Source: Falsiroseomonas oryzae (GTDB lineage Bacteria; Pseudomonadota; Alphaproteobacteria; Acetobacterales; Acetobacteraceae). From it: a DNA stretch of 43,904 nt. Shown piece after piece: positions 1-43,904 of the stretch (the first letter of the stretch is position 1; each line of letters starts with the position of its first letter). The notes beneath the pieces are model-generated. The model searched no databases. It was not told the origin of the DNA and saw only the letters and a list, made by a program, of their open reading frames with translations. A program made the translations under genes and the position numbers. The stretch covers positions 1 through 43,904 of the forward strand of contig NZ_JAPSMD010000012.1 of NCBI RefSeq assembly GCF_027856955.1, given 5' to 3'.

Positions 1-158
1 GCACGGGCGTGCAGCGGGTGGCCCCATTCCTGCGGCGCGACATCGCAGGCCGCGGCCGCGGCCAGCGCCGCCGAGGCGCCGGCGGCGCGCAGCACCTCGC
101 GGCGCGGCGGTTGCGCATCCAGGTCGGCGAAGCGGGGCAGGCGTTGATCCGGGGTCAT
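1..158 (-). CDS. N-terminus of a Tat-exported lipoprotein, possibly ActB of alternative complex III (partial)
   Basis: This is only the first ~52 codons; the gene runs off the left edge. The peptide starts MTPDQRLPRFADLD and then has PPRREVL, a small-residue stretch (RAAGASAALAAAAA) and a Cys, which is the layout of a twin-arginine signal ending in a lipobox. ActB-type molybdopterin-oxidoreductase-like subunits of alternative complex III begin with such a Tat-like segment, and an ActA-like pentahaem cytochrome and caa3 oxidase genes lie nearby. ActB is therefore a reasonable guess, but nothing beyond the signal is visible. Any Tat-exported cofactor protein remains possible. It is divergent from the cytochrome c gene starting at 290. 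Confidence 0.5.
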   Translation of the reverse strand, partial: MTPDQRLPRFADLDAQPPRREVLRAAGASAALAAAAACDVAPQEWGHPLHAR

Positions 159-289
159 GCTCCGGCGTCGATCACGGCTGGAAGGGTGGAGGCGGTCGCC
201 CCTGCCCTGACGCCGCGCGGTGCGCGATGGTTCCGCAACCGCCACCGTGCCGGGCACGTTGCCGGGCCGGTCCCTGCGCGGAGCCTGCG

Positions 290-823
290 TTGCGTCGTGC
301 CCTTCCCCTGGCCCTGCTGGCGATGCTCGGCGCCTGCGATGAGCCGTCCACACCTGCGCATCTTCGGATCGGCGATGCGGACGCCCGGCGTGGCCAGGTG
401 GTGCTGCGCGCCCATGGCTGCGGCGCCTGCCACAGCATTCCCGGCGTAGAAGGCGCGGTGGCCTGGGTAGGGCCGCCGCTGATGGAGTGGGCGCGACGCG
501 GCTATGTGGCGGGACGCCTGCCCAACGTGCCGGAGAACCTGGTGGCGTGGCTGCGCGATCCGCAGGCGATTTCGCCCGGTTCCGCCATGCCGAATCTGGG
601 CCTGACGGAGCGCGACGCGCGCGATGCGGCCGCGTACCTGTTCACCCTGGGCGCGACGCGGGTGGAGCCCGTCCCGGCCGGCATGGTGCTGGGCCCAGGC
701 GAGGGCGGGCTGCGCGCGGCGCCGCGCATCCGGCCGCGGCAGGACCGCCTGTCCGGCCATCAGCCGCAGCCCGGCAGCATCAGCGCCGGCGCGGCCTGGA
801 ACAGCACGGCCACCGCGGAATAG
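290..823 (+). CDS. Lipoprotein monohaem cytochrome c
   Basis: A c-type cytochrome of ~177 aa. The proposed TTG start at 290 has GGAG six bases upstream and gives a clean lipoprotein signal, MRRALPLALLAMLGAC, so the protein should be anchored on the periplasmic side. Starting at the ATG at 227 would add a Pro/Cys/Arg-rich leader that is unlike a signal. The single haem site CGACH is followed by a Met ligand candidate in PGSAMPNLGL, and the chain ends in the usual DAAAYLFTL helix. It probably carries electrons to the neighbouring caa3 oxidase, or is the ActE-like cytochrome of alternative complex III. The last ~60 bases overlap the end of the convergent gene at 760-1140, and the C-terminal tail past ~residue 125 looks non-conserved. 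Confidence 0.82.
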   Translation: MRRALPLALLAMLGACDEPSTPAHLRIGDADARRGQVVLRAHGCGACHSIPGVEGAVAWVGPPLMEWARRGYVAGRLPNVPENLVAWLRDPQAISPGSAMPNLGLTERDARDAAAYLFTLGATRVEPVPAGMVLGPGEGGLRAAPRIRPRQDRLSGHQPQPGSISAGAAWNSTATAE

Positions 824-1140
824 GCCGCCGCGGCGGCGGCGAACCAGGCGGTGAAGCGGGGCTCCGCCTCGCCGCCTTCGTCCCAGGGGCCAATGCGGAG
901 ATGCGGGCACGCGGATGCGAAGACCAGCGCCAGCGCGCCGAGCGCGAGGACAGTCAGCGCCAGGACGGAGGCCGGTGCCCAGGGAAGCCCGAGCACGCGC
1001 CAGGAGGCCCATTCCCGCTCGCACGCCAGCGCGTGGACGGCGTAGATGCCACCGAAATGCGCTGCCCAGATAGCCAGGCCTGCGGTGATCGCCAGCACGC
1101 TCGCGATCGCGCGCGGCTGCCGGGTCGCCGTGCCGCTCAT
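760..1140 (-). CDS. Small three-helix membrane protein at the end of the cytochrome oxidase operon
   Basis: A 126-aa hydrophobic protein with three likely membrane spans (about residues 10-38, 53-74 and 92-118). It starts with ATG inside an ATGA overlap with the stop of the subunit I-III gene, so it is translationally coupled to the oxidase. No domain is recognised. The position suggests a small structural subunit (in the place of subunit IV) or an assembly factor; this is inferred from context alone. The segment AIWAAHFGGIYAVHALAC is the most distinctive part. The 3' end overlaps the convergent cytochrome c gene by 64 bases. Confidence 0.7.
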   Translation of the reverse strand: MSGTATRQPRAIASVLAITAGLAIWAAHFGGIYAVHALACEREWASWRVLGLPWAPASVLALTVLALGALALVFASACPHLRIGPWDEGGEAEPRFTAWFAAAAAAYSAVAVLFQAAPALMLPGCG

Positions 1141-3677
1141 GCCAGGACCCTGTGGAAGCCGTGCAGCAGCGCGAGGCCGGCAGCACCCTGGCCCGCCGTG
1201 TAGAGCCAGAACAGCATCGTGTTGTCCATGGTGAGCCGCCGTCGGCCATCCAGCTTGCCGGCCAGGGCGCGGGCGAGCGTGTAGGCCGCCATCAGCAGCG
1301 CGATGGCGACATGCGTGCCCTGCCAGGCGAACATCGTGAAGGATGCCGCGCCATAGGCGTGGTCCGTGGGACGTATTCCGCCCGCCCACAGCGACCAGCC
1401 ATCCGCTGCGGCGCCGGCCGAGAACATCGCCATGCCCAGCACCAGCATGGCGCAGACCCAGACCAGCGAGGCGCGGCCAAGCAGCCGGGCCGCGACGAGG
1501 ATAGCGAGGGCTCCGCCACCATAGAGCGTGAGTGCGAACAGGCCGGGCCATGGCTTCGGCAAGCCCTGGCCGGGCGGCGGCCACATGGCGTCACCGTTCA
1601 CCAGCCACAGATACATCCAGCTGCCGAGCAGGCAGGCGAAGGCAGTGCCCTGCACGAGCATCAGGGTGACCATCGCCCACCAGGAGGTGGTGATGGGCCC
1701 CGTTGCATGGGTGGGCAGCCGGATCGCGTCGCCGATGTCGATGCTGCCGGGCTGGCTCGGTACCGGATCGCTGCCATGCCAGAGCCACCAGAGCATCCCG
1801 CCGAGCGCCAGCAGGAAGGCGACCGCGGCCTCCACCAGCAGCGGCACGGTGAGACAGAAGAAGAAGGCGCAGGTGCCGAGCGCCGCGACCACGTGACCCC
1901 AGCCGGGAAACGGCAGCACCGCGACGTATTGCGGGATCGCCTCGGCCGGGCTGGTCACCAGCGCCTCGCGATGGCCGGTTGCGGTCATCGGCAGGTAGTG
2001 GCCGCCGGCTTCGACCTCCCGACGCAGTTCGGGCTCCGACCACAGCGGATAGCGGTCGCGCACCCGCGGGATGCTGCGCGGGCCGTGGTTGTCGTTGTCG
2101 ATCCATTCCAGCGTGCCGGCCTTCCACCGATCCGCCTGGTGCCCGCCTGGGCGGAAGTTCCGCGCCACGTCCACCAGCACCACCAGGAAGCCCAGCGCCG
2201 TCACGGCGGCGCCGACGGTCGAGAGCATGTTCCAGATCTCGAGGCCGAGGCCCGACGGATAGGTGTAGATGCGGCGCGGCATGCCCATCAGCCCGCTGAT
2301 ATGCATCGGGAAGAAGGTGAGGTTCACACCGCCGAACAGCAGCCAGAAGCCCCATCGCCCGAGCCGGTCCGACAGTGGCGTGCCGACGGAAGGCGCCCAG
2401 TAGTAGAGTGCCGCGAGCAGCGGGAAGACCATGCCGCCGATCAGCACGTAGTGCAGGTGCGCGACGATGAAATAGGTGTCGTGCGCCTGCCAGTCGAAGG
2501 GCGTGACGGAGACCATCACGCCGGTCAGGCCGCCCAGGACGAAGATGAAGAGGAAGCCGAGCACGTAGAGGGTGGGCACCTCCCACTTCACGCGGCCGCT
2601 GGCGAAGGTTCCGATCCAGGCGAAGACCTGCACTCCGGACGGGATGGACACGGCGAAGCCCGCGGCGGCGAAGAAGGCGAGGCTGAGCGCCGGGATGCCC
2701 GTGGCGTACATGTGATGCACCCAGAGCCCGAAGCTGATGAAGCCGGTGCCGACCAGGGCGAGCACGACCAGCGAATGCGCCAGCAGGCGCGCGCCCGCCA
2801 TCGCGGGCACGATCATCGAGACCATGGCCGCGGCGGGCAGGAAGATGACGTAGACCTCCGGGTGGCCGAAGAACCAGAACAGGTGCTGCCACAGCAGCGG
2901 ATCGCCACCCTGCTCCGGCAGGAAGAACGGCCAGCCGAAAGCACGCTCCAGCTCCAGCAGGGTGGAGGCAACGATGACGGCCGGGAAGGCGAACACGACC
3001 ATGCCCGCGAAGACCAGCATGCCCCAGGCGAAGACGGGCATGCGTCCCAGCGTCATGCCCGGCGCGCGGCAGCGCAGGATGCCGACGATCAGCTCGATGG
3101 CGCCGGCGATCGCCGAGATCTCGATGAAGCCGATGCCGAGCAGGTACATGTCGGTGTTGATGCCCGGCGAATTCTCCTTGCTGGTCAGCGGCGGATACAT
3201 GAACCAGCCGCCGTCCGGCGCCGCGCCGAAGAACAGCGAGGCGAAGAAGCACAGCCCGCCGATCGCGTAGATCAGGAAGGCATAGGCCCCGAGCCGCGGA
3301 AAGGGCAGCTCCCGCGTACCGAGCATGGCGGGCAGCAGCGTGATCGCCACCGCCTCCACGGCCGGGACGGCGAAGAGGAACATCATCACCGTGCCGTGCA
3401 TGGTGAAGAGCTGGTTGTAGGTGGCGGCATCCACGAGCGTCAGCCCCGGCAGGGCAAGCTGCGCTCGCATGATCAGGGCCAGCACGCCGGCCAGCATCAG
3501 GAACAGCAGGGCCGTGCCGACGAAAAGGGGACCGATCAGGTTGTTGTTGAATTCGGTGAGCAGCGCGATGCCGCGCGGCATCCGCCAGACCTCCTTGAGC
3601 CGCTCCAGTTCCTCCTCCGGCCGCGGCAGGCGGTTCGGCGTGCGTGACTGGTGCGGGCGCGGCGCGAGGTCGTCCAT
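1137..3677 (-). CDS. ctaD: Cytochrome c oxidase subunit I fused to subunit III
   Basis: An 846-aa integral membrane protein. Residues ~35-570 are haem-copper oxidase subunit I. Visible ligands are His94 (TMHGTVM, haem a), His272 with Glu274 and Tyr276 (GHPEVY, CuB and the cross-linked Tyr; A1-type proton path), His321-His322 (CuB), and His399, His407 and His409 in the HDTYFIVAHLHY block. After a ~60-residue linker, residues ~640-846 form a subunit III-like set of helices ending in the FMWQGTH-type and LYWH-type positions (here FAWQGTH and MLFWLY). The enzyme reduces O2 to water and pumps protons. The start at 3677 overlaps the subunit II stop by one base (TGATG). Subunit I-III fusions are known among caa3-type oxidases. 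Confidence 0.95.
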   Translation of the reverse strand: MDDLAPRPHQSRTPNRLPRPEEELERLKEVWRMPRGIALLTEFNNNLIGPLFVGTALLFLMLAGVLALIMRAQLALPGLTLVDAATYNQLFTMHGTVMMFLFAVPAVEAVAITLLPAMLGTRELPFPRLGAYAFLIYAIGGLCFFASLFFGAAPDGGWFMYPPLTSKENSPGINTDMYLLGIGFIEISAIAGAIELIVGILRCRAPGMTLGRMPVFAWGMLVFAGMVVFAFPAVIVASTLLELERAFGWPFFLPEQGGDPLLWQHLFWFFGHPEVYVIFLPAAAMVSMIVPAMAGARLLAHSLVVLALVGTGFISFGLWVHHMYATGIPALSLAFFAAAGFAVSIPSGVQVFAWIGTFASGRVKWEVPTLYVLGFLFIFVLGGLTGVMVSVTPFDWQAHDTYFIVAHLHYVLIGGMVFPLLAALYYWAPSVGTPLSDRLGRWGFWLLFGGVNLTFFPMHISGLMGMPRRIYTYPSGLGLEIWNMLSTVGAAVTALGFLVVLVDVARNFRPGGHQADRWKAGTLEWIDNDNHGPRSIPRVRDRYPLWSEPELRREVEAGGHYLPMTATGHREALVTSPAEAIPQYVAVLPFPGWGHVVAALGTCAFFFCLTVPLLVEAAVAFLLALGGMLWWLWHGSDPVPSQPGSIDIGDAIRLPTHATGPITTSWWAMVTLMLVQGTAFACLLGSWMYLWLVNGDAMWPPPGQGLPKPWPGLFALTLYGGGALAILVAARLLGRASLVWVCAMLVLGMAMFSAGAAADGWSLWAGGIRPTDHAYGAASFTMFAWQGTHVAIALLMAAYTLARALAGKLDGRRRLTMDNTMLFWLYTAGQGAAGLALLHGFHRVLA

Positions 3678-4651
3678 CAGCGCAGCGCCTCCAGCCAGGC
3701 CGCCAGGGCGAGCAGGTCGTCGCCGTCCAGCGCGCGCCCATAGGCGGGCATCGCATTGCCTGGCTTGATGTCCTGGGCGCCGGCGATCCAGCCGGCCAGC
3801 GTGCCGCGATGGTTCTCCAGCACGCCCGCTGCGAGGGACAGGCGGGAGCCGACGCGCGACAGGTCGGGACCCAGCCGGCCCTGCCAGGCCGTGCCGCGCA
3901 CCGCGTGGCAGGCGCCGCAGCCGGCCTCGCCGAAGATGCGCTTGCCCTGCACGAGGCGTGGATCGGTGGGCTCGGGCACCGGCGCCTGCTGGCGCGCCAG
4001 CCAGGCCTCGAAGGCGGCAGGCTCCTCGACGACGGCCCAGAACGCCATGAGGCCATGCTGCAGGCCGCAGAATTCCGTGCATTGTCCGCGCAGCACGCCG
4101 GTGCGCTGCGCGGTGAAGCGCTGGCGGTTCACGCGGCCGGGAATCATGTCCATCTTGCCGTGCAGGTTGGGGATCCAGAGGCTGTGGATCACGTCGGCGG
4201 AAGAGAGCAGCAGCTCCACCTCGCGCCCGACCGGCAGACGGATCTCGTTCGCGGTGACCGCGTCGGCGCCCGCGTCGGGATAGCGCACCTCCCACCAGTA
4301 TTGGCGGGCGATGACCTCGATGCGGAGCGGGCGTTCCTCGCGCGGCAGAACCAGTGCGCGCGACACGCCGAGGGAGTGCACCAGCAGCGCCGCCAGCGTG
4401 ATGACGGGAAAGGCGACGCCGCCCGCGAGCACGAAGGAGCGCGACCGCATCGCACCGCGCAGCGTGGCCGGTGCCAGCAGCGCCCAGGCGAGCAGGGCCA
4501 TCACAAGCACGAAGATCGCAGCGCCGCCGCCGAAGAGCAGCCACGACAGATGCGCGATCCGCTCGGCCGCATCGCCATGCGGATTAAGGGGCGTCTGCAC
4601 GCCCGTGCAGGCGCCTAGCGCCAGCAGCGGCAGCAGGCGCAGCACGGTCAT
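3677..4651 (-). CDS. ctaC: Cytochrome c oxidase subunit II with C-terminal cytochrome c domain (caa3 type)
   Basis: A 324-aa lipoprotein: signal MTVLRLLPLLALGAC with lipobox Cys15, then two membrane helices (~35-60 and ~74-95) and the CuA cupredoxin domain. CuA ligands are visible: His156, then Cys191-Cys195-His199 with Met202 in CTEFCGLQHGLM. A haem c domain follows with CGACH at 245-249 and a Met candidate in KPGNAMPAYG. A fused cytochrome c marks the caa3 type, which accepts electrons through its own haem. The start forms an ATGA overlap with the end of ctaG, and the gene runs directly into ctaD. Confidence 0.95.
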   Translation of the reverse strand: MTVLRLLPLLALGACTGVQTPLNPHGDAAERIAHLSWLLFGGGAAIFVLVMALLAWALLAPATLRGAMRSRSFVLAGGVAFPVITLAALLVHSLGVSRALVLPREERPLRIEVIARQYWWEVRYPDAGADAVTANEIRLPVGREVELLLSSADVIHSLWIPNLHGKMDMIPGRVNRQRFTAQRTGVLRGQCTEFCGLQHGLMAFWAVVEEPAAFEAWLARQQAPVPEPTDPRLVQGKRIFGEAGCGACHAVRGTAWQGRLGPDLSRVGSRLSLAAGVLENHRGTLAGWIAGAQDIKPGNAMPAYGRALDGDDLLALAAWLEALR

Positions 4652-5382
4652 CGCGCGGCCGGTTCGGCGCGCAAGGCACGTGCCAGAGCGGACAGCGCGA
4701 GAAGGGCGAAGGCGAGCCCGCCCGGCACCCACATCAACAGCCCGCCGAGCTGCTGGTCTTCCAGCGGCGTCAGTCCCCAGGGCAACGTCGAGAGCGCATG
4801 CGGCACGAAAAGGGGGCGCGGTGTGAAGGTGAGGAGGGCACCCAGCGCCCCCATCTGCGCCGCCGTGGCAAGTCCGGCCAGGATCGCGACCTCCGGGCGA
4901 CGCGCCGCGCCCAGCAGTAGCCCGTGCCAGAGCCAGGTGGCGGTCGCGACCAGGCTGCCCTGCATGGCCCAGTAGGCGATGTCGGACCGGAAGGTGAGGG
5001 CGTAGGGGCCGGGCAGGTGCCAGGCCCAGAGCGCCGCGGCGAAGGCGGCCGCCGCGGCAGCCATGCCCGCCGGTCCGTGACGGTATATCGGAAGCGCCAG
5101 CGCGAGCATCGGCGCCGCGACGGCAAGCAGCACCAGGTGCTGCGCGACGCGCGCCGAGAACAGCGCGACCGAGAGGTTGCACAAGGGCGAGATCAGGGTC
5201 GAGGCGAGCACGATCCAGCCGACGGCCAGCCATCGCCGGTCGCCGGACGCCCCGGCGAGGCGCCAGGCGAGCAGCAGCCCGGCCAGGAGCGCTGCGCCCA
5301 GCATCGGATCGAGGTTCCAGGCCACGCCGCCCGGCGCGGGCGCGGTGCCGCAATAGGGTGTGCTGGCGAGTCCCGGCTGCAT
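4648..5382 (-). CDS. ctaG: CtaG-type cytochrome c oxidase assembly factor (caa3 family)
   Basis: A multi-pass membrane protein of ~244 aa with the STPYCG N-terminal motif and the following helices of the caa3_CtaG family, which assists caa3 oxidase maturation (probably Cu delivery). The ATG at 5382 is preferred because GGGAGG lies 7 bases upstream. An in-frame ATG at 5400 and a TTG at 5409 are alternatives without a Shine-Dalgarno. At least six hydrophobic segments are visible. The gene overlaps ctaC by 4 bases and follows the pentahaem cytochrome gene, so assembly factor and oxidase are made from one transcript. Confidence 0.88.
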   Translation of the reverse strand: MQPGLASTPYCGTAPAPGGVAWNLDPMLGAALLAGLLLAWRLAGASGDRRWLAVGWIVLASTLISPLCNLSVALFSARVAQHLVLLAVAAPMLALALPIYRHGPAGMAAAAAAFAAALWAWHLPGPYALTFRSDIAYWAMQGSLVATATWLWHGLLLGAARRPEVAILAGLATAAQMGALGALLTFTPRPLFVPHALSTLPWGLTPLEDQQLGGLLMWVPGGLAFALLALSALARALRAEPAAR

Positions 5383-5428
5383 CCGTTGCCCTCCCGACAT
5401 CGTCGCCAACGCGCGGGATGCGGAAAGT

Positions 5429-6031
5429 TCACCGGTGGCAGGTGGAACACCGCGTCAGCGGCGAGACCTCGATCCCGGCATGGAGGAAGCTCTCATCCGG
5501 CCGACGCGCCGCAACCGGCGGCTGCCGATGGCAGTCCAGGCACCAGCCCATCGACAGCGTCTCGGCCTTGACGGTGCGGGGCATCGTCCGGACGTCGCCG
5601 TGGCAGGTCGTGCAGTCCAGGCCGGCCGCAACATGCGCCGCGTGGTGGAACCGCACATGGTCAGGCAGCCGATGGACCGATCGCCAGACCACCGCGCCAT
5701 CCAGCGCCAGTGCCGTCTGCAGCGGCGCGAACTGCGCCGTGACGTTCCACACGCGGTTGTGGCAGCCGAGGCAGGTCTCCGCGGTCGGCATTCCGGCAGC
5801 GGCGGCATGCTCCACCTGCGCGTGGCAGAACCGGCAGTCGAGGCCGATCCCGCCGGCATGCACCGCGTGGCTGAAGGGAATGGGCTGCGGCGCCGCAATC
5901 CCCACGCCCCAGGCGCGATCGGAGCGCACGAAGGCGAACCCCGCCGCGCCGGCCACGCCGAGGCCGATCGCGGCAAGCCCGAGGGCGATCCTCAAGCGTC
6001 GGTCGGCGCGGGGAGAGAACAGTTGAGGCAT
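5429..6031 (-). CDS. Pentahaem cytochrome c, ActA-like subunit of alternative complex III
   Basis: A 200-aa protein with one N-terminal membrane anchor (about residues 13-35) and five CXXCH haem sites starting at Cys66 (CRFCH), 87 (CLGCH), 140 (CTTCH), 164 (CLDCH) and 195 (CSTCH), plus many extra His that can serve as sixth ligands (FSHAVH, RFHHAAH). Size, anchor and haem number match ActA, the multihaem subunit of the quinol-oxidising alternative complex III. In usual act operons actB-F follow directly; here the next gene is ctaG. It leads the oxidase operon, separated from ctaG by ~46 bases. Confidence 0.85.
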   Translation of the reverse strand: MPQLFSPRADRRLRIALGLAAIGLGVAGAAGFAFVRSDRAWGVGIAAPQPIPFSHAVHAGGIGLDCRFCHAQVEHAAAAGMPTAETCLGCHNRVWNVTAQFAPLQTALALDGAVVWRSVHRLPDHVRFHHAAHVAAGLDCTTCHGDVRTMPRTVKAETLSMGWCLDCHRQPPVAARRPDESFLHAGIEVSPLTRCSTCHR

Positions 6032-6183
6032 GCGCGGCCGTTGCGGGGTCGCATGGCGCAACGCAGCGAACCGCCCGCGGTTGTAGGGCCGTGGCGGCGG
6101 CCCGCGTCGTTCGGAACCGCGGGTTGAGGCCGCGCGGCACAAGGGGCATGCTCCTGCGGCGCAGCAAGGCGGAGACATGCGGG

Positions 6184-7170
6184 ATGGCGACCTCCGAAGC
6201 CGGCCTCCTTCCGGACAAGCTTCCGGTGGTGGACCTGAAGGGCCTGGGCACGCCCGAAGGCGACGCCGCCATCGCGCGTGAACTCGACGACGCCTTCGGC
6301 GGCATCGGCTTCGCCTACTTCGCCAACACGCCGATCAGCCAGGCGCAGCAGGACGCGATCTTCGCCGCGTCGCGCGCCTTCCATGCGCTGCCCGATGCCG
6401 ACAAGCGCGCCATCGACATGAACAGCTTCCACCGTGGCTACATGGCGCCCAAGACGTCGCTGATCCAGACATCCTCGGTGGCGAAGGTCACCAAGCCCAA
6501 CTACTCCGAATCCTTCATGTTCATGCACGAGGTCGCGCCCGACGACCCGCGCTTCGGCCTGCCGCTGCAAGGCCCGAACCAGTGGCCCGCTGCCCTGCCT
6601 TCCTTCCGCGAGGAGGTTCTGGCCTACCAGGCCGCGATGGAGCGGTTCTGCAAGCAGCTGCTGCGGCCGGTCGCGCTGGCACTGGGCCTGCCGGCCGATC
6701 ACCTCGCCCCGTTCTTCGACAAGCCCACCACCTTCCTGCGCCTGCTGCATTACCCGCCGCAGGCGCCCGACTCTCCGGAAGACCAGTTCGGCTCGGCGCC
6801 GCACACCGACTACGGCTTCCTGACCATCCTGCTGCAGGACATGTCGGGCGGGCTAGAGGTACGGAGGAAGGACGGCGTCTGGCTGAAGGCCACACCGATC
6901 CGCGGCACCTATGTGGTGAACGTCGCCGACATGCTGTCGCGCTGGACCAACGGACGCTGGCAGTCCACGCCGCATCGCGTGAAGAACCTGTCGGGCGGCG
7001 ACCGCTATTCCTGCCCCTATTTCTTCGACATGGACATGGACGCGACCGTCGAGGTGCTGCCCAGCTGCACCAGTGCCGAGAACCCGCCGCGCCACCCGCC
7101 CGTCCTCTACGGCGACTACCTGCTGGAGCGGCTGAACAAGAACTACGCCTATCGTCAGCCGGCGGCTTGA
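6184..7170 (+). CDS. 2-oxoglutarate/Fe(II)-dependent oxygenase, isopenicillin N synthase-like family
   Basis: A 328-aa member of the IPNS/flavonol synthase-like non-haem iron superfamily. The iron triad is visible as His207, Asp209 (HTDYG) and His264 (STPHRV), followed by the Arg274-x-Ser276 pair (RYS) that binds 2-oxoglutarate. The N-terminal DIOX_N-like domain begins LPVVDLKGL. The ATG at 6184 has GGAG nine bases upstream; in-frame ATGs further upstream would add an Arg-rich leader. The substrate cannot be told from sequence. It stands alone, divergent from the pentahaem cytochrome gene. Confidence 0.88.
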   Translation: MATSEAGLLPDKLPVVDLKGLGTPEGDAAIARELDDAFGGIGFAYFANTPISQAQQDAIFAASRAFHALPDADKRAIDMNSFHRGYMAPKTSLIQTSSVAKVTKPNYSESFMFMHEVAPDDPRFGLPLQGPNQWPAALPSFREEVLAYQAAMERFCKQLLRPVALALGLPADHLAPFFDKPTTFLRLLHYPPQAPDSPEDQFGSAPHTDYGFLTILLQDMSGGLEVRRKDGVWLKATPIRGTYVVNVADMLSRWTNGRWQSTPHRVKNLSGGDRYSCPYFFDMDMDATVEVLPSCTSAENPPRHPPVLYGDYLLERLNKNYAYRQPAA

Positions 7171-7257
7171 GCCGTCCGCATCGGGGGCAGCCCGCGCACC
7201 CCAGCTTCGGCGGTTGCGATCGTGACCGGGCGTGCCGCCGTGCCGTAGGATGCGCCG

Positions 7258-7965
7258 ATGGCGCATCCTTCGCTCGTGATCCTGACCGGCGCCGGCATCA
7301 GCCGGGAATCGGGCCTTGCCACCTTCCGCGACGCGGACGGCATCTGGGCGAAGGTCCGCATCGAGGACGTGGCGACGCCGGAGGCCTTCGCGCGCGACCC
7401 GGCCCGCGTGCACGCCTTCTACAACGCGCGGCGCGCCCAGCTGCGCGACCCCGCCATCCGGCCCAATGCGGCGCACCGCGCGCTGGCCGAGCTGGATGCG
7501 GCCTGGCCGGGCGAGTTGCTGCTCGTCACGCAGAACGTGGACGACCTGCACGACAGGGCCGGCTCGCGTCGGCTGCTGCACATGCACGGCGAACTGATGA
7601 GGGCCCGCTGCATGACGTGCGAGGCGGTGCATCCCTGGCCCGACGACCTCTCCACCGCCACGACCTGCCCGGCCTGCGGCCAGGCGGGCGGCATGCGCCC
7701 GCATGTGGTGTGGTTCGGCGAGATGCCGCTGGACATGGCACGGATCGGCGCGGCGCTGGACCGCTGCGACCTGTTCGTCGCCATCGGCACCAGCGGGCAG
7801 GTGTATCCCGCCGCCGGCTTCGTGGCCGAGGTGGCGGGCCGCGCGCGCACGGTGGAGCTGAACCTCGAACCCTCCGCCGTGGCCTCGGATTTCGACGAGG
7901 CCCTGCACGGACCGGCGACCGAGACCGTGCCGAGCTTCGTCGCGCGGCTGCTGGCGGGCGCATGA
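7258..7965 (+). CDS. NAD-dependent protein deacylase, sirtuin class III (SIRT5/CobB-like)
   Basis: A 235-aa Sir2 protein. It has the GAGISRESGLATFR NAD motif (residues 11-24), TQNVDDLH (91-98), catalytic His110 in HMHGEL, and a zinc site made by Cys118/Cys121 and Cys137/Cys140. Tyr55 and Arg58 in FYNARR match the Tyr-x-x-Arg signature of class III sirtuins, which remove succinyl and other acidic acyl groups from lysine in addition to, or instead of, acetyl. Its stop overlaps the start of the exported protease gene by 4 bases. Confidence 0.93.
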   Translation: MAHPSLVILTGAGISRESGLATFRDADGIWAKVRIEDVATPEAFARDPARVHAFYNARRAQLRDPAIRPNAAHRALAELDAAWPGELLLVTQNVDDLHDRAGSRRLLHMHGELMRARCMTCEAVHPWPDDLSTATTCPACGQAGGMRPHVVWFGEMPLDMARIGAALDRCDLFVAIGTSGQVYPAAGFVAEVAGRARTVELNLEPSAVASDFDEALHGPATETVPSFVARLLAGA

Positions 7966-8696
7966 CGCGCTGGGCGACGGCGCTGCTGCTGGCTGCGTCC
8001 TGGTCCACCGCGACGGCGGCGGAGCCGCTGCGCCCGCCCGGCATCGGCACCGCCGATCCCCGGCAGGCCGTGGATGTGCGGGAGGCGCCGTGGCATGCGC
8101 TCGGTCGCGTTCAGCGCGGCGGCAGCCTCTGCACCGGCGCGCTGGTGGCGCCGCGCACCGTGCTGACGGCGGCGCATTGCCTGGTCGGGCGGAACACGCG
8201 TGGCCTGGTGGAGCCGGAGGCCGTTCACTTCCTGCTCGGCTACCACATGGGGCGCTGGCGCGCCGAGGCGCGCGTCATCCGCTTCGTCGTCGGGCCGGGC
8301 TTCGACCCTGCACGGCGCCGGCCCGGGCCGGAGTGGGCGGATTGGGCCCTGCTGACCCTGGACCGCCCCCTGGCCACGCCGGACCAGGTGCTGCCTCTGA
8401 TGGCGAAGGCGCCCGCCCCGCGCAGCGCGCTGATGATCGCCGGGTATCAGCAGGACCGCCGGGAGGTCCTTCTCGCCGATACGGGCTGCCGGCTCGTCGG
8501 TGTCGCGGAGGTCGCGCCCGGCCGGCAGATGCTGGTGCATGACTGCGCCGCGACGCGCGGCGCCTCCGGCGCACCGGTGCTGGCGCGCGGGCCGGATGGC
8601 CAGGGCTGGGCCGTCGCCGGGCTGCTGGTCAGCGTCGCGCGCGACATGGCACTCGGCTTCGCGGTGCCGGCCGCCGCGCTGCCGGCGCCGGAGTAG
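7962..8696 (+). CDS. Exported trypsin-like serine protease
   Basis: A 244-aa protein with an N-terminal signal peptide (cleavage probably after TATAA, about residue 20). The S1-family triad is visible: His72 in TAAHC, Asp127 in DWALLTL and Ser202 in ATRGASGAPV. The last motif is GASGAP rather than GDSGGP, as in many bacterial glutamyl-endopeptidase/V8-like S1 members. It should act in the periplasm or outside the cell. The start lies in an ATGA overlap with the sirtuin stop. Confidence 0.85.
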   Translation: MTRWATALLLAASWSTATAAEPLRPPGIGTADPRQAVDVREAPWHALGRVQRGGSLCTGALVAPRTVLTAAHCLVGRNTRGLVEPEAVHFLLGYHMGRWRAEARVIRFVVGPGFDPARRRPGPEWADWALLTLDRPLATPDQVLPLMAKAPAPRSALMIAGYQQDRREVLLADTGCRLVGVAEVAPGRQMLVHDCAATRGASGAPVLARGPDGQGWAVAGLLVSVARDMALGFAVPAAALPAPE

Positions 8697-8697
8697 C

Positions 8698-9093
8698 CTA
8701 TCCCTGGCCTTCCAGCCGGTCGATGTCGTCGTCCGAGAAGCCGAAATGGTGGGCGATCTCGTGAATCAGCACATTGCGCACCAGGCGGAACAGGTCCTCC
8801 CCGGTCTCCACCCATTCCAGCAGGATCGGCTCGCGGTACAGCGTGATGGTGTCGGGCTCCATCGGCGCGTCGAAGACGCTCTTCTCGGTCATCGGCGTGC
8901 CGCGGTAGAGCCCGGTCAGCGCCCAGGGGCTCTCCATGCCGAGCTCGGCCGCCGTCTCCTCGTCGGCGACCTCCTCGACCACGATGGCCGCGCCGCGCAC
9001 CAGGTCGCGAAGCTCCTTGGGGATGGCGGCGAAGGCCTGCTCGGCCATCTCCACGATGTCCTCGAGGGTGGGGGGGTGGTGGAAGCGCGACAT
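8698..9093 (-). CDS. Small zincin-type metallopeptidase-like protein
   Basis: A 131-aa cytoplasmic protein of the short zincin-like family (formerly DUF1025). The active-site motif [11 protein letters not shown] provides HExxH, a Gly and a third ligand candidate (Asp). Only the minimal metalloprotease fold is present and the physiological substrate is unknown for this family. It is convergent with the serine protease gene, with one base between the stop codons. The N-terminus [18 protein letters not shown] is typical of the family start. Confidence 0.87.
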
Positions 9094-9142
9094 GGCGCAT
9101 CCACCTCAGCCTCATCCATCCCGTCAAGCCGGAGTCCCCGCC

Positions 9143-9430
9143 ATGGTCGATAAACTCGATGCCGCAGCCCGCGCCGCCCTGCCATCCACCCTGCCGAGAT
9201 GGGAGGTCATGGAGGGGCGCGACGCGATCCGGCGGCAATTCCGCTTCAAGGACTTCTCCGAAGCCTGGGCCTTCATGTCGCGTGTCGCGCTGCTGGCCGA
9301 GGCGCAGGACCACCACCCCGAATGGTCGAATGTCTGGAACCGGGTGGACATCGTGCTGAGCACGCATGACGCCGGCGGCCTGTCTGAGCGGGACGTGAAG
9401 CTGGCCCGGGCGATCGACGCGCTGCTCTGA
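9143..9430 (+). CDS. phhB: 4a-hydroxytetrahydrobiopterin dehydratase (pterin carbinolamine dehydratase)
   Basis: A 95-aa protein of the PCD/DCoH family, which dehydrates 4a-hydroxytetrahydropterin to regenerate the pterin cofactor of aromatic amino acid hydroxylases. The family signature is present: [19 protein letters not shown] followed by a His (STHDAGG) and a later Asp (ERDVKLA). The start at 9143 has GGAG upstream (GGAGTCCCCGCC). No phenylalanine hydroxylase gene is visible in the window, so the partner must lie elsewhere or the protein has another role. Confidence 0.9.
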
Positions 9431-9436
9431 GGTGGT

Positions 9437-9886
9437 TCAGGACCGGTCGGCCGGGATCACGCTGATCGTCCCGTCGGCCTCCAGGACCGCCCAGCGGATC
9501 TGCTCGAGCCTTGCAATGCCCTGGCGCTCCCGCGCGGCCTGCAGTACGTCCTCGATGTCGAGCCGGGCGCGCCGCAGCCGGTCCTCCAGGGGCCGGCCAT
9601 CGGCCACGAGTATCGTCGGCACGCCGTCCAGCAGGCGTCCCGCGGTGGCCGAGCGCTGCTTGAGCAGCGACATCCCGACATCCATCAGCAGCAGCGTGAC
9701 CACCACGACGACGGCGTTGACCATTGAGAAGTCGTTGCCGAGCAACGCCTGCTGCGTCGCCTCGCCGATCACCAGCAGCAGGACGAGGTCGAAGGGCGTC
9801 GTCTCGCGCAGGCTGCGACGGCCGGTCAGCCGGAACAGCGCCAGCAGGATGGCGTAGAGCGCGACGGCACGCAGCACGCTTTCCAT
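9437..9886 (-). CDS. DUF421 (YetF-like) membrane protein
   Basis: A 149-aa protein with three N-terminal membrane helices (to ~residue 70; motifs LFRLTGRRSL and TPFDLVLLLVIGEATQQALLG) followed by a cytoplasmic DUF421 domain (LLDGVPTILVADGRPLEDRLRRARLDIEDVL). The family is widespread and its biochemical role is not established. It sits one base downstream of the next gene upstream on the same strand, so the two are almost certainly cotranscribed and perhaps form a complex. Confidence 0.85.
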   Translation of the reverse strand: MESVLRAVALYAILLALFRLTGRRSLRETTPFDLVLLLVIGEATQQALLGNDFSMVNAVVVVVTLLLMDVGMSLLKQRSATAGRLLDGVPTILVADGRPLEDRLRRARLDIEDVLQAARERQGIARLEQIRWAVLEADGTISVIPADRS

Positions 9887-9887
9887 G

Positions 9888-10379
9888 TCACGGCCAGACG
9901 AGGACGGGCAGGTCGAGCGACTGCCCGTCCGCGACGATCCGCAGGCGGCGCGGCCCTGGCGCACCGATCGGCTCGGCATGCAACGCGATGCGCGCGACGC
10001 CATCGGCATCGCGGCCGAAGCGCAGCACCAGGCCTGCCCCTGCCGTCCCCGTGGAGAGTGGCGGCGGCGTCGTGTCGTGCAGGCGCCAGAGGCGCGGGAA
10101 GTCCCCGGCCAGGCGCACATCAGCGTCCCCGCCGCGGGACGGGAGGTCCAGTCGGATCGGGTCGGTCCGACCCAGCCGCTGCATGCGCGCCCAGCTCGCC
10201 TGGACATCGCCGATTTGGCGATCCTGGTCGGCGAAGGGGCCGCCGCCGCCGAACAGGCCGAGGCAGGCGGCGACGACCAGCGCGGCCATCGCCAGCCAGG
10301 CGACGCGCTGCAGTCGCCAGACGTGTCTCTGGAAGGCGATGTCCCGGTCGATCCGCGCGATCTCCGCCGGCTCCGCCAT
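9888..10379 (-). CDS. Membrane-anchored protein of unknown function, partner of the DUF421 gene
   Basis: A 163-aa protein with a short cytoplasmic N-terminus, one membrane helix (about residues 27-47, VAWLAMAALVVAACLGLF) and an extracytoplasmic domain of ~115 residues rich in beta-type sequence (DPIRLDLP, LVLRFGRDADG, LRIVADGQSLDLPVLVW). I do not recognise a family. The ATG at 10379 is preferred over upstream codons because it gives a normal start MAEPAEIARIDRD. It is followed after one base by the DUF421 gene and is divergent from the LivJ-like gene. Confidence 0.68.
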   Translation of the reverse strand: MAEPAEIARIDRDIAFQRHVWRLQRVAWLAMAALVVAACLGLFGGGGPFADQDRQIGDVQASWARMQRLGRTDPIRLDLPSRGGDADVRLAGDFPRLWRLHDTTPPPLSTGTAGAGLVLRFGRDADGVARIALHAEPIGAPGPRRLRIVADGQSLDLPVLVWP

Positions 10380-10426
10380 GTCGAGCCCTGCTTCCGGTCC
10401 GGCACCGCAACGCGGCTGGGCGCGCA

Positions 10427-10514
10427 CTGTTCCCGCCCGGCGCGAGGCCAGCGGGCTGTTCCCAGCCGGGGCGATCGCAGGCTAGCCTCCTGCCCAGCGG
10501 CGCCGGAGGCGCCG
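10427..10514 (+). promoter_or_regulatory. Direct repeats and a 5' UTR hairpin upstream of the LivJ-like gene
   Basis: Two near-identical 14-mers, CTGTTCCCGCCCGG (10427-10440) and CTGTTCCCAGCCGG (10456-10469), lie 29 bases apart in the divergent gap and could be operator half-sites. A 7-bp hairpin with a GGA loop (10498-10514) follows just ahead of the AGGGAG Shine-Dalgarno. The repeats are seen; a regulatory role is inference. Confidence 0.3.
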
Positions 10515-10533
10515 GCAGCAAGGGAGATGAGGC

Positions 10534-11655
10534 ATGCTGAAGCGCAGGACAGTGATGCTGGGGACGCTGGGCGCACCGGCCGTCCTGGCGGGCGGCCGCG
10601 GGGCCCTCGCCCAGGCCGGCGGGCCGATCCGTATCGCCACGGCGGGCCCGATGACCGGTCAGTACGCGGTGTTCGGCTCCCAGATGCGCGCCGGGGCGGA
10701 GATGGCGGTGGCGGACCTGAACGGCGCTGGCGGCGTGCTGGGCCGGCAACTCGCACTCGAGATCGGCGACGATGCCTGCGACCCGCGTCAGGCCGTCAGC
10801 GTGGCGAACCAGCTGTCCGGACGGCGTGTGGCGCTGGTGGCCGGGCATTTCTGCTCCTCCTCCTCCATCCCGGCGCGCGACGTCTACGCCGAGGAGGGCG
10901 TGCTGCAGATCAGCCCAGCTTCCACCAACCCCCGCTTCACCGACGAGGGCAAGTGGAACACCTTCCGCGTCTGCGGCCGTGACGACCAGCAGGGCCAGGT
11001 GGCGGGCCGCTACATCGCGCAGAACATGCGCGACCGGCGCATCGCCATCCTGCACGACAACACCGCTTATGGCCGCGGCCTGGCGGAAGAGACGAAGAAG
11101 GCGCTGAACGGCGCCGGCGTGCAGGAGACGCTGTTCAGCGCTTATACGCCCGGCGAGCGCGACTATTCCGCCGTGGTCTCCCGCCTGCAGCAGGCGAACA
11201 TCCAGGTCATCTATCTCGGCGGCTACCACACCGAGGGTGCCTTGATCCTGCGCCAGGCGAAGGAGCGCGGGATGAACGTGACGCTGATCGGCGGCGACGC
11301 GCTGGTGACCAACGAGTTCTGGCAGATCAGCGGCCCGGCGGGCGAAGGCACGCTGATGACCTTCAGCTCCGACCCGCGCAAGCGCCCGACCGCGGCGCAG
11401 GTGGTGCAGCGCTTCCGCGCCCGCAACATCGATCCCGAGGGGTATGTCCTCTACACCTACGCCGCGATCCAGATCTGGGCGACCGCGGCGGCGCGCAGCA
11501 ACGGCGTGGACCCGCGGCGCATCGCGGCGCTGCTGAAGTCCGGCGGGCCGTGGCAGACCGTGCTCGGCGACATCTCCTTCACGGACAAGGGCGACGTGAC
11601 GGTGCCGGACTACGTCTTCTACGTCTGGCGGAACGGCAGCTACGCCGAGATGTGA
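10534..11655 (+). CDS. ABC transporter substrate-binding protein, branched-chain amino acid (LivJ/Peripla_BP_6) family
   Basis: A 373-aa periplasmic binding protein. The N-terminus MLKRRTVMLGTLGAPAVLAGG with cleavage near ALA-QA resembles a Tat or Sec signal. The mature part has the family features GPMTGQYAVFGSQMRAGAEMA, GGVLGRQLALEIGDD and VALVAGHFCSSSSIPA. No permease or ATPase genes lie alongside, so it is an orphan receptor that must use a Liv-type ABC system encoded elsewhere. AGGGAG lies nine bases upstream of the ATG, and a strong hairpin directly follows the stop. Confidence 0.9.
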   Translation: MLKRRTVMLGTLGAPAVLAGGRGALAQAGGPIRIATAGPMTGQYAVFGSQMRAGAEMAVADLNGAGGVLGRQLALEIGDDACDPRQAVSVANQLSGRRVALVAGHFCSSSSIPARDVYAEEGVLQISPASTNPRFTDEGKWNTFRVCGRDDQQGQVAGRYIAQNMRDRRIAILHDNTAYGRGLAEETKKALNGAGVQETLFSAYTPGERDYSAVVSRLQQANIQVIYLGGYHTEGALILRQAKERGMNVTLIGGDALVTNEFWQISGPAGEGTLMTFSSDPRKRPTAAQVVQRFRARNIDPEGYVLYTYAAIQIWATAAARSNGVDPRRIAALLKSGGPWQTVLGDISFTDKGDVTVPDYVFYVWRNGSYAEM

Positions 11656-11660
11656 CGGGT

Positions 11661-11698
11661 CGCGCCGCCGCCCGGTTCCTTGGCAGGGCGGCGGCGCG
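11661..11698. terminator. Strong GC-rich hairpin between convergent genes
   Basis: A perfect 13-bp inverted repeat (CGCGCCGCCGCCC at 11661-11673 with its complement at 11686-11698) with a 12-base loop starts 5 bases after the LivJ-like stop and 32 bases before the LysE stop on the other strand. It has no T-tract, as is common for terminators in high-GC genomes, and could serve both directions. Confidence 0.7.
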
Positions 11699-11730
11699 GC
11701 ATCCCCGGGTTGGCCGAGGGCCGCGCCGGT

Positions 11731-12342
11731 TCAGGCGCCGGCCCTCGCCAGCATCAGGCCGGCCTGGCCAGCCAAAGGCCAGAGCATGCCGAGCGCGAGC
11801 GCCGCGAGCGCCGCGCCGGCCGCCATGCAACTGGCGCGGTGATTCGCCAGCAGCAGGCGGCGTGCCGGCGGGCGGCTGAACACGCAAGCGACCAGGGTGC
11901 ACCAGGCCAGCGCCTGGGCGGGAACCACCAGCACCGCCACCGCGGCCGCGGGGCTCCGACCGAACGGACCGACGAACTGCGCCAGCAGATAGGCAGCCGT
12001 GATCGGATTCGTCGCTGCCGTCGCGCAGCCCGCGACCATGGCCAGGATCGCGATGCGGCGCGAGGCCCTGTCCTGCTGCCGGTCGGGTTCGCCCGGGCGA
12101 GGCCGTGGCACGACTGCGATGCGCAGCGCGATCAGCAGCAGCATCCCGCCACCCACGGCGCGGCCGGCCTGCGCCAGGGCGGTGTCGCCCGGCAGGCCGG
12201 CGAGCAGGCCGCCCATGACCGTCAGCGTGCCGATCGCCAGCATGTTCGGTCCCGGCACCGCATTCACGGCGAGGTAGCCGAGCGAGAACTTGCCCAGCGG
12301 CAGCGCCCATGCGGCGACGCTCAGCGCGACCTCGCCCTTCAT
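11731..12342 (-). CDS. LysE/RhtB-family amino acid exporter
   Basis: A 203-aa membrane protein with the LysE-family N-terminal signature GYLAVNAVPGPNML and five to six hydrophobic segments. Members export amino acids or their analogues across the inner membrane; the substrate cannot be assigned. The middle cytoplasmic loop (RPRPGEPDRQQDRASRR) is charged. It ends near the shared terminator hairpin at 11661-11698. Confidence 0.85.
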   Translation of the reverse strand: MKGEVALSVAAWALPLGKFSLGYLAVNAVPGPNMLAIGTLTVMGGLLAGLPGDTALAQAGRAVGGGMLLLIALRIAVVPRPRPGEPDRQQDRASRRIAILAMVAGCATAATNPITAAYLLAQFVGPFGRSPAAAVAVLVVPAQALAWCTLVACVFSRPPARRLLLANHRASCMAAGAALAALALGMLWPLAGQAGLMLARAGA

Positions 12343-12475
12343 CGCACGGTTTCCTGACGCAGCGTACCGGCGAGCGGCGCGGCAGCCGGCATGTCGGCGC
12401 GCCCGCCCTCAGGCGCGACTCCGCGGCACGCCCTGAGGTCCGCGGTCCGCATCCGGCCGCAACCCAGGGGCCGGC

Positions 12476-12661
12476 TCATCGGCGCAGCGGATGATGCCCG
12501 GCGGCGCCACCGAAGACGCGCCCGACCAGCCAGGCAGCCGCCCGCCGGAGCGATAGGCCGAGCAGCCTCCAGCCATAGGCACGGCTCAGGCGCTCGACTT
12601 CCTGCCAATCGCCGGCGGAGGCGGCGCGATGCATGCTGCGGGCATAGGATTCCGGCGTCAT
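12476..12661 (-). CDS. Small hypothetical protein coupled to a hydrolase-fold gene
   Basis: A 61-aa protein, MTPESYARSMHRAASAGDWQ then a basic helix and LGLSLRRAAAWLVGRVFGG. The ATG overlaps the stop of the upstream gene by 4 bases, which supports translation. It looks like two amphipathic helices; no family is recognised. Confidence 0.5.
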   Translation of the reverse strand: MTPESYARSMHRAASAGDWQEVERLSRAYGWRLLGLSLRRAAAWLVGRVFGGAAGHHPLRR

Positions 12662-13401
12662 CGTGCGGCACTCCGTTGGCCGGCGAGAAGCCGGGCTTCG
12701 AACCAGTCCGCGACCGCCTCGGCAGCGGCGAGGGTTGCGTCCAGATCGGCACGTGCGCGCAGGCGTCCCGGACCAGCCGGGTCCGGAAGTACCGGTCCGG
12801 GAGAGGGCCAGATTGCGCCGGGCGCGTCCCAGCCATGCCCGGCGCCCTGCAGCATCCGGATCTCGATCGCGGCGGGGGCGAGGTGTTCGTCGCAGCCCTG
12901 CGCCGAGTCGCTGCCCTGGACCACCAGCACGGCCGGTGCGGCTGTCGCGGGCAGTCCATGGCAGCCGGGATAGAGCGCGACCGTCGGCTGCGCGTCCGCG
13001 CCTGCGAGCGCCGCCCGGCCGCCGAGGCCGAAGCCGAGCAGGCCGATGCGCGCCGGATCGAAGCCGTTGGCGCGCGCCCAAGCGAGTGCGGGGCCGATCG
13101 CGTCGGGCGAGGCAGCCGGCTCGATGGCGGAGGCCGGGGTGTCGAGGTCCTCGCCGAGTCCGAGCACCAGGCTCGCGATGCCGCGCGCCAGCAGCGAGCC
13201 GACATAGGGCTCCGACCGTCCATCCTCCCCGAGCGCGTCGGGCAGCATGATCACGAGCGGTGCCGCGACGGTGTCCGGCGGCTGGATGAAGCGGGCGAGC
13301 CCGGCCGGCTCCGGCAGCCGGGGCAGTTCGGCCGCCGTCTCGGCCGCGGCTGGCGCGCCGCAGAGCAGCAGCAGCAGCGGAAGGACCCTGGACTGTGGCA
13401 C
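12658..13401 (-). CDS. Exported dienelactone-hydrolase-fold protein with Gly at the nucleophile position
   Basis: A 247-aa secreted alpha/beta-hydrolase-like protein. The GTG start at 13401 has AGGAGG eight bases upstream and gives a clean signal peptide (MPQSRVLPLLLLLCGAPAAA, cleavage near residue 20). The nucleophile elbow reads LLGFGLGG (residues 121-128); dienelactone hydrolases have Cys and other hydrolases Ser where this protein has Gly125. Candidate acid Asp165 (VQGSDS) and His189 (GAGHGWD) are kept. The change would abolish normal hydrolase chemistry unless another residue substitutes. A sequencing error is unlikely to be the cause because the frame is intact on both sides. Confidence 0.8.
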   Translation of the reverse strand: MPQSRVLPLLLLLCGAPAAAETAAELPRLPEPAGLARFIQPPDTVAAPLVIMLPDALGEDGRSEPYVGSLLARGIASLVLGLGEDLDTPASAIEPAASPDAIGPALAWARANGFDPARIGLLGFGLGGRAALAGADAQPTVALYPGCHGLPATAAPAVLVVQGSDSAQGCDEHLAPAAIEIRMLQGAGHGWDAPGAIWPSPGPVLPDPAGPGRLRARADLDATLAAAEAVADWFEARLLAGQRSAAR

Positions 13402-13505
13402 CGTCGTGGCCTCCTGCACCGGACGGGTGCAGGAGAGCAGCGGGGCGGGATTCAGGTCCCGAAGCGCGCCCGAAACTTCTCCGAAAGCGCGCCGCGCGGG
13501 GCGTG

Positions 13506-14459
13506 CTAGTCGAGCCGCATCCCGGCTTCGCGGACCACGCGGCTCCATCGCGCGTCGTTCGCGGCGATGAAGGCAGCGGCCTCGCCCTCCGGCGGATCGA
13601 TGCCCCAGCCGGCCAGGCGCTGGCGCGCCGCATCCGCGGCCACCGCTCCGCGCGCCAGCGCCGCCCAGTCGGCCATCGCCGCCTCCGGCGTGCCGCGCGG
13701 GGCAAACAGGATGTTGGCGATGCGCACCTCGAAGCCGGGAACGCCGGCCTCGATGACGGTCGGCACCTCCGGCAGCAGCGCGTGCCGGGCCGCCCCGGAC
13801 ACCGCGATCGCCCGCAGCCGGCCCGACCGCACGAGGTCCGGACCGCCGCCGATCGCCAGGAAGCCGGCGGCGACCTGGCCCGAGACGAGCGCCGTCAGCG
13901 CCTCCGCGTTGCCGCGCTGCGGAACGTGTTCCAAGGCCCCCGGCGGCAGGCCGGCGAGTTGCCGCAGGTGCTCCATCGCCAGGTGACCGGGCGAGCCGAT
14001 GCCGCCGGAGGCATAGAAGGCAGGGTTGCGCCGCGCGCCGTCGAGGAAGGCCTGCAGCGTCGTCGCCGGCTGCGACGGATGCACCAGCAGCACCAGGGCG
14101 AAGCTGCCGAGATTGGCCACGGGCACGAGATCGCGCCGTGGGTCGAAGCCGACGTCGCGATACAGATGCGGGTTCACGGTCAGCGCGGTGTCGAGCGCGG
14201 CGAGCACCGTCCGGCCATCCGGCCGGGCGCGCGCGACGGCGGCGGAACCGATATTGCCGCCCGCGCCCGGGCGGTTCTCGACCACCACGGTGCCGCGCCC
14301 TTCGCGCATGGCGTGCTCCGCGAGCAGCCGGGCCGTTCCGTCGAGCGCGCCGCCGGGCGGGAAGTTCACGACGATGCGCAGCGCGTCGGACTGCGCCCGC
14401 ACCGGGGCGGACGCGACCAGGCCGGCCGCGGCGAGGCCAAATCGGCGGCGAGTGGTCAT
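13506..14459 (-). CDS. Tripartite tricarboxylate transporter substrate-binding protein (TctC/Bug family)
   Basis: A 317-aa periplasmic binding protein with an N-terminal signal (MTTRRRFGLAAAGLVASAPVRAQ). Bug-family features are clear: IVVNFPPGGALDGTARLLAE, VVVENRPGAGGNIGSAAVA and the C-terminal ANDARWSRVVREAGMRL. No TctA/TctB membrane genes are adjacent, as is usual for the many orphan Bug receptors of this group. It is divergent from the sulfatase gene with a 45-base gap, which hints that its ligand may be related to the sulfatase substrate or product. An ATG nine bases further upstream (14468) is an alternative start. Confidence 0.9.
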   Translation of the reverse strand: MTTRRRFGLAAAGLVASAPVRAQSDALRIVVNFPPGGALDGTARLLAEHAMREGRGTVVVENRPGAGGNIGSAAVARARPDGRTVLAALDTALTVNPHLYRDVGFDPRRDLVPVANLGSFALVLLVHPSQPATTLQAFLDGARRNPAFYASGGIGSPGHLAMEHLRQLAGLPPGALEHVPQRGNAEALTALVSGQVAAGFLAIGGGPDLVRSGRLRAIAVSGAARHALLPEVPTVIEAGVPGFEVRIANILFAPRGTPEAAMADWAALARGAVAADAARQRLAGWGIDPPEGEAAAFIAANDARWSRVVREAGMRLD

Positions 14460-14504
14460 CCGGCGCATCCCCTGGCAGTTTCCTGCGCGGGAGGATGCCG
14501 GGAC

Positions 14505-16070
14505 ATGTCCACGATCCGCAACGTGCTCTTCATCATGTGCGACCAGCTGCGCTGGGACCACATGGGCTGCGCCGGGCATCCCTATCTCCGCACGCCGAAC
14601 CTGGACGCGCTGGCCGCGCGTGGCGTGCGCTTCACCCAGGCTTATGTCCAGTCCGGCATCTGCGGCCCGTCGCGCATGAGCTACTACACCGGCCGCTACG
14701 TCGCCTCGCACGGCGCCACGCACAACCGCGTGCCGCTCTCAATCGGCGAGGTGACGCTCGGCTGGCACCTGCGCGAGGCCGGCCGCACCCTGGCGCTGGC
14801 CGGGAAGACGCATGTGCTGCCCGATGCGCGCGGCATGAAGCGGCTGCAGATCGACGGGCAGCACGACCTGAAGGCGCTGCTGGACGAGGGCTGGTTCACC
14901 CTGGTGGACCGCCATGACGGCCACCACGCCGAGCCGGACAGCGCCTACGCGCATTGGCTGCGCGCCCAGGGCTACGACAGCAAGGACCCCTGGACCGACT
15001 ACGTGATCGCGGTGGAGGACGAGCAGGGCCGCGTGCTGAACGGCTGGAAGATGCGCAACGCGCGCCTGCCGGCGCGGGTGCAGGAACGGCACAGCGAGAC
15101 CGCCTACACCACCGATGTCGCGCTGGACTTCATGCGCCGCCAGGGCGGCGCGCCCTGGGTGCTGCACCTGTCCTACGTGAAGCCGCACTGGCCCTACATC
15201 GCGCCTGCCCCCTGGCACGCGATGTATTCCGAGAACGAGTGCCTGCCCGTCTCGCGCCACCCGGATGAGCGCGGCGACGCGGCGCATCCCGTGCTGCGCG
15301 CCTGGCAGGACGAGGAAGTGTCGCGCAGCTTCCAGGACGATGCCTGCATCCGCACCGTGCGCCCGGCCTATCAGGGGCTGATCTCGCAGCTGGACCACCA
15401 TCTCGGCCGCGTGTGGGAGGAGATGGAGCGGCTCGGCCGCTGGAAGGACACGCTGGTGGTCTTCTGCTCCGACCACGGCGACTATCTCGGCGACCATTGG
15501 CTCGGCGAGAAGGAGTTGTTCCACGACTGCGTCCAGCGCATCCCCTTCCTGCTCTACGATCCCGCGCCCGAGGCCGACGCCACGCGCGGCACGGCGGATG
15601 ACCGCTTCGTCGAGGCGATCGACGTGGTGCCGACCATCCTGGACGCGCTGGCGCTCGATCCCGCGTTGCACGTCGTGGAAGGTCGGTCGCTGCTCGGGCT
15701 GACGCGGGGCGGTGCCGCGTCCTGGCGCGACGCGGTGTTCAGCGAGCTGGACTGGACCTTCCGCGGAGCGCGGCGGCGGCTCGGTCACCCGGCCGGGCAG
15801 CACCACGCCTGGATGGTGCGCGATGCACGCTGGAAATACGTCCACTGGAGCAGCGGCTACCGCCCGCAGCTGTTCGACCTCGCGGCCGATCCGCGCGAGT
15901 TCCACGACCTCGGTGCCGACGCCGCGCTGGACGGCGTGCGGGAGGCGATGCGGGAAAGACTGCTCGCCTGGTTCTGCGGCCTGAAGCGCCGCACGACGCT
16001 CACCTGGGCCGAAGCCGAGTTCCGCACCGACCGCCACAAGGCCGCCGGCGTGTTCTACGGCGAGTGGTAG
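14505..16070 (+). CDS. Sulfatase / phosphonate monoester hydrolase-family enzyme
   Basis: A 521-aa alkaline-phosphatase-superfamily hydrolase. The formylglycine motif is CGPSR (Cys53 to Arg57, in GICGPSRMSYYTGRY), the metal site has Asp13 (MCDQLRWDH) and the later VVFCSDHGDYLGDHW block. The Cys must be oxidised to formylglycine for activity. Lack of a signal peptide and the overall layout resemble the cytoplasmic phosphonate monoester hydrolase/choline-sulfatase-like group; the substrate (sulfate or phosphonate ester) is open. GGGAGG lies 10 bases upstream of the ATG. It is divergent from a Bug receptor. Confidence 0.9.
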   Translation: MSTIRNVLFIMCDQLRWDHMGCAGHPYLRTPNLDALAARGVRFTQAYVQSGICGPSRMSYYTGRYVASHGATHNRVPLSIGEVTLGWHLREAGRTLALAGKTHVLPDARGMKRLQIDGQHDLKALLDEGWFTLVDRHDGHHAEPDSAYAHWLRAQGYDSKDPWTDYVIAVEDEQGRVLNGWKMRNARLPARVQERHSETAYTTDVALDFMRRQGGAPWVLHLSYVKPHWPYIAPAPWHAMYSENECLPVSRHPDERGDAAHPVLRAWQDEEVSRSFQDDACIRTVRPAYQGLISQLDHHLGRVWEEMERLGRWKDTLVVFCSDHGDYLGDHWLGEKELFHDCVQRIPFLLYDPAPEADATRGTADDRFVEAIDVVPTILDALALDPALHVVEGRSLLGLTRGGAASWRDAVFSELDWTFRGARRRLGHPAGQHHAWMVRDARWKYVHWSSGYRPQLFDLAADPREFHDLGADAALDGVREAMRERLLAWFCGLKRRTTLTWAEAEFRTDRHKAAGVFYGEW

Positions 16071-16083
16071 CGCCGGGGCGGGA

Positions 16084-16581
16084 TCAGGCCAGCACGCCGA
16101 CCGGGTGGTAGTCCCGCCCGTACCAGATCAGCGCGCTGGCGGCCGTGCCCTGGCGGATCGCCTCGATTTCGGCGAACAGCACGCTGTGGGTGCCCTTCTC
16201 CAGCACCTCGGTGATGCGGCAGTCGAAGGCGACCACCGCCGCGTCGTCCAGGACCGGCGCGCCGGTGACCAGCCGGCTCCAGCGCGCCAGGGCGAAGCGG
16301 TTGTCGGTGTCCAGCCCGCCGCGGCCGGCGAAGGCGTCCGACAGCGCGTGCTGGCCGGCGGCCAGCGTGTTCACGCACAGCACGCCATTCGCCTTCACCA
16401 GAGCATTCACCCGGCTCTTGCGGTTCAGGCAGACGAGCAGCGTTGGCGGATCGTCGGTCACAGAGCAGACGGCGCTGGCGGTGAAGCCGGCACGACCGGC
16501 AACGCCGTCGGTGGTGACCACGCTCACAGCCGCGCCCAGCCGGGCCATGGCGTCGCGGAAGTCGTGGCTGTTCACGGTCAT
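16084..16581 (-). CDS. Flavin reductase domain protein (RutF/HpaC-like)
   Basis: A 165-aa member of the flavin reductase-like FMN-binding split-barrel family. It shows the usual opening RDAMARLGAAVSVVTTDG, the GFTASAVCSVTDDPPTLLVCLNR core and the C-terminal YGRDYHPV. Such proteins supply reduced FMN/FAD to two-component monooxygenases, but no oxygenase partner is adjacent. It is convergent with the sulfatase gene, 13 bases apart. Confidence 0.88.
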   Translation of the reverse strand: MTVNSHDFRDAMARLGAAVSVVTTDGVAGRAGFTASAVCSVTDDPPTLLVCLNRKSRVNALVKANGVLCVNTLAAGQHALSDAFAGRGGLDTDNRFALARWSRLVTGAPVLDDAAVVAFDCRITEVLEKGTHSVLFAEIEAIRQGTAASALIWYGRDYHPVGVLA

Positions 16582-16661
16582 GCAGGGAGAAGGCTCATGT
16601 CTTGCCCGCCGGAGATGGGGGCTGCTGTGCCCGTTGCAAAGCCGGGACGGGACGGCGGTCC

Positions 16662-17372
16662 TCAGCGGCAGGGCACCAGCCGGATGTTCTCCACCTGGGC
16701 ATCCACCCGCGCGCCGGTGTCCTCGACATCGGTGGACACGACGATCTCCAGCATGGGCGGCACCTCGTGTGCGCCGAAGGCGGCGCGCCAGTCCGCGCCG
16801 AGGTCCACGCGCTCCTCCACCCATTGGCCGCGCTGCGACTCGGCCGGGCGCAGGACGCGGACCTTGGTGATGCCCGGAGTCCAGGGGCTGGAGAAGAAGC
16901 TGCCGGGCTGGCCGTGGCCCTCCCGCCCGGTGCCGCCCCAGACATAGGTCAACGCACTGCGCGGCAGCGTCACCTGGCCGGCCGAGGCCTGCGCCACGGC
17001 ATGTTGCGCCCGCAAGGCGAAGCCGGCGGATGGCGCGAAATTCGCGAAGCCGATGGAGATCGCGACCGCCCGGTCGTCGCCGCCGCGCCGTGTCAGGTCG
17101 GTGGCGGGCGGACCGGCATCGACGCGCCAGCGCCAGGCGAGGCAGCCAGGGGGACCCTGGAGTGGGCGGGCAATGAAGCTGCCCTCGCCCTGCGCGCGCA
17201 CCCGGACCCCGCCGGAGGGCGTCGCGCTGAACTCCGCCGGGCGGATGCCGTGCCACTCGACCTTCCGCCAGCCGATGGCCTGAAGCTCCGGCGGCGTATG
17301 CCCCGGTGCGGCAGCACCGCCGACCAGCGGAGCGAGGGTGGCGGCAGCGAGTGCCGGGCGCAGGCGTCGCAT
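16662..17372 (-). CDS. Exported DUF3047 protein
   Basis: A 236-aa protein with a signal peptide (MRRLRPALAAATLAPLVGGAAA). The mature part has the DUF3047 layout: an early W-R-K-V-E-W strand, LAWRWRVDAGPP, DDRAVAISIGFA, ALTYVWGG and a C-terminal PMLEIVVSTDVEDTGARVDAQVENIRL. The function of this family is not known; the fold looks like a beta-sandwich carbohydrate-binding-type domain. It is followed after ~80 bases by the flavin reductase gene on the same strand. Confidence 0.8.
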   Translation of the reverse strand: MRRLRPALAAATLAPLVGGAAAPGHTPPELQAIGWRKVEWHGIRPAEFSATPSGGVRVRAQGEGSFIARPLQGPPGCLAWRWRVDAGPPATDLTRRGGDDRAVAISIGFANFAPSAGFALRAQHAVAQASAGQVTLPRSALTYVWGGTGREGHGQPGSFFSSPWTPGITKVRVLRPAESQRGQWVEERVDLGADWRAAFGAHEVPPMLEIVVSTDVEDTGARVDAQVENIRLVPCR

Positions 17373-17442
17373 GAGGCTCCACTTGGGCGATTCAGACCTG
17401 CGTTGCAAGCATGACGTCGTTATCGAAGCGTTCATGCCGCGA

Positions 17443-18009
17443 TCAGGCGCCAAGTCGGCTGGCGATCCAGCCGGCACGGTCGATCCCGTAGAGCAGGTGG
17501 GGCCGCAGCGGATGGCCCTCCGGCACGCGGGGATGGTCGAAGAGCCGGTCGCGCCGCATGCCCAGCTTCTCCATCAGCCGCCAGCTCGGTTCATTGGCGG
17601 GCGGCGTCCAGGCGACGATCCGGTCGAGCCGTGCCGGACCGAAGCCGTAGGCCAGGGCAAGGCGCGCCGCCTCCTCGGCCAGGCCGCGGCGCTGGAAGGC
17701 GGTCGCGATCCGCCAGCCGATCTCGACCGCGGGGGTGAACTCGGCCTCGAAGGGGGCCGGCTTGATGCCGACGGCGCCGACCATCCCGGCCCCGGGCAGA
17801 TCCACCGCCCAGAACCCCCAGCCACGGCTGTCCAGGTCGGCAGCGATCCGGCGGCCCCAGTCGTCGCTTTCGGCACGGTCCATGGTGTTCAGGAAATGCC
17901 GCATCGCCTCCGGGTCGCCGTTGATGGCGGAGAGCGGCCCCAGGTCGTCGGGCAGCCGCCAGGGTCGCAGGGTGACGCGGGGTCCGGTCAGGACGACGGG
18001 CTCGGGCAT
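17443..18009 (-). CDS. GNAT-family N-acetyltransferase (RimJ/RimL-like)
   Basis: A 188-aa acetyltransferase of the GNAT fold, with the family opening VVLTGPRVTLRPWR, the acetyl-CoA-binding segment IGWRIATAFQRRGLAEEAARLAL (Q/R-x-x-G-x-A type) and the later NEPSWRLMEKLGM block that is typical of RimJ/RimL-like proteins. The target is unknown. The ATG at 18009 is preceded by GAGG at a 7-base spacing. It is divergent from the CoA-transferase operon. Confidence 0.88.
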   Translation of the reverse strand: MPEPVVLTGPRVTLRPWRLPDDLGPLSAINGDPEAMRHFLNTMDRAESDDWGRRIAADLDSRGWGFWAVDLPGAGMVGAVGIKPAPFEAEFTPAVEIGWRIATAFQRRGLAEEAARLALAYGFGPARLDRIVAWTPPANEPSWRLMEKLGMRRDRLFDHPRVPEGHPLRPHLLYGIDRAGWIASRLGA

Positions 18010-18094
18010 GACGGATCCTCTAGCATGACCGGGCGGCGCTGCCTTGGCCTCGGCCGCCCTGGCCATTAGGGTCCGCCCCGGCAAGGAGCCCCGC

Positions 18095-18925
18095 ATGACG
18101 CCGATCCCCCTGGAGGCCATGGCCGCAAGCGTGCCGGACGGCGCGATGCTGGCCCTGCCGCCGGACTACTCGCTGCCGCCCTGCGCGCTGGCCCGCGCGC
18201 TGGTCCGCCGGGGTGCCAGGAACCTCCGGGTGCTGGGCGTCCCGATCACCGGCTACGTCACGGACCTGCTGGTCGGGGCCGGCTGCGTGGCCGAGGTGGA
18301 GTCGAGCGCCGTGACGCTCGGGGAGGCCGGCTTCGCCCCGCGCTTCACCGCGGCCGTCCGGGCCGGGCAAATCCGCATGCGGGACGCCACCTGCCCCGCG
18401 ATCCACACGGCGCTGCAGGCGGCCGAGAAGGGCGTGCCCTTCATGCCGCTGCGCGGCGTGATCGGCAGCGACATCCTGGCGCACCGCCCCGACTGGAAGG
18501 TGGCCCCCAACCCCTTCGCCGCAGCTGGCGAGGAGGATCCGATCCTGCTGGTGCCCGCAATCCGGCCCGACATCGCCGCGTTCCACGCCGTGATGGCCGA
18601 TGCCCATGGCAATGTCTGGGTGGGGCGCCGCCGGGAAGTGGCGACCATCGCGCATGCCGCGCACCGCACCCTGGTCACCGTTGAGCACGTCGTGCCCGGC
18701 AACATGCTGGAGGATGAGCGGCTGGCGCCCGGCTGCATCTCCGCCACCTATGTCGAGGCGGTCGCCGTGGCGGCGCGCGGCACCTGGCCGAGCGGCCTGC
18801 TCGACGAACACGCCGCCGACGCGGCGCATCTGGCGGAATACGCCCGCCTGGCGAAGACCGAGGAGGGGTTCCGCCAGTACCTCGACCGCCATGTCCTGAC
18901 CGCACCCGCGCAGGCCGCCGAATGA
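18095..18925 (+). CDS. Class I CoA-transferase family, subunit A
   Basis: A 276-aa protein of the glutaconate CoA-transferase A/3-oxoacid CoA-transferase A family. The fold is recognisable from VPDGAMLALPPDYSL (where G-G motifs normally sit), LGEAGFAPRFTAAVRAG, GVPFMPLRGVIGSDIL and the typical FHAVMADAHGNVWVG. GGAG lies eight bases upstream of the ATG. It overlaps subunit B by 4 bases. The region that usually reads EVEEWSE, important in the IpdA-type relatives, is MRDATCPAI here, so the chemistry may differ from known members. Confidence 0.85.
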   Translation: MTPIPLEAMAASVPDGAMLALPPDYSLPPCALARALVRRGARNLRVLGVPITGYVTDLLVGAGCVAEVESSAVTLGEAGFAPRFTAAVRAGQIRMRDATCPAIHTALQAAEKGVPFMPLRGVIGSDILAHRPDWKVAPNPFAAAGEEDPILLVPAIRPDIAAFHAVMADAHGNVWVGRRREVATIAHAAHRTLVTVEHVVPGNMLEDERLAPGCISATYVEAVAVAARGTWPSGLLDEHAADAAHLAEYARLAKTEEGFRQYLDRHVLTAPAQAAE

Positions 18926-19671
18926 CCATCAGGCCGGAAGAGCGCCTGGCGGCCGCGGTGGCGCGGCTGATCCTGGATCCCGCAGCGCCCGCGGCGCGTC
19001 ACGCCGCCGTGGGCAACGCCTCCGCCATCCCGGCCGCCGCCTGCCTGCTGGTGCGCGCCCTCGGCCATCCCCTGCGGGTCTCCCTGCTGACCCGGCCACG
19101 CGGCAATGCCTTCACGGAAGGCTCGCGCGAGCTCTTCGACCTGGCGGGGCAGGGCCGCGTGGACCTGTTCTTCCTCGGCGGTGGGCAGATCGACGGGCAG
19201 GCCAACCTCAACCTTCTGGGCACCGGCGCCTGGCCGGGTGTCGAGACGCGCTTCCCCGGCAGCTTCGGCAGCGCCTTCATGTATTTCATGACGCCGCGCA
19301 CCATTCTGTTCCGGGAAGAGCATTCGCCGCGTGTGCTGGTGCAGCGGGTGGACATGGTCTCCGCCCCCGGCGTCTCGCCGCCCGGCGTGTTCCGCCGCGG
19401 CACGGCGCAGGCGCTGGTGACGGGCCGCTGCGTCTTCCGCTTCCATCCCGACCGTGCGCGCTTCGCGCTGGAGAGCGTGCATCCCGGGGAGAGCGTGGCC
19501 ACCATCCGCGCCGCGACCGGCTTCGACTTCGATGCCGCAGAGGCCGTCCCCGAGACGCCCGACCCGACGGAGGCCGAGCTGGCGCTGCTGCGCGGCCCGG
19601 TCTGCGACGAGATGCTGGAAACCTACCCGGAGTTCTGCGCCCGGGTCTTCGGAAGGAAGCATGCGGCATGA
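18922..19671 (+). CDS. Class I CoA-transferase family, subunit B, catalytic Glu not found
   Basis: A 249-aa partner of the upstream A subunit. FFLGGGQIDGQANLNLLG and FMYFMTPRTILFREEHSPR align with the glutaconate CoA-transferase B core (GGAQID and following), so family membership is firm. The catalytic Glu of true transferases lies in an ESG or ENG motif near residue 55; the corresponding segment here reads VSLLTRPRGN with no Glu. The pair may therefore act as a hydrolase or lyase, like the IpdAB ring-opening enzymes that also lack this Glu, or may have lost transferase activity. Overlaps both neighbours by 4 bases. Confidence 0.83.
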   Translation: MTIRPEERLAAAVARLILDPAAPAARHAAVGNASAIPAAACLLVRALGHPLRVSLLTRPRGNAFTEGSRELFDLAGQGRVDLFFLGGGQIDGQANLNLLGTGAWPGVETRFPGSFGSAFMYFMTPRTILFREEHSPRVLVQRVDMVSAPGVSPPGVFRRGTAQALVTGRCVFRFHPDRARFALESVHPGESVATIRAATGFDFDAAEAVPETPDPTEAELALLRGPVCDEMLETYPEFCARVFGRKHAA

Positions 19672-20912
19672 CCGACGCCGTCCCCACCACCGAAGGCAAG
19701 GGCCTCGCGCTCTCGCCCGGCGCGCTGGCCGGGCTGAAGGTCATCGACCTGACGCGCGTGCTCGGCGGCCCGTACTGCACGATGATCCTCTCGGACCACG
19801 GCGCCGAGGTGATCAAGATCGAGCCGCCGCAGGGCGACGAGGTGCGGGACTGGGGCCCGCCCTTCCACGCCTATGGCGATGAGGGCGCAGACGCCAGCTA
19901 CTTCATCGGCGTGAACCGCAACAAGCGGTCCCTGGCGCTGGACCTTTCGAAGCCTGAGGGGCGCGCGGTGCTGCTGCGCCTGCTCGACGGCGCGGATGTG
20001 CTGGTGGAGAACTACAAGCCCGGCAGCATGGAGAAGTGGGGCATCGGCTACGACACGCTGGCCCAACGCTTCCCGCGCCTGGTTCATTGCCGCGTCTCGG
20101 GCTTCGGCGGCGACGGGCCGCTCGGTGCGCTGCCCGGCTACGACGCGGTGATCCAGGCCATGGTCGGGCTGATGTCCATCAACGGCAACGACGAGACCGG
20201 CCCGCTGCGCATGGGCACGCCCATCGTCGATCTCGCCACCGGTCTCTATTCCTGCATCGGCATCCTGATGGCGCTGCAGGAGCGCGAGCGCAGCGGCCGC
20301 GGGCAGTTCCTCGACATGACGCTGCACGACTGCGGGATGGCCCTGCTGCATCCGCAGGCGGCCAACCACTTCCTGAACGGCAGGCGGCCGAAGGCGACGG
20401 GCAACCCGCATCCCAACATCAGCCCGTATTCGAAGTACCGCACCAGGACCTGCGAGATCTTCGTCGCCGTCGGCAACGAGCCGACCTTCCGGCGCTTCTG
20501 CGATTTCCTGGGGTTGCCGGACCTGCCGAAGGATCCGCGCTTCACGACCAACGCGCTGCGGGTGACGAACCGGCCGGAGCTGGATGCGATCCTGGATGCG
20601 CGGCTGGCGGAGGAGGACGGGCACGAGCTGACGGACCGCCTGCTGCGCAGCGGCGTCCCGGCCGGCCCCGTGCTGCATGTGGACGAGACGATGGCGGCCG
20701 CGCACACGGCGCATCGCCAGATGGTCACGGAGCTCGGCTGGTACCGCGGCCTCGGCACCCCCATCAAGATGAGCCGCACCCCCGGCGGCACCCGCGCCGC
20801 CCCGCCGCGCTTCAACGAGCATGGCGCCGCGATCCTGGCCGCGCATGGCTTCACGCCCGAGCAGATCGCGGAACTCGCCGCGAGCGGGATCGTGGTGGAG
20901 AAGCGGCGCTGA
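19668..20912 (+). CDS. Class III CoA-transferase (CaiB/BaiF family)
   Basis: A 414-aa protein of the formyl-CoA transferase family. It has the N-terminal LKVIDLTRVLGGPYCTMILSDHGAEVIKIEPP, the NRNKRSLALDL motif, and GYDAVIQAMVGLM, whose Asp is the catalytic residue that forms the aspartyl-CoA anhydride in this class. It moves CoA between carboxylic acids; the substrate is unknown. The 4-base overlap with the class I subunit B gene shows the three genes form one operon. Confidence 0.92.
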   Translation: MTDAVPTTEGKGLALSPGALAGLKVIDLTRVLGGPYCTMILSDHGAEVIKIEPPQGDEVRDWGPPFHAYGDEGADASYFIGVNRNKRSLALDLSKPEGRAVLLRLLDGADVLVENYKPGSMEKWGIGYDTLAQRFPRLVHCRVSGFGGDGPLGALPGYDAVIQAMVGLMSINGNDETGPLRMGTPIVDLATGLYSCIGILMALQERERSGRGQFLDMTLHDCGMALLHPQAANHFLNGRRPKATGNPHPNISPYSKYRTRTCEIFVAVGNEPTFRRFCDFLGLPDLPKDPRFTTNALRVTNRPELDAILDARLAEEDGHELTDRLLRSGVPAGPVLHVDETMAAAHTAHRQMVTELGWYRGLGTPIKMSRTPGGTRAAPPRFNEHGAAILAAHGFTPEQIAELAASGIVVEKRR

Positions 20913-20962
20913 GCTTGATCCACGTCATGGGCGCCACGGCGGCCGCGGCGCAGAAGGGCGGC

Positions 20963-22135
20963 ATGGACTGCGATATCGCCGTGATCGGCGCCGGCCCCGC
21001 CGGCCTGTCCTTCGCGCGTGCCCTGGCGGGAAGCGGCCTCGACGTCTTGGTGGTGGAGCGCGCGCCGGAAGCCGCGCTCGCCGATCCGGCCTTCGACGGG
21101 CGCGAGATCGCGCTGACGCATCGCTCGCAGGGCATCCTGGAGGAGCTGGATGCCTGGTCACGAATTCCGGCCAACGAGATGTCGCCCTTGTGGCAGGCCC
21201 GCGTGCAGGACGGCGCCTCGCCTTTCGTGCTGGACTTTGCGCCCGGTGGGGAGCGGCCGCTCGGCATGCTGGTGCCGAACCACCTGATCCGGCGCGCGCT
21301 GTTCGATGCCGTGCGGGAGGCCGGGTGCGCGCGCCTGCTCGCCGGTTGTGCGGTCGCCTCGGTCGAGACTTTGCCGCGGGGCGGCATGCTGCGGCTGGCC
21401 GATGGCAGGACGATCGCGGCGCGGCTCGTCGTTGCGGCCGACACCCGCTTCTCCGAGGCGCGGCGCCAGATGGGCATCGCGGCGCGGATGCGAGACTTCG
21501 GCAAGTCCATGCTCGTCGCCCGCGTCGCGCATGACAGGCCGCATGGCGGCGTCGCGACGGAATGGTTTGGCCGCGGCCAGACGGTGGCCATGCTGCCGCT
21601 GAACGGCACGCTCTCTTCCATCGTGCTCACCCTGCCGCCGCGGCAGATCGAGGCGCTCATGGCCGCCTCCCCGGAGGACTTCGGGGCCGAGGCGACGCGC
21701 CGCACCGCCGGCCGCTGGGGCGCGATGCGGCTGGTCGGCTCGCGGCATGCCTATCCGTTGGTCGCGACCTATGCCCAGCGCTTCGTGGGCACCCGGTTCG
21801 CATTGATCGGCGATGCCGCCGTCGGCATGCATCCTGTCACCGCGCACGGCTTCAACTTCGGCCTGGCCGGCGCGCAGCGGCTGTCGGCCGAGATCCGTTC
21901 GGCACTGGCCCGCCGTCGCGACATCGCCGATCCCGGCGGCCTGCTGCGCTACGAGATGGCGCACCGGCGCGCCACCTTCCCGCTCTTCACCGCCACCAAC
22001 GCGATCGCCTCCCTCTACACGGACGACCGCGCCCCGGCCCGGCTGGTCCGCGGCGCGGTGCTGCGCCTGGGCAGCGCGCTGGGACCGGTGCGGCGCCTGG
22101 TCACGGCGCAGCTGATGGAGGCCTCGCCCGCCTGA
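20963..22135 (+). CDS. ubiM: FAD-dependent ubiquinone-biosynthesis hydroxylase, UbiM-like
   Basis: A 390-aa flavoprotein monooxygenase of the UbiH/UbiF/COQ6 family. FAD binding is shown by VIGAGPAGLSFARAL at the N-terminus and by the GDAAVGMHPVTAHGFNFGL block. That block, with VGMHPVTAHGFN in place of the usual AHTIHPLAGQGLN, is characteristic of UbiM, the broad-specificity hydroxylase of ubiquinone rings found in alphaproteobacteria and Neisseria. The start at 20963 (MDCDIAVIGAG) fits the family; an in-frame ATG at 20927 would add 12 residues. It follows the CaiB-type gene after 50 bases. Confidence 0.8.
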   Translation: MDCDIAVIGAGPAGLSFARALAGSGLDVLVVERAPEAALADPAFDGREIALTHRSQGILEELDAWSRIPANEMSPLWQARVQDGASPFVLDFAPGGERPLGMLVPNHLIRRALFDAVREAGCARLLAGCAVASVETLPRGGMLRLADGRTIAARLVVAADTRFSEARRQMGIAARMRDFGKSMLVARVAHDRPHGGVATEWFGRGQTVAMLPLNGTLSSIVLTLPPRQIEALMAASPEDFGAEATRRTAGRWGAMRLVGSRHAYPLVATYAQRFVGTRFALIGDAAVGMHPVTAHGFNFGLAGAQRLSAEIRSALARRRDIADPGGLLRYEMAHRRATFPLFTATNAIASLYTDDRAPARLVRGAVLRLGSALGPVRRLVTAQLMEASPA

Positions 22136-22144
22136 GCGCGCATG

Positions 22145-22177
22145 GCGCAGGCCGCCTGGACGGCATGGCGGCTGCGC
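22145..22177 (+). terminator. Hairpin after the ubiM-like gene
   Basis: An 11-bp stem with one bulged G and a 10-base loop (arms 22145-22156 and 22167-22177) begins 10 bases after the ubiM stop and ends before the next gene. It has no T-tract. It probably ends the CoA-transferase/ubiM transcript. Confidence 0.5.
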
Positions 22178-22224
22178 GCAACGGACGGATGGCGCCCGCG
22201 GCCTGACCCGGGCGAGACAGGGTC

Positions 22225-23127
22225 ATGCCCGGCCCGATGACACCGCGAATCTGGGGGGTGCTGATCGCGCTGTCCGTCGTCTGGGGCACGTCCTTCTTCT
22301 TCGCCGCCGTGTCGCTGACGGGCTTTCCGCCCTTCACCATCGTGCTCGGTCGGGTGGCGATCGCCGCGGCCGTGCTGGCCGTTGCCTGCCACATGCTGGG
22401 GCTTGGCCTGCCGCGCGGCCGCGACGCCTGGCTCGCCTGCGCCGGCATGGGGTTCCTGAACAATGCGCTGCCTTTTTCCCTGATCATTGCGGGGCAGCAG
22501 CACATCCCGTCGGGTCTTGCGGCGGTGGTGAACGCGACGACGCCGGTCTTCGCCGTGCTCTGTGCGCATGCGCTGACGCGGGACGAGAAGCTGACCGCGA
22601 ACCGGCTGGCCGGCGCCCTGACCGGCCTGGCGGGCGTCGCGCTGCTGGCTGGGCCGGCGGCCTTCGCGGCAGGGCATGGGTCGGAGCTGCTGGGCATCGC
22701 GCTATGCCTCGGCGCCTCCCTCTCCTACGGGCTGTCGGGCGTCTGGGCGCGGCGCGTGCGGCGGGCCGGGCTTGCGCCCATCCCGGCCGCGACCGGGCAA
22801 TGCGCCTGCTCCCTGCTGATGATGCTCCCGCTGGTCCTGGTCTTCGACCGGCCCTGGCAGCTACCCGCGCCGCCGGGCGCCGCGGTGGCGGCGCTGATCG
22901 CCTTCGGCCTGCTCTCCACGGCGCTCGCCTATGTCCTGTTCTACGCGATCATCGAGAAGGCTGGCGCGACCAACGCCATGCTGGTCACGCTGCTCGTCCC
23001 GGTCACCGCGCTTCTGCTGGGCACCGCCGTCCTGGGAGAGGCGCTGGCGCCGCGACACCTGGCGGGCATGGGGGTGATCGCTCTGGGGCTGCTGCTGATC
23101 GACGGGCGCGTCTTCAGGGCCAGGTGA
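22225..23127 (+). CDS. EamA/DMT-superfamily transporter
   Basis: A 300-aa membrane protein with about ten helices in two EamA repeats. The first starts IWGVLIALSVVWGTSFFFAAVSL, with the W-G-x-x-F motif; the second covers the segment from GHGSELLGIALCLGASLSYGLSGV onward and ends in ALAPRHLAGMGVIALGLLLI. These carriers usually export metabolites such as amino acids or nucleosides; the substrate is unknown. A second in-frame ATG at 22237 is possible. The last 14 bases overlap the convergent phosphatase gene. Confidence 0.88.
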   Translation: MPGPMTPRIWGVLIALSVVWGTSFFFAAVSLTGFPPFTIVLGRVAIAAAVLAVACHMLGLGLPRGRDAWLACAGMGFLNNALPFSLIIAGQQHIPSGLAAVVNATTPVFAVLCAHALTRDEKLTANRLAGALTGLAGVALLAGPAAFAAGHGSELLGIALCLGASLSYGLSGVWARRVRRAGLAPIPAATGQCACSLLMMLPLVLVFDRPWQLPAPPGAAVAALIAFGLLSTALAYVLFYAIIEKAGATNAMLVTLLVPVTALLLGTAVLGEALAPRHLAGMGVIALGLLLIDGRVFRAR

Positions 23128-23521
23128 AGCTGCGGGCCATGGCCTGCTGCGCCTCGGTTTCCGCGGCATGCGGCAGGTAGTGGCGGCGCACGTAGTCGAG
23201 GGCATCGCCTTCCACCCCTGCGGCACGGGCCAGGCAGGCCAGGAACAGGCCGGTCCGGCCAATCCCGGCGCGGCAGCCCACATGGACGGGCCGCTCCGGC
23301 TCCGCCGCAAGCTGTGCCAGCACCGCGGCCACGGCCTGCTTCAGGGCCACGGGGTCCGGCAAGCCGAAATCCGGTGTGGGCAGCGGCACGTCGGCAAGCC
23401 AGGCCTTGCTCGCCGCCGGTTCCAGGCAGACGCCGAAGGCGCCGTCCGGAATCGCGTCGAACGCGCCGCCGGTGATTGTCACCGCGCGGCCTGCGACGAC
23501 CAGCGGCAGGCTACCCTTCAC
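23114..23521 (-). CDS. Protein tyrosine phosphatase-like protein
   Basis: A 135-aa protein with the PTP signature HVGCRAGIGRTG, giving Cys83 and Arg89 of the CX5R loop. A preceding Asp-rich loop (LPTPDFGLPDP) can supply the general acid. It is shorter than classical PTPs and closer to the small dual-specificity/cyclin-dependent-kinase-inhibitor-3-like group. A GTG start at 23521 is proposed because it lies two bases after the stop of the upstream cytochrome gene, which implies translational coupling. Confidence 0.8.
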   Translation of the reverse strand: MKGSLPLVVAGRAVTITGGAFDAIPDGAFGVCLEPAASKAWLADVPLPTPDFGLPDPVALKQAVAAVLAQLAAEPERPVHVGCRAGIGRTGLFLACLARAAGVEGDALDYVRRHYLPHAAETEAQQAMARSFTWP

Positions 23522-23523
23522 CC

Positions 23524-24360
23524 TCACGGCAGCGACGGGATGCTGCGGAGATAGGCGACGAGGTCGGCAAGATCCTGCTGGGTCATGTTCCGGTAGGCCC
23601 AGAACGCCATGGGCGGCGCGAGCTGGCGGCCGTCGCGCGAGATCCCCTCCGTCACGGCGCGAACGATCTCGGTATCCGTCCAGCCGCCCAGCCCGTTCGC
23701 ATGCGGCGTGATGTTGCGCGCCACCGAGACGCCCCAAGGGCCCCGGAACTCCATGCCGCCCGCCCCCAGGCGGGTCATGTCGGCGTGCCCGCCCTGCATC
23801 GGCGTATGGCATTCCATGCAGTGCGCCACCGCCCCCGCAAGATAGGCGCCGCGGGCGACCGGGTTGTCGGCGGGGGGAGCGACGCTCGCCACCGGCGGGC
23901 CATAGGCGGGCGGGAGCTGGATCCGGTAGACGCTGCGCTCCGCAACATTGCGTAGCGCAGGCACCGTGCGGAGATAGGCGACCATGGCTGCGATGTCGCG
24001 GTCGGAGAGTCCACGATAGAACGCGAAGGGCATGGGCGGGCCGATCAGCGTTCCATCAGGCCGGATGCCTTCGCGAATGGCTCGGGCGATCTGGGCGTCG
24101 GTCCACCGGCCGATGCCGGTCTCCGGGTCCGGCGTGATGTTGGAGGCGACGGCGCGGAATGGCGGCTCGTCGAAGACCGTTCCGCCGGCCAGGTGGCGTC
24201 CCGGCAGCGGGCCCTGCGGCCCCATCGGCGTGTGGCAGTTGCCGCACGCACCGGTCACCTCGACCAGATAGCGCCCACGCTCCAGCAGGGCCAAGTCCTG
24301 CGCCATGGCAGGCGCAGACAGCCATAGGGCGGCCAGCGCCGCGCACAGCAGACGGTTCAT
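23524..24360 (-). CDS. Exported dihaem cytochrome c
   Basis: A 278-aa periplasmic protein with a signal peptide (MNRLLCAALAALWLSAPAMA) and two class I cytochrome c domains. The haem sites are CGNCH (39-43) and CMECH (181-185), and each domain has an NITPDPETGIG/NITPHANGLG loop followed by a PPMPFAFYRGLSD/PPMAFWAYRNMTQ segment supplying Met ligands. It resembles the cytochrome subunits of membrane alcohol or aldehyde dehydrogenases, but no dehydrogenase gene is adjacent. Confidence 0.92.
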   Translation of the reverse strand: MNRLLCAALAALWLSAPAMAQDLALLERGRYLVEVTGACGNCHTPMGPQGPLPGRHLAGGTVFDEPPFRAVASNITPDPETGIGRWTDAQIARAIREGIRPDGTLIGPPMPFAFYRGLSDRDIAAMVAYLRTVPALRNVAERSVYRIQLPPAYGPPVASVAPPADNPVARGAYLAGAVAHCMECHTPMQGGHADMTRLGAGGMEFRGPWGVSVARNITPHANGLGGWTDTEIVRAVTEGISRDGRQLAPPMAFWAYRNMTQQDLADLVAYLRSIPSLP

Positions 24361-24487
24361 GCTGGACCTTCCTCATCCTGTTGCGCCTGGGGCGCCGCCA
24401 GGATGCTGCAACACTGTAGGAAGGTCGGCAACGTTGCTGCGCCGGAAGGCGGGTTCCCGAGCGTTGCGACCGGCCCCCCGCGTCGGT

Positions 24488-24520
24488 CGGCAAGCGGCCC
24501 AGGACCGCGGCCGCTTGCCG
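24488..24520 (-). terminator. Hairpin after pssA
   Basis: A perfect 12-bp inverted repeat, CGGCAAGCGGCC (24488-24499) and its complement (24509-24520), with a 9-base loop. It begins 4 bases beyond the pssA stop on the minus strand and lies ahead of the dihaem cytochrome gene. It probably ends the psd-pssA transcript. Confidence 0.65.
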
Positions 24521-24524
24521 GCCG

Positions 24525-25484
24525 TCAGGGGGCGTTCGCGGCGGCCTTCGGGCCCGGCTCTGTCACCTGCTCGATCATCGCCTCGGCTTCACGTCGCAGC
24601 GCCAGATAGGACCGCACGGAGAAGGGCAGCATGCCGAGATAGATGATCCCGGCCGCGGCCAATGCCGCCCAGGGTTCCGCGACCAGCAACGCGACATAGG
24701 CGCCGACGCCCAGCAGCAGCGGCAGGATGGCGCTGCGCGGCACCTTGAAGTTCTTGAAGCTCCAGGTTGGCAGCGTGCTGACCATCAGTCCGCCGACACC
24801 GACCAGGACGATCCCGACCAGGACCGGGTGCCGGATCGCGTTCGCGAAGCCCTGCCAGCCCCATTCGCCGAAGGCGATGGCGGCGAAAAGTGGGAACAGC
24901 GCGCAGCCCGCACCCGCCGGGGCCGGCACCCCGGTGAAGAAGTTGTAGGCATAGGCCGGCTTCGGCTTCTCCAGCCCAATGTCGATCGAGGCGTTGAAGC
25001 GCGCCAGCCGCAGCGAGGAGCAGACCGCGAACAGCAGGCACGGCACGAAGCCGAGCGGCCCGACCGTCTGCATGGTCCAGAGATAAAGCACCAGCGCCGG
25101 CGCGACGCCGAAGGAGAGGAAATCGGCCAGGCTGTCGAACTCCGCGCCGAAGCGCGACGTGGCCTTGAGCAGCCGCGCCAGCCGTCCGTCCAGCCCGTCG
25201 ATGACCCCGGCGACCACGATGAAGGTCGCGGCCTGCGGCCAGCGGCCATCGATGGCGAAGCGGATCGCCACCAGCCCGGCACAGAGGCCGAGCATCGTCA
25301 GGATGTTGGGGATCAGCCGGTTGAAGGACAGGCCCTCGAAGCGGGGCCGGGTTCGCGGACGCAGGCGCCGGCGGAGCCGGTGCAGCGGCTGCGCCCGGGC
25401 CTCGCGAACGGGCCGGGCCGCCCCGCCATGGCCGGGAGCTTGCGCCGCCGGGCCACGGTCCGATGGGGGCGCGCCCTCGCTCAT
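24525..25484 (-). CDS. pssA: CDP-diacylglycerol-serine O-phosphatidyltransferase
   Basis: A 319-aa membrane enzyme that makes phosphatidylserine from CDP-diacylglycerol and serine. The CDP-alcohol phosphotransferase motif is complete: DGLDGRLAR, then G and two Asp ([15 protein letters not shown]). Eight or so hydrophobic segments follow. The first ~55 residues are Arg/Pro-rich and variable; [13 protein letters not shown] marks the conserved start. The ATG overlaps the psd stop by 4 bases, so substrate maker and decarboxylase are produced together for phosphatidylethanolamine synthesis. Confidence 0.94.
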
Positions 25485-26170
25485 CGGGGCGCCACCAGCG
25501 GCGGGAGTTCGGCGATCACCGTCTCGCCCCCGATCATCGTCTGGCCCTCCGAGACCAGCGGCCGCACGCCTTCCGGCAGGTACAGGTCGGTGCGGCTGCC
25601 GAAGCGGATGATCCCGAACCGCTCGCCCGTCGTCACCCGGTCGCCCTCCCGCACGGAGCAGACGATACGGCGCGCGATCAGGCCGGCGATCTGTACCACC
25701 GCCAGGTCCCGCCCGTCCGTGGTGCGGATCGCCATCGCGTTGCGCTCGTTGTCGTCGCTTGCCTTGTCCAGCGCCGCGTTGAGGAAGGCACCGTGGCGGT
25801 AGGCGATGCGGGTGATCCGGCCCTCGATCGGGATGCGGTTCACATGCACGTCGAGCACCGACAGGAAGATCGCCACCCGCCAGCGCGGTGCATCGCCCAG
25901 GCCGAGTTCGGTCGGCGGGACGGCGGGAGCGACGGACACGACCCGGCCGTCCGCCGGCGCCACGACGGCGTTGTGGCGCGTCGGCACCACGCGTTCCGGG
26001 TCGCGGAAGAAATAGAGGCAGAACCCGGTGAACAGGGCACCCAGCCAGAACAGCCAGGAACCGAGGAACAGCCACCCGATCAGAGCAGCGGCCACGCCGC
26101 CCCAGATGAAAGGTTTGCCGACGGGATGCGGCTTGGCGAGGACGAGGCGGACGGTGGAGGCAAGGCTCAT
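25481..26170 (-). CDS. psd: Phosphatidylserine decarboxylase proenzyme (short, membrane-associated type)
   Basis: A 229-aa enzyme that converts phosphatidylserine to phosphatidylethanolamine. It belongs to the short bacterial/archaeal class: an N-terminal hydrophobic hairpin (residues ~20-50), [17 protein letters not shown]-like [23 protein letters not shown] and a C-terminal [11 protein letters not shown]. Self-cleavage between Gly191 and Ser192 makes the pyruvoyl cofactor and splits the chain into beta and alpha subunits. There is no clear Shine-Dalgarno at 26170; an in-frame ATG at ~26200 is possible. Confidence 0.94.
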
Positions 26171-26215
26171 GGCGCCGGTTATGGTCCCTTCACCCATCCT
26201 GGACAACATTCGGGC

Positions 26216-26683
26216 ATGGACGCCCTGGCCGTTGCTCCCCCCACCCTTCCCAGGACGCCGGATGGAGCGGTTCCGCATGGGCCCTTCCTGATCACGGCCG
26301 AAGGAGAGCTGCACCCGCAGCGCGTCCCCGCCCTTCGCTTCGCCTGGCGCGGGCGCAACTGCGAGGCGCGACTGGCCGATGGCACGGTCCGGCTTTCCGC
26401 GGGGGGCGGCGCCGTTCCCTACACCGCCGAGCGGCAGCAGGATCGTGCCGCAGCGCTTGCGGAGGTGGGCCGGTTGCGGGCCGACTTGGCCAGCGGCTGG
26501 CGGCTACGGGTGATGCCGGATCTCCGGCTGTGGCTGGAGGCCGACGCGCCCTGCCCGGATCCCGTCACCGCAACGGGACTGGTGGCGGCGATGGTGGGCT
26601 TCGTCCTGGCCCTGGATCCCTACCTGGACCGGTTGGAGGCAGCCGGAGTCCCCGCATCGCCCGTCGGCATGGCGAAGACCTGA
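26216..26683 (+). CDS. Hypothetical protein
   Basis: A 155-aa soluble protein of unknown function. It starts [17 protein letters not shown] and contains [38 protein letters not shown]-like strands (shown in pieces: an ITAEGELHP strand, a [10 protein letters not shown] strand and a [16 protein letters not shown] strand) and a C-terminal hydrophobic helix ([19 protein letters not shown]). No family is recognised. The 45-base gap to the divergent psd gene must hold both promoters. The last 64 bases overlap the end of the convergent LysM gene. Confidence 0.6.
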
Positions 26684-27810
26684 CCTGGGAAGATCAGGTT
26701 CGGGTTGCGGATCTGCTCCCGGTTCGCCTCGTAGATCACGGTGAAGCGCGTGCCGCGCCCATAGGCGGCGCGGGCCATGCGCCACAGGTTGTTGCCCGGC
26801 TGCACCACGACCCGTCCTTCCGGCACCATCCCGTCGGGCAACTGGTCGCGCTGGAACGGGAGCTCGATCCGCGCCGCGACCGCGCCAGCTGCCGCCAGCT
26901 GATCGAGCCGCAAGCGGTGTCGGCCGACGGCGATCGCCTCCTCTGGCGCCAGGGCCCAGCGGCCCTGGCCATCGGCGCGCGCGTCACCCGCATGGCGGTC
27001 GTTGACATATACCCGGACCGTGGCGCCCGGTGCTGCGCTGCCGGCGAAGCGGATGGCGCCGGCGTCGTCATAATCCACTTGGCCAAGCGCGAGGCCCTGT
27101 TGTGGTGTCGGGCCCTGTAGCACGCGCGGCGGCGCAACGCTGGAGGGCAGCAGGACGACCAGGGGTTGTCCCAGAGGAGGGGCCGCATCCCCGCTTCGCG
27201 CTGACTCGCCACGGGCGACCTCGGTGACAGCGGGGTCCTGGCGTAGCACGGCGGGCGCCGAGGCGCCGGATTGGACGGAGGTGGTTGGTTCGGCGCGCGG
27301 GCCGTTGGCGCCTTGCTGCGCCTCGGTGACCATGGCCGGCGGATCCGGCACCAGCACGACAACCACGTCCGGTCCCGACAGTTCGGCCCCGCCGAGACGT
27401 CCAAGCAGCGTGAACTGCCGCGAGCCCGGCCGCAGCGGCTCGGCTGGGAGGATGACCCACTCGCCGCGGCCATCGGCACGCGCCCGTCCGATCTCCCGCC
27501 CATCATCGAGCAGGGCGACCTCGGCGCCGGGCGCGGCGCGCCCTGCCACCACCACGGCACCTCGCGCGCCGACCCGCACGACGTCGAACCGCGGCGGCTC
27601 GACCGCGGGTGCGGCGGCCTCGGCCGCAGGGGCCATGGGCGGGGACATCGACCCTGCGGAACGAGGCTCGTTCGCGACCGGAGGCGGCGGAAGGGCGATG
27701 CGGCCGGGCGCCGGTGCCGCGGGGGCGGCCAGGAAGCGGCTCGCGACGAATGCCGCGAGGCCGGCGGAGACCGCCACGACGATGAGGAGCGCGCGCGCGC
27801 TGGCCGTCAT
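26620..27810 (-). CDS. Membrane-anchored LysM protein with two bacterial Ig-like domains
   Basis: A 396-aa envelope protein. An N-terminal membrane anchor (residues 7-30) is followed by a Pro/Ala-rich linker, an Ig-like beta domain (GAVVVAGRAAPGAEVALLDD and on, ~residues 82-140), a long disordered linker, a second similar domain (IRFAGSAAPGATVRVYVND, ~255-310) and a C-terminal LysM (VVQPGNNLWRMARAAYG to [11 protein letters not shown], ~335-380) for peptidoglycan binding. The two Ig-like units share the AAPGAxVxVxxD and ADGxGxWxL patterns. This layout is common in alphaproteobacteria; the role is probably cell-envelope maintenance. Confidence 0.85.
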   Translation of the reverse strand: MTASARALLIVVAVSAGLAAFVASRFLAAPAAPAPGRIALPPPPVANEPRSAGSMSPPMAPAAEAAAPAVEPPRFDVVRVGARGAVVVAGRAAPGAEVALLDDGREIGRARADGRGEWVILPAEPLRPGSRQFTLLGRLGGAELSGPDVVVVLVPDPPAMVTEAQQGANGPRAEPTTSVQSGASAPAVLRQDPAVTEVARGESARSGDAAPPLGQPLVVLLPSSVAPPRVLQGPTPQQGLALGQVDYDDAGAIRFAGSAAPGATVRVYVNDRHAGDARADGQGRWALAPEEAIAVGRHRLRLDQLAAAGAVAARIELPFQRDQLPDGMVPEGRVVVQPGNNLWRMARAAYGRGTRFTVIYEANREQIRNPNLIFPGQVFAMPTGDAGTPAASNRSR

Positions 27811-27871
27811 GGGCTCGTAACTAGGCAGTCCTGTCGTGAGACGACAAGGTGCCAGATCAAATCACGCGGCG

Positions 27872-28663
27872 TCATGACAGCGCCCCGGCAAGCGCCGCCG
27901 CCGCCCCACCCGCCAGTACGGCACCGAGCGGCGGTCCCAAGCGCGTCGCCACCCGTCCCCCGAGCGGTGCCCCGACCCAGAGTGCGGCAATCGGGGCGGC
28001 TGCGATGGCCCAGTCGGCCGGTGTTCCGCGCGCCATCACCGGCAAGGCGGCGACCGCTGTGAGCGCGCCGGCCAGAGGCAGTGCTGCCAGCGGTGGGGGC
28101 AGCGTGCTGCCCCTCGGCGGCGGAACCATCGCCGCAGCCGCGGCAGCGGCCAGCGCTGCCGTCGCGAGCACGAGCTGCGGTCCTGGCGCCGGCACGAAGG
28201 CCAGGCTTGCGACCAGCGAAGCGGCTGCGACCGGTGCGGCCCAGCGCGGCGTGCCTCCGAAGGCGAGCAGCGTGGTTGCCGCGGCTGTGCCGATCAGCAC
28301 CGGTGCCGCGCGTTGCAGGTCTGCCGCCACTGTCGGCGCGCCCGACATCCACCAGCCGACCCACAGGGCGCAGGCGGCGACGGCTGGCAAGGCCAGAACG
28401 CGCCAGCGCGTCGCCAGCGCGCCCAGAGCCGGAACCAGCATGACCAAGACGAGCATCAGCAGCGGCAGGCGTTCCGGCAGCTGCCGCGGCGTCGCGGTCA
28501 GCAGGCCGAAGGTGAACCACCATCCGGCCAGCACGCCGATCCCGGCCGAAACGCCGAACAGCAGGCCGCGGCGCAGGTGGCGCGCGGCCAGAGCCGCTGC
28601 GACGGCAGCAAGCAGGCCGACGACCGCACCGAGATGGGGCATCAGCGACTCGGGCAGATCCAT
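27872..28663 (-). CDS. Hypothetical polytopic membrane protein
   Basis: A 263-aa very hydrophobic protein with about nine membrane segments and very high Ala/Leu content. The ATG at 28663 has a strong GGAGGG Shine-Dalgarno six bases upstream, so the start is secure. No family is recognised; the two halves both end in long Ala-rich helices. It precedes the LysM gene on the same strand with a 61-base gap that contains a small 6-bp inverted repeat (TGTCGT/ACGACA near 27835), and is divergent from cytochrome b561. Confidence 0.72.
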   Translation of the reverse strand: MDLPESLMPHLGAVVGLLAAVAAALAARHLRRGLLFGVSAGIGVLAGWWFTFGLLTATPRQLPERLPLLMLVLVMLVPALGALATRWRVLALPAVAACALWVGWWMSGAPTVAADLQRAAPVLIGTAAATTLLAFGGTPRWAAPVAAASLVASLAFVPAPGPQLVLATAALAAAAAAAMVPPPRGSTLPPPLAALPLAGALTAVAALPVMARGTPADWAIAAAPIAALWVGAPLGGRVATRLGPPLGAVLAGGAAAALAGALS

Positions 28664-28771
28664 GTTGCCCTCCTGCCGTGCACGGGCGTCCGGGCGCAAC
28701 CGTCACAGCCGGAAACTTGCCTGCTCCCGACCGGCGCCGCCAGATTGCGGCTGGACAGGATGGATGGCGAC

Positions 28772-29470
28772 ATGACGATGCTGGAGCGAGGCGTCTCGGG
28801 CGGACGGCTGAAGGTGTGGGATCCCTGGGTCCGTCTGACTCACTGGGCGATCGTCCTGCTGCTGCCGTTCTCCTGGTGGACCGCGGAGACATCGCGCTTC
28901 GACCTCCATTTCCTGTCCGGCTACGCCATCCTGTCGCTGGTGCTGTTCCGCATCGCGTGGGGCATTGTCGGCTCTGACACCGCCCGCTTCGCCCGCTTTC
29001 TCAAGGGACCGGTCGCGGCGATGCGGCATCTCGCGCATCTGCGTCGCCGCGAGGCGCCGGTGGACATCGGCCACAACGCGGCCGGGGGATGGATGGTGCT
29101 GCTGCTGCTCGGCCTGCTGCTCGTGCAGGCGATCGCCGGGCTGTTCTCGGACGACCTGATCTTCACGCGCGGGCCGCTGGCACGGCGCGTGGACGAGGCC
29201 TGGAGCAGCCTCGCCACCTCGGTCCATCTGCGCGTGTTCTGGGTGATCGTCGCATGCGCGGTGCTGCATATCTTGGCGGTGGTGGCCTATCGCGTCCTGC
29301 TCGGCAGGAACCTGGTGCGCCCGATGGTGACCGGGGTGTTGCAGGCGCCCGGGCTCGACCGCGCCCCGCCGCCGCGCATGGGAAGCCCGCTGCTGGCTCT
29401 CGTCCTGCTGGCCGGCGCCTCGACCTTCAGCTGGTGGATCAGCACGCTCGCGCCGCTGTCGGCCTTTTAG
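28772..29470 (+). CDS. Cytochrome b561-family protein
   Basis: A 232-aa di-haem b membrane protein. It shows the family start VWDPWVRLTHWAIVLLLPFSWW, FLSGYAILSLVLFRIAWGIVGS and a later VHLRVFWVIVACAVLHILAVVAYR; His residues in these helices are the haem ligands. Four main helices plus a C-terminal one are visible. Such proteins pass electrons between quinones and soluble partners, for example c-type cytochromes. An in-frame ATG at 28760 (MDGDMTM) is an equally possible start. A hairpin directly follows the stop. Confidence 0.87.
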   Translation: MTMLERGVSGGRLKVWDPWVRLTHWAIVLLLPFSWWTAETSRFDLHFLSGYAILSLVLFRIAWGIVGSDTARFARFLKGPVAAMRHLAHLRRREAPVDIGHNAAGGWMVLLLLGLLLVQAIAGLFSDDLIFTRGPLARRVDEAWSSLATSVHLRVFWVIVACAVLHILAVVAYRVLLGRNLVRPMVTGVLQAPGLDRAPPPRMGSPLLALVLLAGASTFSWWISTLAPLSAF

Positions 29471-29492
29471 CCGCAGGACCGCTTCCTGCGGC
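29470..29492 (+). terminator. Hairpin at the cytochrome b561 stop codon
   Basis: A 9-bp stem (GCCGCAGGA at 29470-29478, complement at 29484-29492) with a 5-base loop starts on the last base of the b561 stop codon. No T-tract follows. Likely terminator, since the next gene starts at 29545. Confidence 0.55.
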
Positions 29493-29544
29493 CGCGGCCG
29501 CCCGCCTCTGGACAAGCTTCGCGTCGGCGACCTAGTGCGGGCGC

Positions 29545-29907
29545 ATGTCCCGCACCTGGATCGCTCTCGGCGCCGTCTTCGGACTCGTCTCAGTGGCCAT
29601 GGCAGCCTACGCCTCGCACGGCCTGCCGCCTGAGCGCGCAGGACTTGCGATGACGGGCGCCTCGCTCGGGGCGTGGCACGGGCTTGCGCTGATCGGCACC
29701 GGCCTGTTGGCCGAGCGGCGAGCCGGGCGCCTGGTTCACGTTGCGGCGCTGCTCTTCGTCGCCGGATCGCTGATGTTCTGCGGCGGTGTCTTCCTGCGCG
29801 CGCTGGGCGACATATCCCTCGGCCTCGTCACGCCGGCCGGCGGTATCGCTCTGCTGACGGGATGGGGCGTGCTTGCCGCGGCGGCGCTGGTCTCGCCCGC
29901 GCGATGA
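29545..29907 (+). CDS. DUF423 membrane protein (YgdD-like)
   Basis: A 120-aa inner-membrane protein with four helices and the DUF423 pattern: ALGAVFGLVSVAMAAYASHGL, a W-H-G-L-A-L helix, AALLFVAGSLMFCGGVFLRAL and a GGIALLTGWGVL end. The function is unknown. Its stop overlaps the start of the RlmM-like gene by 4 bases; DUF423 (ygdD) is also next to rlmM in Escherichia coli, so the pairing is ancient. Confidence 0.87.
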   Translation: MSRTWIALGAVFGLVSVAMAAYASHGLPPERAGLAMTGASLGAWHGLALIGTGLLAERRAGRLVHVAALLFVAGSLMFCGGVFLRALGDISLGLVTPAGGIALLTGWGVLAAAALVSPAR

Positions 29908-30815
29908 TCGCCAGCGCCTACCTGGCGGCCGCCGGGTTCGAAGCGGAACTGGCGGAGGAGTTGCGTCGCAGCGGCCGGGCCGTGTCGGCATGGCATGGTC
30001 GCCTGGCCCTGTCGCCGGACGGTCCCGGGCCCGCGGCCTGGGCCCTGGATGTCTGGAGCGATCCGCGGGAGCTTCCGGCGCCTTCGGTGAAAGCCTCGGC
30101 CGACGCCTTGCGGGCCATGCAGCGGAACTGGGCCGGCTACACGGTCGCCCATCATCGCCGGAGCGCGCTGATTGCGGAGCGTCTCCCGCCGGTCAGGGCG
30201 CGGCCGCTGGCCTTCCCCGAAGCGCCCCCGGCATCGCATCTCGGCGCCTGGACACTCCTTGCGGCGGATCGGCTGCTGGCGTCGCCGACCAAGACGAGTC
30301 CCTTCGTGAATGGCGAGGTCGCGTTCATCGAGGACCGGGAGGGACCACCCTCCCGCGCCTATCTCAAGCTGTGGGAGGCGCTGACGCGCCTCGGCCGCCA
30401 TCCAGGGCCGGGCGAGCGTTGCCTCGACCTCGGCGCCTCTCCTGGCGGCTGGACCTGGGCGCTTGCCCGGCTGGGGGCGCTTGTCGAGGCGGTGGACAAG
30501 GCGCCGCTCGATCCGCGCGTCGCCGCCATGCCGGGTGTCTCCGTACGGGCCGAGAGCGCCTTCGCGCTGGATCCGACGAAGGAGGCCGCGGTCGATTGGC
30601 TGTTCAGCGACGTGATCTGCTACCCCGCGCGATTGCTGGCCCTGGTGCGGCGCTGGATCGCGGCGGGCGCGGCGCGCAACCTTGTCTGCACGGTGAAGTT
30701 CCAAGGTGCGACGGACCATGATGTCGTCGCGCAGTTCGCCGCGATCGAGGGCGCCGTGCTGTTCCACGGGGCCCACAACAAGCACGAGTTGACCTTTGCC
30801 CGGCTCGCCGCGTGA
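29904..30815 (+). CDS. RlmM-like 23S rRNA 2'-O-ribose methyltransferase
   Basis: A 303-aa S-adenosylmethionine-dependent methyltransferase with an N-terminal THUMP-like region and a C-terminal Rossmann (FtsJ/RrmJ) domain. The SAM site reads CLDLGASPGGWTWAL, followed by VDKAPLD and VDWLFSDVICYP; the Lys of VKFQG completes the K-D-K set with Lys and Asp of earlier motifs. E. coli RlmM methylates C2498 of 23S rRNA. This protein is ~60 residues shorter, so the exact site should be taken as probable. It is followed 20 bases later by tRNA-Leu. Confidence 0.85.
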   Translation: MIASAYLAAAGFEAELAEELRRSGRAVSAWHGRLALSPDGPGPAAWALDVWSDPRELPAPSVKASADALRAMQRNWAGYTVAHHRRSALIAERLPPVRARPLAFPEAPPASHLGAWTLLAADRLLASPTKTSPFVNGEVAFIEDREGPPSRAYLKLWEALTRLGRHPGPGERCLDLGASPGGWTWALARLGALVEAVDKAPLDPRVAAMPGVSVRAESAFALDPTKEAAVDWLFSDVICYPARLLALVRRWIAAGAARNLVCTVKFQGATDHDVVAQFAAIEGAVLFHGAHNKHELTFARLAA

Positions 30816-30835
30816 CCTATAGCCGCAGCGATGCG

Positions 30836-30918
30836 GCCCGCCTGGCGGAACGGTAGACGCAGCGGACTTAAAATCTGTCGCCCTTGCGGGTGTGGGGGTT
30901 CGAGTCCCCCGGCGGGCA
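30836..30918 (+). tRNA. tRNA-Leu (anticodon UAA)
   Basis: An 83-base class II tRNA. The 7-bp acceptor stem is GCCCGCC (30836-30842) with GGCGGGC (30911-30917) and discriminator A at 30918. The anticodon loop is CTTAAAA with TAA at 30869-30871, reading UUA. A long variable arm (CGCCCTTGCGGGTG) and the GGTTCGAGTCC T-loop are typical of Leu. CCA is not encoded. The aldehyde dehydrogenase stop codon lies 5 bases downstream on the other strand. Confidence 0.97.
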
Positions 30919-30923
30919 TCTTC

Positions 30924-32270
30924 TCAGCGCTTGCCGATCAGCCGAGCCGTCAGCTTCTCGGCAATCGGCCGGCGTGGCAGGTCGAACAGCCGGGAGAGGC
31001 TCCAGCGACCGTGCCGCACACGCGCGCGCATGTCCGAGAATTCCAGGAAGCCGGCGCGGCCGTGGTAGCGCCCCTGGCCCGAGGCGCCGACGCCACCGAA
31101 GCCCAGCGCCGGGAAGGCCGCGTACTCCACGGCCCGGCCCGTGACGATCGCACCAGACCGCGTGGCCAGGGCCACCCTGTCCTCCTCGGCCCGGCTGGCG
31201 CCGAACAGGTAGATGGCGAGCGGTGGTGTGCGTGCGTTGATCCAGGCGAGCGCAGCGTCGAGGTTCGACACGGCCTCCACGGCGAGGACCGGTCCGAAGA
31301 TCTCCTCGCGACCGAGTTCCGAATCCGGTGTCGTCTGCGCCAGGGTCAGCGCACGATGCCGCATCGGACCGTCCGGGCCAAGCGGTGTGAGACGCGCGCC
31401 CTCGGTCAGGGCAGCAAGCCGCTGCATCTGCACGTCCGACGCAACGGCCCCCTCGGGCATCGCGATCCTGCTGTCGCGGCAGGCTGCCGCGAAGGCCTCC
31501 GGCGCATGGCCGACCAGCAGCACGGTGTCGGGCGCGATGCAGGTCTGTCCGGCATTCACCGCCTTGCCGACCAGGATGTTGCGTGCCGCCGCGGGAAGAT
31601 CCGCGCCGGGCAGCACGATGGCCGGACATTTCCCGCCGAGTTCGAGCGTCACCGGCACCAGGTTGCGCGCCGCCGCCTCCGCTACCTTGCGTCCTGTCGC
31701 CGTGCCGCCGGTGAAGACGAGATGATCCCAGGGCTGCGCGGCGAAGTCGGCGGCGACGGTCCGGTCGCCCTGGACGGTGCGCGCGATGTCCGGGCCCAGC
31801 GCCTCCTCCAGCACGGCGGCGACGAGCGCTGCGGTGCGCGGTACCGCCTCGGAGGGCTTCACGGCCACGCGGTTCCCGGCGGCGAGGGCATCCACGACAG
31901 GCCAGAGCGCCAGTTGCACCGGGTAGTTCCAGGGCGCGATGATGCCCACCACGCCCTTCGGTACCGGCTCCTCCCATGCTGAAGCCGGCCAGAACGGGAA
32001 GGGCACGTAGGCGCGCCGTGGCCTCGCCCAGCTGCGCAACCGCCGCCGGGAGTAGCGGGCGGCGTCGGCGACGACGAGTACATCCGCGAGCAGCGTGTCG
32101 AAACGCGAGCGGCCACCATAGTCTGCGTCCAGTGCGCCTGCGAAGTCCTCGGCCCGCGCCAGCAACCGCTGAGCCAGACGCGCGAGCAGGTCGCGCCGGC
32201 GCTCAAGGTCGAGCCGGCCATCCCGCATCTCCGCGGCGCGGAGTGCAGCGAGCGCCGCAGCGGGGGTCAC
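30924..32270 (-). CDS. ALDH3-type aldehyde dehydrogenase of the carotenoid operon (AldH/CrtNc-like)
   Basis: A 448-aa NAD(P)-dependent aldehyde dehydrogenase of the short ALDH3/coniferyl-aldehyde group. Catalytic Glu210 (LELGGK) and Cys244 (NAGQTCIAPD) are present, with APWNYP and FTGGTATG cofactor motifs and the ALDH3-like ending FGGVGASGQGRYHG...FLEFS. In the staphyloxanthin pathway an ALDH3-type AldH oxidises the terminal diaponeurosporenal to the acid; its place at the end of this operon suggests the same step. The GTG start at 32270 overlaps the hpnE stop (GTGA) and has GAGGG upstream. Confidence 0.87.
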   Translation of the reverse strand: MTPAAALAALRAAEMRDGRLDLERRRDLLARLAQRLLARAEDFAGALDADYGGRSRFDTLLADVLVVADAARYSRRRLRSWARPRRAYVPFPFWPASAWEEPVPKGVVGIIAPWNYPVQLALWPVVDALAAGNRVAVKPSEAVPRTAALVAAVLEEALGPDIARTVQGDRTVAADFAAQPWDHLVFTGGTATGRKVAEAAARNLVPVTLELGGKCPAIVLPGADLPAAARNILVGKAVNAGQTCIAPDTVLLVGHAPEAFAAACRDSRIAMPEGAVASDVQMQRLAALTEGARLTPLGPDGPMRHRALTLAQTTPDSELGREEIFGPVLAVEAVSNLDAALAWINARTPPLAIYLFGASRAEEDRVALATRSGAIVTGRAVEYAAFPALGFGGVGASGQGRYHGRAGFLEFSDMRARVRHGRWSLSRLFDLPRRPIAEKLTARLIGKR

Positions 32271-33502
32271 TGGTCCCTCGGCAGCGGCGCGCTGAGCAGG
32301 GCCGCGGCTGCCGCCTCGCCGGACCGGATCGCCGCCTCGATCGTCGCGGGCAGTTCGGGCAGCGTCCAGTCGCCGGCCAGTGCCAGGTTGGTCAGCGGCC
32401 TGCGGGGCGGCCGCGGTCGGGGCGACAAGGTGTGTCGCGGCGTCGCGCGCCGTTCCCGCACCGCGCGCGCGGGCGGCGGAGCGACCGGCCATGTGCCCGG
32501 CAGGCCGAAGCGGGTCGCAGCTTCCCGTACCTCTGGCCAGATGCGCACGGCCGCGGCCTCCTCCGAGAGGCTCACGGCATTATCGGCCGCACTCACCGTC
32601 ACCGAGATGCCGGCGGGACGCACCAGCACCCATTGCGCGAGGCCGCCGAGCAGACCGATGAAGCGAACCGGTCCTTCCGTTTCATGCGCGAAGTGGAGGT
32701 TGAGGATCGGCGCGTGCACCTGGGGCGTCTCGATCTCCGGCAGGAGCCGCCCGGTTTCCCAGGGTGGGACGGCGAGCAGCACGGAGTCCTCGGGTTGCAG
32801 TGCCATCACCTGCTCGCCGAAGTCGAGTGCGGCGACGCGATCGCCCTCGCGCACGAGGCCGCGCAGGCGCAGTCCGGCGCGGACGGTCGCGCCGTGGCAC
32901 CCAAGCGTCGCCACGGCGGGGGCGACGAGGTCAGGCCCCAGCCCGCGCATCGCGACGTAGAGGCGGGCGGCACCCGGACCGGCAAGCCGGCGCAACACGT
33001 TGCCGAGCAGGCGGGCCGAGGCTTCCTCCGCCGGCGTGTTCAGCGCGGCGACGGTCAGTGGTTCGACGAGGGTCCGCAACAGCGACGGATGAGCTGCGAG
33101 GGCCGCGGCCACGGTGCGGTCGGCGCCCGGCAGCGCGAGACGTCCGAGGGCGAACAGCCCGCCCAGCGTCAGGCCTACCGGCCGCCTGGCGCCGCGGATC
33201 CAGCCGAAGGGCGACAGCGCAACCTGACGTGCCGTGTGATCCGCGAGGTCAAGCACAGGCAGGCCATCAGGCTCCGGCTCGATCCAGGCGTCACGCGCGC
33301 CGATGGCGGCCAGGAAGCGCAGCGCCACGCGGTTCGCACCGAGCAGCGCATGGGTGCCGTTGTCCGTGCCGTCCGGTAGTGCACGTGCGCGGCCGCCGGG
33401 TGCCGGTGCGGCTTCGTAGAGCGTCACGCGATAACCGCCGCGCGCCAGCGCGAGCGCGCCGGCAAGCCCCGCCACGCCACCGCCGATCACATGGAACGTC
33501 AT
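32267..33502 (-). CDS. hpnE: Hydroxysqualene dehydroxylase
   Basis: A 411-aa FAD-dependent amine-oxidase-fold protein. The dinucleotide motif is FHVIGGGVAGLAGALALARGG, followed by LYEAAPAPGGRARAL; the C-terminus has LALAGDWTLPELPATIEAAIRSGEAAA, which binds FAD. HpnE reduces hydroxysqualene to squalene, the third step after HpnC and HpnD. The family normally stands beside hpnC and hpnD, exactly as here. ATGA overlap with the fused hpnC-hpnD gene, and GTGA overlap with the aldehyde dehydrogenase gene. Confidence 0.92.
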   Translation of the reverse strand: MTFHVIGGGVAGLAGALALARGGYRVTLYEAAPAPGGRARALPDGTDNGTHALLGANRVALRFLAAIGARDAWIEPEPDGLPVLDLADHTARQVALSPFGWIRGARRPVGLTLGGLFALGRLALPGADRTVAAALAAHPSLLRTLVEPLTVAALNTPAEEASARLLGNVLRRLAGPGAARLYVAMRGLGPDLVAPAVATLGCHGATVRAGLRLRGLVREGDRVAALDFGEQVMALQPEDSVLLAVPPWETGRLLPEIETPQVHAPILNLHFAHETEGPVRFIGLLGGLAQWVLVRPAGISVTVSAADNAVSLSEEAAAVRIWPEVREAATRFGLPGTWPVAPPPARAVRERRATPRHTLSPRPRPPRRPLTNLALAGDWTLPELPATIEAAIRSGEAAAAALLSAPLPRDQ

Positions 33503-35091
33503 GCCGGCGCCATGGCGACGAGCGCCATCCGAAACCGCTCCGCCGCGGTCAGCCTGGCGCGCTCGCGCGGCGCCTTGAAGCCCCGGCTCAGCATGCGGTC
33601 CAGGAGCCGGCGGTAACCCCACATCATGACCTTCGCCGGCTTCAGCGCGCGGCTGTCGTGGCGTGCAAGGTCGGCATCGGCCTCCGCGAAGCCCTCCAGC
33701 GCCTGTCGTGCCAATGCCTCGCAGCAGGCCACGAAACCGGGATGCGCCACGATCGCGGCCGCGTCGTCGGTCGCCACGCCATGCCGATCGAGCAGACTGC
33801 GCGGAACATACACGCGATCGATCGCCGCATCCTCCTCCGCATCACGGAGGATGTTGACAAGCTGGAAGGTGCGGCCGAGCGCCAAGCCGAAGCCTTCGGC
33901 TTCGGGTGCGCCGAAGATGCGCACGGCCATGGCGCCCACGCTGCCGGCCACACGACGGCAATACAGGTCGAGCGCGGTCTCGTCCGGCAGCCGCACCCGG
34001 CCTTCGGCATCCGTCTCCATGCCCGCGATCATCGCCGCGCATTCGCTGACCGGCAGAGCGAATTCACGACAGGCCCAGGCGAGTTCGACCGAGAGCGCAC
34101 AATCCGGTGTCGCCAGCTTGCCGCGCCACTCGGCCAGGAAGCGACGCTTCTCGGCAAGAGGCATCGCGGCATCCGCGATGTCGTCCACCGCGCGGCAGAA
34201 GCCGTACACCGCGAAGAGTGCCCGGCGCCGTTCGCCCTTCAGCACGGCCATGCCGCGCGCGAAGGACGATTTGGCGCGCGCTACCTGCGCTCGCACCACG
34301 GCTGCATCGGATGGCGGTCGGAAGACCAACGCGGCGAAGGCCGATGCGAAGTCGGAGCGGTCCAGTGCGACGCGGCTGTGCACCGGGTCGGCGGCGCGCA
34401 GGCGACCCAGGAGCTTCCAGGCCAGACCGAGCGTCACGGCCGACTGGTGCCGAAGCCGCGAGCGGAGAAGACGCGGCAGTGGCGCTGCGACGTTCAGCGT
34501 CGCTTCCACCCTGTCCAGCGCGGCATCCAGCACCGCACGGCGCCGCGGGTTGTCCGTGGCGAAGAAGGCTGACTCGCCGCCGGCCAGCGCTATCCAGGGC
34601 TCCGGCAGGTAGATACGGTCGAGCGTGTCGCGATCCGGCACAAGATCCTGCAGATGGTTCAGGATTTGCAGGGCGGTGCACAGCGCGTCGGAAGCGCGGT
34701 ATGCCGCCGCGCTCTCGCCGTGCAGCCGCAGCAGCATGCGACCGACCGGCTCGGCGGAGCGGCTGCAATAGGCTTCAAGCTCCGCCCAGTCCGCGTAGCG
34801 GCGCTGCGTCGCATCCTGGCGAAAGGCGGACAGCATCGCCCGCGCCTCGTCGGTGCCCACATCGGCCAGCGTAACGTCGAGCGTGGCCTCGAGCGCGTCC
34901 AGGCGCCGCAGCTTCTCCTCGGCCGTCAACGACGCGGAATCGGCGATGTCGTCGGCGGTCCGAACGACGCCGTAGAAGGCAAGCACCTTGGCGCGTGCCG
35001 CGCGGGGCAGCAGCAGCGAGGCGACCGGGAAGTTCTCTGAATCGTGGTCGCGTGTGGGCGGGCCGACCGCGATGGCCGTGGTGCCCTCCAT
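33499..35091 (-). CDS. hpnCD: HpnC-HpnD fusion: presqualene diphosphate synthase and hydroxysqualene synthase in one chain
   Basis: A 530-aa protein made of two trans-isoprenyl-diphosphate-synthase (squalene/phytoene synthase) domains with no stop or frameshift between them. Residues ~1-260 are HpnC-like: SENFPVASLLLPR, first Asp motif DDIAD (47-51), second motif NHLQDLVPDRD (145-155). Residues ~265-530 are HpnD-like: MAVLKGERRRALFAVYGFCRAVDDIAD (Asp motif 303-307; shown as the segments around it) and NILRDAEEDAAIDRVYVP (second motif 413-421). All metal-binding Asp residues are kept in both halves. HpnD condenses two farnesyl diphosphates to presqualene diphosphate and HpnC converts it to hydroxysqualene. 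The ATG at 35091 lies 7 bases after the glycosyltransferase stop; ATG 35112 is an alternative. Confidence 0.93.
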   Translation of the reverse strand: MEGTTAIAVGPPTRDHDSENFPVASLLLPRAARAKVLAFYGVVRTADDIADSASLTAEEKLRRLDALEATLDVTLADVGTDEARAMLSAFRQDATQRRYADWAELEAYCSRSAEPVGRMLLRLHGESAAAYRASDALCTALQILNHLQDLVPDRDTLDRIYLPEPWIALAGGESAFFATDNPRRRAVLDAALDRVEATLNVAAPLPRLLRSRLRHQSAVTLGLAWKLLGRLRAADPVHSRVALDRSDFASAFAALVFRPPSDAAVVRAQVARAKSSFARGMAVLKGERRRALFAVYGFCRAVDDIADAAMPLAEKRRFLAEWRGKLATPDCALSVELAWACREFALPVSECAAMIAGMETDAEGRVRLPDETALDLYCRRVAGSVGAMAVRIFGAPEAEGFGLALGRTFQLVNILRDAEEDAAIDRVYVPRSLLDRHGVATDDAAAIVAHPGFVACCEALARQALEGFAEADADLARHDSRALKPAKVMMWGYRRLLDRMLSRGFKAPRERARLTAAERFRMALVAMAPA

Positions 35092-35098
35092 GCGGATC

Positions 35099-36208
35099 TC
35101 AGGCCGTTCCATCGGGCTGGTAGGCGCGGCCCTTCCAGCCGGCCGGCTTGCCGAGCAGGCCGCGCACCAGCGCCGTCCACTGGATCGCCAGCGCCACCGC
35201 GACGGCGGCGGGGTGCAGGGGAATGGTCCACCACGGCTCACGCACCCGCAGCGTGACCGCCGCGCGCAGTGCAAGACCGAGGGCGAGGGCGAGGAAGGCC
35301 CAGGCTTCCGGCAGCAGGGCGATGGGCCAGAGGAAGGCGCCGGCCAGCATCACGGTCCAGATCGGCAGACCGACCGGCGTGGCCATGCCCTCCCGGGCAT
35401 TCTTGATGAAGCCGGCCCAGCTCTGCGCGAAGCCTGCATACATGCGGCATGTGGCGAGGGATGCGCCCTCCACCACTTCGGTGCCGAAGCCGGACGCCCG
35501 CATTCTGCGCGAGAGCTGCAGCGCATCGTGCAGGACGCCGCGGATCGCCGCATGACCGCCCGCGGCTTCGTAGGCCTTGCGCTCGACCATCATGAGTTGC
35601 CCGCAGGCCGCGGCCATGTCGGGACGCCGGGTGAAGGCGCGCCCGCCGCCAGGCAGGTAGCAGAACAGCAGGAAGTTGATCATCGGCACGGTCACTGCCT
35701 CGCCGAACGACCCGATCTCCTGCCGCGGCACGCCGGTGATCATGGCTGCCCCGGTGCGCGCCGCATGACCTGCCATGGTGGCCGCCGCGTCGGGCTCCAG
35801 CCGCACATCCGCATCGATGAACAGCAGGTGGGTTCCGCGCGCGGCCTCTGCCAGCCGCGCGCAGGCATGGACCTTGCCGGTCCAGCCAGGGGGCAGGGCG
35901 GGGGCCGTCTCGAGCCTCACGCGCGGGTCGCGCGTGGCGAAGCCGCGGACGATCTCGGCCGTGCGGTCGGTGGAGCCGTCGTCCATCACCACGACCTCAA
36001 CCTCCACCCCGCGCGCGGCCAGCGCATGTTCGAGGCAGGTGGCGATGTGGGCTTCCTCGTTCCGCGCCGGCACCAGGATCGACACCAGCGTGCCGCCTGC
36101 GGGTGTGCCGCGCGGTGGACGCACGAAGAAAAGGTTGGCGACAGCCATTGTCGCCGGGAAGGTCGCCAGCAGCAGCGCGATCCACGCCCAGGTGAAGTCT
36201 AGGTCCAT
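35099..36208 (-). CDS. Family 2 glycosyltransferase, CrtQ-like
   Basis: A 369-aa membrane-bound GT2 enzyme. An N-terminal helix (residues 7-29) precedes the GT-A domain with VSILVPARNEE, VVVMDDGSTDRT and the metal-binding DAD (Asp132 and Asp134 in FIDADVRLE), and three to four C-terminal helices follow. In C30 carotenoid clusters the CrtQ-type glycosyltransferase adds a sugar to the terminal carboxyl group. GGAGG lies seven bases upstream of the ATG, which shares one base with the acyltransferase stop (TGATG). Confidence 0.87.
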   Translation of the reverse strand: MDLDFTWAWIALLLATFPATMAVANLFFVRPPRGTPAGGTLVSILVPARNEEAHIATCLEHALAARGVEVEVVVMDDGSTDRTAEIVRGFATRDPRVRLETAPALPPGWTGKVHACARLAEAARGTHLLFIDADVRLEPDAAATMAGHAARTGAAMITGVPRQEIGSFGEAVTVPMINFLLFCYLPGGGRAFTRRPDMAAACGQLMMVERKAYEAAGGHAAIRGVLHDALQLSRRMRASGFGTEVVEGASLATCRMYAGFAQSWAGFIKNAREGMATPVGLPIWTVMLAGAFLWPIALLPEAWAFLALALGLALRAAVTLRVREPWWTIPLHPAAVAVALAIQWTALVRGLLGKPAGWKGRAYQPDGTA

Positions 36209-37035
36209 CAACCGGCCTCCTGCCGGGGGTCGTGACGTGGATCGTAGCGCTCGCCACGAAACGTCGCGGTCACGCGACGCCAGAGCTGAAAGATGCCGCC
36301 CATGCCCTCGCGGCCACGCAGCAGCGTCTCGAAACGCGCCGGGTCGCGCGAGATCGCGTCCGTGGCAAGCCGGTCCATTGTGGCGCCGAGCGCCGCCGAA
36401 AAGGCGTCGGCGCGCGCTTCGCGGTCGAGGGCTGCCAAGTGCGTGCCCTCGATCGGCTCGCCGAAGGCGCACAGCATCTCTGCCTTGCGCTCGGTCCAGA
36501 ACGGGTAGTCGAGGGCGAGCGGGAGGAAGACCGCATCGGGGGCGAACTCCGGCAAGCGCGTCATCCCCGGCGCGATCGGCACCGGACGCTCCCGCACATC
36601 GGAAAAGCGGCCGGGCGCGTTCATCCAGAGCATGCGCCCGGGGTCGGAAAGCACCTCCTTCGCCAGGCGCAGGAAGGCGATGGCGCCGCGCGGCGTGCCG
36701 GTCTCGACGCCGAAGACGCCGAGCCTGCGCATGAAGGGATAGCGATCCAGCGCCGCCTTATCCATCGGGATATACATGCGGCGCGACCGGAACAGCGCCT
36801 GCGACAGCAGCATGAAGGCGACGCCGTCCCACCAACCCGGATGGTTGGCGAAGACGACGAGCGGGCGATCGCCGTAGTCCCGCGGCATGCCCCAGCGCGC
36901 GATCCGCACGGCGCGCATGTGCTTGCGGAAGAAGCGCGAGAAGATGAAGTGGAAGAACGCCATGCGCCGCGGATCGAAGCGGCCGACGGGGTCTTCCGTC
37001 GGTGGCCTGGTCTCCTTCGGCGCGATGGCGTTCAC
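36208..37035 (-). CDS. PlsC-like acyltransferase, probably CrtO-like
   Basis: A 275-aa membrane-associated acyltransferase of the lysophosphatidate/glycerolipid family. The HX4D active site is His65-PGWW-Asp70 (FANHPGWWD), and the later segment VFGVETGTPRGA fits the substrate-binding block. PlsC-type enzymes usually have NHxxxxD followed by EGTR; here the second block is less typical (WMNAPGRFSD). Its place between CrtP-like and glycosyltransferase genes suggests it esterifies the carotenoid sugar with a fatty acid, like staphyloxanthin CrtO in role though not necessarily in family. Confidence 0.82.
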   Translation of the reverse strand: MNAIAPKETRPPTEDPVGRFDPRRMAFFHFIFSRFFRKHMRAVRIARWGMPRDYGDRPLVVFANHPGWWDGVAFMLLSQALFRSRRMYIPMDKAALDRYPFMRRLGVFGVETGTPRGAIAFLRLAKEVLSDPGRMLWMNAPGRFSDVRERPVPIAPGMTRLPEFAPDAVFLPLALDYPFWTERKAEMLCAFGEPIEGTHLAALDREARADAFSAALGATMDRLATDAISRDPARFETLLRGREGMGGIFQLWRRVTATFRGERYDPRHDPRQEAG

Positions 37036-37042
37036 GGCATGG

Positions 37043-38629
37043 CTACTCCGCCGCCGCGGCGAGTTCCGCGTCCCGCCGCCCGGCCTGCCGCGCGCGCTCG
37101 CTCATGCCACGGCCGCCGGCATCCTGATCCATCGAGTCTGCGGCGATCCAGCCGGACATCATCACCATCGGCATGCCCGGTCCGGGATGTGCGGCGCCGC
37201 CGCAGAGATAGAGACCCTTCACCACCTTGCTGCGGTTGCCCGGCTTGAAGGCGCCCATGAAGGTGCCGTGGCTGGCAAGACCGTATATCGCGCCATCCAG
37301 CACCTTGTAGCGGTTGTGGATGTCCACCGGGGTCAGTTGGCTCTCCACCACGATCCGCTCCTCGATGTCCTCCATGCCGCCGGTGCGCTTCAGCTTGTCG
37401 AGGATCTTCTGGCGATAGGGCGCGAACATCTTCGACCAGTCGTGGTGCGGACGCAGGTGTGGCGTGTGCACCAGGACATAGAGCGCTTCGCCGCCCGGAG
37501 GGGCGGAGGTGTCGTCGCTGCAGGACGTGGCGGCGAGATAGGCGGTGGGATCGGGTGCGGGCTCGCCCTTCTTGTAGATGGCGTCGAACTCCTCCTCCGC
37601 GTCGCGGGAGAAGACGAAGCAGTGATGCGCCAGGTGGTCGTAGCGCTTCTTCAGCCCGAGATAGAGCACGACGCCGCTGCAGGCGGGCTCGAAGCCCTTG
37701 CGGTCGTATTTCCGCGCCGGTTCGCCGCCGACCAGCTCGCGATAGGTGCGGATCGCATCCATGTTGGAGATGACGGCATCGCAGGCGATCCGCTCGCTCC
37801 CGGCAATGACGCCCTTCACGGCGCCATCCTGGATGTCGAAGCCCGTCACCTCGACGCCGGGCCGGAGATCGGCGCCGAGGTCGGCGGCGAGCTTGGCCAG
37901 TGCCTCCGCCACCGCTCGCGTGCCGCCGACCGGATACCAGACGCCCTCCGTCGCCTGCATGTCGGCGATCGAGGTCAGGACCGCCGGCGCCAGGTAGGGC
38001 GAGGACCCGACATACTGGCAGTAATGATCGAGCATCTGGGCCAGGCGGGCGTCGGGCACGTGGCCGCGGATCACCTTCGCCACTGTGCGGCCCATCTTCA
38101 GGCTCAGCACGTCCTTCAGCGTGTCGGGGTTGAGGTTCGCCTTGAAGTTCAGCGTGTCCGACATGCCTTCGACGGAGCGCCAGAAGAAGAAGCGCTCCGA
38201 GACGCCGTGCAGGTTCTCGGCCTCGGCCTGGAGCCGCCGATAGCCCTCGCCCATGCCCTTGCCGGGTACGAAGCGATCCATCTCGGCCGCCATGCGGTCG
38301 ACATTCTCCATCAGGTCGATCCGCGTCCCGTCGTCGAAGAAGCATCGCCATTGCGGGTCCAGCCGGATCAGTGGCAGGTCCTGCGCCTGGTCCCGGCCGG
38401 CCTCCGCGAAGATCCGCCGCAGCACGCGCGGCACGGTCAGGATCGTCGGCCCCATGTCGAAGCGGAAGCGGCCGGAGCCATCCGGGGCATCCAGATGCAG
38501 CACCGCCGCCTTGCCGCCCAGCCACGGGTTCTTGTCGAGCAGCGTCACCTTGTGGCCGCGTGCCGCAGCCACCGCTGCCGCTGCCAAGCCACCCAGGCCA
38601 CCGCCGACCACCACAACCCGCTCGGCCAT
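37043..38629 (-). CDS. crtP: CrtP-like carotenoid oxygenase/desaturase (CrtI superfamily)
   Basis: A 528-aa FAD-dependent protein of the CrtI/CrtN/CrtP superfamily. It opens VVVVGGGLGGLAAAAVAA and ends HPGPGMPMVMMSGWIAAD. Several inner segments resemble staphylococcal CrtP rather than CrtN: the HYCQYVGSSPYLAPAV block, the VISNMDAIRTYRELV block and FEPACSGVVLYLGL. CrtP-type enzymes oxidise the terminal methyl of C30 carotenes to the aldehyde. The assignment is by remembered family motifs, not an alignment. The ATG at 38629 has AGGGGAG eight bases upstream. It is followed after 7 bases by the acyltransferase gene. Confidence 0.82.
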   Translation of the reverse strand: MAERVVVVGGGLGGLAAAAVAAARGHKVTLLDKNPWLGGKAAVLHLDAPDGSGRFRFDMGPTILTVPRVLRRIFAEAGRDQAQDLPLIRLDPQWRCFFDDGTRIDLMENVDRMAAEMDRFVPGKGMGEGYRRLQAEAENLHGVSERFFFWRSVEGMSDTLNFKANLNPDTLKDVLSLKMGRTVAKVIRGHVPDARLAQMLDHYCQYVGSSPYLAPAVLTSIADMQATEGVWYPVGGTRAVAEALAKLAADLGADLRPGVEVTGFDIQDGAVKGVIAGSERIACDAVISNMDAIRTYRELVGGEPARKYDRKGFEPACSGVVLYLGLKKRYDHLAHHCFVFSRDAEEEFDAIYKKGEPAPDPTAYLAATSCSDDTSAPPGGEALYVLVHTPHLRPHHDWSKMFAPYRQKILDKLKRTGGMEDIEERIVVESQLTPVDIHNRYKVLDGAIYGLASHGTFMGAFKPGNRSKVVKGLYLCGGAAHPGPGMPMVMMSGWIAADSMDQDAGGRGMSERARQAGRRDAELAAAAE

Positions 38630-38711
38630 CAGTTCCACTCCCCTGTCCGGGACCCAATCATGAATAGCACAACGGCTCGTCTCGCCACCGGCCGAGGCCG
38701 CGGAGATTGTC

Positions 38712-40316
38712 TCAGCGGTCCGGGCTGTAGGCCGCCGCCGGGGTGGCCGCCGACAGATCGCCGGCGGCGGCCGGACGGCTCGGCGCGCCTGTCAGGCCGA
38801 GGTCTTTCGCCATCAGACCTGTCGTGATCCGCGCGCCCTCGTAGATCACCGGCAGCCCGCTGCCGGGATGGGTTCCGCCGCCGACCAGATAGACCCCCTC
38901 GACATCCCGGAACCGGTTGCCCGGGCGGAAATAGAGCATCTGCGGGAGTTCGTGCGAGAGGTTGAAGGTTGCGCCGAAGCCCACGGCATAGTCGCTCTCC
39001 CAATGCTGCGGGGCGACGACGCGCTCGTATCGGATGTGCGGCCGCAGATCGGGCAGGCCCAGCGCCTTGAGGCGGTCCAGCGCGACCTCCCGGTAGCGGG
39101 CCGTCTGTGCAGGCCAGTCGGGCTGCTTCAGCAGGTTCGGCACGGGCACCAATACGTAGAGCGCCGTATGTCCCGCGGGGGCCATCGTCGGATCGGTCGC
39201 ACCGGCATGCTGCACGTACATCGAGGGTACTTCCGGGATGGTGCCCCCTTCGATCTCCGCGATGTTCTCGCGGTAACCCTCGCTGAGCAGCACCGTGTGG
39301 TGCGCGAGTTCGGGGCATGGCCGGTCCAGCCCGAGATACAGCATGAAGGTGGAGCAGGAATACCGGGCCTTACGGATCTTCTCGTCCGACCAGTCGCGCC
39401 GCAACTCGTCGGGGATGAGCCGCGGCGCGGCATGCGCGAAATCAGCGTTCAAGACCACCGCATCGGCGTCGTGCCGTGTGCCACCGCAATCCACGCCGCG
39501 CGCGCGCCGTCCCTCGAAGGCGATACGGTCCACAGCGGAGGACAAGCGGATCTCCACGCCCAAACGCTCCGCCACGCGCGCCATGGCGTGCGAGACGGCG
39601 CCACAGCCGCCGATCGGGTGGAAGATGCCGTGATCGTATTCCAGGTAGGACAGGATGGTGAAAAGGGACGGGCAGCGGAACGGGCTCATCCCGAGGTACT
39701 TGGTCTGAAACGAGAAGGCGAGACGTACGCGCGGGTCGCGGAAGTGGCGGGCCAGGTCGCGATCCACGGTGGACCACGGGCGCAGCAGCGGCAGCGCACG
39801 AATCATGTCCCACTTGACCATGTCGAGCGGCCCTTCGAAGGCGCGCTCAAGGACCGGGCGGAACACATCGAGCTTGGCCCGGTTCTCCGCCATGAACGGG
39901 CGCAGCCCCTTGGCATCCCCGGGGGCGAACTTCGCGAGCTCCGCCTGCATCCGGTCGAGGTCGGACGAGCAGTCCAGCTGCGTTGCGCCGCCACCGCTCT
40001 CGAACACCAGGCGATACTGCGGATCGAGGCGCCGGAGATCCACCTCCGCCTCCAGCTCCGCGCCGCAGCGCTGGAAGATTTCCTTCAGGATGCGCGGGTA
40101 CAGGAAGAAGGTCGGCCCGAGATCGAAGCTGTAGCCTTCCGGCGATGTGAGCGTACGGGTTCGGCCGCCGATCACGGCGTCCTTCTCGAAGATCGTGACG
40201 CGGGCCCCGGACTCGGCCAGCAGCATCGCGGCGGCAAGGCCGCCGGGGCCGGCTCCGATGATCGCAACCTTCGTGCGCGGGCGGTGGAGGGCAGGTGAGG
40301 CGAGAACGGTGTTCAT
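38712..40316 (-). CDS. crtN: CrtN-like carotenoid (C30) desaturase (CrtI superfamily)
   Basis: A 534-aa FAD-dependent desaturase. The start MNTVLASPALHRPRTKVAI leads into IGAGPGGLAAAMLLAESG and VIGGRTRTL; FDLGPTFFLYPRILKEIF and the C-terminal GGGTHPGSGLPVIYEGARIT are superfamily marks. It is first in the operon. Because the cluster makes squalene and has no phytoene synthase or GGPP synthase gene, it should desaturate a C30 substrate (squalene or diapo-carotenes), i.e. act as CrtN. It could also be the oxidase and the neighbour the desaturase. A GNRA-type hairpin lies 17 bases upstream. Confidence 0.82.
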   Translation of the reverse strand: MNTVLASPALHRPRTKVAIIGAGPGGLAAAMLLAESGARVTIFEKDAVIGGRTRTLTSPEGYSFDLGPTFFLYPRILKEIFQRCGAELEAEVDLRRLDPQYRLVFESGGGATQLDCSSDLDRMQAELAKFAPGDAKGLRPFMAENRAKLDVFRPVLERAFEGPLDMVKWDMIRALPLLRPWSTVDRDLARHFRDPRVRLAFSFQTKYLGMSPFRCPSLFTILSYLEYDHGIFHPIGGCGAVSHAMARVAERLGVEIRLSSAVDRIAFEGRRARGVDCGGTRHDADAVVLNADFAHAAPRLIPDELRRDWSDEKIRKARYSCSTFMLYLGLDRPCPELAHHTVLLSEGYRENIAEIEGGTIPEVPSMYVQHAGATDPTMAPAGHTALYVLVPVPNLLKQPDWPAQTARYREVALDRLKALGLPDLRPHIRYERVVAPQHWESDYAVGFGATFNLSHELPQMLYFRPGNRFRDVEGVYLVGGGTHPGSGLPVIYEGARITTGLMAKDLGLTGAPSRPAAAGDLSAATPAAAYSPDR

Positions 40317-40333
40317 GGGGACCCGCAGCCAGA

Positions 40334-40363
40334 TGCCCCCGGCGCCGCAAGGCGCAAGGGGCA
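40334..40363 (-). terminator. Hairpin between the acyl-CoA dehydrogenase gene and crtN
   Basis: On the plus strand a 6-bp stem (TGCCCC/GGGGCA), a symmetric 2x2 internal loop and a 5-bp stem (GCGCC/GGCGC) close a GCAA loop; on the transcribed minus strand the loop is TTGC. It begins 11 bases after the acyl-CoA dehydrogenase stop. It may end that transcript or form part of the crtN leader. Confidence 0.45.
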
Positions 40364-40374
40364 CGATCCCACGT

Positions 40375-42015
40375 TCATGCCGCAGCCGGCCGCGTTGCGG
40401 AAGGGGAGGTGCCGGCCGCCTGTTCGATCTCCAGGCAGCGCGCTGCGGCGCGCGGCAGCAACCGTGTCAGGTAGAACGCGGCCAGAGACTCGCGATCCGG
40501 GTCTGCGGCTGCTGCGCGGGTGAGCATCCAGCCACCCAATGTCCAGCCGCAGGCCTCCAGGTAAGCGACCGCCAGCGATTGAGCGGCGTCCGGATCGCGG
40601 GCTTGCAGCGCGATCATCGTGTCGGTTGCGGCGCCCAGCTGTGCAGCGGCGGCAGCCAGGCGCGGCTCCCCTGCCAGATCGGCAAGCAGCGCGCGCATGG
40701 CGACCCCGCCGTCCTTGGCGACCTTGCGCACCACCAGGTCGATCGCCTGGATCCCGTTGGTGCCCTCGTAAATGGGGGCGATCCGGGCATCCCGCAGGAC
40801 CTGGGCGGCGCCGGTATCCTCGACGAACCCCATGCCGCCATGCACCTGGATGCCGAGCGAGGCGACGTCCACCCCGCGATCGCTGCACCACGCCTTCACG
40901 ACGGGGATCAGCAGCGCGAGGCGCTCCGCGGCCGCCGCATCGCCCAGCATGTGATGGCGGTCGAGCGCGGCGGCGGCCTCCAGCGCCAACAGGCGGCCCG
41001 CCAGGGTGACCGCCCGCATTTCCATCAGCATCCGGGCCACGTCCGGGTGCTGCGCGATGGTGCGTCCGCCCTGCACCCGCTGCGCCGCGTAGTCCTCTGC
41101 AAGCTTGAGTGCGCGTGCCCCTTGCCCGACGCCCTGGACCCCGACCGCCAGCCGCGCCGCGTTCATCATGGCGAACATGGCCTGCAGGCCGCGGTTCGGT
41201 TCGCCGACCATTTCCGCCTCGGCCCCCTCGAACAGCATCACGCAGGTCGGCGAGGCGTGGATCCCCATCTTCTTCTCGAGTCCCCCGCAGCGCAGCGCGT
41301 TGCGCCGTCCGTCCGGCAGAATGCGGGGGGCAGCGAACAGCGAGATCCCGCGCGAGCCCGGCGGCGCGTCCGGTAGTCGGGCCAGAACCAGGTGGAGGAT
41401 ATTCTCCGTGGTCTCATGCTCGCCCCAGGTGATGTAGATCTTCTGACCATGCAGCGCGTAGCGCCCATCGCCCAGCGGTTCGGCACGCGTGCGGATGGCG
41501 CCCAGGTCGGACCCGGCCTGCGGCTCCGTGAGGTTCATCGTGCCCGGCCACGCGCCGGAGACGAGCTTCGGCAGCCATCGCGCCTGCTGGTCGGGGGAGG
41601 CGAAGCCGGCCAGGAGGTCGATTGCACCGGCTGTCAGGATCGGGCCGAGGAAGAATGCCATGTCAGCCGCGGAGGCGAGTTCGACCAACGCGGTCCAGAT
41701 CGCGTGCGGCAGGCCCTGACCGCCATGCTGCTCCGGCGCCGCCACCCCCTGCCATCCGCTGTCAATCCAGGCACGCATCACCTCGTGGTAATGCGCTGGC
41801 ACCGTGACCCTGCCATTGGCGTACGCCGCGCCCTCGCGGTCAGCCTGCTGCCATCCCGGCGCGAGCACCTCCGTGCAGAAGCGGTCCGCTTCGCGCAGCA
41901 GCGCCTCGATGTCGTCGCCGCCGAGTGGGGCGCCGGCCGCCGCCGTGAGCCCGGGCAGATCGACCACGCGCGTGAGCCCGAGGATGAGGTCGTCGGCAGC
42001 CGTCGGGAGTGTCAT
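40375..42015 (-). CDS. Acyl-CoA dehydrogenase, DmdC-like (3-methylmercaptopropionyl-CoA dehydrogenase family)
   Basis: A 546-aa flavoprotein that introduces the alpha-beta double bond in an acyl-CoA. FAD-binding segments LTEPQAGSDLGAI and YITWGEHETTENILHLVLAR and the ending IYEGTNGIQAIDLVVRK with the catalytic Glu are clear. The long form, with GIHASPTCVM, MFAMMNAARLAVGVQG and an extended C-terminal domain (~115 residues), matches the DmdC/FadE-like group that also handles methylmercaptopropionyl-CoA. No other DMSP genes are present, so the true substrate is open. It overlaps the DAO gene by 4 bases. Confidence 0.9.
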   Translation of the reverse strand: MTLPTAADDLILGLTRVVDLPGLTAAAGAPLGGDDIEALLREADRFCTEVLAPGWQQADREGAAYANGRVTVPAHYHEVMRAWIDSGWQGVAAPEQHGGQGLPHAIWTALVELASAADMAFFLGPILTAGAIDLLAGFASPDQQARWLPKLVSGAWPGTMNLTEPQAGSDLGAIRTRAEPLGDGRYALHGQKIYITWGEHETTENILHLVLARLPDAPPGSRGISLFAAPRILPDGRRNALRCGGLEKKMGIHASPTCVMLFEGAEAEMVGEPNRGLQAMFAMMNAARLAVGVQGVGQGARALKLAEDYAAQRVQGGRTIAQHPDVARMLMEMRAVTLAGRLLALEAAAALDRHHMLGDAAAAERLALLIPVVKAWCSDRGVDVASLGIQVHGGMGFVEDTGAAQVLRDARIAPIYEGTNGIQAIDLVVRKVAKDGGVAMRALLADLAGEPRLAAAAAQLGAATDTMIALQARDPDAAQSLAVAYLEACGWTLGGWMLTRAAAADPDRESLAAFYLTRLLPRAAARCLEIEQAAGTSPSATRPAAA

Positions 42016-43163
42016 GCCATCTGGTCCTGTGTGATCTCGTCCAGCAGCCCCGCAGGTGGTGCCGCCTCGCCGGCCGCCCATCCCGGCAGCGCAGCGGCAA
42101 TCGATGGATCGCTCAGGCTGCGCGCAAGCGCGAGGCCGAGCAGCGGACCGAACTTGAAGCCGTGGCCGGAGAAGCCGGACATCACCCAGCTTCGGTCGCT
42201 GATCGGCTCCAGGATGAAGCGCTCGAGCGGCTCCACGTCATACCAGCAGGCCGAGGCCGATACCACGCGATAGCGCTCCAGATCACGGATCCGATGGCGC
42301 GCCAGGTCAAGGATCGCGTCCGATTCGGCGGGCGTGACGCTGCGTGGGCCGTCCGGGTCCGCGGTCGCCGCGAAGCGATGATCACCGATCTTCAGCGGCG
42401 TGCCGGCGACCGGCGGCACGGCGTAGAAGCCGCCATTCTCTGCCAAGTCCAACAGCATGGGAGCGCACGCCCAGGCTTCGGCACGGTCCGGCGGCGGGGC
42501 GAGCCGCACGACCACCTGCCGCGTCGGCCTGACCCGTCCCGCAATCCCTGGCAGAAGGCGCGGCCCCCAGGGACCGGCGGCAACGACGAGCAGGTCGGCC
42601 GACCTCGTGGTGCCATCGTCCAGGGCGACAAGTGCGCGGGCGGCGTCCACGGATACGGCGCGGCCACGCTCGATCGGGACACCTCGGTGCCGGAGCAGGC
42701 GCGCAAGCGTGTCCACGATCTTCCGGGCCAGCAGGACGCCACCCGACGCGATGCGGAAGGCATCCGCGATGCCGTCTGACCGCAGGAAGTCGTAGGCCAC
42801 CGCGACGTCGTCGGCCGCCAGGCTCTCGACAGCGTATCCGTCCGCCAGCAGTGCCGCGCGGCTTGCCGGCAGCCAGCTGCCGGTCGATCCCGCAAGGGCT
42901 AGGACTCCCGTCTGCACATAGTGGCGCTCGCCGGCTTCGCGGAACAGCAGGTCCCAGGCGCCGTACGCCGGGTCCACCATCCGCATGTAGCCGGTATGGG
43001 CGCCATAGGCGTGACGGATCAGCCTGTGGTCGTCCACCGAGGAGCCGCGCGGATTGGGGACGTCGTCCTGCTCCAGCAGGCGGACGGCGAAGCCCGCACG
43101 CGCCAGCGCCCAGCCGGCAGAGAGCCCCATGATTCCCGCGCCGAGGACAAGAGCCGTTCGCAT
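42012..43163 (-). CDS. FAD-dependent oxidoreductase of the DAO/sarcosine oxidase-like family
   Basis: A 383-aa amine or amino-acid oxidase-type flavoprotein. It has the FAD motif ALVLGAGIMGLSAGWALARAG, the SSVDDHRLIRHAYG segment that in sarcosine oxidase (MSOX)-like enzymes follows the covalent-flavin region, and a C-terminal MSGFSGHGFKFGPLLG that closes the FAD site. It most resembles monomeric sarcosine oxidase/N-methyltryptophan oxidase-like proteins; the amine substrate is unknown. It leads a two-gene operon with the acyl-CoA dehydrogenase. The ~250 bases upstream (43164-43410) show no gene and should contain its promoter. Confidence 0.88.
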   Translation of the reverse strand: MRTALVLGAGIMGLSAGWALARAGFAVRLLEQDDVPNPRGSSVDDHRLIRHAYGAHTGYMRMVDPAYGAWDLLFREAGERHYVQTGVLALAGSTGSWLPASRAALLADGYAVESLAADDVAVAYDFLRSDGIADAFRIASGGVLLARKIVDTLARLLRHRGVPIERGRAVSVDAARALVALDDGTTRSADLLVVAAGPWGPRLLPGIAGRVRPTRQVVVRLAPPPDRAEAWACAPMLLDLAENGGFYAVPPVAGTPLKIGDHRFAATADPDGPRSVTPAESDAILDLARHRIRDLERYRVVSASACWYDVEPLERFILEPISDRSWVMSGFSGHGFKFGPLLGLALARSLSDPSIAAALPGWAAGEAAPPAGLLDEITQDQMA

Positions 43164-43410
43164 GGGCTCAGTCTTGCCTGATGGACGTCCCTTGGCGAGA
43201 GGGGAGGGCCTGCGGCCCGCCGTCCGCCGCGTCCGACCCTTTGGCCGGCGGCGAGGCGGACATTGGGCCCGCCCCGCCATCCGTCAGCGCCGCCTGACCC
43301 GCGAGCCGTCCGGGTGTGCCCACCGAAGCTGGGCATGACGCAAACCATGAGTCGCCGGGCCACGGGATGCAGACCGGAATCGCCCTGAGCGTGCCCAGGA
43401 CGATACCGGT

Positions 43411-43904
43411 CTAGTGCATGCGGCCGCGGCCCGCGCCGCCGCCGCGGGTCGATCCGCCGCGGCTGCCCGCACCGGATCGCGCTGCCTTGCCGCCCGTGGT
43501 TCCGCGCCGCGTGGTCGATGCCTTGGTGCTGCGCGCCGAAGCGGTCTTCGCGCCATTCGAACGCGCCGTGGCCTTCTTGGTGCGGCTGGTGCTCCCTTTC
43601 GTGGTGTTCCGGCTGCCGCGGGTCGAGGTCGTCGCCGACTTGGCCCGCGTGCTGGACGCGGACTTCGTGCGGCTGGTCGCCGCCGTTTTGCCGCGCGCCG
43701 CCTTGGATCCGGCGCGCTTGCGGGATCCAACAGCCCCGGCGGTCTTGCGCCCACCCGCTGCCGTGGTCTTGGCGGCTGCCTTGCGCGTCGTCGACGCCTT
43801 GCGCGCCGCTGCCCCGCGCGTGCCCGCGCCGGAGGACGCCGCCTTGGCGCGCGTGCTTGCGCTGCTGCGCCCGCCCTTTGCGGCCGCAGCCGTCCGCCCG
43901 GCCG
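43411..43904 (-). CDS. Histone H1-like Ala/Lys/Arg/Ser/Thr-rich protein (5' end outside window)
   Basis: At least 164 codons of a low-complexity basic chain, open at the right edge. The visible part is almost only Ala, Gly, Ser, Thr, Arg and Lys, with recurring units such as TTRKAAAKTTA, SRTKSASSTRAKSATTSTR and a Gly/Arg tail ending GGGAGRGRMH before the stop at 43411. This is the composition of bacterial histone H1-like and AlgP-like DNA-binding tails. A globular N-terminal domain, if any, lies outside the window, so the protein could be something else with such a tail. Confidence 0.75.
   Translation of the reverse strand, partial: AGRTAAAAKGGRSSASTRAKAASSGAGTRGAAARKASTTRKAAAKTTAAGGRKTAGAVGSRKRAGSKAARGKTAATSRTKSASSTRAKSATTSTRGSRNTTKGSTSRTKKATARSNGAKTASARSTKASTTRRGTTGGKAARSGAGSRGGSTRGGGAGRGRMH

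Follow-up and report, generated by a model that had tools for sequence, protein, structure and literature searches.

A fused hpnCD gene, putatively coding for a bifunctional squalene-pathway enzyme, in a C30-carotenoid-type gene cluster of Falsiroseomonas oryzae

The window analyzed here, a stretch of 43,904 nucleotides from Falsiroseomonas oryzae (contig NZ_JAPSMD010000012.1), carries a gene, hpnCD, in which an HpnC-like and an HpnD-like domain are joined, and this locus raises the question whether both halves of such a protein work and which pathway they serve. What HpnD, HpnC, and HpnE catalyze is established and is restated in the available text of PMC12583986 and PMC10152446. Translation of the minus strand bore out the continuous frame claimed, with no strand given, when the sequence alone was read: it has 530 codons and zero internal stops and ends in a TGA terminator, and use of a further in-frame ATG at 35112 would add seven residues. 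When the 15 Falsiroseomonas genomes were searched, that of F. oryzae included, a full-length hpnCD without an internal stop (query start 1-11, query end 527-530) was found in 13. In G005 the HpnC half of the fusion meets a contig end, and in G002 no hpnCD fusion was found.

The Pfam family SQS_PSY (PF00494) matches the hpnCD protein twice, in keeping with the two squalene/phytoene-synthase domains of the sequence-only reading, and all four Asp-rich motifs are where that reading had placed them, namely, DDIAD at residues 47-51, NHLQDLVPDRD at 145-155, DDIAD at 303-307, and NILRDAEED at 413-421. Each half thus has the fold and the two Asp-rich motifs of the PF00494 superfamily. Across 37 aligned fusions Asp 51, 149, 153, 303, 304, 307, 417, and 421 are invariant and Asp 47 and 48 are nearly so. 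Scored alone, residues 1-258 are best matched by the HpnC model (TIGR03464; 217 bits versus 81 for HpnD) and residues 259-530 by the HpnD model (TIGR03465; 235 bits versus 103 for HpnC), although these scores are below the equivalog cut-offs of 250 and 278.6 bits, respectively. The whole protein scores 307 bits with TIGR03464 and 302 bits with TIGR03465, which is above both cut-offs because HMMER sums the scores of the two domains; equivalog status based on the whole-protein score was withdrawn because neither half alone reaches the curated cut-off. Despite these scores the sequence assignment of one half to HpnC and of the other to HpnD is unambiguous, and since both halves and the neighboring HpnE are below their NCBIfam equivalog cut-offs, the hpnCD/HpnE subfamily has diverged. 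Aligned with each other, the halves share 32% identity over 157 columns. An AlphaFold2 model made with the 37 fusions as input is confident for both domains (mean pLDDT 92.6, pTM 0.90). The closest solved folds to this model are CrtM-type dehydrosqualene synthases, with the HpnC structure 4hd1 at rank 8; in sequence comparison the match to the first domain is 4hd1 and that to the second is CrtM 8is6. With two domains, each matched best by its own model, and with the motif Asp residues conserved, the earlier proposal of a two-domain HpnC-HpnD protein of the squalene pathway is supported, and hpnCD is very probably bifunctional.

The genes around hpnCD are listed in Table 1. The hpnE gene is directly downstream and its ATG overlaps the hpnCD stop codon (ATGA). 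Two CrtI-family oxidases, a glycosyltransferase, an acyltransferase (by a sub-cut-off Pfam match), and an aldehyde dehydrogenase are clustered here, which is the gene set of a CrtNPQO-type cluster. The CrtN and CrtP assignments are based on the gene order in the available text of the Methylobacterium extorquens paper and not on a tree. The glycosyltransferase is also matched, below cut-off, by the CruG and HpnB models, and homologues of the acyltransferase-like protein are annotated as lysophospholipid acyltransferase.

Table 1. Features of the hpnCD locus, in coordinates of the window
Feature	Coordinates	Strand	Evidence or remark
Aldehyde dehydrogenase, probable terminal aldehyde-to-acid step	30924..32492	minus	PF00171
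HpnE-like hydroxysqualene dehydroxylase	32267..33502	minus	TIGR03467 260 bits, below 283 cut-off
Fused hpnCD, 530 aa	33499..35091	minus	uninterrupted frame, Pfam, NCBIfam, structure model
Parts of the hpnCD protein	HpnC-like domain ~residues 15-252; linker ~253-269; HpnD-like domain ~270-524		
Family-2 glycosyltransferase, putative CrtQ-type role	35099..36208, likely start 36208	minus	PF00535
Lysophospholipid-acyltransferase-like protein, putative CrtO-type role	36208..37035	minus	PF01553 22.7 bits, just below 23
CrtI-family oxidase (CrtI_a), probably CrtP-type by gene order	37043..38638	minus	TIGR02734 386 bits
CrtI-family desaturase (CrtI_b), probably CrtN-type	38712..40364, likely start 40316	minus	TIGR02734 503 bits
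Acyl-CoA dehydrogenase	40375..42081	minus	position beside cluster conserved
DAO-family FAD oxidoreductase	42012..43280	minus	position beside cluster conserved

The order DAO-ACAD-CrtI_b-CrtI_a-AT-GT-HpnCD-HpnE-ALDH was found in nine of the ten fetched genus loci with a whole fusion, a count in which the DAO gene of L030 is beyond the fetched stretch, end genes are cut in some loci, and G013 and G014 were not fetched; the aldehyde dehydrogenase likewise adjoins hpnE in nine of the ten. The same order is present in G029, Roseococcus, and Rubritepida, and also in G017, where there was no aldehyde dehydrogenase match. The CrtI_b-to-HpnE core is present in two Microvirga loci, which gave no matches for acyl-CoA dehydrogenase, DAO, or aldehyde dehydrogenase, and the megaplasmid of Microvirga ossetica has this core with an aldehyde dehydrogenase at its opposite side. 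The crt oxidases of G010, G019, and Roseomonas HF4 are not beside the fusion but elsewhere in the genome; loss of the crt genes in G010 and G019, which had been suspected from the loci, was rejected on this ground. G002, the genus genome in which no fusion was found, has no close CrtI_a orthologue either, the best match being 34% identical. The crt cassette was also observed on a Gluconobacter thailandicus plasmid that is typed as conjugative.

The C30-carotenoid gene set of this cluster is known from M. extorquens, as described in the available text of PMC10448405. In Azospirillum brasilense Sp7, according to the available text of PMC13274349, deletion of either hpnCDE or crtNPOQ abolishes the carotenoid pigment, and the crtNPOQ deletion accumulates squalene. 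The homologous A. brasilense cluster is our locus L207: CrtI_a is 64-66% identical to AMK58_25215 (64% in the locus comparison) and CrtI_b is 57% identical to AMK58_25220. A single tblastn piece made A. brasilense look like a fused case, but this was rejected because a stop codon parts hpnC and hpnD, which are separate genes in the same frame. Since they are split there, the A. brasilense genetics does not test the fusion. The clusters of A. brasilense Sp7 (PMC13274349) and M. extorquens (PMC10448405), as far as the available text of these papers goes, and those on the plasmids of Palleronia LCG004 and Limimaricola variabilis resemble the one described here in having two CrtI-family oxidases, an acyltransferase, a glycosyltransferase, and a supply by HpnC, HpnD, and HpnE, and in Azospirillum, Palleronia, and Limimaricola an aldehyde dehydrogenase is beside the C30 cluster as it is here. 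In all four, however, hpnC and hpnD are separate genes, and in Azospirillum and Methylobacterium they are at another locus than the C30 cluster. Compared with the route of separate HpnC, HpnD, and HpnE proteins, the domains and the gene order are the same and HpnE is directly downstream, but here HpnC and HpnD are one polypeptide and all three components are below the equivalog cut-offs. CrtM of the staphyloxanthin pathway has the same fold as hpnCD and is also involved in the first step of a C30-carotenoid pathway; it is a single-domain protein that makes dehydrosqualene and there is no HpnE step.

The fusion had been taken as undescribed when the sequence alone was read, but this did not hold because fused hpnCD was reported in 2017 from subdivision-2 Acidobacteria, from the Actinobacteria Actinopolyspora and Blastococcus, and from Rhodospirillum centenum (PMC5462960, available text). 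As in those fusions, hpnC and hpnD form a single gene, roughly twice the usual size, in one uninterrupted frame with C before D. The fusions of that paper, by its available text, come from a study of hopanoid genes, whereas hpnCD is in a C30-carotenoid-type cluster and its genus has no detected cyclase; the acidobacterial and actinobacterial cases are matched by description and not by sequence. In the open-access literature as available, with subscription journals mostly outside the scope of the search, no report was found that places an hpnCD fusion in a C30-carotenoid cluster. Thus, what is new is not the fusion but its presence in a compact C30-carotenoid-type cluster, a setting that the sequence-only reading had overlooked.

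A hopanoid operon as the setting of hpnCD was rejected for this genus because no squalene-hopene cyclase was detected in any of the 15 genus genomes, its own included (TIGR01507, E 0.001, draft genomes), and the genus hpnCD probably does not feed hopanoids. The cyclase was found in 23 of the 59 genomes searched overall. Elsewhere fusions occur in both settings, near a cyclase (among others in G015, G156, G260, and Acetobacter sacchari) and in carotenoid clusters; L078 and L079, two loci in the fused clade of hpnCD, lie some 5 kb away from a hopene cyclase, and their fetched stretches gave no crt match. Among the 15 fused genomes reached via named loci, in which G421 and G428 seem to duplicate G029 and G305, eight have the cyclase and each of the 15 gives a full-length match to the HpnE model of at least 241 bits. 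The hopanoid operon of Pseudoroseomonas coralli and of Roseomonas E05 comprises the cyclase gene together with hpnD and hpnE, with no hpnC detected, and the carotenoid cluster carries the fusion and lacks hpnE. In Roseomonas nepalensis (G425) the operon consists of hpnE and the cyclase alone, and no HpnC or HpnD other than the fusion was detected. Roseococcus pinisoli (G419) and G421, whose genomes have a hopene cyclase and HpnE, likewise yielded no HpnC or HpnD besides the fusion. If hopanoids or pigment are made in these strains, then by gene content the HpnC half must be active in P. coralli, E05, and R. nepalensis, and the HpnD half must be active in R. nepalensis since the fusion is its sole HpnD. 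The sole-copy fusion of R. nepalensis argues for both halves working.

Further hpnCD fusions are spread across the Alphaproteobacteria. Both domains are in one open frame in at least 15 of 385 genomes class-wide, that of F. oryzae included, a count that takes in G236, whose HpnD part runs into a contig end. Fusions were found in at least four of 20 genomes of the family outside the genus (G015, G017, G019, and G029) and in at least one (G048) of another 24 genomes of the class. It had been remarked from the sequence alone that the domain order is inverted relative to the reactions. The HpnC domain does come first, but no special meaning attaches to this: of 69 split loci one has hpnC and hpnD on opposite strands, and in all 68 same-strand loci hpnC precedes hpnD, adjacent in 64, as it does in all 49 fused loci examined, five of which repeat another locus. 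The order is thus inherited and carries no information on catalysis.

In trees of HpnC alone and HpnD alone (97 rows, 42 of them fused; quickly built and with long branches) the minimum number of changes between fused and split states is 10 and 11, respectively. A single origin for all fusions was rejected by AU tests (p 3e-48 for HpnD, 3e-4 for HpnC), which were run on these quick, long-branched trees with the group named by fusion status. A narrower grouping, of only the 28-row clade of hpnCD with two Acetobacter-type fusions, withstood the test (p 0.09 for HpnD, 0.32 for HpnC), and because of this the exact number of origins is unsure. On a concatenated tree of 73 rows without the long branches, also quick and with SH-aLRT as the sole support measure, at least six changes are needed and hpnCD is in a 27-row clade in which all are fused (99%). 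Within it a 22-row subclade (100%) contains Roseomonad and Microvirga fusions, nearly all of them in or tied to carotenoid clusters, and the sister is the split pair of the Palleronia and Limimaricola plasmids (95%), which are in C30-carotenoid-type clusters. HpnE of these clusters forms its own clade (18 rows, 100%). Since the split hpnC and hpnD of Acetobacteraceae hopanoid operons are far from hpnCD on the concatenated tree, the carotenoid-type hpnCD was probably acquired horizontally.

One gene with two complete domains and conserved Asp motifs, its cluster, the lack of a detectable cyclase, and the phylogeny are what was observed; from these we infer catalysis by both domains, the product, and any channelling. 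We propose, with good confidence, that hpnCD codes for a bifunctional enzyme that converts FPP to hydroxysqualene and feeds, via HpnE, the C30-carotenoid pathway of the same cluster, and that it arose by loss of an operon boundary. The C-terminal HpnD domain would convert two FPP to presqualene diphosphate and the N-terminal HpnC domain would convert this to hydroxysqualene, which the neighboring HpnE would reduce to squalene. CrtN-like desaturation and CrtP-like terminal oxidation would follow, and then oxidation to the acid by the aldehyde dehydrogenase, glycosylation, and acylation. The gene itself would have formed when the boundary between adjacent hpnC and hpnD was lost, the C-D order being that of the operon. 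The most likely product is hydroxysqualene made from FPP for a C30 carotenoid, to which hpnCD is most likely dedicated here.

Compatible with this proposal, and to our minds an even chance, is that the fusion is neutral, that is, two independent enzymes that repeated accident has put on one chain with no channelling. Of the 68 split loci with both genes on one strand, 64 have hpnC next to hpnD and ahead of it, and in 17 of these 64 the two genes share a frame, so that such fusions would be easily made; the six or more changes on the concatenated tree and the split forms that are still common agree with this. All 22 sampled rows of the C30-cluster subclade are fused and the two-domain arrangement is modelled with confidence (pTM 0.90), which speak for more than accident, but neutrality can accommodate both. 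Channelling of presqualene diphosphate is possible. A wider reading that builds on it, which we hold to be rather unlikely, is that of a squalene branch specialized for C30 carotenoids, in which a one-enzyme HpnCD passes presqualene diphosphate internally and HpnE has co-diverged, which in some Roseomonads has taken over squalene supply from a hopanoid operon without hpnC (P. coralli, E05) or without hpnC and hpnD (R. nepalensis), and in which the repeated C-D fusions reflect selection for channelling.

That hpnCD is instead a CrtM-like fusion that makes dehydrosqualene directly, with the HpnE-like neighbor as another desaturase and the squalene route bypassed, is improbable. It would fit the CrtM-type structural matches, the HpnE-like partner that is below the HpnE cut-off and in its own clade on a long branch, and three genomes in which the fusion is in a crt cluster with no adjacent HpnE. 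However, the single domain of CrtM leaves the second domain of hpnCD unexplained, a high-scoring HpnE is encoded elsewhere in each of these three genomes (P. coralli, Roseomonas E05, and R. nepalensis), and all 15 fused genomes tested have the full-length HpnE-model match. In addition, squalene builds up in the homologous A. brasilense pathway when crtNPOQ is deleted (PMC13274349, available text). About as improbable is that one domain has no catalytic activity and acts as a scaffold or regulator: each half does score below its own equivalog cut-off, but both halves keep the motif Asp residues across 37 fusions, and no other HpnC or HpnD was detected in R. nepalensis, R. pinisoli, and G421, all with a cyclase and HpnE. 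As for a sequencing or assembly artefact that hid a stop or frameshift, for instance one near ~34300 that would part the halves, the F. oryzae genome is in 1040 contigs, but the same full-length frame is kept in 13 of the 15 genus genomes and in named Roseococcus, Roseomonas, and Microvirga records, so this is practically ruled out.

If the proposed bifunctional hpnCD is correct, it is a possible one-gene source of hydroxysqualene for engineering squalene or C30 carotenoids, and its repeated fusion is a ready test case for substrate channelling in a short pathway. The hpnC and hpnD genes are often read as hopanoid markers; the lack of a detectable cyclase in all 15 genus genomes suggests that they can serve carotenoid synthesis alone. 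All Acetobacteraceae type strains are said, in the available text of PMC8776678, to carry hopanoid genes, and part of such calls in this family could stem from carotenoid-type hpnCD genes.

The HpnE proteins encoded in or linked to the carotenoid-cluster fusions, namely the window gene and those of genomes G419 (Roseococcus pinisoli) to G422, G426 and G427, scored 241-264 bits with the HpnE model and all fell below the NCBIfam HpnE cut-off of 283 bits, whereas HpnE adjoining the hopene cyclase (genomes G423, G424, G425, G429 and G430) scored 387-440 bits. A low score, 243 bits, was likewise obtained with one Tectomicrobia HpnE that lies outside a carotenoid-type cluster. The HpnE of the carotenoid-cluster fusions is a distinct HpnE subfamily. 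The hopanoid operons of P. coralli, Roseomonas E05 and R. nepalensis (loci L191, L192 and L193) are without hpnC, or without both hpnC and hpnD, and these genomes carry a fused hpnCD away from the hopanoid operon.

Features of the window and of other loci
Feature	Location
HpnE-like gene	window 32267-33502 (-)
Acyl-CoA dehydrogenase and DAO-family oxidoreductase	window 40375-43280 (-)
tRNA-Leu (TAA)	window 30836-30918
Phytoene synthase-like gene and CrtI-family matches	G000:C2:54652-79169 (L001)
Partial squalene/phytoene-synthase-fold gene	G000:C277:3-515 (L004)
Gene divergent from and beside hpnC, A. brasilense	L204:3969-5066

In several genera the acyl-CoA dehydrogenase and DAO-family pair keeps its position next to the pigment cluster, and in genome G010 it retains this position although the crt genes sit elsewhere. 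The tRNA-Leu directly adjoins the cluster on its aldehyde dehydrogenase side and is possibly the site at which a cluster gained by lateral transfer inserted. In Gluconobacter thailandicus HD924 a C30-carotenoid-type cassette of two crtI genes, acyltransferase, glycosyltransferase, DUF2141 and aldehyde dehydrogenase genes (L210) is carried on a plasmid that was classed as conjugative; the annotation of the 21-kb stretch shown includes no hpn gene. A small DUF2141 protein is recurrent next to C30-carotenoid genes or in their vicinity, in loci of Palleronia, Microvirga, Azospirillum and Gluconobacter (L205, L206, L207 and L210).

A third squalene/phytoene-synthase-fold gene in the F. oryzae genome is partial and lies at a contig end; by eye, its neighbour is superoxide dismutase-like, and a gene in A. 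brasilense that is likewise similar by eye lies next to hpnC in divergent orientation. A separate gene on contig C2 had a phytoene synthase model as its best match (406 bits vs a cut-off of 500), and this contig has three CrtI-family matches. From these matches, F. oryzae seems to have a C40-carotenoid system alongside the C30 one.
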